Shown here: piece after piece, positions 1 to 64,000 of the stretch
Layout: the number at the start of each line of letters is the position of its first letter
Numbering within the stretch: the first letter of the stretch is position 1
NCBI GenBank assembly: GCA_029717555.1
Contig: JAMDHS010000066.1
Span: 55,351-119,350 of the forward strand
Source of the DNA: Peribolospora baueri
Lineage: Eukaryota > Basidiomycota > Peribolosporomycetes > Peribolosporales > Peribolosporaceae
Direction of reading: 5' to 3'
DNA length: 64,000 nt
Notes under the pieces: model-generated
What the model saw: only the letters and a program-made list of their open reading frames with translations
Told to the model about the DNA's origin: nothing
Databases searched by the model: none
Program-made: the position numbers and the translations under genes

Positions 1-142
1 GCAGTTATTCTTTCCATTTCCCGAGGTTGTCTGCCGTCCAGGCTCGCCAACGCCGCTCGAGCCGGGCCGCCGGACCACGTCCCGATCACCTCGTCGACAT
101 ATTCTCCCTCCTCGCCGCACCACCCCCAACGCCCGTGCGACC

Positions 143-3100
143 ATGTTCGAAAAATCGCTTTCAGACCTGATCAAAGGTCTGCGCTCGAACAAGAAGGACG
201 AGGCCAAGTATATCGCCGGCGTCGTCGACGAGATCCGACATGAGGTCAAGAGCGGGGACATGGAGGTCAAGGCGGGCGCCGTGCTCAAGCTGACTTATGT
301 GCGTGTCACCCCGCAGTCGGGTCAGAGGCGAAGAGACATGAAGAAGGACCATAACCTCTTCCGATCCACCTGCGTTCTGATGCCTCGTATGCTCCCTCGC
401 TCATTCGGCACAGCTCCAAATGCTCGGCTACGACATGTCCTGGGCAGCCTTCCACATTGTCGAAGTCATGGCCTCCCCGCGCTACCACCTCAAACACATC
501 GGCTATCTCGCCGCCGCCCAATCCTTCCGACAGGATACGGACGTGCTCATGCTGACGACCAATCTCCTTAGGAAGGTGAGCAAGCTGTACAGTGGGCCGC
601 CGCGGTGCATCGACCGTTTCCATTTGTCGTGCTATCTCACTGATTCATTTTGCTTCTGCTTCGTTGCCCTCAGGACCTCGCATCAAACCCACTAGATATT
701 GCATTGACCCTCAACGGCGTCTCTTCCATCTTCACTCCAGACCTCGCGCGCGACCTGTCCCCAGACATCGTCGCCATGCTCAACCACTCTCGTCCGGCTA
801 TTCGGAAACGAGCCGTCCTCGTCCTCTATCACGTCATTCGCAGGTGGCCCGACACGCTTGAGCCGGCTTTCGAGAGACTACGAGAGAAATTGGAGGACCC
901 CGATTTGGGTGCGTAGCGGCTTGTCGTGCATGTTAGCATTGCAGAGTGCAGTCGTGTGCGTTCAAAGATTGACGTTTCTGCCTTTGGTACGTACACATGT
1001 CTTCCCTCTTTTGAAGGAGTCGCATCTGCAAGCGTCAACATTCTACTCGAGCTGGCGCGAAGAGATCCTCGACCATACCTGCCGCTCGCTCCGCAACTCT
1101 TCCAGCTGCTGACCACTTCCACGAACAACTGGATGCTGATCAAGATCATCAAGCTTGTGCGTACGCTTATTCCTCGTCTATAATGTCTCGGCGCTGCTCT
1201 TCCTGATCGTCGGCATCCTTTCTTTGGTTGTTTCCTTTTGTTCCCGTTCATGCGGTCATTTAGTTCGGCGTCCTGACTCCCTTCGAGCCTCGACTGGTGC
1301 GCAAGCTCCTCCCTCCGATAACGACCATCATTTCCACCACACCAGCCATGTCGCTCTTATATGAATGCATCCACACCGTCATTATCGGTGGTATGCTCAC
1401 CGGACCAACCGGGGACTCGCTCGCTCAGTCTTGCGTAGACAAGTTGGCTACATTCTTGGAAGATCAGGATCAGAACCGTGAGCGTCCTTGCTTCCCTTAG
1501 CCCTCGTTCCTGGCAGTAGCTCATGTAACGCTCGACGCTGAATGCTCTCTACTTTTCTCCTGGTAGTCAAATTCATTTCTCTTGTCTCTTTGACCAAGAT
1601 CCTTCCGACGCACGCGCACCTCGTCGCCGAGCACCAAGAGAACATCTTTTCCTCCATGGACGACTCGGACCTCTCGATCCGCATGCGCGCGCTCGACCTA
1701 GTCTCAGGCATGGTCACGCGTCGCAACCTGTACCAGATTGTTCAGCAGCTCATGGCTCACCTCCAACCTCCGACATATTCGTCCGCTTCTGTCGGTGCTG
1801 GTGCCGCGACAGCGAGTCTGTCTGCAGCTCTCAGTTCTGCGAGCGGAGCGTCTGCGAGCGCCGCCGCTACGGCCGCGGCGAGCACTTCCTCCCCCTCCTA
1901 CCGCCTCACGGTGGTCAAGCGTGTCCTCACACTTTGCGCCGCCGACACCTATTCCAACGTTATGAACTTCGAATGGTATCTCTCCGTCCTCGTCGAACTG
2001 GCCTACATTTCAGGAGTGGAGGTCGGCACGGAATTGCGAGACCAGATTGTGGACATTTGCGCGCGCGTCAGGGCGGTGAGGAGTTTCGCTGTCGCGCGCA
2101 TGGCCAGGTTGCTCGGCGACCAGGCGTTTGTGGAGGGCGCAGGGAAGGAGGGTGGGAATGGAGAGGTGCTAACGGCAGCTGCTTGGGTCGTTGGGGAGTA
2201 TTGCAGGTGAGCGAAGTGTGGCTTGTAAAGCAATGAAAGGAAGCATCGTCGCGATGTTTCCCTTCCTCCTCGTCGCGGATGGGCTGACAAGCAGCTAATT
2301 CCCCCCTCTTCGCCTCGCTTCCAGCGAACTTCAACACCCGCCAAGTGTATTGCCCTCTCTGCTCCAACCTGCCATCGCCACGCTCTCCCCCGATACCGTC
2401 GTTGTCTGTTTGCACAATGCCGTCAAGATGTTCTCATTCTGGGCTGGCGAGGTTGCGGAGCGGTGGGAGGAAGACGCGCTAGAAGAAGTCAAGAGCATTG
2501 CCGACCTGGTCCTGGCCGGCCTGGAGCCCTTCCGTGTGAACCCACATATTGAGTTGCAAGAACGAGCGGGGAACTTGCATCAACTCTTTCGCCTTTTGCG
2601 ACGAGACCTGGATGCTCCACGTCCCCAGCTTCCGGCTCCCTTGCCAGCCAGCATGGACGACCCTGCCTTGGCGGCCTTCATGGACGATGCAGCACGACCC
2701 TCAGAAGCGCCTACCGCTCCCAGGGGCTTGTCCCTCCTCTCGCCTCTCTTCTTCATCCACGAGCTCGGTCCTGTAGCTGAACGAGCGCAGTCCAAAGTGA
2801 CCGTGCCGGAAGGCCTTGACCTGGACGCCTGGATCGTCGATCCCGCCGGGGAGGTGTCGGTGGTGTGCGGCGACAGCGATGTAGAGGCGGACGAGGTCAC
2901 GGCGACGATAGTGTACGGCGGCTCCGAGGGAAGCAAACGGCGGAAGGGCAAGGGCCGTGCGAAGGAGGGGGACGTGTACGGCTTGTCCATTGGGATAGGG
3001 TACGAAGAGGAGGACGCGCGAGCGGTGGAGGAGGACGAGCAGAAGGCGAGGGAGCTGAGGGAGAAGCAGCGCGTGGAGAGGTTTGAGCGCATGCGAGAAG

Positions 3101-3549
3101 ATCCTTACTATCTCGGACCCTCTGTCGGCGCCGCCGCACCGGCACTGCAACCGCCAACGACAGCAAGAGCGGCCACACCATCAGGTACAGGGACTCCGTC
3201 AGGCGCGGAAGAGGACGAGGACGACGTGGACTCGATCCCGATCGTCAAGATCGATTTCGACATGCCTTCCTTCTACCTAACCAGATCTGGATCCCCCAGT
3301 CAGGCTCCCGCGCTGACGAGCTCAGCAGCGCCTCCTGTCGTGGAAATGGAAGGGGAAATGCCGGAGGAGGTGAAGAAGGTGAAGCGGAAGAGCAAGCCCA
3401 AGGTCGCCAAAGTGGCAGGTGTGGACGGAAACGACGCGGGGAGCGACGCAACGAACGGCGCAGGACCGAAGAAGGTCAAGAAGAAGGTCAAGGACAAAGA
3501 TAAGGAGAAAGCGGGGAAGAAGAAGTCGAGGGAGGTCGCTGTCAGTTAG
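143..3549 (+). CDS. APL5: AP-3 complex delta subunit (delta adaptin)
   Basis: Large subunit of the AP-3 adaptor, which sorts cargo from Golgi/endosomes to the vacuole. The start ATG opens with MFEKSLSDLIKGLRSNKKDE, the usual adaptin N-terminus. Reading through about seven exons gives a continuous HEAT/armadillo trunk (for example LGYDMSWAAFHIVEVM and DLASNPLDIALTLNGVSS). Supported junctions include exon 1 ending at 298 and exon 2 starting at 414; further introns lie near 575-672, 910-1018, 1156-1263, 1480-1567 and 2208-2324. An Ala/Ser-rich stretch near 1790-1890 interrupts the trunk. The last exon (about 2325-3549) holds the end of the trunk, an acidic hinge and a Lys-rich tail (KKVKKKVKDKDKEK), typical of fungal delta adaptins. 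The family call is firm; individual splice sites are by eye. Confidence 0.9.
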
Positions 3550-3811
3550 CGTAGGACAGGTCATAGGAGCGCGACCCCCGGGAATTTTGATTGCATTCTT
3601 GCTCAGTTTGCGAGCACGTCGGACGTTCAGGCTTGCTCTTTGGACAAATCTTGCCCACAATACTCCTTCCAGCCCCATCATAGGCTATGTGATTCCCATT
3701 GATTCAAAGAAGGAAAGAAAAGACGAGAACAACAGTACCCTCAACTCGACAAAATGAAAACGACGAGAGGCGTTCTTTGCTCGGCCTCTCGAATTCCGAC
3801 AGGTCTGGAGC

Positions 3812-5683
3812 TCAGCGGCGTACGAAGGGCAACACGATACGGTTGAGATACTGTGGGCCGAAATGGAGCTTGTTGACGCAGCCCAGCTTGGCCGCGTTCC
3901 TGTCCGCCGGGTCGTCGTGTCGCCAGAAGCCGTTATGGCACGTGTCCTTGGGCGCGATCTCAAAGGAGAGCCGTGAGCCCTTGTCGACGACGACGTTGGT
4001 GGGCCAGATCTCGACGACCAATTCGTACACCTTGCCTGGCTGTAGGAGTTCCGCATCCGCTCTCTTGTAGTCGCGCCGGGGCTGGTAGGGCTTGTGAAAC
4101 GGGTGCCGGTCATTGATCTTTCGTAGCGAAGCACGCAGCCAGCCCTTCGCCACCACAATTGCTCCGCCGTTGCTGCCCGTATAAACGATCTCCTCGCCGT
4201 TCGCGTCGAGATGGTGCACGCTGACAAACACGTCCAGGTCCTTGGGCTCCGACGCTTCGAGAGACATGTACAGCGTCGCCACCGGGTGGCCGGTGAATTC
4301 AGTCGCTTCGGCGAACGGCTCGGTGACGAAGTAGATCGACTCGCCCGTCAGACCTTCGTATTCCATCGTGCCTTGCCCGTCGGACGGCCTGAGCGACAAA
4401 CTCCTGTCGGCGTTGAGGTAGTACGGCATGTGCTCCGTTCCCGGCAACGGCCAGGCTGTTTCGGTGCGTGTGGGCATGGCCTGCTCCGCCTCTTCGTTGT
4501 CTACGCCGGGGTTTCCCCTGCGCACGACCATGTCAATCGCGGGTACGTCCACGTTCGGACCTTTGAGCCAGCCGCGGTCGTCCTCACCCTTGAGGAAGGC
4601 GTTCAGGAAGGACAGCTGAAGCGCGGCAGCTTCGGTTCGGTAATAAGGGAGGTCATGCCTTCCGGTTACGAAGAAGAGCCACTTGTTCTTGGAGGCGGCG
4701 TACATGTAGGCCGTCACGTTGCCCCGGAGGTGGAGAGCGTATGCGCCCCAGTTGGCAACGCTCAGAAGAGGCACCTCGATCTTGGACGGATCGCAGGAGC
4801 TGTCGACAAAGAATTCGTCGTCGTCGTGTGACTGCTCGCGAAGGGTGAGCACGAAGTCATGGTGGTTTTGCCGCAACTGCTCCTCGGACAGGTCGCCGTC
4901 GATCGAGTCAGGACCCCATTTCCTGTCCGCCTTACCCGGCAAACCGTACTGGTTTGAAGTGACCTGCCTGGGGTACCAGAACTCGAGGAAGCCATTGGAA
5001 AGGATACCACCGTGACGAAAAGCGTTATAGTTGTCCAACGCTCCCTCCCAGGGCACGATGGCGGCCAAGCCCCTAGGCCGGAGCGCGGCGACACGCCACT
5101 GTACCACTGCGTAGTACGATACGCCGGTGAGGCCGACCTTGCCCGTAGACCATGGCTGATCGGCCGCCCATTCGACGCAGTCGGCAAAGTCGCGCGCCGT
5201 CGTACCGCTGAGAATGTCCATCCGTCCCGGGCTCTGGCCCGTCCCCCTCTCGTCTACGCGCACAACCACAAAACCGCGGGAGACCCAGTAAGGGGGGAAG
5301 GGCACCTCCCACGCCGCTTCCGGCCCCTTATGCTCCGGGTTGAGCTCGGCGTAGGACTTTGGATGGAAGTCGCTATAGGGGATGTCCTTTCCGTAGGGGC
5401 CGGACGTCATGAGGACGGGATACCGCGCCTTTCCGCCGCTGTCGCCCACATTGTTCTTGCTGTTCGCCGAGGCGAGCGTGTCGAGCGGGCGATAGACGTT
5501 GCAGCGGCACAATCCGCCGTCGCGAAGAGGAATGTCAGCGTTGTACTCGACGATGTAGGTGCCGTCGTGGGATGGCTTGATGGTCTGGATTGAGTTGGGA
5601 GGCGGCATGACGGAGAGCGTTTTTTTGGAAAAAGCGATGGGTTGCCTGGAAGCAGAGGGGAGGGGGGGTTGGGGGCCAGACAT
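3812..5683 (-). CDS. CocE/NonD-family alpha/beta hydrolase (X-Pro dipeptidyl-peptidase-like)
   Basis: Intronless 623-residue protein. It has an alpha/beta-hydrolase N-half with the oxyanion-side motif DERGTGQSPG (about residues 144-153), a nucleophile elbow GVSYYA (Ser about 189), and a GRHDLPYY segment that probably supplies the catalytic His. The C-half is the jelly-roll X-Pro dipeptidyl-peptidase C-terminal domain. Relatives include bacterial cocaine esterase and many fungal acylases or peptidases of unknown substrate. No signal peptide is obvious. A second Met at about residue 26 (MPPPNSIQTIK) is an equally good start, because the first 25 residues are low complexity. The gene converges on AP-3 delta with about 260 bp between stops. 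Substrate cannot be deduced. Confidence 0.85.
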   Translation of the reverse strand: MSGPQPPLPSASRQPIAFSKKTLSVMPPPNSIQTIKPSHDGTYIVEYNADIPLRDGGLCRCNVYRPLDTLASANSKNNVGDSGGKARYPVLMTSGPYGKDIPYSDFHPKSYAELNPEHKGPEAAWEVPFPPYWVSRGFVVVRVDERGTGQSPGRMDILSGTTARDFADCVEWAADQPWSTGKVGLTGVSYYAVVQWRVAALRPRGLAAIVPWEGALDNYNAFRHGGILSNGFLEFWYPRQVTSNQYGLPGKADRKWGPDSIDGDLSEEQLRQNHHDFVLTLREQSHDDDEFFVDSSCDPSKIEVPLLSVANWGAYALHLRGNVTAYMYAASKNKWLFFVTGRHDLPYYRTEAAALQLSFLNAFLKGEDDRGWLKGPNVDVPAIDMVVRRGNPGVDNEEAEQAMPTRTETAWPLPGTEHMPYYLNADRSLSLRPSDGQGTMEYEGLTGESIYFVTEPFAEATEFTGHPVATLYMSLEASEPKDLDVFVSVHHLDANGEEIVYTGSNGGAIVVAKGWLRASLRKINDRHPFHKPYQPRRDYKRADAELLQPGKVYELVVEIWPTNVVVDKGSRLSFEIAPKDTCHNGFWRHDDPADRNAAKLGCVNKLHFGPQYLNRIVLPFVRR

Positions 5684-6460
5684 TATAAAGTTTCCAATCT
5701 CACCGAGGCTCGTCGACCCCCACCCCCACTTGCTTCGTCAATTTTTACCGAGTCCCACCCAACGCCCTTGACAATAGGCTGGTTCGCGCTGATCATTTAA
5801 CATTCACATGTTGGGGGACGGCCCGTGCAGCGGCCCCGGTACCGTTCACTGAGCCAGTCGATGCCGAGATTTTTCTCGGCACAGGTTCTCCAAGAGCACC
5901 CTCCGTACCGCAGACAGGACGTCGACACGTTATCACGGTTAAGGGGATGGGGTGCCCAGCAGACAGAAGATAAACGGTGGGGAAGATATGATGACAGATA
6001 AAATCGGCGATCTCATCCGATCACGTGATAACGAGACATTCAAGGCCGCATCAATCCTGGTGACATGAACTGAATTTTGCACAGACCGAAAGTAGAGGCA
6101 TCTCGATTCGTAGTCGACAAGAAGGAAACCATCGGATTGTAGACAAGCAGTGGACAAGGCAGGCAGGTGTCGCGAAATTGGGCGAAAAATGGAGAGGGAA
6201 GAGCAGGAGGATTGGGGGAACAGACCGGTCAATCTTGACGGGCCAGCAGAGTAAAGGGAGGGGAGGGGGGAAAGATTGGCGAGCTTGGACGCAAGCGGCG
6301 AGAATAAGGACGGTTTTTCTTCTCCTTTCCAATGAGGGATTGGCAAAGCGAATCTCCTCTCTCCCCATCTTCATGAAAACGACCCTCAACTGGCAAGCCA
6401 GATCCACGCGCCCACCAGCCTGTATTCGGTCTAAGAGGCCGAGGACTAGCCCAGAGACGT
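5684..6460. promoter_or_regulatory. Intergenic: promoter of the CocE-like gene and 3' side of the phosphate carrier
   Basis: No convincing coding sequence on either strand. The segment holds the upstream region of the minus-strand hydrolase (ATG at 5683) and the 3' flank of the minus-strand phosphate carrier (stop at 6461). A perfect palindrome TCACGTGA, centred on a CACGTG E-box at 6022-6027, is a candidate bHLH (Cbf1/USF-type) site; this is inference from the motif alone. Confidence 0.4.
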
Positions 6461-8535
6461 CTAGGTGGGGGGAAGACCGAAGTGGACCTTAACTTGGTCG
6501 TAGAGCGCCCACCTGCAATGCGGCAAGGGACGGCCAGAAATGAAAGAGGTGAGCTTGAATGATCATCAGGAGAGGAAAAAAGCAGCGCAAAGACAGATGG
6601 ACGAATGTCTTACTGCGTGGCAGTCTGTAGAGTGTATGCGCGGAGAGAGAAACGAGAAGAGATAGGGTGCGTAACGATGGCAAATCAGTGGGACGACTCG
6701 AACAGCGAATCCCGCCAAGCTGCTTCGCAAAGCCTAAACCTTTAGCCGAGCGACTCACCAAAGTACCGATCATGATAATCCTCACGCCCAAACCACCCCA
6801 GAGACCTCGGAAGCCGACCTTCTTGACAATATCTCCCACTGTCGGAGCGGCCTCGCCAGCTTTGACAGGGGCGTTGAGCTTGGAAACCAGGACGTCCGCG
6901 GGATGGGAAACGACGGCGCAGGCGACGCCTGGAAGTGAGGTGCCGGGACAATCAATGACGAAGTGAGTCGCCCAAGGGGAGTGAATGAAAAAGATAGGAA
7001 GGGGGAGGGGAACTAACCGGCAGTGTAACCGGCGACAAACGAAATGCCGAGCTGCTGGATCTTGTTGTACGAGTCCTTGGGCCTTCCGAGATACTGGTAG
7101 ATGCGCTCGACGGTGGCCTCGAAGAAGGTGAATTTGACCATCGTGTAGGCTGTTGGATCGAGCAATGAAGATCACCCAAATCGCGCATCATCGAAGGGGA
7201 TAAGATGATGTTGGGACGGACGGGCCTTTGTGTTAGAACGGTGGTCGCCATGTACAAAGCGACAAGACTAGAAGAACGACCGGCACTCACGAATCTGGCG
7301 GGCCCAGAGCGAAGGAAGAGCACCGTACAGGCTGTGTCGAGGAGCGAAGCAGGCAAACGAAGAGAACATCGTCAGCATCTCCCATTCTCCGAGCACAAAC
7401 ACCGCACGGCACGATCAAGGACGCGGAATACGGCTAACCTAGCGAGACCCTCGGTCTGGGCGACATGCCGGAGGGCGGCACCGGTCTGACGAGGGAAGTC
7501 GTCACGGGTCTGCATCCTGACCTTGAGAGATTCCTGATCATGTGAGATTACATAGAGAGGAGAGTGAGCAGCAAGGCCACAGCGAAGGAATCGTTTCCTG
7601 CTCCCATCTCGGGCCGCGGGACGTTGCGGCCGAAACTGTCGCTCACGCACCCAGGGGCACAACATCATATCGGCCAGAAACTCGGCAGTGGCCGAAGCGG
7701 CGAGGTAGACGAAGGTCTTGTATTTCTGCGCGTTCCTCTCGCCCACTTTGTCTGAGTACTGCTTCTTGAAGACCCTGGATGGAATTGGCACAAGGGCGGA
7801 CAGTTGATGTGTGGGAGCGGTTAGATCGGACAGCCAAGTTGCGAACGACGGCGTTGGCGACGAAAAAGCGCTTCACTCACTCGTAGAACCCATACTTGCC
7901 GGCGCCCTGCAAGCTATAGCCAATGAAAGTGGGACCAACGCCGGTGAAGACGCCCTTGAGGCCTTCGGTGCGGTAAATGGTCTTGAAGCCGTCCCAGTTG
8001 CCCTTGTACCTGGTGCTATCGACCTTTGCGCGTGGCGCAGAGACGACGTGATGGAGTGTGACGGTGAGCCTTGGGTCCAAAGATGAGGTTTGGCTCACGG
8101 ATCACGGGTTGAAACGTCGAGCAGACACTCACTTGGAGACGACACTGTTGAGGCGCATTGAAGCACGAAGCGAAGGGCAGGGGGGACGATGTGAGCACCG
8201 AAACGCACCGATCGACCGCGAGCACGACCAGACATGGGACGACAAGGCCTGGTCGAACGACTGGCGCTCACCTTTACGTTATCGAGGGGGCACACGAGGC
8301 TGTGGGTAGGGCCGCAGGCGATGATGCCACCGAGGGTGCAAGTGACATAGTACTGGGGAGTGAAGAGCTTGACCCTGGGTGGTCTCTTGGCTCCCTCTTG
8401 GAAGGAGGGGACGAGCCAACTGGAGGGGAGCGCGGCAGGGGCGGCCGGCGAGCCGCGAGGAGAGACGGGCGGTGCGATAGACGTGAGGGCGGCGGCGCCC
8501 GGCGCGAGAGCGGGCGAAGAGGGGAGGAAGATCAT
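6461..8535 (-). CDS. MIR1: Mitochondrial phosphate carrier (SLC25A3 type)
   Basis: Inner-membrane carrier importing phosphate for ATP synthesis. Translated exons in order are an N-terminal Ala/Pro-rich leader, then repeat 1 with [20 protein letters not shown] and the signature CPLDNVK, then [20 protein letters not shown] and [13 protein letters not shown]. Repeat 2 contains [10 protein letters not shown] and [12 protein letters not shown]. Repeat 3 contains [27 protein letters not shown] and [16 protein letters not shown], and the last exon reads [16 protein letters not shown] before TAG at 6461-6463. The three PX(D/E)XX(K/R)-type motifs and the GCGPTHS-like element identify the phosphate carrier rather than another SLC25. 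There are about eight exons with short introns. The start at 8535 is the first Met of the exon containing the leader. Confidence 0.9.
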
Positions 8536-9160
8536 GGGGGAGTGAAGGGCAGTGTGAGCTCGGTGACGTGAAGAGGGACAAGGAGGATGCGTCAAGGTCA
8601 AGATAAGGACGAGGACAAGGACGACGAAGACGAAGCACGGGTCGGTCCGGGGTGTGGTCGGTCGGTCGTCGCCGGGGGCTGGCTTGGGTCATCGCCCGAT
8701 ATGATATGTATATATGCGCGCAGACGGCCAAGCGTGGGTGTCTGAGCGAGGCACGGGATGGGATGGGATGGCTGACCCTCCGTGTTTGCCGCCCGCCCCC
8801 TCCCTAAGGAAGGCCCAATAGCCAGGTTTCGTCTCGCCGCAAGCGTATACAATGTGTCCTTACCCGGAACTCCCCTACGCGGCCTATGACGGCATCCTCC
8901 TCGTTGCAGCCACCTCGCCATCGCCGTCTTCATTTCCTCGGCTTGGCCCGATCGCCTGCAGCGGGTGTGCTGTGCTGACCGAGGAGCCGGTGCAGACGTA
9001 GACGACGGCCGGCGCACGTGACGCGTCTGCGTCGGCTACTTCATTTCTTCTCCCCCCCCTCGTCCACCCGCGCACGCTCCGACTCGCATATCGTCGTCCA
9101 TCTGTCGACCTCAGAAGGAAGCAAGCAAGGGCGTCCAGTCCTCTCTCCGCGGCGCCCACC
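8536..9160. promoter_or_regulatory. Divergent promoter, phosphate carrier / mS33
   Basis: Head-to-head intergenic space between two nuclear genes for mitochondrial proteins (MIR1 on minus, mS33 on plus). I see no coding sequence, only CT/GA-rich tracts and a GGGATGGGATGG run near 8755-8770. Co-regulation of the two flanking genes from this shared region is plausible but is inference from position only. Confidence 0.4.
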
Positions 9161-9642
9161 ATGACAGTCCCGCCGCCCTTCGCATCCCGCCTCCAGGCCC
9201 TCGCGGCCCTCCGCTCCACCATCTTCCAGACCTCTTACAACCCCACCGGCGTCCGAACCGGCGCCTCCATCCTCAAGGCCCGCCTGCAAGGCCCTGCCAT
9301 GGTCGCCTACTACCCGCCGCCCAAGGTCAACGTGAATCAGCTGGGCAGAATGTTCGGCATCGACCTCAGGGACGTGGAGGAGGAGACGAGGCTTGCGGAT
9401 GTGGAGACCAAGAGGAGGAAGGGCAAGGGCCCGCCGAAGAAGGGTGAGTGCGACACCAGACGCGCGCCTGCAAAGCCCCGTCCGCGTCGATCGCGGCCGG
9501 CGAACGTGGTTCGCTGATCCCATTCATCGCCTCCTCCTTTTCTGTTCTCCCATTTTCGTCTTCTGCCGCCCCGTCTCCCCGTTCCTCTCGCTCCGCAGGC
9601 GAAGGCAAACGGAAGGCGATGAAGGCCAGAGGAAAGAAGTGA
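9161..9642 (+). CDS. RSM27: Mitochondrial small ribosomal subunit protein mS33
   Basis: Short two-exon gene. Exon 1 (9161-9443) gives MTVPPPFASRLQALAALRST, then YNPTGVRTGASILKARLQGP, the YYPPPKVNVNQLGRMFG block and DVETKRRKGKGPPKKG. Exon 2 (9599-9642) completes EGKRKAMKARGKK. The conserved core (R-TG-KIL-x-L-GP, followed by a YYP segment) and the roughly 109-residue length match the mS33/Rsm27 family, a component of the mitoribosomal small-subunit head. The basic C-terminal tail is typical. The intron 9444-9598 has a gtgagt donor and a CT-rich acceptor. Confidence 0.85.
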
Positions 9643-9981
9643 ACCATTCGTTTCTAGACTTCCCCTCCGTCCGACAACCTCTCTTCCTCGAGCCATATGT
9701 CGGCCACCGCACCTTTGCATAGACTGTATCAGTAGTTACCCACGACGCGAGTGCAACTTTTCCCGTCATCCAACCCATCGCGCGACTTCTGCTCCTCGTC
9801 TGCGTTCTTGGTCATGGAGGAGAGAGAGGCGAGGCACTTTCCATGGCAAGCAGATAGGAGCGAAATACGCCGCGAAGGCGAGAGTGTCGTTGTGGGGTTG
9901 CACCTCCCAGCCGTGACGAGCGTGACTTTACAGCCCTCATTCAGATTGCAAACGCTGTACGATCAGCGACGACGCCCTTTC
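9643..9981. other. Intergenic, convergent 3' ends
   Basis: 3' flanks of mS33 (+) and of the minus-strand CIR_N protein. No coding sequence, RNA gene or repeat recognised. Confidence 0.4.
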
Positions 9982-11416
9982 TCAATCCCCCCACCCTCTC
10001 CTCCTCCTCGATTCCCGCGCCCTACGCACATCGTCTTTGTAATACTGGTCCGAATACTCGTATTCACTCCTCGGCGTCCCAGACTCGCTCGGCGTGCTGA
10101 TTCCCATGCGCTGTCGCCGCTTCGCTGCCATCAGCGCCTCCGCTCGGGCGCGCTCTGCACTCTCCCGGCTTTGCGCTTCTGCGCGCAGCGAGTTCGCCGG
10201 GCTGTCGAGAGAGGGACGAGCCTCCCTGCGGTCTGGTGGACGCATCTCGCCGGCCCTATGTCCGCTTCTGGCCCCTCTTGCGCGTGAACCCCACCCGAAA
10301 TCCTGCCGTCCTCCTCTCTCGCCCGCGAGGTTCGAATGTGGTAATTGAGACTGCGCAGACGAAGGCGTGGCCGATAGCGGAGTGCCAACGGAGAAGCCGC
10401 GCAGTCGCTCCATCTCCGCCTTTGCGAGCGCGGACTCGCGTTGGGCGAGATAGGACTCCATCGTTTTGAGCGGGTCGTTCGAGGATTTGATTACGTTGTC
10501 TTTGTAGCTACGCCCAGTCAGTCGGTCGGGGACAGAAGAAAGGAAAGCACTTGTCAGCACCAGAGTCACCAACCCGCCTGCTCGGCCAAGTGATGCGACC
10601 CGGAAAAAGGCCACAGCCGCAACACAAGACTCACGCGGCCTCCATTCGCTGCTCCGCCGACTTTTTCCTCTCCTCGCCACTCATCAGGTCAGGCTGGCTG
10701 TACCACGGTCGTAGCTCCTTGGCCGGCTTATCGAGGTACATGGTGATCTGCGCGTCCCATTTGTCTGCCTCCGCTTTCTCGTCCGCAATATTCTCCGGGT
10801 TTTTCATGGTCTTGCGCAGCCTCGCCACTTGGTCCTGCGTGAGGAGTGGAGGTGGACATCATAAGCGACCCTGGTCACCTTCTCTCAGCACAGGCACTCA
10901 AAGAGTGTCTGCAAGGTGGCTTGCGCTCACCTTGCCTTCCATGTCTGCCCAAAAATTGATGTGCCCCTTCGTCTCAAGCCTCTCCACCCCTCCATCATGG
11001 CCCTGACCTCCACTGCCAGACGCAGACGCAATCCCAGGTTGCCGATACCTTTCGAGCGCTCGCGAGTCCCCGTCCAGCGCTCTCTCTGCGTCCTTCAACC
11101 TTCGTTTCGAGTCATAAACGCCCGACTCTGTTGTCAGATCCCCTCCTTCATCCTTTTTTGATGCTCGGTGCTTCCTCAGGAGGTTGATGCGAGCCTCTGA
11201 GTCCTGCGAAATAGTCAAAGACACACCCAAAGTCAGGTTTGATTCGTGACCCGAGACCGTGAGCGATGCTCGTCCCAATGCACTCACGGCGATCAATGTC
11301 CTCTGCTCCTCTCTCTCCGCCTCTCTTCGTGCCTTCTCCTCGTCCTTCCTGACCCTCTCGATATTCTCCCGACGATAAGGGTGGTAAGACTTGTGGTGCT
11401 GGAGATGGAGCGGCAT
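9982..11416 (-). CDS. CIR_N-domain protein, LENG1-like
   Basis: Four exons. Exon 1 reads MPLHLQHHKSYHPYRRENIE followed by RVRKDEEKARREAEREEQ, a clear CIR_N domain (the shared N-terminus of CIR, CWC25 and LENG1 families), predicted coiled-coil. Exon 2 contains DSEARINLLRKHRASK and ends in ETKGHINFWADMEG, matching the LENG1 arrangement. Exon 3 carries RPWYSQPDLMSGEERKKSAE, and exon 4 (to 9982) has KSSNDPLKTMESYL, then a disordered Arg/Ser/Glu-rich tail ending DDVRRARESRRRRGWGD. LENG1-type proteins are associated with pre-mRNA splicing factors, but their exact role is poorly defined, so no specific function is claimed. The start at 11416 is the first in-frame Met of the CIR_N motif. Confidence 0.75.
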
Positions 11417-11917
11417 GGTTGGTGGTTATCACAATCAGGAGATCGGGGTGTGCATGTGGGGACTGCGGCGCCGCTTGACGCTTCGGCGGGTCTTGCTGAA
11501 ATCATCTTGTTCGCCGACCTCAACTTTCGTATCTCATAAGAGAGGATGGATTCCAAGCGTCCATGTGTTTTGCTGTGTACCCATTCTCTCACTCACCGTA
11601 CAGCGCTCTCCCTGACCATTATTCCCGCCTTTTTGCCACAGTCATGCTCGCTTTCGCAGCGGTTTCGATGACGCCCTCAACGTCGGTCGCGCTAGCGCGT
11701 AGATTGCGTCGCGCCTCTTTCGTCCCTCCCAAGGCCGTATCGAGGTGAAGGGGCGGTCTGGCAGGCTAGCTAGAGGATGGGCCGTGGTTAAATGGAGGGC
11801 GAGGTGGTGCGCCATCTTTTTCTCCCCACTTTCTACTTGACCTCGCTCCCTCCTCATCGCCCTCCTCCCTCTCACCCCCCTTCACATCGACTTCCTGAAG
11901 TAAGACGGGCCGCTGCT
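11417..11917. promoter_or_regulatory. Divergent promoter, LENG1-like / RRM protein
   Basis: Upstream regions of both flanking genes. The part next to the plus-strand gene (about 11810-11890) is a strong CT-rich tract, common just upstream of fungal start sites. An in-frame ATG at 11792 would add 42 residues (MEGEVVRHLFLPTFYL...) encoded by this pyrimidine tract; I regard that as leader rather than protein. Confidence 0.4.
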
Positions 11918-14900
11918 ATGCCTGACAACTCGTCCACGTTAGACAGGCTCCTGTCCGTGCCCATCGCCATCGCTCACATTGAATCTCGGACTAGGGACGA
12001 CAGCGCTCACCTCTTCCGTACGTCCCCTTTGGCGTCCTCCCGAGATGAGTCCGTCCCCTCGTCCCACGCTCGTTGGCCCGCAGCCCTCTCGAATGCATCG
12101 TCCCCCGTCGGCTCTATGAGGATCAGTAAGTCCTCCTCGCCGTCCGAGTACGTTGCCATCTTTACCACCAGCGGCGATCGCGACGGAAACGTCTACTCTG
12201 CTGGCTTCATCTCGCCCTCCGAAAGTCATCTTGATCCTGGCACATCGAGGCGTGGAGAGCTGGAGGCACCCGTTGACTACTTCAGCATCCTCCCTTCGAC
12301 ATCTGTCGATGAAGCCATTGCGGTCGCATCACAAGATCGTCGAATGGCATCGCATCACTCTGGGATGGAGTTTGACTACGACTTCGACGATGAGGACGAC
12401 GCCTCTCAGGGGTGGACGCGGCCCGCCCCGGCCCTTTCTCCTCTCAACGCCTCGACTTTGCCGAGTCCGAACGTCGACGGCGAAAGAGATCTTGACTCTC
12501 TCTCACGAGAGGCAAGCCATACGTCATCGCCGAGGAACAGCGTCGGCTCCATCGTCGACATCTTTGCGAGGAGCGGGTCATATGAAAGTGAGTCAGACGC
12601 ACTGGTGCCTATGCCGTCGAATGCGGGAAAGAGAGCTGAATGCGCACCGCATGTCCTTACGCATTCAACAGGACTTCAGCCCACCCCTCCGCGCATCGTA
12701 GCTGCCGCCACGACGGCCGTGCCATCATCGTCTCTCCGCTATCTCGCGCCTATACAGACGTCCACTCGTGACTCCATCGGCTCCGGGGATATTCCGGTCG
12801 AATGGGCTGAAGATACCGTGCTATTGACGGTCCCCGCTTCACTAACCCGCCAGCGTACGAGGTCCAGCGGTGCGTCCATGCAGGCCGTGCTCAGCGACCT
12901 CGAGGGAGTTGAAATGCGGGACAGCCCCCCTGGAACGTTGCCGCGTGGATCCACTTCTTCTCTGGAGACCTCGCAAGAGCGCTCCGCTCGCTTCACCTAT
13001 CCGCACAAAAAACCGACCGACCAACCAGAACGGCTGGCTCCAGTCGCCCCGCCTATAAATGCACCCAGGGAAGACCTGTTCGTGGGCTCCGTGCAGCTCG
13101 ACGACGTCTTCACCGTTTCCAGCCAGATGAAGCCGACTGCGCATTTATCGCCGACTACCGAAACCGCCGCGGCCGCGCATATTCCACTTGGCTTCCACGG
13201 TCACCGAAAGTCACACCCGTTGTCGCCTGTTCAGCAGGAGCTTTCGCAGAAGCTGCCAGCGCCACATGGCGACTTCGTCTTGCACAGTCCGGGCAAAGCT
13301 GTGGATGACGTGTCCAGCGAAGAGGCCTTTCAAGACTCAGGTGTTGTCATGTCGGCGCATTTCAAGCAGTGGTCGACGAACGTAGGGGGTCAGACTCCTA
13401 CACCGGCCCCGTCCGGTCCATCCGGTCATTCCGTGAGCTCTCAGTCATATTTCCAAGGTTGTCTTGGGCGCATATAGCAGCTCATTCTGCTCTTTTTATG
13501 CCATAGGGAATGTATGGGCCCCCCGCTCTATCCAAACTGAACTCTGTTTCTCCCACACGACGAGGCCGTAGTATTCCGTCAACGTGTTCCTTTAGAAAGA
13601 CCGGATCACCCAGTGAAAACCATCTCCCCTTTCGCCGCGTTCGCAAACCCGCATCGGTCCTGGGTGGACTTCCGCCGTCTCCCCTCGCTAAGGCTGAACG
13701 AACAAGGACGCCTGCCAGAAATGCAGATGCAAATCGCGCTGTTCCGGGACCTCCAGTGCCGGCTGGCCACAGCTCTAGCAGCGTCGAGCGAGCTAGTCCG
13801 AAAGGGACGTTTGACGAAGTCCAACCTTTTCGTTCTTGCGATCTTTGCGGATCTGTCACCTCAAAGCTCATCGCCTTCATTCCTTGTGGGCACAAAGCTT
13901 GTGGAGCTTGCTCAGCGTCGGTGAGCCCTGCCTAATGTTGGGCGATTATCGGTGCCACTCGGATTGACGATGTGTGTGTACCGCACGCAGAGTGTAAACC
14001 AAGTGGTCACTCAGCCCCCAAGAAAGAACCTATGTGCGGCCTGCAAGACACCGGTGGAGTCCATCTCCGTGCCTACTCTTTTTTCGACCGGGCTTCTCAC
14101 CGCCTATCGACGCCGCGCCGTGTCGGAACCGCCACGCGTGCTTCGCACCTTTTCCAGAGGGTTAGCTCAAACGACCAGCTCTTTTGCGAGCTCCGAAAGA
14201 AGCCGCTTTTCATCTGTGCAGGCCTCGCCAGCCATGTACGACATCAGCGAGATCGAGGAGGAAGCCGATTCGGCCTTGCCTTCATTCAACACCAGCACTC
14301 CTAAACGTGCGACCAGTTTGGAGAACTTGGCTGCACAGCCAGAGACGCCGACAAAACCGCAAAGGAACCGTGGAGTTCGGACCATGCTGAATTCGGTGCC
14401 ATCTTCGCCATTGTTGGTCGAGGGCGTGTCGGCGTTCATGACTCCTCCTATCAAGAACACGTCCTCCGTTCGTACTGGAAAAATCAAACAAGGCCGTCCG
14501 CCTTCGGTAGCCAAGGACGTCTTCTCGTCGTTCGCTCAAGAGATCGGAACTGAAGGCGACTTTCCTTTCACGAGCACGCCAACCGGTCAGTCTCGTGCGT
14601 CGAACATGAGGAGGCATGTACAGACGTTGTAAGTTTGGCTGGTGCTTCGCTCTAGAACCTTGCGTCTAAAGTAACCGAGATGTGTGCGTTTACCTACCTT
14701 CTCGACGGCGGAAAGACCACGCATGACGCGGTGGCAGGACAAAGCCGCGCAGCCAGATCACGCCTTCGGAGAGCAGGACACTCAACTAGTCGATCACGTT
14801 GCCGACGCCCCATACGCAGATGAGCGTAGACGTCTGCCCGCAGGCCTGGTCGCGTAAGTATGCGCACAACTGTTTTCGCTTCAACTTTATCTGTCCTCAG

Positions 14901-16580
14901 TCTCTGACTGACGAGGTTTACCAACTTGCAGAGCGAGTCGCACGTCGCATGAGGTCTCGATTATCCGCATCGAAAACGTGAGTAGTCAATTAGGACTTTA
15001 AGAACGTCCTGCTTGCTGAGACCGCATTCTTGCTTAGCTGCCGTGGAATGCATGCGTCGGAGACATTATGGCCTGGCTTCCTGAAGGCACTCTGCCCGAT
15101 CCTGCCATACGCCCGCACCCGATTCACATCCCGCTCGAGTGAGTTTCCACGCAAGGCCGGGCGGCAAAGCATCTCTGATAGTGACGACTCTATCGGATTA
15201 TTCTAGGGCTGCGAACGGCAAGACGGGCAATTCGGCTTACGCAGAATGCCAGGACGAGGATAGTGCAAAGAGGGCCATCAGGAAACTCAACAATCGTCGG
15301 CTGCTTGGACGGCCAGTATCGGTCTTGCTTTCCTTGCACGCGGAAATGATGGACGAAGTGAGAGTGACTACTACTAGCTTTCCGGTGGCGTGTGTCCGCT
15401 GAAGTTTGTCTTTTTTTTTTTCTCCTCTCAGCTCTTCCATTCCCGCATTAGCATGACGGGTGACCAAACTACTTTCGTCACGAAGACCGAGCTAAGAGGT
15501 CTAGTCGATCTGTGCAGAAGCAGAGCAAAGTTCCTCAAGAACAAGTGCAACATCTCCGATTCGCTCGCCACGATCGTGTCCAACGTGCCGCTTGACATGG
15601 AACGCGAACAGAGGGACGACCTCTTTAAAACAATCCTAAGTGAGCGCGATCTCTGATTTGCTTACTGTATGATGTTACTTCGTGTGCTGATTGTCTCTTT
15701 TCACAGCTATCATCGAAAGTTTGGGCGTACAGACGCACAGTGAAGCGCACCTAGGTGTCTCTCTCCGGCGCCTTGTCTCCACCTGTCTCCTCTGCGACGG
15801 TAAGCCTCCCGCTTGGGCTTCGTGTCACGCCTTCCCTCGGCTTGACTCAATGTGTCCGTTCTTGTGTAAATTGCAGCGTTCACCAGAGGGCAGAAAGAGC
15901 GGATATTCCAGAGTTTGGAATCGTCTTTGACGCCCCTGGGCGTCATCACCGCCGCTCCCACGAATTGGAGCGACATGTCAGTCCCTGTCTCTACTATTCA
16001 GCCTTCGGCCGCACGACATACGCCCACTGGCCATGCAGCAGACATGAGAGCGCAAGCATCGCCTTGGGACTTTTCATCCTGGCCTGGTATGCCAAGTCCA
16101 CAACCTGGCGCGGTCGGGACTTTGCAAAGCGTGCAGCCGCGTCATCCCCATAGCAATGTTGCGTGGCCGTATGACATCGGGATTTTCGGCGCTGCCGACG
16201 TCCCACCTCTGTCGTGGTTCCCCGATTGGGGTGGTCGAGGAGGTCAGAGTGTCGCTTCAAGGTACCAGTGGGGCCACGGAGATTTTCATTTGTCACACCA
16301 CTACGGCCATCCACACTTCGCTCAGGTCGGGACTGGAGGTGAGTTGGCCTCGTGGGCATATCGCGCAGACGCAGTGACTTAGAATTCGATTGTCCGACGT
16401 TCGCATGCAGTGCCTATGCCCGACTGGACCAGCGGCCCCGCCCCGTCAACCGGCAGGCCCCATTACGGCTTCGTGTTGGCTGAAGCGGCGAGGTCGATGC
16501 CGCCAACCGGGCCTTTTGGGCTTTGGACGCCATTCCCTCGGCCTGGTTTCGACCTTTATTGTGCAAACTTCCTACACTAA
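11918..16580 (+). CDS. Large RNA-binding protein: disordered N-terminus, CxxC zinc-finger-like module, RRM
   Basis: Multi-exon gene. Exon 1 (to about 13456) encodes about 510 Ser/Pro/Asp-rich, apparently disordered residues starting MPDNSSTLDRLLSVPIAIAH. The next exons give a cysteine module: CDLCGS, then CGHKACGACSA, then after an intron CAACKTP, resembling a RING or treble-clef zinc binder. Later exons give an RRM-like domain: SIIRIENV, then IMAWLPEGTLPDPAIRP, then GNSAYAECQDEDSAKRAIRK and NNRRLLGRPVSVLLS. A helical region follows (LVDLCRSRAKFLKNKCNISD), then a His/Trp/Pro/Gly-rich tail ending FDLYCANFLH. Exon joining between 14630 and 15000 is uncertain. The architecture suggests a fungal post-transcriptional regulator; I do not recognise a named ortholog. 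Confidence 0.65.
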
Positions 16581-17649
16581 GGATAGGGTGAGGCTGGCGT
16601 GAGGGCAAGATGTTAAGCAATGTATCCGTAGCAGTCGTATCGCAGTTACCTTGAATCGAGTTCGCGTCCATCCATCCTTGGTGAGTTAGAATCGAAGCGA
16701 CGGTCCGTCGGCGAGGGTCCGTCCGTCCGATCGATCACCCTTTCACGTCAGTGGAAATGCTCTCGGCCGAAAGGAGGCCGGGCCGAGAGCGCGGCTGGGG
16801 AGGCAAGGCGAGTAGCCAATAATACAAAGTCCAATAATACAAAGTCGAGGGACCTCAACGAGGCCAGAGTCGCGTGGCAAGAGTGCGTCACCGTTAAGTG
16901 CGATCTGCTGACATATGCGTGGTAAACGAGCAGGGGTCGAGAGAGTCCGACTGATAAGGCGCAGGGAAATGTCCACCGGAGCGACCTCGGCCGGCTATCG
17001 GAGCGTACGCGTCGTCCTTCTCTTCTCCACTCCACGCCGCACCACCGTCCTGGGGTCTGGCCGGGCAGAGAGAAGGGGAGAAGGCAGGTTGACGTTCTCC
17101 ATATATCCCTCCTTCTCCTCCTCCTACTCCTACTCCGCCCCTCGCCCTCCTTCCCTTATATCCTCTATCGTCCTCTCTCGTTCCTCGAGTCTGGCTCACC
17201 TAGTGTCCGACGGCGACGACTGGCGTGCGGCCCGACGTCCACTCTCTATTGTCGACCACGTCTTTTCGACCTACTGTATGCTGTACAGTACGTGCATACA
17301 TACATCGCCAGTGGACTGACCCGGCGGCCTCACACGCGGTCTGAAACTCAACTTCTGCTTTTATCTCCGTGGAGGCAAGACAAGGCAAGAACGATCGCGC
17401 GTCGCTACTTAGTTACTCTCCACGTGAGTTGTGCCCAGCACCATCCGAAAATACGAGGGTCCATTCGTTCGTTCGCTCACCGACATCGACCCGGGCCGCG
17501 CATGCCCTTCGCAAAGGTGGTTTAAGAGTCAGCCTAGCCCAAAGTCGGCAGGCGAGGGTTTCGATAGGTCTTAGGACTGACCAAGTTGCCCATCCAGAAC
17601 CAAGTTTTCGTAACTTTCCGTCCCCAAGGGCGACGAGGATTATAACATA
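16581..17649 (+). promoter_or_regulatory. Long intergenic region / MFS transporter promoter
   Basis: About 1.07 kb without a supportable gene. It contains the 3' flank of the RRM gene, a direct 15-bp duplication at 16816-16845, a CT-rich stretch near 17095-17180 and a CACGTGAG E-box-like site at 17421-17428. Small ORFs on both strands show no protein-like composition. Confidence 0.4.
16816..16845. repeat. 15-bp direct tandem duplication
   Basis: The 15-mer ccaataatacaaagt occurs twice back to back. Each copy contains CCAAT (16817-16821 and 16831-16836 region), so the duplication doubles a CCAAT-box-like element upstream of the MFS gene. Confidence 0.7.
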
Positions 17650-20600
17650 ATGGCTTCCGCACCACCGGTGTCCAAAGACGTCTCGGCACGCTCCCAACGC
17701 TTCCGCTCCTCCGACCATTCCAGTTCTCCCTCTCCCGACGCAATATCCGCAGAGGGCGCACCCACCGTCGAGCCCGTCGTCAACGCGGGGGACGAGCTCG
17801 GCTTCCTCGCAAGCGACGCTGCTGAGGAAATTGTTTATCGACTAGACCACGCTCACGATTCTGGCGTCGCCGAGCGATCGACGGCTGCGTCTCCTCGCGC
17901 GAGCGCAAGTGGATCTAAGACGAGGTCTGCTTCTCATGCGCCTCGTCGTCGACGCAGCAGCGTTCCTGGTGCTTCCAACAGCGATCGCGATGGCGACTGC
18001 GACGGCGGAGACGATGGCGACCGAGGTTCTCGGCCGCTCGTCCAGGAAGCCGAGGATTCCCATCTGCTCTGGCGCCGAGCCTTCCCGTGGTATCGCCGAC
18101 CTTCGTACTACTGGCTCATGCCCCTCGCCCTTATAGCCACGATCACCGTGGGCATGACAGCCGGCCCGCGACTGGAGATCTACAATGCAATCGTTTGCGA
18201 GGCCGTCGGTGCTTCCGGTGGGGAGGACATTGTAGGCGGGATCATCAGAGGCCCCAAGCCTTCGCCCGAGCTGCTCATCGTGCCCACACCCAGTGTCACC
18301 ATGGTTGCTGCCCAGCTCATCCCCACTGGTCAGGCGGTTTGGAGGCCTGTTGACTTCAGATCGTCCTATCTCTTCTCGCCTTTCTCTCCCCTCCTCGTGG
18401 GCTCGAACGTTCATGTCGACCAGCCCACAGCAACCGTCAAGGCCGATTCAGGCGCGTACATGTCTCCACACACCTTCCCTCTCCGCCCTCGCGACCCCAG
18501 CAAAGACTGCCGCCAGAACCCGATGGTCCAAAGCGCTGTCGCCCGCCTCACGCTTTCTATGACTCTAACCATGGGTCTCCTCAGCTGTTTCACAGTCGGA
18601 TGGTGGGGAGGATTGAGCGATCGGTGGGGCAGGACTAGGGTCATTCGGATCGTTGTTGTTGGGTTGATCATAAGGTGAGTAATGGTAGGCTCGAACATTT
18701 GATGAGACGACTGATGTTGGCACGGAATCGTGCGAATCGACGATTTCAGTCCTCCCTCCGCTCACATTCTACCCTCTGCTTTCGTCTTCTCCTTAAAACA
18801 GTGATGCTGCCTTCTTCGCTGTCGCCCTGTTTCGCGACCGCCTTCCTGGAGGCTACCACTTCCTCCTCTGCGGTGCGGCGATCGAGGGTCTCCTTGGCGG
18901 CTACGCTACGCTCCTCGCAGCCCACCAGGCATACATTTCCGAAGTGACCGCCTCCGGCAGCCGTGCTCGCATCTTCTCCCTCTTCATGGGTTTGGCATTC
19001 CTCGGCCTTGCCGTGGGTCCCGTGCTAGGCGGATATGTCCTTACTTGGAGCGGAAACTTGTTGACCCCTTTTTGGGCCAGCGCCAGGTGAGTGTATGCTT
19101 TGGCTAGTTGCCCAGAACCTCAGTCCGAGCGGCGCGTGCCCGAGCTCAAACCAGCTTCCGTTACATTTTTCCTTCCCGCAAACTTCCTTCACCGGTCCCC
19201 ATTTTCCCTCAGTGTTCACTGCCTTTACTGCCTCTTCGCCTGGTTCATCCTTCCCGAGTCGTCTTCTCCGGAGCGACTGGCTGCGGCACAAGCCGAGCAC
19301 GAAAAGGCGAAGAAGGAGCGCGCCCAGCGAGAGTGTGATAGATGGTCACCCGCCGTCGAGCCTGTGCCTGTGTCCTCGGATCCTGAGGCCAGGCCCACCC
19401 TCGAAGGCAGTTCACGCGAGGGAGATGCAGAGGAGCCCTTACTCGGCAAAGCCCCAGTCGCATCGTTGGACCTTACTCTTCAGCGAACAGGCCGGTGGAA
19501 AGCCGTGGGAAAGTCAATCCTTATGCGCTCTCGAACCTTGTTCACGTTTCTTCAACCAGTGCAGCTCCTCCTTCCCACCCGTATCACCGCTTCCGGCTCG
19601 ATCCACTCGTCTGATGATTCGTCGTCCGCTTCACTATCTTCACATGGCCACAGCTATCCCCATGCCTCGGGTGGAAGGAGTCACATCTCCGTCAGCGCCT
19701 TTGCCCCCGACGCATACACCGACCATGTCGCTATCGCAAGCGGCGGAGAGGTCCCCACGGTGGGGATGAAGAAGAGCAGAGGGCTGGATTGGAACCTCAG
19801 CTTGTTGAGCTTGGCCTATTTCGCCGAGCTCATGTGCATGGTGAGTCCGGCCGCGTCGTTTCAGCTCCAAGCCCCGTTCAGCTTTTCCGTGTTTGGTTCT
19901 GATCGTCTTCTGAAACAGGGAGTTATGAGCTACAAGATCCAGTACGCGCAGATGTTCTTCGACTGGGACGCCCAATCGCTCGGTTATTTTATCTCGTTCA
20001 TCGGCATCGCCCGTGGTGTATCCCTTGTCATCATCCTCCCGCTGGCTATCAAGGTCTTGCACCGTCCCAAGCCAACCCTCGCTTTACCTGTTGAGGAGTC
20101 ACTCGAGGAGGAGGATGTGGCTAGCGAGACGAACGGCTTACTCAAACCTGATCGCATCGCCACCAACGCTGGAGGGAGTGACTATGGAACCCTCTCTTCT
20201 GCAGCCGGCCCTTCCTCCGCAGCAGCCGAAGCCGAAGGGGAGGACGAGGCAACACGCTACGAGGCGGCCTGGGCTCTCCGTGCGAAGCATGTCCGTCTTC
20301 TTCACGACTCTTCGTTCGACCTCAATCTCGCCCGAGTGAGCGTCCTCATCAACGCCGCTTCCTATATCGCCCTCGCCCTCGCGCGAGACTCGAAACAGTT
20401 CATCCTCGCCTCCGCCGTTGCTAGCTTGGGTAGCGGCGCCGGAGCGGCGATCAGCAGCCTCGCGCTCAACTTGCTCGGCAACCCGGCTCACGCCGGTAAG
20501 TTGTTCGCCAGCTTTGCCATCGTCCAGACTGCTGCTAGTGAGTAGATGGCGACGTGGGCGACGGACCGTCATTTACTTCAAATGACGCTGACGGTTCCAA

Positions 20601-21099
20601 CGCGCCGTCGCCCTTGTGCCCTTTGTCTTCAGCTTCCATCCTAGGACCAGTCGTGTTTGGGTCTATCTTTGCTGTCACCACCGACACCTTTCCGACCACG
20701 ATCTTCCTCGTGTGAGTAATGTCTTTAGGGCACTTTCTTTCCTGCGCAGTCGGCCTCATTTAATGATTGTGTCAGAGTTCCTGACCTTCTATTTCCGGCT
20801 CTCCTTTCCGTCTCCGCTTCTGGCACCGTCGCTCGAAATGCAGGTCCGCCTCCCTCTATGTCCTGTCATGCTTCCTCATGTGCTTTGTACGCATCCGCAA
20901 GGAGCATACTCTTTCCGCCCTTCCTCCTCGTCCTCCGCCTCAAAGGCACGGGCGTGACCACGTCACCACGTCGAGCTGGCGCCGGTCGGCCGTTTCACTG
21001 AAGGACGTGAGCGTGAGCGGTGTCGGCATTGCGGCGAAGAGGGGAAGGAAAGAGCGGGACCGCAGGACGGCCAGGAAAGTGTTCGCCGATGATCGTTGA
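17650..21099 (+). CDS. Major facilitator superfamily transporter
   Basis: Six exons. The N-terminal tail (about 150 residues) is Ser/Asp-rich and cytosolic. TM1 follows near YYWLMPLALIATITVGMTAG, and loop 2-3 carries the MFS motif A as GGLSDRWGRTRVIR. Exon 2 (about 18801-19086) gives GGYHFLLCGAAIEGLLGGYA and FLGLAVGPVLGGYVL. Exon 3 begins with a TM and ends FILPESSSPERLAAAQ, then a long cytosolic loop. The C-half contains MSYKIQYAQMFFDWDAQSLG, IALALARDSKQFILASAVAS and, across the last two introns, GPVVFGSIFAVTTDTFPTTI joined to SASLYVLSCFLMCFVRIRKE. The tail ends at 21099. The layout resembles fungal drug:H+ or YCR023C/ZIFL-like carriers, but substrate is unknown. The central cytosolic loop (about 19265-19790) is unusually long and disordered. 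Confidence 0.8.
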
Positions 21100-21718
21100 G
21101 ATCTTAGACGTAGCTCGGTCCTGAACGCGTCCTGAATAGAGAACGGCAGGCGATTCTGTGCCGACCGTGGCTTGGGTTCAATTGGTTTGCTTTCTCACAA
21201 GGCAGTTTCCTAGCTGGTGAATCGTGTTTGATCCGTGTACTCTGTCACCGACTGTCCTAATTCCTTTCTAAGTCCTCCCGTCTAGTCCATTTCTCAATCG
21301 TCTTCCCAGCGGTTTGTATAGCCGCTTCGAATGGAACGGATAGATGTCCGCTTCTTCGTTCCTTTCCTTTCCTTCCCTTCCCTTTCTCTTTCCCTCCCGT
21401 CGAGTTGGCAGTCATCTTGAGCAGAACGAACACTTATTCGAACTCTGGTAGGTTTTTCTTTCTTCTACTCGGGCTACCCTCCACCGTATTCGATGCCAGC
21501 CAGCATCCTGTGTTGATTTGCCGCGTCTCCGACTCTCTCTCGTTTTGTGCTTGTTAATACGTCCCCATGTCTACCGGCCCATAGACCGAATGAAGCCGTA
21601 GTGGTAACCCAAGCCGGCACTCGAAACAACCCGGAGCGCGTAATCGAAAGTGCCAGGTATGGTTTTGGTGGGTTGCATCGATTACAAATACATGCGGCGT
21701 CCTCAGGAAGTCCTACTC
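21100..21718. other. Intergenic, convergent 3' ends
   Basis: Tail-to-tail space between the MFS gene (+) and COG8 (-). It has a pyrimidine-rich stretch at about 21355-21410 (repeated ttcctttcc) and no supportable gene. An ORF that continues from here into the COG8 antisense strand (21547-21954) is shadow. Confidence 0.4.
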
Positions 21719-23722
21719 CTACGGTTCGTCACCGCCAACTTCGACGTTCGAGGAAATCCACGTTCGGACCTTGGACAGCTGCTCGCAGAGCTCCTCGGCT
21801 GCGGAAGGCTCTTCGTCTCCCGTCATCTTGTCATCGGTTGCGTTGTCGACCCAAGCCGAACGCCGTTCGACTTGTGTGCGCTGCTCCTCGTAACCAATGC
21901 CGTAGACGCCTTCCCTCAGCGCTCGCACAAGATACGGGACGAGCTCAACAGTGAACGCATTGAGCAAGTGCGCATACAGCTTCAGCTCATCTTTCCTCCG
22001 TCCCCGTCGCTCCTCCTCATCCTCACCCCACACGTTTGGTGGGTATAATCGTTCTTCCGATTGGCTGTGGTCCGGCTCGGCGATCAGCATCTCCGCGTGA
22101 GCTCGTAGCGCACGGGCGGAAGAGGCCAAGGAGGAGAGGAGCGAAGCTTCGACGTGGTCGAGTATCGACAGAGGCGCGAAGAGACGCAGGGCGTTTAGCG
22201 CGTTGAGGTGGCCGTTCAGGAAGGAGGCTAGTGGTGGGAAGTCTATCAGCAACTGTGGAGGCTGATGGACGGGCGCGCTCTCGTCTTGTGGCTTGAGGAG
22301 CGTGCCGTCTAGTGGAGGCAAAGAGGGTAAGGGTTCACCGATGATCCTGGCCTTGTCCTCCTCCACGCACACCCAAGAGCTTGGCAGCTTCCTCGCTCGC
22401 TCGGCACTGCCTATAACCTTTTCCAGCTCCCTCACTGACTCGCCCATGATCCTCGTCACCTCTTCCTTGGCAGCACGCTCGAAGGGCGCAGCTATGAGGT
22501 GGCGGAAGTCAAGCCCTACTCGGCCAAAAGAAGTGGCACAGTAACCAAGCTGGGTGTAGAGGCTGGATAGAGAAGCGGTGTCGGTGATGAGAGGGACGAA
22601 ATGGTCCAAAGTTTGTAGCAGGGACTCGATGGCGTGGTCGGCGTAGGCGAGGACAACTTGAGGCGGTGTGAGGAGGTAAGAAGGCTCTTCGGCCTGCTTC
22701 AGGGCGGTGGCGTCGTCGATGGATCGTCGGGACCAGTCGTACGCATGCTCGACAAAGATGGAGGAGTACTGGGTGACGATGTCATAGACATATTCCCGAA
22801 AGACGTCGACGTACTTCTTGACGTAGCGTGCTGGATCGCCTCGTTCACGCTCGAGCGTCATGAGCTGCTGCTGCCAGTGGTTCTGACGCGAAGCGAGGAA
22901 GGCAATGCCGAGCTCGTGTTCAGACAACTGGCCCATCCGTCGAAGGAGATTCACTGTCTTGACTGCCGCCGGCAACTTGATGGGTTCGCGAAGAAGAGAA
23001 AGCAGCTGGGCAAGCATGACCTGCATTGCTGCACGCACTTCGGCCTCGATGTCAAGCACAAGGGGGATGTCGCCGAACCGTTGGGCCAGAGTTCGAGCGT
23101 GAGAGGAGAGGTCGAGGGCTTCATTATAATAGCCGCTCCGGACGCAGGTGTCCACGAGTCGAGGAATGTCGAGCACATCTAACAATTTGTCGTGGTGCTC
23201 CAGGACGAGCGATGCTCGTCGACGGTCTAGCTGACTGGTCGCTGTCGCCTCTGCAAACGCCTGGCACTCGTTCTCGAAAGCGGGCATGGACCGCGAAAGC
23301 AGGTCATCCAGCGAAACGTCAACCCGATCGAACGCGGCGGAGATGTCGGCGGAGGACTTGTGCACGTCGATGAAGGTGCGGTATTGTCGGAAGCAGAGAT
23401 TGGTGAGTTCGGTGTCGATGGATGCAGCTTCCTTCTTGAGCGCGCCTGGTTCGCCCTTGAGCGTCTCGAGGGAGAGGCTGGTGATGCGATTAAGAAAGTC
23501 GAGAGACGCCTTAGAGGAGAGTAAACTCGCTGCGTCCTCGGTGCGGTCCGCTTGGGCTGCTTCAGAGAGCAGGTCGGCTAATGACTGGAAGTCTTCTTCG
23601 ACCTGGCCGAGCGCGTGTCGGTCATCCATGCCGCCAGCAGCTTCCACCGACGAGGGCGCCGGGGGAGCGGCTTCCCCAGGCAGTTCGACGCCGTTTATGG
23701 TGATCCTCGGAGAGTCCACCAT
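21719..23722 (-). CDS. COG8: Conserved oligomeric Golgi complex subunit 8
   Basis: Single-exon 667-residue protein of the Dor1/COG8 family, part of lobe B of the COG tether, which directs retrograde intra-Golgi vesicle traffic. Family features are LDFLNRITSLSLETLKGEP near residue 75, then LCFRQYRTFIDVHKSSADIS, FENECQAFAEAT, HHDKLLDVLDIPRLVDTCVR and SGYYNEALDLSSHA. The helical middle includes TVNLLRRMGQLSEHELGIAF and LASRQNHWQQQL. The start at 23722 is followed by a short acidic, disordered leader; an internal Met before DDRHALGQVEEDF is an alternative start. Divergent from ATG101. Confidence 0.9.
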   Translation of the reverse strand: MVDSPRITINGVELPGEAAPPAPSSVEAAGGMDDRHALGQVEEDFQSLADLLSEAAQADRTEDAASLLSSKASLDFLNRITSLSLETLKGEPGALKKEAASIDTELTNLCFRQYRTFIDVHKSSADISAAFDRVDVSLDDLLSRSMPAFENECQAFAEATATSQLDRRRASLVLEHHDKLLDVLDIPRLVDTCVRSGYYNEALDLSSHARTLAQRFGDIPLVLDIEAEVRAAMQVMLAQLLSLLREPIKLPAAVKTVNLLRRMGQLSEHELGIAFLASRQNHWQQQLMTLERERGDPARYVKKYVDVFREYVYDIVTQYSSIFVEHAYDWSRRSIDDATALKQAEEPSYLLTPPQVVLAYADHAIESLLQTLDHFVPLITDTASLSSLYTQLGYCATSFGRVGLDFRHLIAAPFERAAKEEVTRIMGESVRELEKVIGSAERARKLPSSWVCVEEDKARIIGEPLPSLPPLDGTLLKPQDESAPVHQPPQLLIDFPPLASFLNGHLNALNALRLFAPLSILDHVEASLLSSLASSARALRAHAEMLIAEPDHSQSEERLYPPNVWGEDEEERRGRRKDELKLYAHLLNAFTVELVPYLVRALREGVYGIGYEEQRTQVERRSAWVDNATDDKMTGDEEPSAAEELCEQLSKVRTWISSNVEVGGDEP

Positions 23723-23944
23723 GCCGGCAAGAGGTGCCTCGCGAGGTGGAGGACTTTGCTGGTGATGGTGTCGTTAAGGCGCGGCAGACGGTGACCGCAT
23801 ACAACGGTCCACCTTGGCTCGCACCGCAGCACGGTAGGCGCAACCGCAGCCGACGATCGGCGGGGACGCACCGGCATATGGGTGGTGTAGCTGGCTCCAA
23901 GCAGCACATCCACTCACCCATCGCTACCACGCCGGCGGCGAGCC
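23723..23944. promoter_or_regulatory. Compact divergent promoter, COG8 / ATG101
   Basis: Only about 220 bp separates the two start codons, so the two membrane-traffic genes share this upstream region. No recognisable operator was found. Confidence 0.45.
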
Positions 23945-25113
23945 ATGTCCACGGCGGAGCAGTTTCATTTCGACTTGGTGAGCAGGAAGAAGCATAGCTT
24001 TAGAAGTACCTTGTCTCCACTAATAGCGACTCCGTTCCCTTCTCACGGTGTTTCGTTTCGCCTCGCCGTCATCAGACAGTAGAACGGTTCGCCGTCAAAG
24101 ACGTCCTGCGTGGTGAGCTCACCTGAACCGAGTAAACGGTCCTGGTCGTCATCGAGAGCTCCTTGCATTGTATCTTACGGCACGACTTGGTTGTCCGCTC
24201 ATGCTTTGTCTCTTCTCGTTTACTTCATTATCAGCGGTGCTACACACGATCCTCTTCCAGCGCGTCTTCGGCTCAATAGGAGCGCGAACCATCGAGTACT
24301 TCGACCTTTCGTTTGTGAGCACGGACGTAGACTTGACTGTATGCGCCGTAGGACTGTCTACTTAACTGACTCCTTTCTATCACGCCCACCTCCGTTTACT
24401 TTGATACTCCGGCTCCCAAGCCTGCGGTGACCGATAAAGAAGTGGACAAGCTCGTGGAGGAGAAGGTGGATCATTTTTGGGGACATGTCGAAACAAAGGG
24501 GCAGGTGTGTTTTTGCGACTTCTCGGTCTCTTCCATTTGGATCTTTTCTTCATTGCCGCAGCCTGCGCGTGCTTCTGCGGGAGGGGCTCATTCGAGTTGC
24601 GGGATCGGTTTACTGTGGCGCTTTCAGATCTTGGTATCTTTGTTGGAGAAGCGGACACGAAAGCAATGGTTCTCGACGAGCGAAGAGAAGGTTCCTTTTG
24701 AGCAGTGGTACATCAACGTTGAGGTCGCAGCGGGCAAGACGGAGAGGGGTACGTTAACTTCTCTACTTCCGCACTCTAGCGAATGAATCACAGCGCCGTG
24801 GAGCTTGCCTAACCTACGTCCGCCTGTTTCGTTCTCATTTCCGCACCGTACAAGAGCGAATGCGTCTCCACGCTGTGACCTCTTCGCAGCTCTCAGCATT
24901 CCTCGTCCGTCTTGTGTCCTTCGTCGACGCCAAGACAGCGCATATACCTCCCATTGTTACCGCAGAAGTTCACCCATTCCCCATTTCCAGTGAGTAAGAG
25001 TAGCTTTCGTTGTTGGGATATTCGCCTCGTCCTATTGGATGTCCGAGAAGATGACGATGCTGACGAGGCGTGTTTCCTATCATCTCTTGCAAGTCGCCGT
25101 CATCAAGCTCTGA
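23945..25113 (+). CDS. ATG101: Autophagy protein ATG101 (HORMA-fold subunit of the Atg1/ULK complex)
   Basis: Small gene with about seven exons: 23945-23977, 24076-24112, 24235-24314, 24421-24504, 24628-24748, 24855-24989 and a short last exon. The spliced product reads MSTAEQFHFDL, TVERFAVKDVL, then AVLHTILFQRVFGSIGARTI, EYFDLSF, PAVTDKEVDKLVEEKVDHFW, LEKRTRKQWFSTSEEKVPFE, QWYINVEVAAGKTER and FVDAKTAHIPPIVTAEVHPF. Alignment anchors to the family are the LHTILFQR strand, the WFSTSEEKVPFEQW block (WF finger region) and the HIPPI motif. ATG101 partners Atg13 to start autophagosome formation and is absent from S. cerevisiae. The end is uncertain: using an acceptor at 25092 gives a stop at 25111-25113, reading through the last donor gives a stop at 24994-24996, and another acceptor would extend to 25235. 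Confidence 0.82.
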
Positions 25114-26561
25114 TCCGCACGACCTTCTTATTATCGTCGCGACACGCACGTTTGTCGTCTTCTTCTGTATCGAGCGTTCCGTCCTTCTTGTCGCAGAAGT
25201 GTATACTTACCATAGATTTTGAGCTAGACGTCTAGCAACTGCTTCCCCAGCCCCTTGCAATAGTTTACGAGGCCCATCGGAAGCGTGCCAGCCTTTACTG
25301 ACGACTCTTTTTTCACTTAAACCATCTTGGATTCTTGTCTACTAAGAGTCGAGGATCTTCGCTCTGTATGTCAGTGTGGGTAATGGCGATGGATCTTGTC
25401 CTTTCTGACGCCCGTTCACAGTTTGGCAGCAAGTTTCCTCTCCAGCTCTTCGATGCGTTTGAGCATATCTCCGATAGAAAAAGTGGTAGTAAATTCGCTT
25501 GTTGTGTTGCTCATGCTGGTTTCTTGGCGGTAGTCCGGCTCGAGATGGGTGGTTGTTGTCGTGGTCGTCTTAGCCCAGGTGTAGGCTTCAGGCTCTTAAT
25601 CAGTTAGACGGTGTGGGAAAGATGTATGCTTCATCATAGTTTTTATCTACTCGGGGAACCGGTGATCCTCGTGTTGGTCTAGGTACAAAGACCTTCCTCA
25701 CGTGACAGGTGACATGACAACTCTCCTTCGGAGCACTCAAGTGTCTATGTTCTCTAACTGTCCGACCTTATCGGATCTCAATATTGACCAAACTTTCCAT
25801 CACGTTCGATCTTGACGGGAACTTGCATCTCCTACAGTCTAAGAATGAGGTCGGTCCAATTACGGCCCAGGTTTTCCGGGAGTCCAGTCAGCGTTGAGAG
25901 CTGTTGCGCTGTTCGAGCCCAGTGGGCTTCTTTTCCGCTCGGGCTTTGCCTTCGCTTCACCGACGCCGACGCCGACGCACCGTCTCCTTGTTTGTTCGTT
26001 CCTGCTGCGGTCGTCCTCCGCATTGCGAACCTTGGGCACAGCCTCGAGGCGGGGAAGAAGCAAGGCAGTCAGTCGACGCCAAGCCATTCTTCCATCGTCT
26101 CACCACTCGTTTGGGAGACAGACCCGAGCAGGCACGCCTATCTGCGCTGCGCTACCGGAGACGACACGACGGACGGACAGGAACGCGTTCGTTGGGCTAT
26201 CGATGCGACCACTAGACCTACCCTGACGACCGGCCGACCGAGACGCAGGCGTTCCTCGCCCATCCACTAGCATTGGTTAGCCTCAGCTCTCGCCTCGCCA
26301 GCCCATTGGCACTACCACCTCGGGTCCGCCTGCGCACGGGCCACCGAAGCCGAAGTCGAAGCCGACCAGGTGCAAGGAAGGACGGAAGGGAGGACGAGGA
26401 GTGGACGATGAGGGGTAGGGAAGAAGGCTTTAAAAGGACGGTTGTCCTCCGCCCTTTTTTTCCCTCTTTCCTTCCTCACGACAGCCCCAGCCCTTGTCAC
26501 TGTACTCTAGCCCTTCCTCGCTCGTCCTTCGCCCTCTTCCACGGCTCTGTCGCTCTCCAAA
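25114..26561. other. Long stretch without a supportable gene
   Basis: About 1.4 kb downstream of ATG101. Open frames exist on both strands, but none shows conserved motifs or convincing splice structure. A CACGTGAC E-box lies at 25699-25706. The last part (about 26440-26560) is a CT-rich tract ending in ctccaaaATG at 26562, which looks like the promoter of the small secreted-protein-like locus that follows. Confidence 0.35.
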
Positions 26562-27329
26562 ATGAAGGCGCCGACTCTCCTCATTCGCCCCTTCGACGAC
26601 GATGCTCACGCCTCTTCTCTTCTCTGTTCTGCTTTGCTCCACTTTCGTCCTTCTCCCCCAGGTCGACGCTCACGCCCCTTCTCTTCTCTGTTCTGCTCTG
26701 CTCCACTTTCGTCCTTCTCCCCCAGGTCGACGCTCATGCCCCTTCTCTTCTCTGTTCTGCTCTGATTCACTTTCTTCCTTCTCCTCCCAGGTCGCCGCCA
26801 TCATCGCTCTCGTCGCAACCGCCGTCGGGCATCCCAAGCGCAGCGAGACCGATACCGGCACCTTTGTCAAACGCCAGGGAGATCAGTCCGGTCAGTGCAA
26901 GAACGAAATTTGCTATGGACATGGATATGTCTCGTAGCCGCTCGTCATGACCCGTCTCATCTCGGCAACGCCAATGATTTCTGAAGGGCCTGGCATCACA
27001 GATCCTCCTGTCTTACGACAATTCCAGTCGTGGCTGAAGCGGAGGCGGAGAAGGGAAGGCCTTTCACCGCCTCGTCATCGGCGCTAAGGGACGATGCGGC
27101 AACGGAGTTGTGATGCTTTTCGAAAGGATCGGTTTCAAGCCGTGAGTGTTAGCCGTCGTCGCAATGGCCTCGTATTCGGACATCCGCCCAACGGGGAGGC
27201 ACATGCTTACCAACTTCTTCCTTTGGTCGGATCATAGCAAGAACATTGTTCAGTGGGACATTGCCGAGACGCGCGCCAAGCCAGGACCGTATCAGGAGAT
27301 CATCGATGGTGCGTCTCCCTGCCCCTAAA
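26562..27329 (+). pseudogene. Putative small secreted, Kex2-processed protein locus, probably broken
   Basis: After a CT-rich promoter an ATG at 26562 opens MKAPTLLI. Downstream of the tandem repeat a coding-like segment reads VAAIIALVATAVGHPKRSET, then DTGTFVKRQGDQSGQCKNEI and CYGHGY. This looks like a signal-peptide core followed by two Lys-Arg (Kex2-type) sites and a Cys-containing peptide. Another protein-like stretch, ILLSYDNSSRG, then an in-frame TGA at about 27034, then SGGGEGKAFHRLVIGAKGRC and GNGVVMLFERIGFKP, precedes a gtgagt donor at about 27141. A last piece reads NIVQWDIAETRAKPGPYQEI. I recognise no family. The in-frame stop and the lost 3' end (the gene runs into AT-rich DNA) suggest decay, though an unrecognised intron could remove the stop. 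Confidence 0.35.
26597..26790. repeat. 64-bp tandem repeat, three copies, each ending in a 3' splice-site-like tract
   Basis: Units start near 26597, 26662 and 26726 and run to 26790 (64, 64 and 65 bp). Each begins GTCGACGCTCACGCC or a close variant and ends CACTTTCGTCCTTCTCCCCCAG or close to it. Copies differ at a few positions only (the first unit is most diverged at its 5' end), so the duplication is recent. Each polypyrimidine-CAG end is a plausible acceptor, and the last one directly precedes the signal-peptide-like VAAIIALVATAV. Confidence 0.8.
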
Positions 27330-28801
27330 CCATAACTTTCTTTTAACGAAGTCGGTAACCGATTGGTAAAGCTGAGAGGTATGAACAGCCAGATATTTGT
27401 ACGAATGCTGTGCACGGGGAAAGGGGGAGGGAGTATGGAAACCCATTAAGTAGGCACTGAGCGTATCGATTTATGAGAAGGTGCCTTGTTGCATAGCTTG
27501 CCCTCACAGTTGCAACCGGACTGGCTAGAGAACATCGTGTGGCTTGTGCACGCGTGAACTGAGTGAGAGGTGATCGGCCATCCACACAAGAGTCCAGGGT
27601 TCGATTGCCTGCTAGCAGATTTTTGAGAAAGAAGTGCATGTGCATAAAATTTACGACCTTCTGGTAGGCCCTAAAATTATTTTCATTGCCCAAGAAGACG
27701 TTTGCAATGCAGGCCGTCACTGCAAAAGTGACAGTCATGTCGCCAACTTTGTTTACTGTCCCATCGACCCTATCTGAAAAATAATTTTTTTTCCGTCTGT
27801 CTAGAAGGGGTGAGTCTCTCCAGAGGTCTTCTTCTGCACGCAGGCTTTATTTCTGTTTTTTCAGACACTGGATGCGAGCAAAGACTATCTTCATTGTGAT
27901 GGCCGTAGACCTAAGCAGGACAGATTAGTGGGATTTTCAGGAGTATGCAAAACAGAGAAAGTTTTTCGTCTAGTTGTGAGGCATAATTTTTGAGATGATA
28001 CTGATGAAAAAGCTCCAGCTGCCAATGAATTATTTTGCCGGAGCCCTGGGAAGTAGGGGTTAGGGTTGCAGATATTTTGTCCGGAGTGAGCACAAAAATA
28101 ACTGCAATCGTGTTCACGAAGGTGGCCTACGTTCTTTCAAGTGGAGCCCAAATTTTCCCTTTACACAAGATGTGTCGCAGGGAATTTTTTGAACTTGCCA
28201 CGGCTCATTGCGGTTGGAGCCCATTCTGATTTTTCTTATTGGAGATATTCCCGAGTTCCTTGCTCTACAGGCGCTTCTGTAAAATGGACTGGTTGAAAAT
28301 ATTTTTTTAAATTTCTGCAACGGAATTCGGCGTCCCATATCATGATTGTGAACCGAAACCGAAGTTTGCTACGGTAGAAATGACGGCCGAAGAGCTTGGA
28401 TCATGATGTAACATCTTAAGAGGCTCACTACCGTATTCCGAGAGAGAATAACCTGGGCGCTGGCGGCGGGGCTACAAGTGACTAGCGGCGCGTGACTCAG
28501 TACCTTCACGTGACCCTTTAGGTCCTTAGTCACGTGATCCCTGCACGTGGGGGGATGCACCCCTACGCCGGTACACATGAGTACCAGTTACTTCGTATAC
28601 TGGACGTGTGACTGCTCGGAGCGGAGACCGGATGGGATGCGAGTGCAGGTTACTGTACAGTATAGATACGCACACATACATCTGGATCTATACACATACA
28701 AGAGAATGTCCCAAGTCTATGATACCTGTTAAGTAGGTGGCTCCAGCATTCAGGCACGCAGGCCAATGCACGCCTGGCGTGGATCATGTATGTAGGCTCT
28801 A
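27330..28801. other. AT-richer island without genes; tRNA-like B-box sequence
   Basis: Base composition drops visibly relative to the neighbours (runs such as ataattttttttcc near 27780 and atatttttttaaatttc near 28300). No ORF has protein-like content. At about 27597-27607 GGTTCGATTGC resembles an RNA polymerase III B-box with a CAGG/CCTG stem, but no complete tRNA cloverleaf can be folded by eye. The right part (28400-28800) returns to local composition and holds the E-box cluster. Possible origins are a decayed SINE-like or other non-coding insertion; this is inference. Confidence 0.35.
28507..28549. promoter_or_regulatory. Cluster of three CACGTG E-boxes
   Basis: CACGTG occurs at 28507-28512, 28531-28536 and 28544-28549, two of them in a TCACGTGA context. 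Three copies in 43 bp is far above chance for a 6-mer. The nearest coding end is the 3' end of the SAS4-like gene about 250 bp away, so the regulated transcript is unknown. Confidence 0.6.
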
Positions 28802-30354
28802 CTACATCTCAACTACACCTCGCCTCTTATCCAACAGCGAGCGGAACCCGTCGTCGGCGGCGTCGAGAGCAAAGTCAAAATCCCAGCGTTCGCCAGCGCA
28901 AGCAGGTAGCTTCTCTCCCCAGGCAAGAGCAATGCGACCGCTGGAGCGCCGAGAAGACGAGGATGATGCAGCAGAGGAGGGGTGATTCTGCGAGAAGCTG
29001 TTCTTCAGACGAGGCCTCGGCAGCTTATACGAGGTTTGATTCGCGCCTGTGTCCGCCTTGGGTAGTTTAATTGCCGCCGCCGTGGTGGGTGTTACCTGTT
29101 CATCAACTTGTTGCTTTTGGTGGTGTTGGCTTGCAGCGTCCGAAAGCGTTTTTCGCGCAACCGGAGGCTCCTCCGGCACCAGCATGTCATATCGTTGAAG
29201 GACATCCTGAGCCTCACGTAGCAGCCGGGATCGGAAGTCCTCGAGCTCAGGGGCACTCGGGTGCTCTCTCCCTCCAAGATGTGTGTCGCCGCGCATTTGA
29301 GCGATGGTCAATAGATGGCGCGACTCCATTCCCTTCAGCTGGTCAATCTTCTCCTTGACCTTCAGGCGTTCTCGGACAAGCCGCTCCTTTTCCAGTCTTC
29401 GTTGCCGCCTTTCCACCATTTCAAGTTTGCGATGTCGCCTTTCAAACGCGTCATCACTCGTGTCCTCCTGGATTGAATGCGCCCGAAATTAAATGTTGTA
29501 TGTTAGTCTTTGTGACGAAAAAACAGGCAGATGCCAAAACGCTTCTACGCACCTGGTTCGAGCCGTGGTGTCTAGTCCGTCCAAGGCTATCTGATTCGTC
29601 GACTAGACGAAAATCAGGGATTTCTATCGGAGTCAAACGCTCCGACACACAGTCGGAGCCCGTGTACCAGTGCGACGTTGGTTCCGCGTACTGGCCGCGA
29701 GGCACGCGACGGGCGCGAGAAACGATAGTAGGGTCGTTGGTAAGAAGAATGGGAACGTCCAAAGTGGGAAGAGCCGTGCTGGCTAAAGAGACGGGGCACA
29801 AAAGTCAGAGTAGACGTCAGAAGACGGACGGACAGGTAGAGAATAGGTCGGGCTGCCCGTAGAGAACCCCCCCGGAGCGCTCTGGATTCAAAGAAATGGC
29901 ACGCACTTATCGGCTCATGGACACCAAAGAAGTCATCTTCGAAATAGGTTGAGGACCCAACTGCGCGACGAATACGCGAAGGGAGGATCCGTCTCTTGGG
30001 CGGGCCTGCATTTATTGAGGTCGCTGGCGACGGGCTCTCTCCAGCTTTCTGCTTGCCTTTGGCCCGAGCTGATAGCGTAGACGGCTCCTGGTGATTCTTT
30101 TCGGTTGGTGAGGAGGACTTGTGGGGAACGGACAGAGACGGCAAGAGACCGGTGATGAGCGACGGCAGCCATCTAGATCCGCCCGCGCTGGGGCTGGCGG
30201 TGTCGCTGCCATTAGTGCTGCTATCCGTTGCACGCCGCTCCTGCTCCGCAGGCGAGGAGCTCTCCGTTCCTTGCAAGGCCCTCTGGAGGGGCGGCTGAGA
30301 CATCTTGATATCCTCAGAAGGCGACGTCGCATCGCTCGCGTTGGTGGTACCCAT
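28802..30354 (-). CDS. SAS4/PEHE-domain-like chromatin protein
   Basis: Three exons. Exon 1 starts MGTTNASDATSPSEDIKMSQ and is Ser/Pro-rich with basic stretches (GPPKRRILPSRIRRAVGSST), ending at DDFFGVHEP. Exon 2 gives LPTLDVPILLTNDPTIVSRA, then ERLTPIEIPDFRLVDESDSL. Exon 3 gives EDTSDDAFERRHRKLEMVER and a basic coiled-coil RRQRRLEKERLVRERLKVKE, then KIDQLKGMESRHLLTIA. The order IPxFR, then an acidic ...SDxxFxRRHRKxE...ER basic helix, matches the SAS complex subunit 4 / PEHE (MSL1/NSL1-type) domain, which scaffolds MYST histone acetyltransferases. The C-terminus is a Ser-rich tail ending LLDKRRGVVEM. The call rests on motif order only. Confidence 0.6.
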
Positions 30355-30706
30355 GGTCTATGAAATCCCTTGTTGAGATTCGAACCTGCGTCGGGGGGGG
30401 GGGGATGTAGCGGCACGTGGGAAGGGCACGTGACTCCGATCATCTCCAGCGCGTTGTTTGCGTTCGTCTCTGGGTATGACGACGACGACCACCAACCCCA
30501 CCAGACCTCGTGCTAGAATCTAGCAGGCTGACATCGTCCATCGGCGTCGACATAGCGGCTGGGGTAGCGTTACCGGTAACGTCACCGGACGTAGCCTTCT
30601 AATTCTAATAGTGACGTCTTCCGTCAGGTAGTGTGGTGGGCCGAACGATGCAACGGACGGAACGTGGCTTCTACTCTCTATAAGTAGCAATCCATCACGT
30701 CGGTCC
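30355..30706. promoter_or_regulatory. Divergent promoter, SAS4-like / TAF2
   Basis: Shared upstream region of two transcription-related genes. It contains a poly-G run (about 30393-30404), two CACGTG E-boxes (30414-30419 and 30427-30432), and a TATA-box-like TATAAGTA at 30679-30686 that is correctly placed for the TAF2 side. Confidence 0.5.
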
Positions 30707-30774
30707 ATGAGACTGTTTACCGGAGCCTGACGAAGTATCTTCTTCTCGTTTGTTCGAAAATACACGCACCATCA

Positions 30775-33700
30775 GAGGGTCGCGCTGGACATCGATTTCG
30801 CCGGTGCTTTGCGAGTGAGCTCTTCTTTGCGTGGCTTTCAACCTGGTTTTTCGACTTGTTTCGCTCTTGCTGATCTTGCCAACCGCGTTTCTGTTGCCTT
30901 TTTTCTTGCGCTTCACTACCCTGAAGGGATGGACGGATGTTACCATCATCCCGTACTCGACCGCCATCAGAAGTGTGCACCTCAACTGCCGCCAGCTGAG
31001 TGAGTCTACCGATGAGTGAATGTCAGATTCCAAGTCCGACTCATTCAGGTTTCCCCACGGGTCCGTCACTTTCCGCCACCAGCCATCCATCGTGTTATTT
31101 GCAACGGCGTCAGCTGTGACTACTCGTACGATGATCCTTTAACACGCTTTGGTTTAACCAATCCAAGTGATCCCAAAACCCACCCCGAAGCAAAGCGGAA
31201 GGTTTACACCGCTCTGAACGAAGGAGCTGAGGGCGAACTCAGCATCGCCTTACCTCCAGGGGTATTCTCTCGCACAACAGGGCAGAATGTTGCCGACCGT
31301 TTTGGATCCGATGGTAAGGAGGCCAGATCAACCGTCAGATACTGTTTGCGGTGGTGATCCATGACTTACTCGGCGTTTCCCTTTTAAAACAGCTGCTCTT
31401 GAAATTGCCACATCGAATGGCAACGTCGGTAATGGCAGCTCGGCTCTCGCGCTAGAGCTTACGCCTGTCACGATACGGATTGAGTATTTCCTGCGCAACC
31501 CCGTCGACGGAATCCAATTCGTCTTGCCGACCGAGCGAGCGCGCTCCGTGAGTATCATGCAAAGCACGCCTCATGGACTTGATAACAGCTGAGCACAGGC
31601 ACGCTGGCTTTGGCATGATCCATCGGCTACTTTTCCCAGGGTTTGTATGAGATCTGACACTTTTCTTCATCGTTGCTAATGATGTCTCGTTAAACAGCAG
31701 TTACCGCACTTGTTCACCTCCACAATAACTCCGGAGTCGGCCCGTTCCTGGGTCCCATGCATCGATAGTTTGTGGGAGCGGTGCACGTGGGAGTTTGAGT
31801 TCGTTGTTCCACGCCAACTCAGGCTCACGGCCGAGGAATTAGGAGAAGGGATCGCGGCGGAGCAGGCTTCTGAGGTGCTTGTGGTATGCAGTGGGGAGTT
31901 GACCGAGCAAGTGAGTAATTCTCCCTCATCGATGATCGTCTGGAGCACATGCAAAGGCGTTCGTTTGACGATTGTGGCACGTCAATTGCAGGTTATTCAT
32001 CCATTTAACCCGAACAAAAGCATCTATCGCTTTTCCCAAGCACTGCCGACGTCTGTTCAACATATCGCATTCGCTGCTGGACCTTTCCAAGCGCATGTTC
32101 TGACGAATCGATCGAAGAAGGATGGAGAGAATTTCGACGCTTGTACTTCAGGACGACAGTTGATGGCTTTCTGCCTGCCAGGGCGGCAGGGCGACCTCCT
32201 GGAGTCCGTTGGCTTCCTAGGGCAAGCCATGGATTTCTACAGCCGCGAATTTGGATCGTACCCGTTCGGCTCTTTCAAGGTTGTCTTCGTTGATGAGCCC
32301 GTGGCGCCGGTGCAGACATCCGCCACTCTGTCAGTTCTATCCAGCGATCTTCTTCATCCGGCGTCTGTGATCGACCAGGTCTACGAAACAAGACACGTGC
32401 TCAGCCATGCTCTCGCTTCCCAGTGGATCGGTATGAATATCATCCCTAAGGCTTATTCGGATGTCTGGCTCATCAACGGGCTCAGCCTGTACATGACCGG
32501 ACTTTTCATGCGCAAGCTCTTCGGCAACAACGAATACCGGTTTCGCTTGAAGAAGGACATGAATCGACTGGTGGCCATGGATATCGGTATGCCACCTGTG
32601 AGCCAAGCTGGGCTCACTGAGCCTCCAGGGCCTTCGGTTCTGCCCTTCATCAACCTTAAGGCGCCGCTGGTACTCCACATCTTGGACCGACGTCTCTGCA
32701 AGATCGGTTCCTCATACGGTCTCAGTCGCGTGATTCCCAAGGTTTTGTTGTCCGCGATGTCAGGGGAGCTCACCAACAACTGGCTCAGCACGCATACTTT
32801 CCTGCGTACCTGTAGGAAAGTCAGCGGCAGCGACCTAAAGCCCTTCGCGGATCAGTGGATCTACGGCAGCGGGTGTCCGAGATTTATGTTTTCCGCTCGC
32901 TTCAACCGGAAGAAGATGACCGTCGAGATGGAGATGAATCAAGAGTGCCCTGCAGCGCAATATGCTATGGCGAATCCGGATGAGACTATGGGGTTCAATG
33001 CGGTGCAGCTTTTCGAAGTATGTTCCGACTTCCTTCAGAGCTGCTGTTGCCGAATCTGACAACAATTTTCCTTTGTCGAAATAGGGACAGATGACGGTGC
33101 GCATTCACGAGGCTGATGGAACGCCATACGAGCACGTCGTCGATATTAAGGGCGGTCACAAGCGATTCGAAGTACCGTTTAATACGAAGTACAAGCGTGT
33201 GCGGCGCAACACTAAACGTTTCCAGGCCCGGCAAGCGGCCGCTGCGGCCGCCGCGGCCGGCGATGCAGAAGCAGCGGAAGCTATGGGTATGATTGATTTT
33301 GGGTTCGGCCTCGGCATGTGGGAGCAAGAGGAAGAACGCGAGAGGTGGCGAGTGGCGGACTGGACAGAGGAGGACGAGGCACAGATGTCTTCGGCAACGT
33401 ACGAGTGGATCCGAATCGACGCGGACTTCGAATGGATCACCACCATAATCTTCGACCAACCCGATCACATGTGGATCTCTCAGCTCCAGAGAGACCGAGA
33501 CGTCGTCGCTCAGCTAGAAGCTGTCCATGCCCTCGCGCAGATGCCATCGCCGATTGTTTCCAGCCATCTGGCCAAGACTGCTCTCGTGACCAACTATTTC
33601 TTCCGAGTGCGGACAGAGGCAGTTGCTGCTCTCGTCTCGGTAAGCTTCTGCGCTTTGACACCCGCTATTGACGCCACCCGACATTGCTGACGTTTTTGGC

Positions 33701-36434
33701 GTTGACTTCGCAGTGTGCTACGCCAATCTGCGATTATCTGGGCCTGTTTCACCTTCTAAAGTTGTTCCAAAGCAGATTCTGCTACGAGCCGGAGCAAGAG
33801 ACGGTGGACGTATTCGACTTCAAGTGCATACCCAAAGCGAATGATTTCAGTGACATCGCAGAGTACTTTCTTCAGAAGGTAAGCTCGGCGTCGAGGAGGC
33901 AAAGATGCCGTCCACGTAGATGCTAATGCAGCAAGACAATGATGAATTTATGCTACCGCTTCTCTCGGACAGGCGATCGTCGCCGCCGTTTCACGCGTGA
34001 GGGACGAGAGCGGCAGAACCTACCCCATTGTTCGCCGATTCCTCCTCGACCTCCTCCGGTACAACGACAACTCCTTCAATCGGTTCTCCGACGCTTACTA
34101 CGTCGCTACTGTGATATCTGCGCTCGCTTCATCGCTCATACCTCATGACACGTTGCGAAGCCAGTTGACGACGAGCAGTCACCTGGAGGACCCTCAAGAT
34201 AGCCAGATTCTTGGTGCTGCTCTTGAGGAAATGGAACGATATGAGGATTTGGACAGGCTTGTCCCATCGTTTCACAATGTTATCACTATCGCCGCGCTCG
34301 AGGTGGGTGGGGAAAGGCGTCGAAACCCTCAATGAGATTACATCATGCTGACCCTGCTGTGGTTCCTATGTTGCAGGCCGAAGTGACTCTAATGTTAGCC
34401 AACGTTATCCCCACCGATTTGAAACCCTTCATTGCGGCATCACGGTAAGTAGTCTGATTAGGGCCGTCGTCGATTTGAGACCTAACTTGAACATCCTTGG
34501 TGTCTCTTCGCAGGGAGGGCAATTTTACTCCTGTTCGCATTGCTGCTCTGGATTGCATACTCCTTGCACGCGGACTACGGCTTAAGGCGGTCAATCGATA
34601 CCTCTTCTCATTGCTGCGGAACGACCCTTCTTTGATCCTGCGTCGGCATTTGGCCAGGAGCATGTGCGACTCGTTGGCCGTCGGCTTGGCAAATGGAGAC
34701 TTCGGAGCGTTCCCGGCACGGGACGCGATGCTGCTGGAAGACAATGGTTCGTCGGCGTCATCGGTCGACTTGTCACTCAAGGTTGAACAACTCGTGAAGG
34801 ACGTCCGTCGTGATGTGGGGAGAGCGAGCTCTGTTAGAGAGGGCTTCTTGTCGTGCCTGTTGTGAGCATCAATGGATCTCGGGTCCACGCGCTTGGAGAC
34901 CTTTTTGGCAGGCGGGGATTTACTGATCAGCCTTTTGCCTGCATTTTTATAGAGCCGACGACACCGATCCTGAAACACGCTGGGTTCTGCTCAAAATGGC
35001 TGATATCCTCTTCAAGCCGGCAGAAGAGAGCCTTCCGAAGGTGCAAGTCCGGGTACGCTTGCCACCAGCTCCTGAGCAGACGACGACATCGACACCATCC
35101 ATACCCCCTGCTCCGACTTCACGTCCCGTAACATTAAAATTAGCCCCAGGGAAACTAGCAAGCCGGAAATCCGCATCGTCTTCTGAGCAGCGTGTCACTG
35201 TTAAACCGCCTCCGGCTGAGCGAGCCGTAACTCCAGCTCCGGCCCCGGCCCCTTCTCCTCCACGTCCCGTTACTCTGAAAGTCTTGCCTAGTAAGCAGGC
35301 CAAGAAAAACTCGGCGCCACCCAAGCCGGCCCCCGAGGAACCGCCTTCCAAGGAACAAGCAGCACCGTCGGCACCGCCTGTATCACCTGCTTCACCTCCA
35401 CGTGTTAAAGTGTCGCCAGGAAAGCAAGCCAACAAGGACTCCGCAACGTCGTCTGAGGAGCCGGCGTCCAAGAAGAAGAGCCGACCGGCGAAGCCGCGCA
35501 AGGCTGTGGAGACGAAAAAGACCGATTGGGTGCAGAAAGCGCCTTTCAACGCCAAGCGGGTTAAGCCTGTGCTTAAAATTCTACAGAACCACCCTGAGTC
35601 GGTCTTATTCTTGAGGCCGGTGGATCCCGTCGCAGATGGTTGTCCAACGTAAGTCAAAGCATGAAATGCAGGAATGCTCCTGGGGTTTCCTGATCGTATG
35701 ATTCCTTGTTAAACATGCGCAGGTACTACGACGAGATCAAGCAGCCAATGGATTTCGGGACGATCCAGAAGAAGCTCGATGCAGGGGAGTATTCCACGAA
35801 CGACGAATTCGCATCAGACGTCCAGCTTGTGTTCGACAATTGCCGCCAATTCAACCCACCAACCACGGATCCACACAACTGGGCGAACGACGTTGAGAAG
35901 GCTTGGCGCAAGGAATGGGCCAAAGCGCTGGTTCCTAAGCTCACGTACAGCGAGAAGCGTGCCTTACAAGGGATGCTAAGCCGGCTCAAAGGAGAACAAG
36001 GCGCCTTTCTTTTTCTGGAGCCGGTGAGTCGCGCGGCGGTCGAGCTGGTCAGAGAACGCCTTGACACGAACTTAACCAATTAAATATCCCCTTTGTCGGA
36101 CCAGGTGGATCCCATCGCCCTCGGTATTCCTACCTATTTCGACGTCATTCCCAAGGAGAACGCCCGAGATCTGAAAACAATCAAGCAGAAGCTGGACGCA
36201 GATCAATACCCCACCTTTGACGCCTTCGAGGCTGATGTGCGGCTCATGCTGAACAACTGTTACACGTTCAACGTCCATTCGCCCGACATCATCGCTCTCG
36301 CGGAAGCGTTTGAGTCTGCTTTCAACAAAGCCTTCCCCGACGTACGGTCGCAATTTGAAGGCGGGCCCGTGAAAGGCAAGAGGCCGAGGAAGGATACGGA
36401 GCAGGAAGTTGCGAACAAGAAGGCCAAAGTCTAG
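30775..36434 (+). CDS. TAF2: TFIID subunit TAF2 with two C-terminal bromodomains (5' exon unresolved)
   Basis: Supported coding starts after an acceptor at 30774 with RVALDIDFAGALR; the initiating exon, probably near 30707 or further upstream, is not resolved. Exons then give GWTDVTIIPYSTAIRSVHLN, CNGVSCDYSYDDPLTRFGL, TPVTIRIEYFLRNPVDGIQF and the aminopeptidase-like core (TWEFEFVVPRQLRLTA, GSYPFGSFKVVFVDEPVAP). At the HExxH position the sequence reads SHALASQW, so zinc catalysis is lost, as known for TAF2. HEAT-like repeats follow to about 34860. An intron, 34863 to about 34950, then joins ADDTDPETRWVLLKMADILF to a Pro/Lys-rich linker and two bromodomains: YYDEIKQPMDFGTIQKKLDA with FDNCRQFNPP, and YFDVIPKENARDLKTIKQKL with NNCYTFN. 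Both keep the acetyl-lysine-contacting Asn. TAF2 helps TFIID bind the Initiator; the bromodomains would add acetyl-histone reading. Confidence 0.85.
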
Positions 36435-37703
36435 GTTGGAGAAAGCGTAGTCATCTGCGCGGGCTATGCTCTGCGTCGGGGAGACGGACGTCTGATGCCT
36501 GTAGTGGAGCAGTCTGTCTGCCTCGTCAAGGAGAGTTCCATACGGCCGGTCGTGTACTTGTATTTGTAGTCAAACATGGAGCACGTGCTGTCCAAAAATT
36601 CTGAAGGTTGACATCGAAATCGCCGGGGCAATGAATGTGTCACGTGATGAATTGCCTGAAGGGAGTATTCACCGAGTATCATTCATGATTCTTCCTGTTG
36701 CAAGACGCTCCCGTTGGTATTCTCGAGGTCACTTGCAGATCATCAATGGGTCGAGCCGGATGAAATGGGGAGAGAACCTTTCTCTATCTAGTCTCTCCTA
36801 TCTGCGCATTGTCGAAGGTTGGCAAGGTGGTTTGGGCCATAGGCAGTTTGGACGGAATGCTCCGTGGAAGGGGCACAATGGGCTTTTCAGAGCGTCCGAT
36901 GCGGAAGTCTGGTTGTTGCGTCACTGCCAGTTCACATGACGACCGCCGGCTCAGTCGCGTCGTCGAGGTCGCGAGAGGCAGTGAAGAGGCAGTGCAGTGC
37001 GAAGTGCTCGTCGAGACGGCCGCGATGGTCAGTCACAGAGCGTCGGTGAGAATAGAAGCTACACAGTACAGCACGTTCGTACGACGCCTTTTTTTTCGTT
37101 GTCTCGCCGGTTTGCTTCCTTCATCCACCCTCCACCATCCTTCCCTGCGTCCCATCCATCCATCCTCGTCGACCTCCGCCTCGCCTCGCCTTCTTCGCGC
37201 GCCCGACGCCGAACGCCGGCGGCATTGACACTTCCTCCGCCGACTAGACCCGCCTAGCCCCGGCGCTAGCGACGGCCAGCCAAGCGTCCCTGCTCGCTCC
37301 GCTTTCGTCGACTTGGCGCGCCCCTCTTCTCCTTGCCCGCGCCGTCCCAACATTGTCCCGACTCACTCGTCGACCTCGCCAGCAACCAAGGCTAACTGCC
37401 TTCATCGTTCCCCGCTCGTCCCAGCACACCTTCTCGGCACGTCGTCTTCTCTTCGTCTCCTCGCCGCCTCACGAGTCACGCACGGCCTTTCCCCGCCACA
37501 AGCTTGCAGACGTGTCTGACACGCCTCGTCACCTTCACGACCTTCGCGTCTTCCCCGTCACAGCCAGCGCACTCCCGGGTCGGCACGTGAACGCTGCTAC
37601 TCTCCCTCGACATACGTCTGGCCGGCGCGCTCTGCGCTGTGTACACTTTACCACCATTGTCCAGCTGCTCTCTTGGCGCCTCTTTCGGAGAGCGAATTGA
37701 AAG
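36435..37703 (+). promoter_or_regulatory. Long SHO1 upstream region
   Basis: About 1.27 kb separates TAF2 from SHO1, long for this compact genome. A TCACGTGA palindrome (E-box 36641-36646) lies 1.06 kb upstream of SHO1. The last 600 bp are CT-rich with no protein-like ORF, consistent with an extended promoter and a long 5' leader. No STRE cluster was identified by eye. Confidence 0.45.
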
Positions 37704-39435
37704 ATGAATAGGGGCGGCTCTGGCGCGTCGTTCGACTTTCGGTGAGCTCGGCTGGTTTCCCCATCTTGTGGCGCACTTGCCTCGACTAGGCTCCCCTCAG
37801 CGGTATTGCGTTGCTTGATCGCTCACTCGCTCCCTCGCTTTTTTTACAGCCCCGTCTTGTCTCATCCCGTCCTCCTCGTAACTCTCGTCCTAGGAGTGGT
37901 AAGTAACTCTCCTCTCTACCTTTAGCCGCCTTCTTTATTCTCAACGCAGTTTTCTCATGGACGTTAATGTGATGCTTCATCCATTTTCCCCTCTTCATGT
38001 AGCCGGGATGGCTCGTCGCCTTCGTAGGCATGATTGTGGCTGAAGCCGATAGTGAGCATCTCATGGAACCTCGAGCGTGCAAGCAGCGACTGCGTTTCGG
38101 CGTCTCATCGCAATATTCCCTTGCTCACCTCGTCTAAATCGATTTGCTCGCAGCGCCCGGCTCGACACTGCATACGCTGTGGTTTGGGATCTTCCTTGAG
38201 CTATTCTACATGGTTGGCATCATTTTAACATTGGGTACGGATTCGATCGCGACCAACCGTCTTCAGGTGCGTGTTACACCCTCGTATTAGCCTCACGGTC
38301 GATTCGTCCGTATGAAACCGGTCCCCATTTTTGACACCACTCCTTTGTCGGCGATTTCGCAGCTATCCGTTTTTGGCGCCGTTGCTATCGTGTTCTCCGT
38401 TTCTGGCATCGACAGAGGCATCTACAGCGGCGTCACCGCCTTCGAGGCTCTCGCTGCCGGATGGTTCTTGCTTACAGTGTCTAACGTGAGTACGGTTGTT
38501 CCGGTTCAAGAGCACGCCGTTCGTCATCAGCGCCCTATCTTGAAGTTCGGACCTAGTCTTGGACGCTTGCTGAATTTGGTCGTTGGTGTCCTACTATAGA
38601 TTTTGTGGACGCTTTACTTCACCTCAGACGAGGATTCGGCCATGTACGCCCTCCTCAATTCGTTCGGCAACGGTGGTCTATCTCCGCCTTCTCGCGGCGT
38701 GAGACGCGGTAACCGTGCCTCGTCTATGGTCGGCATTGGAAATGGCGGCGCGTACTCTGGCGCGTACTCCGGTGGTACCTTCCCCAACTCCTTCGCAAAC
38801 CCCTCGGTGGCGGACATCAACGGTAGCGCCCCTAGCGGTCTTGGTGGTGCTCCAAGCATGGGCGGCGGAAAGACCAGTACGAGCATCAGGAGCGGCAATG
38901 TAGGCCCGATCGGTGGTGGAAGGGAAGATGCGGCTGTGGGCCCAGGCGGTGGACAGTCGCTCATGGGCAACGCCCAACAAGAAGGGGACGTTTCGGGCCA
39001 AGGCGACTATGGCTATAAAGCCAAAGCCCTCTATGCATGTGAGTATCCGGAACCTTCCTTGCCTTCACCAACTTGGACCAGCGCTTGACTCTGCAACAAG
39101 CGCGTGTTATGGTCTTACGATGGCCATGGCGACCTTGGCATGGCTCCCAATCTTCAATTTGCTAACCTCACGTCACTATCTTCTCTTCCTCTTCCCTGAC
39201 CCATTAAGACACTGCCTCTGCTGACGATCCAAACGAGATTTCCTTCGCCAAGGGCGAGATTCTCGAAATTGTCGACAACTCTGGTGAGCGCGCGAGGTAT
39301 CAGATACACGTGTCTTCTGACTGCTTGACTCATCCAGACCGTCTCCTTCCTTGCGTTCCAGGCAAGTGGTGGCAAGCTCGAAAAGCTGATGGCGCGACTG
39401 GTATCGTACCGTCGAACTACCTGCAAATCATCTAG
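37704..39435 (+). CDS. SHO1: SHO1 osmosensor (four-TM, SH3 protein)
   Basis: Plasma-membrane sensor and scaffold of the HOG pathway. Short exons encode the N-terminus [12 protein letters not shown] and four TM segments: [12 protein letters not shown] joined to [56 protein letters not shown] and [18 protein letters not shown], followed by [13 protein letters not shown] Gly/Ser-rich cytosolic linker (about 38650-38990) connects to a C-terminal SH3 domain: KAKALYAY (split by an intron), [40 protein letters not shown] then QII and TAG at 39433-39435. The ALYxY, WW and PSNYL motifs are intact, so binding to a Pbs2-type Pro-rich motif should be possible. At least seven introns; the start ATG is the first codon of the exon that splices to PVLSHPVLL. 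Confidence 0.9.
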
Positions 39436-39760
39436 TGGACATTTCGCTCCTGCGACTTCTCCCCTTCCCACCTAGTCTTTCCTCCATCCGTCGTCCAATG
39501 CGGAGACGACATAGTCACCCACGTTCTTTGTCTTTGTTTGCTATTTAGGTGCCCGTCCTTTTCTCGCATCCGTTTTGCCTCGAATCCTTTCTCTCGTGTT
39601 TCTTTGGTTTCCCATACTCATCTTCCATCGATTTGACCGTGTTCTCATATCCTCCGTAGTCGTCGTTTCCGTCGCTCCTTTTGCGCGGCCGCTGGGGCAA
39701 CTGTGCTCGATATTGTGTCTCGTTCCACGACTTGGTCACCTCTCGCAGAGCAATCGAAAA
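39436..39760. other. 3' flank of SHO1
   Basis: Pyrimidine-rich 3' region between SHO1 and the retrotransposon. No gene or RNA recognised. Confidence 0.4.
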
Positions 39761-39961
39761 TGTTGATGTAAACACATCCTGTCGAGCCTGGCCGGTTGCG
39801 TTCGGCAATGACCGACTTGGACGCTGCGGCTTGCGCTACTCTTTTTCTTCACCTTGGATGTATGAACTCCTACGCTCCCGCTACTTTTAAGTCGAACAAT
39901 CATCACTGTAGATACACCTTAGCTAACAGTTCTGCCGCTCCGTAAGCACCTATCTCCAACA
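39761..39961 (+). repeat. Candidate 5' LTR of the copia element
   Basis: A 201-bp segment begins TGTTGATGTAAACA and ends CTCCAACA, giving TG...CA termini with TGTTG/CAACA as short inverted ends. It is followed directly by ggctatgagcccagagc, a plausible primer-binding region, and by gag. No second copy was found at the 3' side, so the call rests on termini and position only. Confidence 0.4.
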
Positions 39962-39965
39962 GGCT

Positions 39966-40778
39966 ATGAGCCCAGAGCTTCTTACCCTAGTCAGCAAGTC
40001 AAGGAACTCAAGTGCCAACATGTCGACTCAAAACGAGGAGAAGGACACCAAGTGGCAGACGAGGATGGAAAGGAAGCTGAAGAGCGCTACGGGCGTGAAA
40101 AACGGATTCCTTCAGACGGTACCAACGTTGACGGAGTCGAACTATACACAATGGGCAGCAAGCATCATATGGGTACTGCAAGGCGCTGGGCTTTGGTTTT
40201 TAGTAGACCCAGACGGCCCGGAAGTCGACATCCACAAGATCGTTGAGAAGTACGCTGAAGAAAAAGAACGGGAGGATCGAACAGACCAGTGCGAGCGAGT
40301 CCCTCCTACAAGCGCAGACTGTAATAATGGCGACGGTGGAAGCCTCTCAGGACGGACATATGCAAGAACCAGCTCTCCAGTGAGTTAAGGGCGCCTAGGC
40401 ACGATGGAAGGGAGTCAAATGCAAAATTTCTTCAATCGCGTGACCGGACTCTACAAGGAGTTCAAGGCCATCGATGGTAACATGACCAACGATGAATTTG
40501 TCTATTTGCTCTTTGACGTGATGCCGAAGGGATTCGAGCTCGCAATACAATCCTGGGAGGCGCACGCGATTTCCATTGGCTCGCCAACACCGGATGAAGT
40601 AATTGGGACTTGCATCGAGATCGACAGACGACGAAGGGCAGGCAAGACGTCAAGCCCAGCTGTTGGCATCGAAGCCGCCATGGTCGCCTCGGAGCCAAGC
40701 AAAAGAAACAAGAAGGCCAAGTTCAAGGGCAAGTGTCACCACTGCGGGAAGATGGGACACAAGATGGCCGATTGTTGA
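39966..40778 (+). pseudogene. copia Gag with CCHC zinc knuckle (frameshifted)
   Basis: The first open part contains TVPTLTESNYTQWAASIIWV and LQGAGLWFLVDPDGPEVDIH, the typical copia Gag (UBN2/DUF4219-like) start. After stops near 40388 the frame changes and resumes with FFNRVTGLYKEFKAIDGNMT, ending in the nucleocapsid knuckle CHHCGKMGHKMADC and a stop at 40776-40778. At least one frameshift breaks the protein. Confidence 0.75.
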
Positions 40779-40800
40779 AAGAGAAATGGCGAAAAGGATA

Positions 40801-41420
40801 CGAAGGATAAGGCTCAAATCGCTTATTATCCGGTTATCGCCGCCCGCTCTAAGCTTCAGTGGGACGGAGACACCCAGAAGGACGACTGGGTTCTCGACAG
40901 CGGCGCCACCAGGCACATAGCGAACGGCATGCGCTGGTTCGGGCGGTACCAAGTGTTTGGGGTTGCACGCCGAGTTACTGTCGGCAACGATGCAACACTT
41001 GTGGTTCCAGGCTCGGGAAAAGGTCACTTCACCTTTCCCGATGGGCGCTCAGGGACGACCAGCAATGTGCTATACGTACCAGGGCTGGTTCCCAACCTCA
41101 TCTCGGTTCGCCAGCTCGAAGCGCGGCTTTGTCGTTGAGGCGCGGGTTGACGTCATCAAAATCAAGACCAAGGGAGAGAAGAAAGCCTTTCCTGTACGTG
41201 CCCAAGGAGAGCAGTACAAATTGGGCTTCAGGCCTTCAGATGGCAATCGCCCCGAGAAAGCCCTCGATGCTCAAGAGTCGGTCGAGACTGGACCGATTCA
41301 GGCCGAGAGTAATTCCGACGGGAGCGATACCAGCACCGACACCGAGGATGCGGATGAACAGCGCCCCGCAGAGGCGCAGAACGGCTATGCTCTCAAGGTC
41401 CTCCGATCTGATAGTGGGAG
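40801..41420 (+). pseudogene. copia protease and integrase fragments (frameshifted)
   Basis: One frame gives the aspartic-protease region WVLDSGATRHIANGMRWFG, then VTVGNDATLVVPGSGKGHF and NVLYVPGLVPNLISVRQLE. A shift near 41115 moves the sequence into another frame, which continues SKRGFVVEARVDVIKIKTKG and ends in the integrase-core motif ALKVLRSDSG at about 41395-41420. The zinc-binding and most of the catalytic core of integrase are absent. Confidence 0.65.
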
Positions 41421-42240
41421 TGTTGGAAAGGTCAAGGATCACCGTGGGACGATGGGAACGCCTCAGGGAGACCAGAGTTCGGTGGGAACCCCCAGGATGG
41501 ATCAGGGTCCTGTAGCGACACCTGAGAACAGCCATGGATGGGTGGGAGCGCCTGATGAGGATCGGCCGGCATTGCCCGAGGAAGGCAACGAGCCGGCGCC
41601 CGCGGCCGAGAACGAAGTCTCTGCGGCCGAGAATGAGGCACAAAAGGCGAACCAACTATGGAGGAACTTAGGCGCGCGGCGACCCTTCACGAGCGGAAGT
41701 TGGCGGAGCACGAGGAGAGCATTGAACGTGTGCGACAGCAGTCGGCAACAGCGCTTCCCAACTCCAGACCAAGCTCGACGAGGAGTCGCACAACCGAACA
41801 GCCGCTGCCCTTGCCGTCTTCGCGCCCAGCTCGATTCGGAGTCACAGAAGCTTACCGCGACGGCGCTCGCCGGGCTTCAGCTCAAGGTAGAGACGGAGTG
41901 GCAGGTGCGGCCGGATGAGCTTAAGACACGGCTGCAAGCGGAGTCGTGGAGAGCGAGCGAGCTTCAGGCCAGGCTCGATGCGGAATCTCGGGACGGGGAG
42001 GTGGCGAAACGGGAGGCCCGGCGGCTCGAGGATGAGGTGGCCAAGGTGGATCAGCGGACCGCGGGGGCGAACCGACAGTTGGACGCACTTAGGGCAGACA
42101 TGGCTCAAGACGAGCGGCAGGAAGAAGGTGATGGAGAATGAGGCAGATCTGCGGCGCGTCAAGGAACGAGCCTCCGTTTTCCGGGCCGAGCTGCAGGCGC
42201 AGCTGGACGCCGAATCTCAGAAGCGTACGGCGACGGCACT
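41420..42240 (+). other. Non-copia insert: 10-residue repeats plus coiled-coil coding
   Basis: Between the integrase and reverse-transcriptase remnants lies sequence unlike any copia domain. It first gives four degenerate 10-residue repeats (MGTPQGDQSS, VGTPRMDQGP, VATPENSHGW, VGAPDEDRPA), then charged helix-forming text rich in Glu, Ala, Gln and Arg (ELQARLDAESRDGEVAKREA and related). A block matching QLDSESQKLTATALAGLQLK near 41830 recurs as QLDAESQKRTATALAELQRK near 42200, so part of it is internally duplicated. The origin is unknown; capture of a host coiled-coil gene fragment is one explanation. Confidence 0.55.
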
Positions 42241-42910
42241 GGCGGAGCTGCAGCGCAAGGCGAGGCGAAGTGGATTCTGGGCATCGAGGTCATCCGTAAC
42301 TTGCCCGGCATTTTTCTCTGTCAGAAGTCGTACATCGAACGGCGGATTTTCGAGCGTTTCGGCATGCTTCAAGCGAACACTGTCAACACGCCCATGGAAG
42401 TAGGACTGCAACTTCGGAAGCGACAAGACGAAGAAGCCGCTTCGAAGGAAGAGTACCAGCGAGCGGTCGGATCAATAATGTACCTGATGCTCTGCACACG
42501 ACCAGACCTGGCGTTTGCAGTCAGCAAGCTCTCTCAGTACAGCTCGGATCCAAGCTCGACGCACTGGAGGGCGGCCAAGCGGGTAATTCGCTACGTCAAA
42601 GCAACTGCGGGTTATAAGCTGAAGTTTGAAGCTGGGATCGATGGCAACGACGACTCCCAGATCAACGCTGGTTTTGAAGCAGATGAGGTGAAGGTGGTCG
42701 GTTACAGCGACGCCGACTACGCAAACTCTGGATACGAGGCGCTCAGTTGCAGGCTTCGTCTTCAGCCTGGGAAGTGGCTCTGTCACCTGGAGTAGCAAGC
42801 GCCAGAGCACAGTTGCACCATCGACTGTTGAGGCCGAATACGTCGCAGCCTCAATTGCAAGTCGCGAGGGAGTCTGGCTCAAGCGTCTCCTCGATGGGCT
42901 CGGAGTTGAG

Positions 42911-43021
42911 GTTCAGGAAGTCGAGCTCAACTGCGATAACCAAGGTGCGATTGCTCTCACCAGCAGGCAGAGGTTTCATAATAGGACCTTGGTTATCGCA
43001 GCTGAGCTCGACTTCCTGAAC
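42911..43021. repeat. 36-bp inverted repeat (foldback) at the element's 3' end
   Basis: The arm at 42911-42946 (gttcaggaagtcgagctca...caaggt) recurs in inverse orientation at 42986-43021 with one mismatch, separated by 39 bp. The left arm is the authentic RNase H coding sequence (VQEVELNCDNQG). The right arm replaces what should be the KHIDIxYHF block of RNase H. Confidence 0.9.
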
Positions 43022-43077
43022 ACGCTATCGCGTTGCGAACGGAATGAAAGCGCTCAGATTGCAAACAATATATACCC

Positions 43078-43946
43078 TCATCCGGTACTCTCTACACACC
43101 CGCCGTAGACGTGAGCCGGCACCTGCTTTGGGTTCCGACGACAACATATACGACAAGGTGGAAAGAGTTGTATGCGCTCGGTAGCGAAGGCCGTCAGGTA
43201 GTTGCTTGATCTCATCACAGCGCATCTAGCGACTAGGACAGGATGGAATGATGGACGCAGCAAGCTGGATGCTTGCGCATCGCGTTCACACGTCAGATGA
43301 GGAGTGGTGCTTGGCTGAGAACCTGACGGCACTTTTCTTCTCGCCTGCCCTTCCGAGGAAGTAAATGTTTGTCAGCAATAGGCACGCGTGTGCTTTGCAC
43401 GACTTGGGACGTTGTGTCGACAGGCTCACCTTCGAGCAGAGCGGCGAAGTTGGTCAAGCTGGTCTTTTCCTCATCACGCCTCTTGGCATCCGCCTCGCTG
43501 AAGCTCCGTTCGGCGGCCTTGAGGGCGTCCTTGGTGTCAAGAGATGTGTTTTCAAAAATTCGTGTGTGCCTGTTTATCTGGGCTGCACGTCGGGGTATTT
43601 GTGCAGCCATCGGGTGTCAGAATCCGCACGTACATACCAAGTACAGAAGATGGGCAGCCGTCAGGCCTTCGAACTCTGTTTCCAATTTCTGTACCAGAGC
43701 GTCGTCTTTGGATTTGAATTCCTCGTAGAGGGAAGTTCTGCGCATTTCGATGATGGGAACGAGACCAATGGAGATCAAGGAATAGAGAACGACAACAAAG
43801 AAACCAAGGTGGCCAAAGGGGATGCATGCTCACAGTTCCGATTCGTGATGCTCGATCGCCTCGCCGACGTCGTTGCGAAACCTGGTCGCCGCAGCATTGG
43901 CGTCGCGGACAATGCCGGCCCGCTTCCTCTTAGCTTTGGAAGACAT
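43078..43946 (-). CDS. Unrecognised small coiled-coil protein
   Basis: Exon 1 (43946 to about 43832) reads MSSKAKRKRAGIVRDANAAA, then TRFRNDVGEAIEHHESEL, ending at a gtgagc donor. Exon 2 continues in phase as TSLYEEFKSKDDALVQKLET and EFEGLTAAHLLYL before a gtatgt donor. Exon 3 gives INRHTRIFENTSLDTKDALK and AAERSFSEADAKRRDEEKTS, then LTNFAALLEG. The spliced product is highly charged and helix-forming with a basic N-terminus. A last exon in phase could continue PSGSQPSTTPHLTCERDAQA to a stop at 43078, but that end is uncertain. I do not recognise the family. Its start lies about 75 bp from an ATG on the other strand. Confidence 0.5.
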
Positions 43947-44833
43947 GGTCTCTGAGAGTCAGCAGCAAGGGGAAGAAGGAGAGACGGGAGGAAAACGAAG
44001 GAGACCGGACGCCGTCAAAAATGAAAGACGAGACGGTCAAGTCGGATGATCCGACGCGAGCGGGGCAACATGGAAGGGAGCAGCCAACCCGTTACGGTTT
44101 TAACGAGCTGCTGCAAATCGCTGTGGATGGGTATGTTGTCGATCGAGCAAATGGATCAGTCTGGACGTTTGCGGCGGTCGGCTCGGCTGCCAGCGGGGTG
44201 ACAAGATGACTGGTGACCACCCGCGCCCGGCGGCTTACCGGTCGTCGTGCCCACTGCTCGATCGGCTGCTCCCTTCGGAGAGCATGATCGACTCGGATCC
44301 TTGGCTGGCGGAGCGAACGTTATTCGAGTGCATGACGTGGTGCAGAAGAGTTCAACGCTCGCACGGTAGAGGAGGAAATCGCCCTGCCCTTGACTGGATG
44401 GATGAAGATGGTGGTTGCGCGTTAAGATGCGTCCTGCCTTCGCGCCCCGATCATATATCGTTCACCACGCTCGGGCCGCAGTTATTGCTCAAAGAACCTG
44501 AACTCTCGTGCCACAGAAATCAGGTATAAGAGGTGCATTCTCTCCTCCTGGTCGACCGACAGAAGCAGATGTTACTCGTTTTCAAGGAAGACAGCGCCGA
44601 GAAGCAGAGCCCTCAAAACCCGAGCGATGGAAGACGACGCAGCTTGTCGCTCTCACAACGCCCAAGGTTGTCCCTAGATGTACGGCAGCCCAATTCTGCA
44701 ATCGCTCGACTGGAGGGCGTGGGTTTCTTTAGATCTGCCGCGGCTGTGCCTTTCTCATCGTTATGGCTACAATTACAAAAATTCCCCACCGTCCAGAGAG
44801 CGGCAGACCTCGGCCCTTCTCACTGTTGTACAG
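43947..44833 (+). other. Region with possible but unresolved plus-strand coding
   Basis: Several stretches look protein-like on the plus strand but do not join into one confident gene: MKDETVKSDDPTRAGQHGRE (from 44021) to NELLQIAVDG before a gtatgt donor; EEFNARTVEEEIALPLTGWM near 44345-44410 after a CAG acceptor; and VHSLLLVDRQKQMLLVFKED near 44535-44600. A competing frame at 44230-44350 reads LLPSESMIDSDPWLAERTLF. No family is recognised. The region could hold a small gene divergent from the coiled-coil gene and convergent with FIP1. Confidence 0.3.
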
Positions 44834-46635
44834 TCATTCCCGCCCGTCCTCGTCCTTCGGCGTCATCTCCCCGCTGTAGTCGAGGCCTTCGTTAGCGGTG
44901 AAGCCGGTGTCACGATCATTGTATCCTCGCTGGCGCGGACCAGGATTGCGAGGGCCGGTAGGTGTACCCGCCGGCAAAGGCGAACGAGATCGTCCATCCG
45001 TCGCCGGACGTTGAGGCAAAGAGGCCGATCCTGCAGCTTCTAGCCGGAAACGTAAGATCGAATGATCTTTAAAGAGGCAAGGAGAACGTCACCCAAACTC
45101 ACGTCCATCGGCGCCAAATGGCGGGCCTCCTCGGCCTCGACCTGCGAATCCGCCACGCACGCTGCCCGGCCCAGGTCCCGGCGCTGGACCTGGACCCGGA
45201 CCTGGGCCTGGGCCTGGGCCGGGCACGAACCCTGGCCCGCGCGGACCGCGCATACCCATGTTGTCGATGGGCATTCCTCGGAAACCTCCACGACCTGCCA
45301 TCGCGTCTGGAAAGCCTGGTATCATCCCCGGCATCATGCCTCCCGGCGGCATCATTCCTGGCATCATGCCAGCAGGCGGCATCATCGACATCATCGCTTG
45401 CAACTCCGGAGGGAGGTTGGCCATCGCGTCCTGGGGTTGGTTGTTCATATTCTGATGAAAATAAGCACGACGTGAAATCGTAAATGACGTTCCGGGCCAT
45501 CGTGGGCCATCTTTCTCAAACTAGTCTACTCATACGTTCGAAACTCACCGCAAGCTCCATTGCTCTGTGTGCCTCCTCCGTTACATCCTTCTTCTTCTTT
45601 GTATATGCGGCCCAGCTTTCCTCGTTGAAGCCGTAGTTGAAGTAGTCAGTCAGGTCTGCCCCAGGTCGTCGCCATGGCTTCTCCTCGAGCGACTCAATGT
45701 CCACATCAAAGATTTCGATGTCCACCGTTTGGGGTCGTCCATCCAGGCCCAGTTCTGCGTCCTTGTCCGGCACAGGAAAGGTGGCTCTGGCCTCTAGATC
45801 AAGTTTGGGAGCTGTGCTAGGCACTGGTGGCGGGGGACCTTCGGGAGCAAACCCTTCCGGAAACGCCGAAAATGAAAGGCCACCTCCGGGAGGCATCACA
45901 TCGCCTCCCTGTTCGGCAGGACGAGGAGAGGCGAATGATGGCGGTCGAGCGCCGTCCAGCGGAAGAGGTGCACCTGACCGATCGCGGGGGGTATACTCCG
46001 TCGTCAAGGCGGACGGAGGAGCTGTAAATCACATCGCAGCAGTGAGTTTCTATCCAAATCTTTACGCCTCGCAATCTCCTCGAGACGACACATTATGCTC
46101 ACGCTTGGATGGAGTACTACCCGCGGACCGTACAGGCGGTGGTTGCCTTTGCTGTGCGGGACTCGGGGCCCATCTTGATCAGAACGTGAGAGAAGACTAT
46201 CGGAATGAGCAAAATTGAGCGGAATAACCTTCAAATATGTGAGATCAGCTCACCGGTTGGGCGGTGCAGGCCCAGAGGCGCCCGAGTCCATGATGATTTC
46301 TACGTCCTAAATAAGAGGTGCGGGTGCGTCACGCGAGAGAAGGATGATCAGCCCGCTGCGGAGGCGACACGAACAGATGGACGAGCCCATAACAGCTCAC
46401 CGAGTCGCTATCCTCCTCCTCCTCCTCCTCGTTTTCCTCTTCTCCTTCAGCACCATCGTCGACCAGGGGTCCTCGGTCTGTTTTAAGCCAAGGACGGAAC
46501 GCGTCAGGAGAACGTCGCATACACTTAGCGGAAACCACAGAATAGCTCACCAGCCTGAGGCGGAGCAGAGGCGTACGCAGCATTCTGGGTGGTCACCTCG
46601 TCGTCGCCGTAAAGAAAGGCGTCATCGTCATCCAT
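44834..46635 (-). CDS. FIP1: FIP1, polyadenylation factor subunit
   Basis: Component of the cleavage and polyadenylation factor that links poly(A) polymerase to the complex. The N-terminus (MDDDDAFLYGDDEVTTQNAA) and an acidic run (EEEENEEEEEEDSDS) lead to DVEIIMDS. The next exon gives a Pro-rich stretch and the signature Fip1 motif: DIESLEEKPWRRPGADLTDY then FNYGFNEESWAAYTKKKKDV. The C-terminal part is low complexity: Met/Pro repeats (MMPPAGMMPGMMPPGGMM), an alternating Gly-Pro tract near 45180-45225, RGG-like GGFAGRGRGG, and an end at DYSGEMTPKDEDGRE. The architecture matches fungal and animal FIP1; the start ATG at 46635 opens directly with the acidic leader. Confidence 0.88.
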
Positions 46636-46938
46636 TGTGGATTATGGTGGTGAGGGATGAGAAGTTCTCTCCGTCGACTCGACTCCCCTCGGACCCATTA
46701 TACAACGGTGCTGCGGCAGAGCAATGGGAATGTCGATTAGACTGCGTTCAAATCGTCTTCTAACGCTGCCGCAGCTTCCGATTTGATCCCCAGTCGTTCA
46801 TTCTTCTCGCTCCAATCGACGACGTCGACTTGCGTCGCCTCATCCAGTCTGGTCACCACCGTTGCTCCCTCTCTTCTCGCAAGGCAAGGTCATCTCGAGT
46901 GGGGCGACTGACGGATCAGCATACATAAGGCACAAGTT
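46636..46938. promoter_or_regulatory. Divergent promoter, FIP1 / uL2m
   Basis: About 300 bp between the two start codons. No clear motif beyond CT-rich sequence next to the uL2m start. Confidence 0.4.
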
Positions 46939-48573
46939 ATGTCGATCCTCTTCCCACGCGCTCTGCGCTCAGCAGTAGCGCAAGCCTCGTTACTCCACCG
47001 GCGCCTTCCCAGCAGCCCAGCAGCCGCCGCGGTGTCGTCACGGGCTTTCTCCAACTCGTCTCGCTCGCCCACCTCTGCTTCTCCCTTTCGGCTTGCATCG
47101 GTAGCAGAGGCAATTCGGCGTCCACCCTCTCAAGTTTCTCCATCCCTCCCTTACTCGGACCCTGTTCGTCCAAGCCGTCGTGTTAGGCGCAAGGCGCTAA
47201 AGGCTCAACGAAAAGCTTCGAAGAAAAAGGCGAAGAAAGTGGAGGCGTGGGCGGAGGGCCTGGAGGCGTCGGCATCCAAGCTTTCTCCGTTTGTTCGGCT
47301 GTCGAACCAGTTCAAGACGTTCAAGCCGATTACGCCAAGCATACGTTGGGTGAGAACGCCGATCAACGACCACCTGTGGAAAGGAAAGCCGGAGCGCAGC
47401 CTGACCATCGCCAAGCGCAAGTCCGGTGGGAGGAACAACACCGGAAGAATTACGGCACGGAGGATTGGAGGTGGTCACAAGCAGCGCATCCGGCTCGTCG
47501 ATTTCTACCGGTGGCAGAATGGGGAACAGGATGTACTAAGGATCGAGTACGATCCGCTGAGGAGCGCTCACATCGCCCTCGTCCAGCATCGCGAGTCGGG
47601 GCAGAAAAGTTACATTCTAGCGCCTGACGGTGTCAGAGCTGGGGATGTTGTGCAGAGTTACAGACCACCGAAAACCGCCCGCTTTACCAAATCGGCGGCG
47701 ACGGTGGGCACCAGTGAGGGGCCTCCCGTCTCTTCCTCGTCCATGCCCCTCCTTCCTGGCGCTAGCGGAGGAGGAGCCGCCGAGACAGCGACGCTGGGAG
47801 GAAGCACTTCGTCAGAACCCGCCGTTCCCAAATCCACCGGGCCGTCCCTCTTGGACATCGGTATCTTCCGTACAACTGCCCTCCGCCCCGGAAACGTGCT
47901 CCCTCTCCGCCTCATCCCAGTGGGCACAACCATCCATGCGCTTTCCCTCCTTCCGAACGGTCCCGCCAAATTGCTTCGTTCAGCTGGCGCTTTCGGCCAA
48001 GTAGTCAGCACGACGAGTGGCCCCAAGGGACAGCACGCGCAGGTCAAGCTGCAGAGTGGAGAGGTGCGCCTCGTCCCCATCAACTGCGTGGCCACGATTG
48101 GCGTGGTTAGCAACGTTGATCACCAGCACAAAATGCTCGGTAAGGCGGGTAGGTCGAGGTGGTTGGGCCGGAGGCCGGTTGTGCGCGGTGTCGCAAAGAA
48201 CGCGTGAGTATTGCGACGTGGCGTATCGATATGAAGCGGCCTGAACTCGTCATGGTTAGAACCCCTCTGACTTTTAATTGCATTCGCGGGTTTTGTCGTT
48301 TTCTCTTCACCCAGGGTCGACCATCCGCATGGAGGGTGAGGACTCGAATCACGAAGACTTGTTATGAATGATATCGTTTCCAGATCGAAGCTCATCTCTT
48401 TTTCTTCGCCTTCTTCTCCTCACAGTGGCCGTGGCAAGTCCAAGGGCAACAAGCACCCTCGCTCCGAATATGGTGTGCTCAAGTTTGCTCGGACGCGCAA
48501 GCCTGGTACCAGAGGCGGCAACATGATGGTCGTCAAGGAAAGGCCGCGCAGGAACGGCGCCAGGAAGCATTAA
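46939..48573 (+). CDS. RML2: Mitochondrial large ribosomal subunit protein uL2m
   Basis: Three exons: 46939-48203, 48315-48335 and 48426-48573. The N-terminus MSILFPRALRSAVAQASLLH is a mitochondrial presequence. The conserved uL2 core runs RSLTIAKRKSGGRNNTGRIT, then RRIGGGHKQRIRLVDFYRW and DVLRIEYDPLRSAHIALV. A fungal-type insertion (Ser/Pro-rich, about 47690-47830) separates this from DIGIFRTTALRPGNVLPLRL and the KV-domain. The 21-nt middle exon encodes VDHPHGG with correct phase on both sides, restoring the invariant loop that carries the peptidyl-transferase-centre His of the uL2 family. The last exon reads GRGKSKGNKHPRSEYGVLKF and ends NGARKH. Without the micro-exon the essential loop would be missing. 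Confidence 0.9.
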
Positions 48574-48939
48574 AATGTGGCTCTCTCCTTCTGTTCTTCG
48601 AGGTGATGATCCTCATATGTACGCCCTGACCGATTTATAGAATGCACATCTCGCTCTCACTCCTTATGATGGTCATTTCCATCTGCGGCCAGAGCTGGGG
48701 ACCTTTTTACTAGTGGAGGGTAGTTTGATTGCCCATCGAACTTTCCGCGAACTAATCGTTACTCGTTACATGCGTCGAGCGAGACCAACCATGGACACGT
48801 TGACTTGCAACATCCCTTGGGCGTCTGGTAGCCAAACGGTGAGCCAATCCGAAATAGCACTGGAGTTCAAAACCAGGGTCCACCTTCAGAAACGCCCATC
48901 TTGGCCAGACAGGCAAAGAGACGAGGAAGGGGATCCGAA
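48574..48939. other. Intergenic, convergent 3' ends
   Basis: 3' flanks of uL2m (+) and the homogentisate dioxygenase locus (-). No supportable gene. Confidence 0.4.
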
Positions 48940-51495
48940 TCAGCCATTGTTGGAGGTCGTGGTCGTGGTCGTGGTCGTGGCCGCGGACGCGGCCTTCTGT
49001 CCAGCCGAAGAGAGTGCCGACACCTTAGACGAATCAATTGTCTTTAAGCCAAGTTTGGAGAGGTCCGCGTTGACCTCGTCCAGGTTGTCGATAAACTTGG
49101 CGCGGAGAGGATCCCTACGGGGCATAGTGGAAAGCGAAGGCTGGAGGTGAGAGGCTGGCGTTCGTATACATGAGCAACAAGGCCCAAACTCACCACATGC
49201 TGGGCTCGTGCTCGTGCTTCAGAGGCGTCTTCATCGCGAAGTCGGTCAAAGTAAACATCCTCGAGCTCTCAAACATGAAAGCGACCGTGGAAAATGAACG
49301 AGTAGGACGGTATCACAATGGTCAGCAGGAAGCCAGATTCGCATGTCCGATATCCAGGGGGGGGGGGGCGCTGAGGAGCCAGCTTACTCGGTTGAAGGTC
49401 CATGTTGCTGGCAGCGTCGAACTGCTCATAGTCGACACCGTGCGGAGTGAAGCCTGCATAACGAATGGTCCGAGGTGATGAGAAAACACGATCCTGCGCA
49501 AAGTTGCAATTAAGCATACAAAGCTCACCGCATTCATAAGAGGCGCCTCCAGGGAGAAAATCGTCACTTCGCCCCGGGTATTCGCCTTTGGAAGAGTGAG
49601 GATTTATCGGTAAAGGAGCACGCAAATGATTACGGACGCGAGGGGGAACTGACGGCATCGCTGCTCACCATAGAGGAGACCCATGAACTCTGAGGCGCAA
49701 TTCCTGCAGAGTCACCGCGACGCAGAACATGAGCCCAGTATACAGATGATCATGTCCCACGATGCCCACCAACTGTGGGAAGCTCTGGAGCTGCACTCAG
49801 GAACAGTGAGTATTTTCGTGATTATCTCGATCTCCTTCATGACAAAGCCGGCTGATCCATACCTTCGCTCACCTTCCAGCTCGCCGTTCGACGTCGTTGC
49901 CTGTGAGTTTCAGAAAAGTCCTGCTTTGCTTTCCAATATCTAGTCGAGTGCTTATGCACTTCCACACCCCTTTCTACCATTGCTTCTTTCTAGATCATGG
50001 CAATTATGTTCCCGTAAAATACAATCTTGAGAAATTCATCAAGTTAGAAGACTCGTCGCCAATGTCTACAGACGTGTCCGCAAAGCTGACCCCAAACCTT
50101 GTCTTGTCCCTTCTAGCGTCGGGTCCATCTCCAAGGACCATATCGGTAGGTTAAGCCATCCCGGAGATCGGCGACAGTATGCGGGTAAACTGACACCGAT
50201 CTACCTTTTTATCTTTTGGCCTCAGATCCCTCCATCTTCTGCGTGCTCACCGTCCGCTCTCCTGAGGAAGGTACACCTCTGGCCGACTTTCTTATCTTTT
50301 CTCCGCGATGGGACGTCGCGACTGGCACGTTCCGACCCCCTTACTTTCACAGGTGCGCCGTCCTGGGCGACATCGAAGCAAGCGACGGGGGACCTGAAGT
50401 CGCGAGAGTTCGCGAGGCCATTTCCGCCAACTGTTGCGAGTTGGATCACCGTCAGGATCGGCCACCAGAATACTACCGTACTGTTGTGAAGTACACCTGC
50501 AGCATGGAACACTCACGGGGTCCCAGTTCAGGAAGCTCATAGTGAGCACCATATACTTCCTGAATGTATCCGCGTGAAGGGCCGTCGGGAAGCTTGACCG
50601 ACCAGCGAATTCCCTGAACATATGCAGAAACCGCGGACCAAAGTCGACATTCCGACGGCAACTGGGAACACCCTGAAAAATTCCCTCGATACATACCCTC
50701 TGAATAACACACTCTCCGGGCCTTGTAAGAGACGTAGAACAAAAAAGAGCGATCTATAAGTCTTTGGGCCCTTGCACTGGACTGGAAGAGACTAGATATT
50801 GGCCCCACCTGACCATCATCTTGCCCATTTCAGTCCGAATATCAAGCTTGCCTTGTTGAGGCACAATGAGCATGTCTCCGTCATTGGACACGAAGGCCCT
50901 AAAAGGAAAGGTGAACGACTCAGGTGCCAGAAACTTGTCGAGCGCTCGACGAGGCGCTCACCTGTTCTCCATGCTCTTGTTACCCGTGTACACGTGGATG
51001 GCGAGACCAGACTTGAGAGTCGGGTCACCGTTTCCAGCAACTAGAAAAGGTGCGGAGGTGCCGGAGGTGTCAATGGAAGGGAACGCGGCTTGTCGGTTCA
51101 AGAGGACCGAAACGAGACTCACTCGTCTTTAGACCGTCGACGAAATCGACCTGCTCGCCATCTTTAGGCAGTTCGAAGGGTCTCCAAGCGAATTGCGTCG
51201 GGCTGATGTGAACTTTGGGGTTCAGTCCGGGGAAGAAGTTGGACTCGAGGTTGGGGTTATCTGGCAGAGGCGTAAATCCTTGATGGGCGACGGCGGGGCG
51301 GATGCGATAAAGCCAGGTGCGTTGGTCGTGGAAAAAGGTTGGCAACCTCAGATGAGCACGGGCCTCGCTCGCGGAGACGACACTATGTCGCGTACGAAAT
51401 CGAAATGCCAGTCACTCACAGATGTAGGGATCCTCGAGGTAATCTCCCTTGACGTGGTAGCCCGTCTGGGCAGTGTAGGAGGCGGCCGCAAGCAT
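48940..51495 (-). pseudogene. HGD: Homogentisate 1,2-dioxygenase locus disrupted by an internal inversion
   Basis: Enzyme opening the homogentisate ring in tyrosine and phenylalanine breakdown. Minus-strand exons give [134 protein letters not shown] and [20 protein letters not shown]. The next part of the protein is on the PLUS strand (see the inverted segment). Minus-strand coding then resumes with NCASEFMGLLYG, EYPGRSDDFLPGGASYEC, TPHGVDYEQFDAASNMDL, MFESSRMFTLTDFAMKTPLK and a tail to 48940. The iron-ligand Glu (SEFMG) and His (TPHG) are on minus, the other His (PYFHR) on plus. The conserved block between the start and QRTWLYRI (normally about 40 residues) was also not found. As assembled it cannot give a normal enzyme. 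Confidence 0.85.
49755..50355 (+). other. Inverted central segment of homogentisate dioxygenase
   Basis: On the plus strand three HGD exons read in the family's normal order: PTNCGKLWSCTQEH spliced to SPFDVVA; then HGNYVPVKYNLEKFI; then [36 protein letters not shown] and RPPYFHR, ending at a gtgcgc donor at 50353. These belong exactly between [12 protein letters not shown] and NCASEFMG of the minus-strand parts. The left edge is near 49750-49765, inside or beside an intron, and the right edge near 50350-50362, inside the exon encoding FDVAQD. The edges share short inverted similarity (ATGTC-CCCA). Exact breakpoints are not resolvable by eye. Confidence 0.85.
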
Positions 51496-52125
51496 TTTCG
51501 CTAACGAGACGGAAGAGTGGGGTGAGTAAAGGACGTCCACTACCCCTCGTCAGGCCTGGCCGGCGGGCTGCTTTAAAGACCACCGTCGGACGGTGGCAGG
51601 TGGAGCTCAATAGAGAAGAACGCCGTGCCAGCCGTGGAATCGCGGAGACTACGAAGGCGGGGAGGCGGAAGCCACGGTCGGCACGGAAAGGCGTAGCGTG
51701 CGCCATGGCTGGTTTGCGTCGGGAATCGATTAGCCGTAGCTGAGGCGAGAATAGAACAGGACAGCGAAGGCGGACTCCGCTTTATCCGCGACACGCGATC
51801 GGCGGTACGCGCCTTTCACTGATCACCGACCGGAAATCGCGGAAACGTCCTTGCAAGCCCGCTCTCGGGAATAAGTACATCGACGCGACTCTGTTATTTT
51901 ACAGTAGCCTTCCACTGCAAGAAGGAATCCAGGTCTAATACCACCGACCAGACGTGGAAGGGGCGCCATACGTGGTGGGCCTGGGAAACAGTCGGGCTCA
52001 AAGACGGCGATCGTGTTCGTCTCTATGGATCGTATGTTGGCGACCTAATGCAGTGAAGGCAGGCCAAGAAGGGTATCCCTGGGTACGTTTCATTCCGGGA
52101 ACAGCGTCGGAACGACTGACGAGGC
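51496..52125. promoter_or_regulatory. Upstream region of HGD; 3' flank of IST1
   Basis: No supportable gene. It contains the upstream side of the minus-strand HGD locus. An ORF starting MAHATPFRADRGFRLPAFVV on the minus strand overlaps the HGD first exon in another frame and is treated as shadow. Confidence 0.35.
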
Positions 52126-53420
52126 CTATCGCTTCTTCAGCGCAGCAAAGCGTGCGGCCAGTGCCTCGAACTCGTCCTGCTCGTTAGAAGGCTTGCTCGG
52201 AGCTACCGCTGCAGTTGGATCTCCCACAGGAGTGCCAGACGCAACGCCAGGAAGGCGGCCTTCGGTACCTGCCCCTTGAGCTCCTAGAGATAACTCCTAT
52301 GATGAGCAAGGACACGCAAACATGAGCCATCAGAGTCAGTGCGCCGCGAAAAGGATCGGACCGACAAGAAGAGAACTTTCTCCCCTTACCTCAAGTCCTT
52401 GTCGTCCGTCTCTTTTCTCGTCGTCGACTGCGGCCGTGTCTTCTAATACCTTTGTCGTCTCACCTGAGGCCTCCACGTCCGTTGGCCCGTATGGCACCCC
52501 GTACGCCCGAGCTATCTCCGTCAGATATGCCTCCACCAAGTCTACGCCTGGTGTAGCAGCGTTCAGTTTGGAGAGAATCTGCGTTGCCACGGCGGAGAGA
52601 CCAAGTCTCAGCCCAGAGCACTCAGGTCGGCCGGTTGGTCCTGGGCGGATTCTCGCTTAAGCTCACTCGTGGGCTGACGCAGTCGTCTTTGTTCTCCATC
52701 GCAGCGATTGAGAATGGACGTCCGAACTTTGCCATGAGCATTTCCCGAAGCATGTGAAGTTCACGTAGCTCCGTCCTCGGAGCTGGCGCAAATTACGATA
52801 AAGAAGAGCAGAAATGAATATTGATCGGTGGACGGAAGAAATGAAGAAGTCTGTCCCTTACCAGCATGGATAATCCCTGTCACGGCCTCCGAAATGGAGG
52901 GATCTGGCTGCGCACTGACGGTGGCATGATGAGAGATACAAATTATCTCAATGGAATCGTTCCGCCGGGAACCTTTGCGTCTACATAAAACGCACTTAGC
53001 TAGTTCAAGGATGGGAAATCTTGCCAACAGCAGCTCGCAGTACAATTCCAGAAGCTCTGAGAGGACAAGAACGGGAATTCGCTTCAGTGACCGGGCTCGA
53101 GCACATCGCTCCTACACAAAATACTGTTAGGAAAAGCTCACCCAATAGCTCAATGTGAACATCTTCTGCAATCAGCCCTTCAGCACGAATCCTCGCCGTC
53201 TCCAACTTATTGCGCTCTAGCAACGACGCAATCTCGCGACGATTCTTCTTTGCGATAGACTCCTGCGGTGGCATCAGCCATGTTAAGTCGCGGGGCGATC
53301 GGATCCCGACTGGCCCGGAGGTTGCGATACTGCACGCACCTTCTTCTCCTGAAGCAACTTTGTACGCTGCACCGACAGCTTGAGCTGCACCTTTGTGCGG
53401 GCGACGTTGAAAGGGGCCAT
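52126..53420 (-). CDS. IST1: IST1, ESCRT-III-associated protein
   Basis: Regulator of the Vps4 ATPase in endosomal sorting and membrane scission. Exon 1 (MAPFNVARTKVQLKLSVQRT, KLLQEKK) joins in phase to ESIAKKNRREIASLLERNKL and ETARIRAEGLIAEDVHIELL. Later exons give LELYCELLLARFPILELAK, DPSISEAVTGIIHA, TELRELHMLREMLMAKFGRP, FSIAAMENKDDCVSPRV and ILSKLNAATPGVDLVEAYLT then EIARAYGVPYGP. This is the complete IST1 (DUF292) helical core with its hallmark RxEGLIxED segment. The C-terminus EFEALAARFAALKKR is a MIM1-like motif (LxxRFxxLK) for binding Vps4 MIT domains. The linker is Thr/Ala-rich. Seven or so short introns. Confidence 0.9.
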
Positions 53421-53748
53421 ATCGCCGCCGTTGTCGTCCGAATCTTAAGCACCTCTGTGTGCACACTACGTGTTACAAGAGCCGGGCGGGGTGGGGCAGT
53501 GCGCATCGGCCGTGTGCGTGGCTGATCGGCTGCTGCGGCAGCTGCTTACACGCCAAAACGCGTCGACGCGTAGATTAAAATCCCACATCCTCCCGGACGG
53601 ACGCCGTCGCCGTCGACTTGCCCCCATCTGCTGCTGCCAGGCGCAATCACGCTCTCCTCGAAGTCTGTGCGCCTTTTCGATCTCGAGCGTTTCACGTCGC
53701 CGGACCTACCGTGCTACTGTGCGCACTCCGCCTTCCGGATCTCCGATC
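53421..53748. promoter_or_regulatory. Divergent promoter, IST1 / BRCA2
   Basis: About 330 bp between the start codons, with two ACGCGT-containing elements near 53558-53570 (cgcgtcgacgcgt). ACGCGT resembles the MCB element that drives G1/S expression of DNA replication and repair genes in yeasts; relevance to the BRCA2 side is inference. Confidence 0.45.
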
Positions 53749-56700
53749 ATGGCCCAAGGACCGGCCAGCGCAGGCAGAGGTGAGGTCGGGGCGGGCGATT
53801 GGGACAGCTTCTGGGAAGAGCAGAAGCGCTCCGTCCCCTTGACTTTGTGAGGGATAAGTATTGATTGTATGCTTGAATATCTTTGCAGATATTTTGCCTC
53901 GAGCAGCTTCATCCGCATCTTCGCCCAAACGTCGCCGCTTGAGCCCCGCTCCCCTCCCGGCACTCGACCCTGGCACTGCGGCTGGTAGCTTAGAGCGGCT
54001 TCCGCCGCCGAGTCGGTTTGACCATGCCGCCACCCCTACGAGCGCGGCTGGCTCGTGTCCAGATTCCCTCCACCTTGTCCTTGCAAGCATCGCAGGCGTG
54101 CAACCGGGACGTTCCCCCACGCATTCATCGCGCGATGTGGGCCCTGGGACGGCGCACTGGGCTGGGGCCTCACAGCGACGCCCGACATCGTCTCCTTCCT
54201 CGCCACGTCCGCCTTTGCGAGATAGTCAAGCCCCAGTTGTGTCTCGTTCTATCAGACCAATGGAGAGCGCGCTCTACGACCAAGGGCTCGGCGATGCACG
54301 ATCAGTTGATCCACACTTCATAGAACGTGCACCTCATGGTCACGATGCCGGCCTTCCTATTGTCGGATTTTCCACCGCCGGGGGGAAAGGTTTCAAGACA
54401 CCGTCCAAAACAGCATTGCTGGCCGCGCAAGAGAAGCTTGCTAATGCGGACGCAAGCTACGAAAGGGGGAACACGAGCCAATCAACCAGAGCTGCTCCCT
54501 CCTCCCTTGCTATTCACACTCCGGGGAGCGTCGCCGTGCCTCGAGAGGCTCCGACCGGACATTCAGCGCCGAGAACTCCTCTAGCTCCTTTTCGTAACTT
54601 GCAAGAAACCTCTCGGCTGCTGGGCAACACCTCGCCGGCAAAATGTTTTCTCAAGCGATCTGGTTCTAGTGACGCCAAACCCGGAAAAGAAAAAATTCCG
54701 TCGGCTCCCAACTTGACAAGCACACCAGTGCGCTCCAGTTCCACCAAACACAGCATCGGACAACCCCTGGTAGGAACAAGTCGAATGTCGCCGAGTGTGC
54801 ACAACTCAGTCCATAGTGACACGCCGATATCGTCGCCGGTCATGTCTACACCTCGCCGCATTCATCTCGGAATGACGCCACGGCCAAATCACCCTATCAG
54901 TGGCACCAAGCGACAAAAGTTCTCTACGCCGTTCAAGCACGGTAAGAAGCCGGATCCGTCAACGCCTTTCGTCGCTGCAAGAGCGACTGCTGCTTCGACG
55001 ACCAAGACACTGCGCGCCGCGACGTCGACAAGCTTCACTACTGGTCGATATGATCTCACTGTAGGCACACCAGCCACGGTGTTCAACTTGGATCGTAAGT
55101 CTTCGCTGTGTGCTCAAGCTAGCGTAAATCTGTGACACGGTCTCATTGGAACGTGCATGCAGGTCCCCCGAATCGGGCAAGTCTCCGTACCTGTGGCCTC
55201 GTTCCTGGTCGACGGTCAGAGGAACAGATAAAGAGCCTAGGCGTGTGAGCACTCGTGCACACTACTCCATACGCCCGATATCTTGAAGACGCTCACCTCT
55301 TTCTGTTCTGATTATACAGTCCAGATGAAATCATTTCCATGAGCGTGGCAGTCGCGCCCCGTTATATTTTTCCATCGCTCGGCGGTGCGAATGAGGGCTT
55401 CGGAGTCAAAGAGGCCTGGCGCGAACTGCGAACCGTGGGCTGCAAGTTACTGGCGTACGAATGGGTGGAAAATCACTGGTCGCTGGTCCTGTGGAAACTG
55501 GCCTGCTACGTGAGGTGCCGTCCGGAAGAACTGAGTCAGTGGTGGAACAAGGACGAAGTCTTGCGTCAGCTGCGATACCGGTGAGTGGCCAGTCCGCCGT
55601 CGGCCACTCGGAGAGCGTAGCCTCACTGCTGGCCTTCCTCCCTTCTGGTAGTTACGAACGCGAGGTAAATCACGCACACCGTTCAGCCATCAAGCGCATC
55701 CAAGAGCGCGACGCATCATGCTCCGCGCCCCTGGTGCTAGCGGTGTCCCGCATCATGTCGCCATTAGGTGGCGCCGAAGACACCGGTACACGCATCGCCG
55801 ACACTTCGACCCGCGGCCACTGCTCCTGGGCTGTCGAGCTTACGGACGGGTGGTATCGCATCGGTGCTGAGACTGATCCAGTGCTTAGCCGCGCTATCAG
55901 TCGAGGGAAACTGCGGGTCGGTCAGAAAATGGCCATCTCTGGTGCCAAAGTGAGCCAGTTCCGTCACTTCCCGGAGGAAGGCTCTTGGACTTCGGGATAA
56001 AATCAGAGAACAAACTGACGTCCTTCCTGCATTCATTAATCAGCTTAACTCATCTGGAGAAGGGGAAGACGTCTTGACGGCGACCAGCAAGATCGTCTTG
56101 GCCGGTAATTCCACGTCGTTAGCTCGTTGGGACGCTAGACTCGGCTTTCAGCGCGTGCCTTTCATCGCCACACTTTCAAGTCTGACTGTAGATGGAGGTC
56201 CCATCGCCCTGATGGACATTATCGTCACGAGAGCCTTTCCGCTGGGCTTTGTCGACAAGGCAGGGTCGTCGGGCGGGGCTTGGGGATACGAAGAAGAAAT
56301 GAAGAGACGGGACGTATGGCAGGTGTGTGTTGATCCGGCCGCGACTTGTAACCAAGCTGGAAGACGTGGACGTGTCTGACCTCTCTGTCACGATCCGCTG
56401 CAGGCCCAATACGAACGCGAGCAACAGAAATTGGAGGCGAGCTTTGAAAGGCAGCTGCAGGATTTCGAGGAGTTGGTTCGTATCGTCGAGGCACACGCTG
56501 CGGAGGTTGAGCGGGACGACGAAAAAGGTGAGCGAGAATTAACTCGTTTTTAACCGGGTTCCTTGGTGGTCTGATCTGACCGCATGTCGCGTTGAATTGC
56601 ACTGCCGAAGACTTCTCGTCTTCCGTTGTGGAGAACATGTTCAGGCAACTGGAGGCCTCCAAAGACCGTCACACATTCCTGAGAAGCGTCCCGCGAGCGT

Positions 56701-57212
56701 CTTTGCCTCATCTGGCAAGCCTTTCTCGCCAGCTATGCTCCCGAGACGTCACCGCCACTCGGTCCGAGATTGTGTGCGAGCTGGAGGTGAGTGAGCCAGT
56801 TGATCCGAATGTAGGTTGAGAACAAGTTACCAACGGCGCACCCCTTCGCCTAGTCCACCTGTCCGCCCCGCCAGGTTCGGAACTTCCGCATCGTGCGCTT
56901 TGAAGATTTTGCCAGGCGCAAGATGAAACCGCGACGCACCGTCCAATTGACCGTGTGGGATGCCTTGGAGATGGGGGGCGACGGGCTGAAGGAAGGACAG
57001 CGATATTTGGTAAGCTGATGGACGTTTGTGTCGTCCGGCCAAAAAATGGCCGTTCCCTTGCATTAAAGTCGGAAATCTCTCTGTGATTGGGTCTTCATGA
57101 GCAGGTCACAAACCTCACTCCCTCGCGGGTGTCACTCTGGCGCCCCTCAAGGCTCGGTGACGAGATCTTCCTGCAGACACGGGCGAACACGACGTGGAGA
57201 TTGCTGTCTTGA
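53749..57212 (+). CDS. BRH2: BRCA2/Brh2-type recombination mediator
   Basis: Loads Rad51 on single-stranded DNA. Exon 1 is best ended at 53781 (MAQGPASAGR, perfect gtgagg donor), which joins in phase to DILPRAASSASSPKRRRLSP at 53889. The disordered N-half contains one BRC repeat, GFSTAGGKGFKTPSKTALLA followed by AQEKL (about residues 168-193), with the FxTAxGK core. Later exons give the DNA-binding domain: helical ISMSVAVAPRYIFPSL, WVENHWSLVLWKLACYVRCR, YEREVNHAHRSAIKRIQERD; then OB1 with WAVELTDGWYRIGAETDPVL and GKLRVGQKMAISGAK; RWDARLGFQRVPFI; a tower-like coiled segment YEREQQKLEASFERQLQDFE; and OB folds to FLQTRANTTWRLLS. The single BRC and compact length resemble Ustilago Brh2. About ten exons. 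Confidence 0.85.
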
Positions 57213-57603
57213 CAGACGTCAGACGCTGAAATGCAATTTTGTATGGACGTAAGAAGCTTATAGGCTTGTAGAAGACTCTGTCAGCCTTGCTAAGAAAGGC
57301 ACGTCAAGCGACGCTAGGCGCTTCGTGCAATGCCCATGTAATAAAACGCTCCTCCTGATCTTGACGAGTACATATGTTGTCCATAGTCCTCGATGGTGGC
57401 AGGTCCAAGTTTGATCAGATGGTGGCCGTAACCCTAACTCGGCTCCGCCGATCGCCCACCTCGCACCACGACATCAAGAACACGACGAATCGCTTCCTAC
57501 TCGCACGTTCGCATGCTCTGACCTCGGCGACGCCTTCTCGCTTACAGCAACCTTCCCTCGTCGCAGCCCTGTTAACGGCTAGGCGAGGCATTGTGCTTGA
57601 GGA
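57213..57603. promoter_or_regulatory. Upstream region of the CSC1-like gene
   Basis: About 390 bp between BRCA2 and the channel gene, same orientation. An ATG at 57374 opens a frame joining the CSC1 first exon in phase (MLSIVLDGGRSKFDQMVAVT...), so a longer N-terminus cannot be excluded, but its composition looks like leader. Confidence 0.35.
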
Positions 57604-60600
57604 GATGTCATTTGACTATTTTTATTGGGGCCAGGATGATGAAGGGGGCATCGGCCACGGCCCTGAAGCGCCGCCCGGAAGTCCACCTACTCGTGAGCGT
57701 CACGTTTCTAAAATGACGCAGCTCCTAATGGAGACTGTGAATCGGAATAACCCGCTCAATGCAATCCCATCGTTTCCTCTGTCTTTCCTTGCGTTCGATC
57801 AGGGAGATTCGAAGGTCCATGGCTTCAACAGCAGCTCACCATCTCCCTCGTCATCGGCCTCAGCTCCTTCTTGCTATTCTGCGTGCTCAGGAGGCGTTTC
57901 CCCGTCGTCTTCGCCCCAAGAACAAAACTGAAGGGTGAGCCGGCAAGGGTTACACTGTAACAGTATGAGCTCTAACGGGCGCTCACGAACCCCTATCCCG
58001 TCCCAATCGCAAGGCTTTTCTCCACATGACGCACACATTGACGATTCCTTCCTCGGATGGATCATGCCGACCCTACGAACGTCCGAATTCACGGTCCTAC
58101 AAATCGTCGGCCTGGACGCTGCCGTGGTGAGTGCGCTCGTTGTGCGCCCTCATTTCCAATCTTTGGAAGACTCACCTGTGACTGGCCCTTGATACAGCTC
58201 CTGAGCTTCCTCAAGATGAGCTTCTACTACTTCGTCATCCTGAGTGCATGGTGTGTAGGCCTTCTCATCCACGACTCGCCATTTTCAGCGACGGATAGTT
58301 GACTCGGCGACGGCTGGTTGTGTCTTTCTCTTTTCAAGGGGCTGCATCGTCCTTATGCCCGTCAACTGGTGGGCCATCGGCAGCATCGACGGCACGCCCG
58401 ACGAACCGCGCAACGGCACGACTCCTTCAGACCCAGATCACAATTCTACCTTTACCTCTTCCTTCGACTTCGCCCTCTCCGACTACTTCGACCTCGACCT
58501 GGAAATAGCCCCGACGACGGTCCTGACGACGTCACACCTCGTCTCCGCCTACATAATCTCCCTCCTCGCCCTCCGCTTCCTTTACACCACCTACGTCCAG
58601 TTCGTTCGCTCCCGTCAATTGTTCAGCCTCGAGCTTGTGCACTCTATTCCGGCCCGAACCGTCCTCCTCGAGAACCTGCCCAACCATCTGCGAGGCGAGC
58701 GCGCCCTGGCAGAGTATTTCGAGGCGCTCGACATGCGCGTGGAGAGCACCTCGGTTGTGCGCGAGACCGGAAGCTTGGGCGCAGCTCTGGACAGGCGGAC
58801 CAAGCTTTTGAATCGCCTCGAGCGCGCGTGGGTCAGATGGCTCGGCAACCCTAGCTCCGTGGAAGCTTATGACCCAGACAACGCGGAGCGCTTCGGTGGG
58901 ATCCAGACTGTACCGGAGGAGGACGGACCGGATGTCGAAAACGGCAACACGCCGCTCATCGTCCCCAATCGGAAGAGGCCGATACGGAGGATTGGGTTCA
59001 AAGGGAAAAAGGTAGATGAGATTGATTATCTCACCGTCCTGTTTAAAGAGGCCGATGAGAATGTGAAGAGGCTTAGAAGGTCCAAGTTCCGGGCGACGCA
59101 TGTCGGGTGAGCGATACACCCTTTTAAAAGGACAAACACCAACGGCCCGGTTTCCTCGGCATACTCACTGGCTTGGCGATTCCATCCTCCTCCGTTCCTC
59201 TCCCTTTCAGCTTCGTTACCTTTGAAGATGCTGCCTCAGCGCAGATCGCCGCCCAAGTCGGTGAGCAAAATGTTCATGCTCTGCCCCTTTTAGCTGGCGC
59301 TGACGGATTATCGATTCTCACCCTCACCTCCGAAAGTCCACTACCCGGTACACAACGCGGCCCTCACTTGCCTAGCCCCAGAACCACGCGACATAGTCTG
59401 GGCGAACGTCTCCCTTTCCCCCGGCGCGCTCATGGCCCGCAAGGTCCTTGTTTCTCTCTTCATGATATTCCTGCTCCTCTTCTGGGGTGTTCCAGTCACG
59501 TTCTTGGCCTCGTTCTTGAGCTACGAGGCAATCAGGAAGAACGTGCCCGCCCTGGCAGGTTGGATCGAGGAGAACCCGAGATTGGTTAGTCTATGTTTGG
59601 CGATCATATCCGATGTGGATTAGTGCTCATTCGTGCACGCTGACTGACGGTGACGTGTGCTGCACTCCATTTCCCTCAACCCTGTCAACAGCGCGCACTG
59701 GTGCAAAACTCTCTCCCCTCTATCGTGCTAATCGGCTTCAATGCGCTCCTTCCGGCCCTCCTCGAAGGAGCGTCGTATCTTCAAGGCCTCAAGGCCAGGT
59801 CTTGGATCGAGTACTCTTTGTTCAAGAAGTGAGTGTATTTTCGCCTGTCACGGTAGAGAGGAGTGAGCCGGGATAGACCCCTTACGATTGACACCACCAA
59901 TTTGCCCCTCTTTTCTTCAACGAACGGCCCAATAGATACTTCCTCTTCCTTATCGTCAACGTCGTCGGTATCTTCATTGTCGCCTCCACCGCATGGTCCA
60001 TATTGGCCGACTTGGCTGGCAGTCCGATTAAGCTTTTGGACGTGAGTGTTGGGTTATCTCGTTTTCTTTTCGATCGTGGGCGGACGGGGAGAAGATGGTT
60101 TGATGTTGACGACTGGAATTGTCTCTTTCATATTTCTGAAGAAACTCGCGCAATCGTAAGTCGCAGAACGGCTTTGTGTACAACCTCACATTCTTCTCAG
60201 ACGAGTCGTGTCTCCCCTTCCTTTCTACGCAGACTTCCCGGAGCGAGGCATTTCTTTCTCTCGTACGTCGTGCTCCAAAGCGTAGCTATCATGCCGCTTC
60301 AGGTGAGGATATGGGTTGTGTTATCATGGAAAGCCTATATTAAAGCAGGGCGATGAGGGCACTGCTGAACGTCCGCTCTTTTCGCCAGCTCTTGCAACTG
60401 TCTACCATCCTGCCGAGGGCCTGGTCTTCTCTCTTCGCCAAGACGCCCCGAGGTGAGTTAAATCTGTGAACTTACTCGTTATCGTTGTGCTGAACCATAG
60501 AAACTGGAAAGCCTGACTGGAGGATTATCTGACGTTCTCGGACAGATTATGCCGAACTCAACGCTCCGCCGACGCTCGTCATTGGCACCGTGTACCCCCA

Positions 60601-62123
60601 GGCGCTGCTCATCTTCGTCATCTCCATCCTGTACAGCGTCGTGTCGCCCCTAATTTGTGTCTTTGGAGCGCTATACTTCGCCATGGCTTACCTGGTGTAC
60701 AAGGTGGGTTACCATCGATCCTCCATTCTTTTGTCCGACCGTTCTCACATTGCGCTCCACGCCGCTCACCACTCATTACCGGCTTCCCTCAGTATAAGCT
60801 CCTATTCATGTACTATCGACCCTTCGAGTCTCGTGGTCAGGCCTGGCCCCTCTCGGCCAACCGCTGCCTCCTGGGCGTCGTGCTCTTCCAGCTCTTCATG
60901 ACCTCGCTCTTCTCCGTGCGCAAGACCTTCGTCGCTACCGTGCTCATGGTTCCCCTCATCGCCTTCACCGTCTACTTCGGCTACCTCATGACGCGCAGCT
61001 TCCGGGGCTTGAGCAAGTACGTTAACCTAAGCTCCATCAAGGAGGTCCAGCGCGGTGGGGAGAACGAGGAGATCATGCGGCTCCGCGAGGGGCATCCCGT
61101 CAGCGCCAGTCAGAGCAATTTGTCCAGGAGGAGGTATGCCGCTCAGGACGAAACTCTGTACGTGGCTCAGGAGGATGATAAGACGGATTACAAGGTACGT
61201 GCCGGGTGTCCCTGGCAGAAACGTAACCACCGGTAGCGGCGTCGACGAATGGATGCGTTCGGAAGAAGGACTGATTTCGTCGTCTCTATTTTCTCGATCG
61301 GTCTCGCGTTTTGGCAGGAGCCCCCACAATGTACGTGTGCTTACGAGCTAGGCGCAACTTCGTGTGTCTCCACTGATTCGTCTTTCTTCCCCTTTTTGGC
61401 ATCTTCCCTTCCCTGCTCCCCTTCATCCCCTTAGCTGGATATTTCCGGGGTGTGCTAAACACCGGCCGCAGAAGATATGGCCACCCGGCCCTGACGGGCA
61501 TCCTACCGAGTGTGTGGCTTCCTGTGAAGAAGGAGAAGGTCAGGAACGGCAAGGACAGTGCGCCGAAGAACCAGCCGATCGTGCTCACCCTTCGACGGCG
61601 GCACAGCTCGATGCGGAACCGGCGCATCTCGTCCATAGTTCGGCCTACGGAGCCGTCTCAGCGCACGAGCGTCGGACCGCTCGTGGACGTCGGTGTGGAG
61701 CCTTACGAAGATCACACGAGTGTGTGGGCGTCCAGCGAGGTGCCGAACAATGAGGGAGAGGCGACGGCCAGCAACGACGTTCCGGCGTCGGGGAGCGTGA
61801 CGGACCTAGGCGCCGTGCCGTCCAGCCCTGCGTCCTCTCGCCACACGGCACTCATCTCGTCGCCTCTGCGCCAGCGCTTCAGCGGCGTAAGCACGACCGC
61901 GATGCAGCAGCCTCCTGCATCCGCGAGCAGCTACAGCTATGAAGGTCCGAGCGCGGTACCTTTTCCGACCGGGGACGCGGAAGAGGGAGGGGAGGGCGAA
62001 GGCGGGGAGAGCGATGAGGAGGAGGATGACGAGGCGGAGGGCGTCTACATCCACCGTCCACCCACCGGCCGGAGCAGGCACGTTCCGGGAGCGTTCCCTG
62101 GTTTCGCGGACGAGGACGAATGA
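57604..62123 (+). CDS. CSC1/OSCA-type (DUF221, RSN1/PHM7) membrane channel
   Basis: Exon 1 (57604-57692, MSFDYFYWGQDDEGGIGHGP) splices in phase to 57803-57934 (RFEGPWLQQQLTISLVIGLS, SFLLFCVLRRRFPVVFAPRT), giving TM0. Exon 3 (58014-58126) has FSPHDAHIDDSFLGWIMPTL, and exon 4 TM1. Exon 5 carries VTTSHLVSAYIISLLALRFL-type TM2 and the cytosolic PHM7_cyt domain (LLENLPNHLRGERALAEYFE). Exon 7 reads VHYPVHNAALTCLAPEPRDI, VWANVSLSPGALMARKVLVS and the next TM. Further exons hold the RSN1_7TM pore region (FLIVNVVGIFIVAST, VIGTVYPQALLIFVISILYS, YYRPFESRGQAWPLSANRCL, LGVVLFQLFMTSLFSVRKTF). The tail is long, with an acidic run (EEGGEGEGGESDEEEDDEAE) and ends FADEDE. The family forms osmosensitive, Ca2+-permeable or lipid-scrambling proteins; which applies here is unknown. 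More than ten introns; several mid-gene junctions are approximate. Confidence 0.85.
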
Positions 62124-62897
62124 GGGCGAGCGAGGATCATTAGCCGCTGTTCTCCAGACAGCGACTAATAAAGGGGCGAGAGTTTGACTGCCCTCTTTTG
62201 CTTGGTCTTGCTCATGGCGGCGCCTATGGAACGGTGTTCATCTTGTCTTTCTTCCACTCTCTCGGCTCGTTTTTCCCCCTCCACCACCTCCGAGGACACT
62301 CGTCCCATCCCCCTTCTCTCGGTGTGTTCTCTCATCCCACGCGCCCGCTCGCCCAGTATCCCTTCCATATTCGTATTCCAAGTCATCCACTGACGTTCTT
62401 GATACCTCCCCCCGCTGTGTATTCCGAACCATTTTCCCCGCTCGTCTCGTCTATCTATAGTTTCCCCGCTCGTCTGCTCTCTCTATAGTATCATCAGTTT
62501 AGTCTGGCGTTCAACCTTTAGGGATGTCGAAATAGGTGCCGCTGCCGCTTCCCATATTCCGTTATGGATATCATCGGGCTTGGCGTGTGCGTCTTAATAC
62601 GGAAACTCACTTCACTGTCTGGAGCACAGTAGACAGACTGAGAAAGTCTATATCTCTCATGACCGGAGCCCCTTCCCACTGCTCCAGGCCCCGGGCCGTG
62701 GTGCACGATAGTAGGCGCCTCGCTCACGCCAGGCCCACCAAGAAAGGTGATCCACATTTGTAATATAGGTCCAAACGACACAGCGTATACACGCGCTACA
62801 GCAACAAGTGAAATCTGTTGCCTGCGTGTCGAGCGAATAAATACCCACATCCCCCACCATCCATCCATCCTCGACGGACCATCCCGTGATGGGACCA
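62124..62897. other. Intergenic, convergent 3' ends
   Basis: Tail-to-tail region between the CSC1-like gene and the beta-propeller gene. CT-rich; contains a short imperfect direct duplication (ttccccgctcgtct near 62437 and 62462, each followed by a ctatag). No supportable gene. Confidence 0.4.
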
Positions 62898-63920
62898 TCA
62901 GCATGATGCGGAGGCGTACTTGTAGATGAGGACACCCTGCGAGGCGGAGGGAATGACCATCTTGTTCGACGCGGGGTCGACGGCGACGCTGTGCGCGAGC
63001 ACCGCATCCGTCTTGATCTGCTGCACCACCTTGTAAGTGGTCGCGTCGATGATGTTCATCACCGGCGCCGGCGTGCCTTCGGACGTGCCGTTGGACGTGT
63101 TCTGATAGTCCGAGACGAAGAAGAGGCGGGTCGTCGGGTCGTATGTCGTCTGGTCCGCGCCGGCTGCGCCTTGGATGTTGCCCAGTACGGTGGCCGGGTT
63201 GGCAGTGACGTTGAGGACGACGGTGTGGGCGATCTTGAAGGACGCAATGCTGTCGGAGCTGCAGCCGAGCAGGAGCTGGCCGGGGGGGCCAAAGCTGATA
63301 CCGTGCGAATTGCACTCTTGCGTCTGGATCACGCGGACGAGCTTGAAGGTCTCGGGGCTCACCACGTCGATCTCGCCTCCCAGGTTGGTCTTGCTTTCGG
63401 GCACCGACACATACACGTTGCCGTCCACCGGGTTATAGGCAGCTGGAGACGGGAGTGTAGCAGAAAGCGAATGAAGCAAGGCGAGGAATGAGCGGAGGGA
63501 GAAGGAAGCGGGCTCGTAGGGACCTGCGAGGTGCCTCACGCTGCTCAAGTCCGTTGGTAGCGTTTGGGAACGCCACAGACTTGACGACCTTCCTCTTCTT
63601 AGCGTTGATGAAGACCAGACGGGCCACGGGCGCCTCCGGAACCGTGACGGCGACGAGGCCGGTCTTGGGGTCGTAGGCAAACTCGTCCGCTCTCGTCTTA
63701 GCGCCCGTCTTGATGACGTCCACGACGCTGAGGTTGGCGGCGTTGATGACCTTGACAGTGCCGTTTCCGTCGCCGACGAACAGCTCGTTCAGGTCGGGGA
63801 TGGCGATGAGGCCGTCCGGACCGGACACGCTGTTGTTGGCCTTGCCGGATGAGGAGATGTTGAGGCCGACGAAGCCGGTGGCCTTGCCGATGTACTTGCC
63901 CGAAGAGAGGTTAATGGCGT
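62898..63920 (-). CDS. Secreted YVTN-type beta-propeller protein (partial, 5' end outside window)
   Basis: Two exons in view, 63920-63540 and 63442-62898, joined in phase (NATNGLEQ-P-AYNPVDGN). The repeat pattern is propeller-like, each blade ending in a DxxxxxVxxxI-type strand: ELFVGDGNGTVKVINAANLS, LVAVTVPEAPVARLVFINAK, NVYVSVPESKTNLGGEIDVV, LLLGCSSDSIASFKIAHT, RLFFVSDYQNTSNGTSEGTP and MVIPSASQGVLIYKYASASC. Many Asn-x-Ser/Thr sites and a terminal Cys suggest secretion, but the signal peptide would lie upstream. YVTN/lactonase-like propellers are common secreted fungal proteins of unknown activity. The first exon is beyond the window, past an intron beginning at 63921. Confidence 0.7.
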
Positions 63921-63957
63921 CTGAGAGGGACGGAGAATCGATCAGCATCACGTCTTT

Positions 63958-63959
<2 letters not shown>

Positions 63960-63994
<35 letters not shown>
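63960..63994. repeat. 35-nt poly-T run at the window edge
   Basis: Uninterrupted T run, preceded by a T/C-rich stretch, inside what should be an intron (or the upstream region) of the minus-strand propeller gene. Long homopolymers of this kind are prone to sequencing and assembly error. Confidence 0.9.
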
Positions 63995-64000
63995 CCCAAA

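Follow-up and report, generated by a model that had tools for sequence, protein, structure and literature searches.

Exons of a homogentisate dioxygenase (HGD) gene lie on both strands of a contig of the basidiomycete Peribolospora baueri. Has the gene been broken in the fungus, could it still work, or was its sequence put together wrongly? The window analyzed here, the whole stretch of 64,000 nucleotides, corresponds to positions 55351-119350 of its contig, in an assembly of 22,138,560 bases and 178 contigs.

An inverted segment inside the HGD gene

The original prediction placed an inversion of about 0.6 kb inside the HGD gene. Homology detected by tblastn and with PF04209 bears this out and corrects the extent of the segment to 49777 to about 50355. 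The features of the locus, from the start of the gene to its end, are as follows.

51420-51495, minus strand: exon 1 (MLAAASYTAQTGYHVKGDYLEDPYI), ending in DPYI, of which DPY matches the family start; a GTGAGT donor follows
51331-51419, minus strand: gap of 89 bases in place of family positions 21-68 (YQVGFGN to about AFVAPR), with no AG acceptor before HDQRTWLYR
50357-51330, minus strand: exons for positions ~69-259 (HDQRTWLYR to FDVAQDG), with five GT-AG introns
50352-50357: right inversion joint, where the last plus-strand exon meets the FDVAQDG exon of the minus strand
49777-50351, plus strand: inverted segment with five exons for positions ~268-353 and four GT-AG introns, GT following immediately after the last exon
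49704-49776: left joint region (read by eye), with a minus-strand intron end (ctctgcag) before NCASEFMG; the WEIVYKLM that relatives have before GxLW was not found
49388-49703, minus strand: exons from NCASEFMGLLYG to FDAASNMDLQP, with two GT-AG introns
49289-49387, minus strand: third break, with a run of 12 C (49357-49368), WISD as a weak match and no AG acceptor before TVAFMFESS
48940-49288, minus strand: last exons (TVAFMFESS to the stop), with one GT-AG intron

Recognized minus-strand exons flank the segment on both sides (51495-50357 and 49703-48940), and their blocks contain eight GT-AG introns of 63-87 nt. The plus-strand exons, whose ends were set from the family alignment, occupy 49777-49805, 49880-49902, 49994-50042, 50117-50145 and 50226-50351. 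As predicted, they are correctly ordered and their GT-AG introns are intact: all four introns (74, 91, 74 and 80 nt) have these ends and interrupt conserved words, e.g., QEH-SPFDVVA and HI-DPSIF, and the spliced exons are stop-free and open from GKLW to RPPYFH. Within the blocks, 12 of the 13 inter-exon gaps are GT-AG; the thirteenth (51419-51331) is the site of the missing exon. There are zero stops and zero frameshifts in the recognized exons. An imperfect hairpin with 18-nt arms, 78% complementary, and a 2-nt loop is located within one of the exons (50527-50564).

PF20510 and PF04209 were both matched at the locus. The match of PF04209 to the reading 50189-50353, which contains the last plus-strand exon, has an E-value of 7.9e-18 and is not due to chance; two further PF04209 or PF20510 readings were obtained. 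When six HGD relatives were compared with the 48.4-52.0 kb region by tblastn, three blocks emerged along with some chance pieces: positions ~69-259 (51330-50357) and those from 353 to the end read from the minus strand, whereas positions ~268-353 read from the plus strand. One of these relatives (P0038) aligns on the plus strand from position 271, the preceding part being absent from its own model. No complete HGD could be read collinearly from N- to C-terminus on one strand: ~268-353 lie on the opposite strand, and 21-68 and two shorter stretches were not found. A collinear minus-strand alignment had been named as one result that would overturn the inversion; the exons are not collinear and the flip stands. 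Family sequence is recognizable at positions 69-259, ~268-406 and 413 to the end, including the words HGNY, YFHR, SEFMG and TPHG, which we take to hold the iron-ligand residues. On this assignment, the ligand motifs would be divided between the two strands, in agreement with the original prediction.

Joints of the inversion

The right joint lies within 50352-50357 and the left one before 49777. Minus-strand positions 49776-49704 resemble the end of an intron; had the segment formerly been reversed, an intron of about 75 nt, matching its neighbors, would have separated YFHR from NCASEF. Neither a repeat nor microhomology marks the joints. Within 40 bases of them, no exact inverted match exceeds 6 nt, a length reached by 199 of 300 random place pairs. 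Since there is no inverted repeat at the joints, a repeat-driven switch is unlikely, and so is a repeat-driven misassembly.

These observations bear on the possibility of a polymorphic or switching allele, with the segment lying in either orientation between isolates or cells. The inverted segment does keep an open, splice-clean reading, as such an allele would. However, the flanking inverted repeats are absent, the assembly shows neither a second copy nor another haplotype, and positions 21-68 are without their exon whichever the orientation. We consider a switching allele very improbable.

Missing stretches and a third break

It had been proposed that flipping the segment would give exactly the family order. 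This holds for the order of the exons but not for their content. Re-flipping the segment would restore the family order and still not a whole protein, because positions 21-68, about eight residues at a joint and a stretch at the third break are missing or unspliceable. The inversion is not the sole lesion of the locus, and as assembled the locus cannot encode a working HGD.

Positions 21-68 (about 48 residues), expected after exon 1, were found neither on either strand of the locus by tblastn and profile scans nor in the window by profile scans. A search of the whole assembly with E-values up to 10 retrieved the part that this gene already has (query 66-87, E = 1e-4) and, elsewhere, one match of 27% identity (E = 0.007), but nothing else. 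A relocated exon was considered and rejected, the scans of the window and locus having produced fragments at chance level, YVVGLGNS at 51969 (E = 0.043) among them. Similarly, nothing resembling the approximately eight residues which follow FDVAQDG and precede GxLW in relatives (WEIVYKLM or similar) turned up on either strand.

The third break separates DLQP (to 49388) from TVAFMFESS (from 49288), where relatives have a stretch such as GAQWISDG. WISD is present on the minus strand beside the G12/C12 run. It is a weak match, ranking 22nd of 97,694 windows with one profile and 106th of 102,968 with a second; in the profile scan it was slightly outscored by one match in the locus (49096, plus strand). 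Inspection by eye of 49387-49289 revealed no recognizable AG acceptor or GT-AG intron into TVAFMFESS. A second micro-inversion at 49289-49370, the plus-strand reading of which is loosely family-like before TVAFMFESS, was dropped: the reading is outside the five best locus matches, and the minus-strand WISD is among them.

The 9-mer TTTTCCACG occurs in the window at just two sites, 51335 and 49294, both on the minus strand. Both are the exact points at which HGD homology resumes after a break, and they look like intron ends without AG. U12-type AT-AC introns for the two TTTTCCAC ends were rejected, the frames being a misfit by eye.

Could the gene nevertheless work through transcripts of both strands joined by trans-splicing? 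In mod(mdg4) of Drosophila, exons of one protein reportedly lie on both strands and are joined in this way. In favor of this, the splice sites within the inverted segment are intact, and its last exon is followed by a GT. A usable acceptor is lacking, however: by eye, splicing at the nearest AG upstream (49744-49745) would lead into an in-frame TGA at 49747-49749. Nor did the assembly search recover the exon for positions 21-68. Trans-splicing of this kind is hardly credible.

Copy number and state of the surviving exons

In the assembly-wide profile search, the single PF04209 match and the four PF20510 exon matches were all at the HGD locus. The 2.7-kb locus matches itself alone, and neither a second copy nor a haplotype was detected in the assembly; the search for a second intact HGD, which had been recommended, yielded none. 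As assembled, the locus is a disabled gene with no intact copy, i.e., a unitary pseudogene, a status that depends on the assembly being true.

Relatives were collected with a query from which the inverted part was left out. Among the best 120 of 8000 scored, the top-scoring sequence is from Atractiella rhizophila (P0001; 64% identity over 75% of the query), agaric HGDs reach 76% identity over about 60% of the query, and other basidiomycetes, including several Microbotryomycetes, are also present. Together with the relatives of an esterase in the window (see below), these make a basidiomycete host secure and a place in the Pucciniomycotina tentative. Seven of the 158 near-invariant family columns are changed in the surviving exons, 1.7 standard deviations (z = 1.7) above the divergence fit over 120 relatives. 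Among the 27 similarly diverged relatives, four differ at more of these columns and two at as many. Thus, the exons show no clear decay, yet they are not wholly clean. The clean codons had been taken as a sign of a recent event. The lack of stops, frameshifts and clear decay agrees with this, but an artefact would look alike.

An artefact is the main alternative. The organism may have an intact HGD, in which case local misassembly or chimeras of whole-genome amplification flipped one piece of it and dropped others. Clean surviving exons would be expected, the three breaks fall within about 2.1 kb, and one of them is beside one of just two G/C runs of at least nine in the window (12 G each, at 49357-49368, the third HGD break, and 30393-30404). 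If the assembly was made from amplified DNA, it would also be relevant that the layout of the locus, inverted sequence with an intervening deletion, is a known form of amplification chimera. On the other side, the window contains no runs of N, and the 6-nt match at the joints is what is expected of random places. The rest of the assembly and the surrounding pathway also speak against an artefact, as described in the next two sections.

Strand consistency in the rest of the assembly

The other genes examined keep to one strand. All 44 Cpn60/TCP1 matches are strand-consistent within their loci (10 loci on 10 contigs, one of them with a single match, counted by eye). For Aldedh, 11 of 50 candidates were scored; of the 16 matches, the 9 that share a locus with another (four loci) are all strand-consistent. 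No Pfam family was found on both strands in seven six-frame blocks covering about 35 of the 64 kb, at E-values up to 0.01, and the neighboring genes, IST1 and BRCA2-like, are in proper reading order. General scrambling of the assembly is therefore unlikely, and as far as tested the damage is local to HGD. That no flip was seen in the other genes counts against an artefact. Codon-usage gene finding was too weak to help.

The Pfam neighbors in the window are a mitochondrial-type ribosomal protein L2, Fip1, IST1, a BRCA2-like protein, an RSN1/PHM7 channel-like protein, TAF2 and a bromodomain protein. An X-Pro dipeptidyl-peptidase-like esterase is located at 3824-5710, its best relative being from Exidia glandulosa (54%). 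Pieces of a Copia-like retrotransposon (gag PF14223, Pol beta-barrel PF22936 and reverse transcriptase PF07727) are found at about 40407-42399 on the plus strand, about 7 kb from HGD. The window also contains a tandem repeat at 26600-26798 (64 bases, 3.1 copies, 93% matches) and a run of 40 T at 63955-63994.

The surrounding tyrosine pathway

In tyrosine breakdown, HPPD acts before HGD and fumarylacetoacetase (FAH) after it. The FAH model TIGR01266 had no match in the assembly, and it was above cut-off in 0 of 14 control genomes. PF01557 gave eight matches on four contigs, which by eye look FAHD-like and lack NDWSARDIQ, a word we take to be typical of FAH; compared with solved structures, one of these eight resembles FAHD-type and related enzymes. 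The only match of a 150-residue FAH query in the assembly was weak (E = 0.02) and at a PF01557 place. The HPPD model TIGR01263, which exceeded its cut-off in 1 of 14 control genomes, likewise had no match in the assembly, and a 119-residue HPPD query, which matches solved HPPDs at 2.9e-54, gave no match there. As a gauge of sensitivity, a comparable HGD query recovered a single exon of the locus (2.2e-13) and missed the rest. HPPD and FAH are both probably absent from the assembly, within the limited sensitivity of these searches.

In Aspergillus fumigatus, homogentisate builds up and pyomelanin increases when hmgA is deleted, which hppD deletion prevents (PMC3203155). Accumulation of homogentisate and a pyomelanin-like pigment had been put forward as a consequence of the broken gene. 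Because such pigment needs the upstream HPPD and none was detected, it is unlikely to be formed here, if the negative results for HPPD and FAH hold.

The pathway also bears on the alternatives. An intact HGD in the organism would stand without detected HPPD and FAH, which argues against an artefact; taking both sides together, we regard an artefact as a substantial possibility, though somewhat less likely than not. A natural inversion allele that segregates or recurs, or the joining of transcripts from two strands, would mean an enzyme switched or strand-split in a fungus with tyrosine breakdown otherwise dismantled, and there is little chance of it.

Origin of the lesions

The HGD gene is either recently broken or an assembly error. 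The reading we prefer, at no better than even odds, is that of a unitary pseudogene broken recently, in a lineage without the surrounding pathway. It is favored by a strand flip with intact internal splicing and further lesions in the same gene, by the single HGD locus, by the failure to find FAH and HPPD and by the lack of flips in other genes. It is weakened by the lack of clear decay and of any stop or frameshift, by the limited sensitivity of the FAH and HPPD searches and by the unmarked joints.

If the assembled sequence is true to the organism, as we infer, a recent local rearrangement, probably a single event with several joints, would have broken the gene. This event would have turned about 580 bp around, with some 25 bp lost at one of the joints, and would also have deleted the exon that encodes positions 21-68. 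Candidate routes are end joining and template-switching or break-induced repair. HGD would already have become dispensable, since HPPD and fumarylacetoacetase are probably missing, if the losses took place in that order. After the loss of fumarylacetoacetase, the loss of HGD may even be favored, as work on tyrosinaemia would suggest.

If real, the locus is a snapshot of gene death through local rearrangement preceding point decay, and a lineage seemingly without the steps flanking HGD allows the order in which a catabolic pathway is dismantled to be asked. If not, it is a warning that a frame-clean and splice-clean flip in a conserved gene can be an artefact, one that automatic annotation would mask as a truncated gene.

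Comparison with known systems

No comparable fungal case was found among the literature matches listed. The HGD locus resembles mod(mdg4) of Drosophila in having exons on both strands, but differs in that it is without a usable acceptor and one exon was not found. The 59 human-chimpanzee microinversions described in PMC8755829 are 17-33 nt long and flanked by inverted repeats, whereas the HGD segment measures about 580 bp and lacks such repeats. Chimeras of multiple displacement amplification share with the locus an inverted sequence with an intervening deletion, a form that accounts for more than 85% of 475 amplification chimeras in PMC1855051; the difference is that no flips were seen in the other genes examined. 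The remaining comparison is with unitary pseudogenes produced by complex local rearrangement, through template switching or microhomology-mediated break-induced replication. The HGD locus differs from these in that no clear point decay is seen, and it is like them in its inversion, in the loss of sequence at a joint and in the clustering of its breaks.
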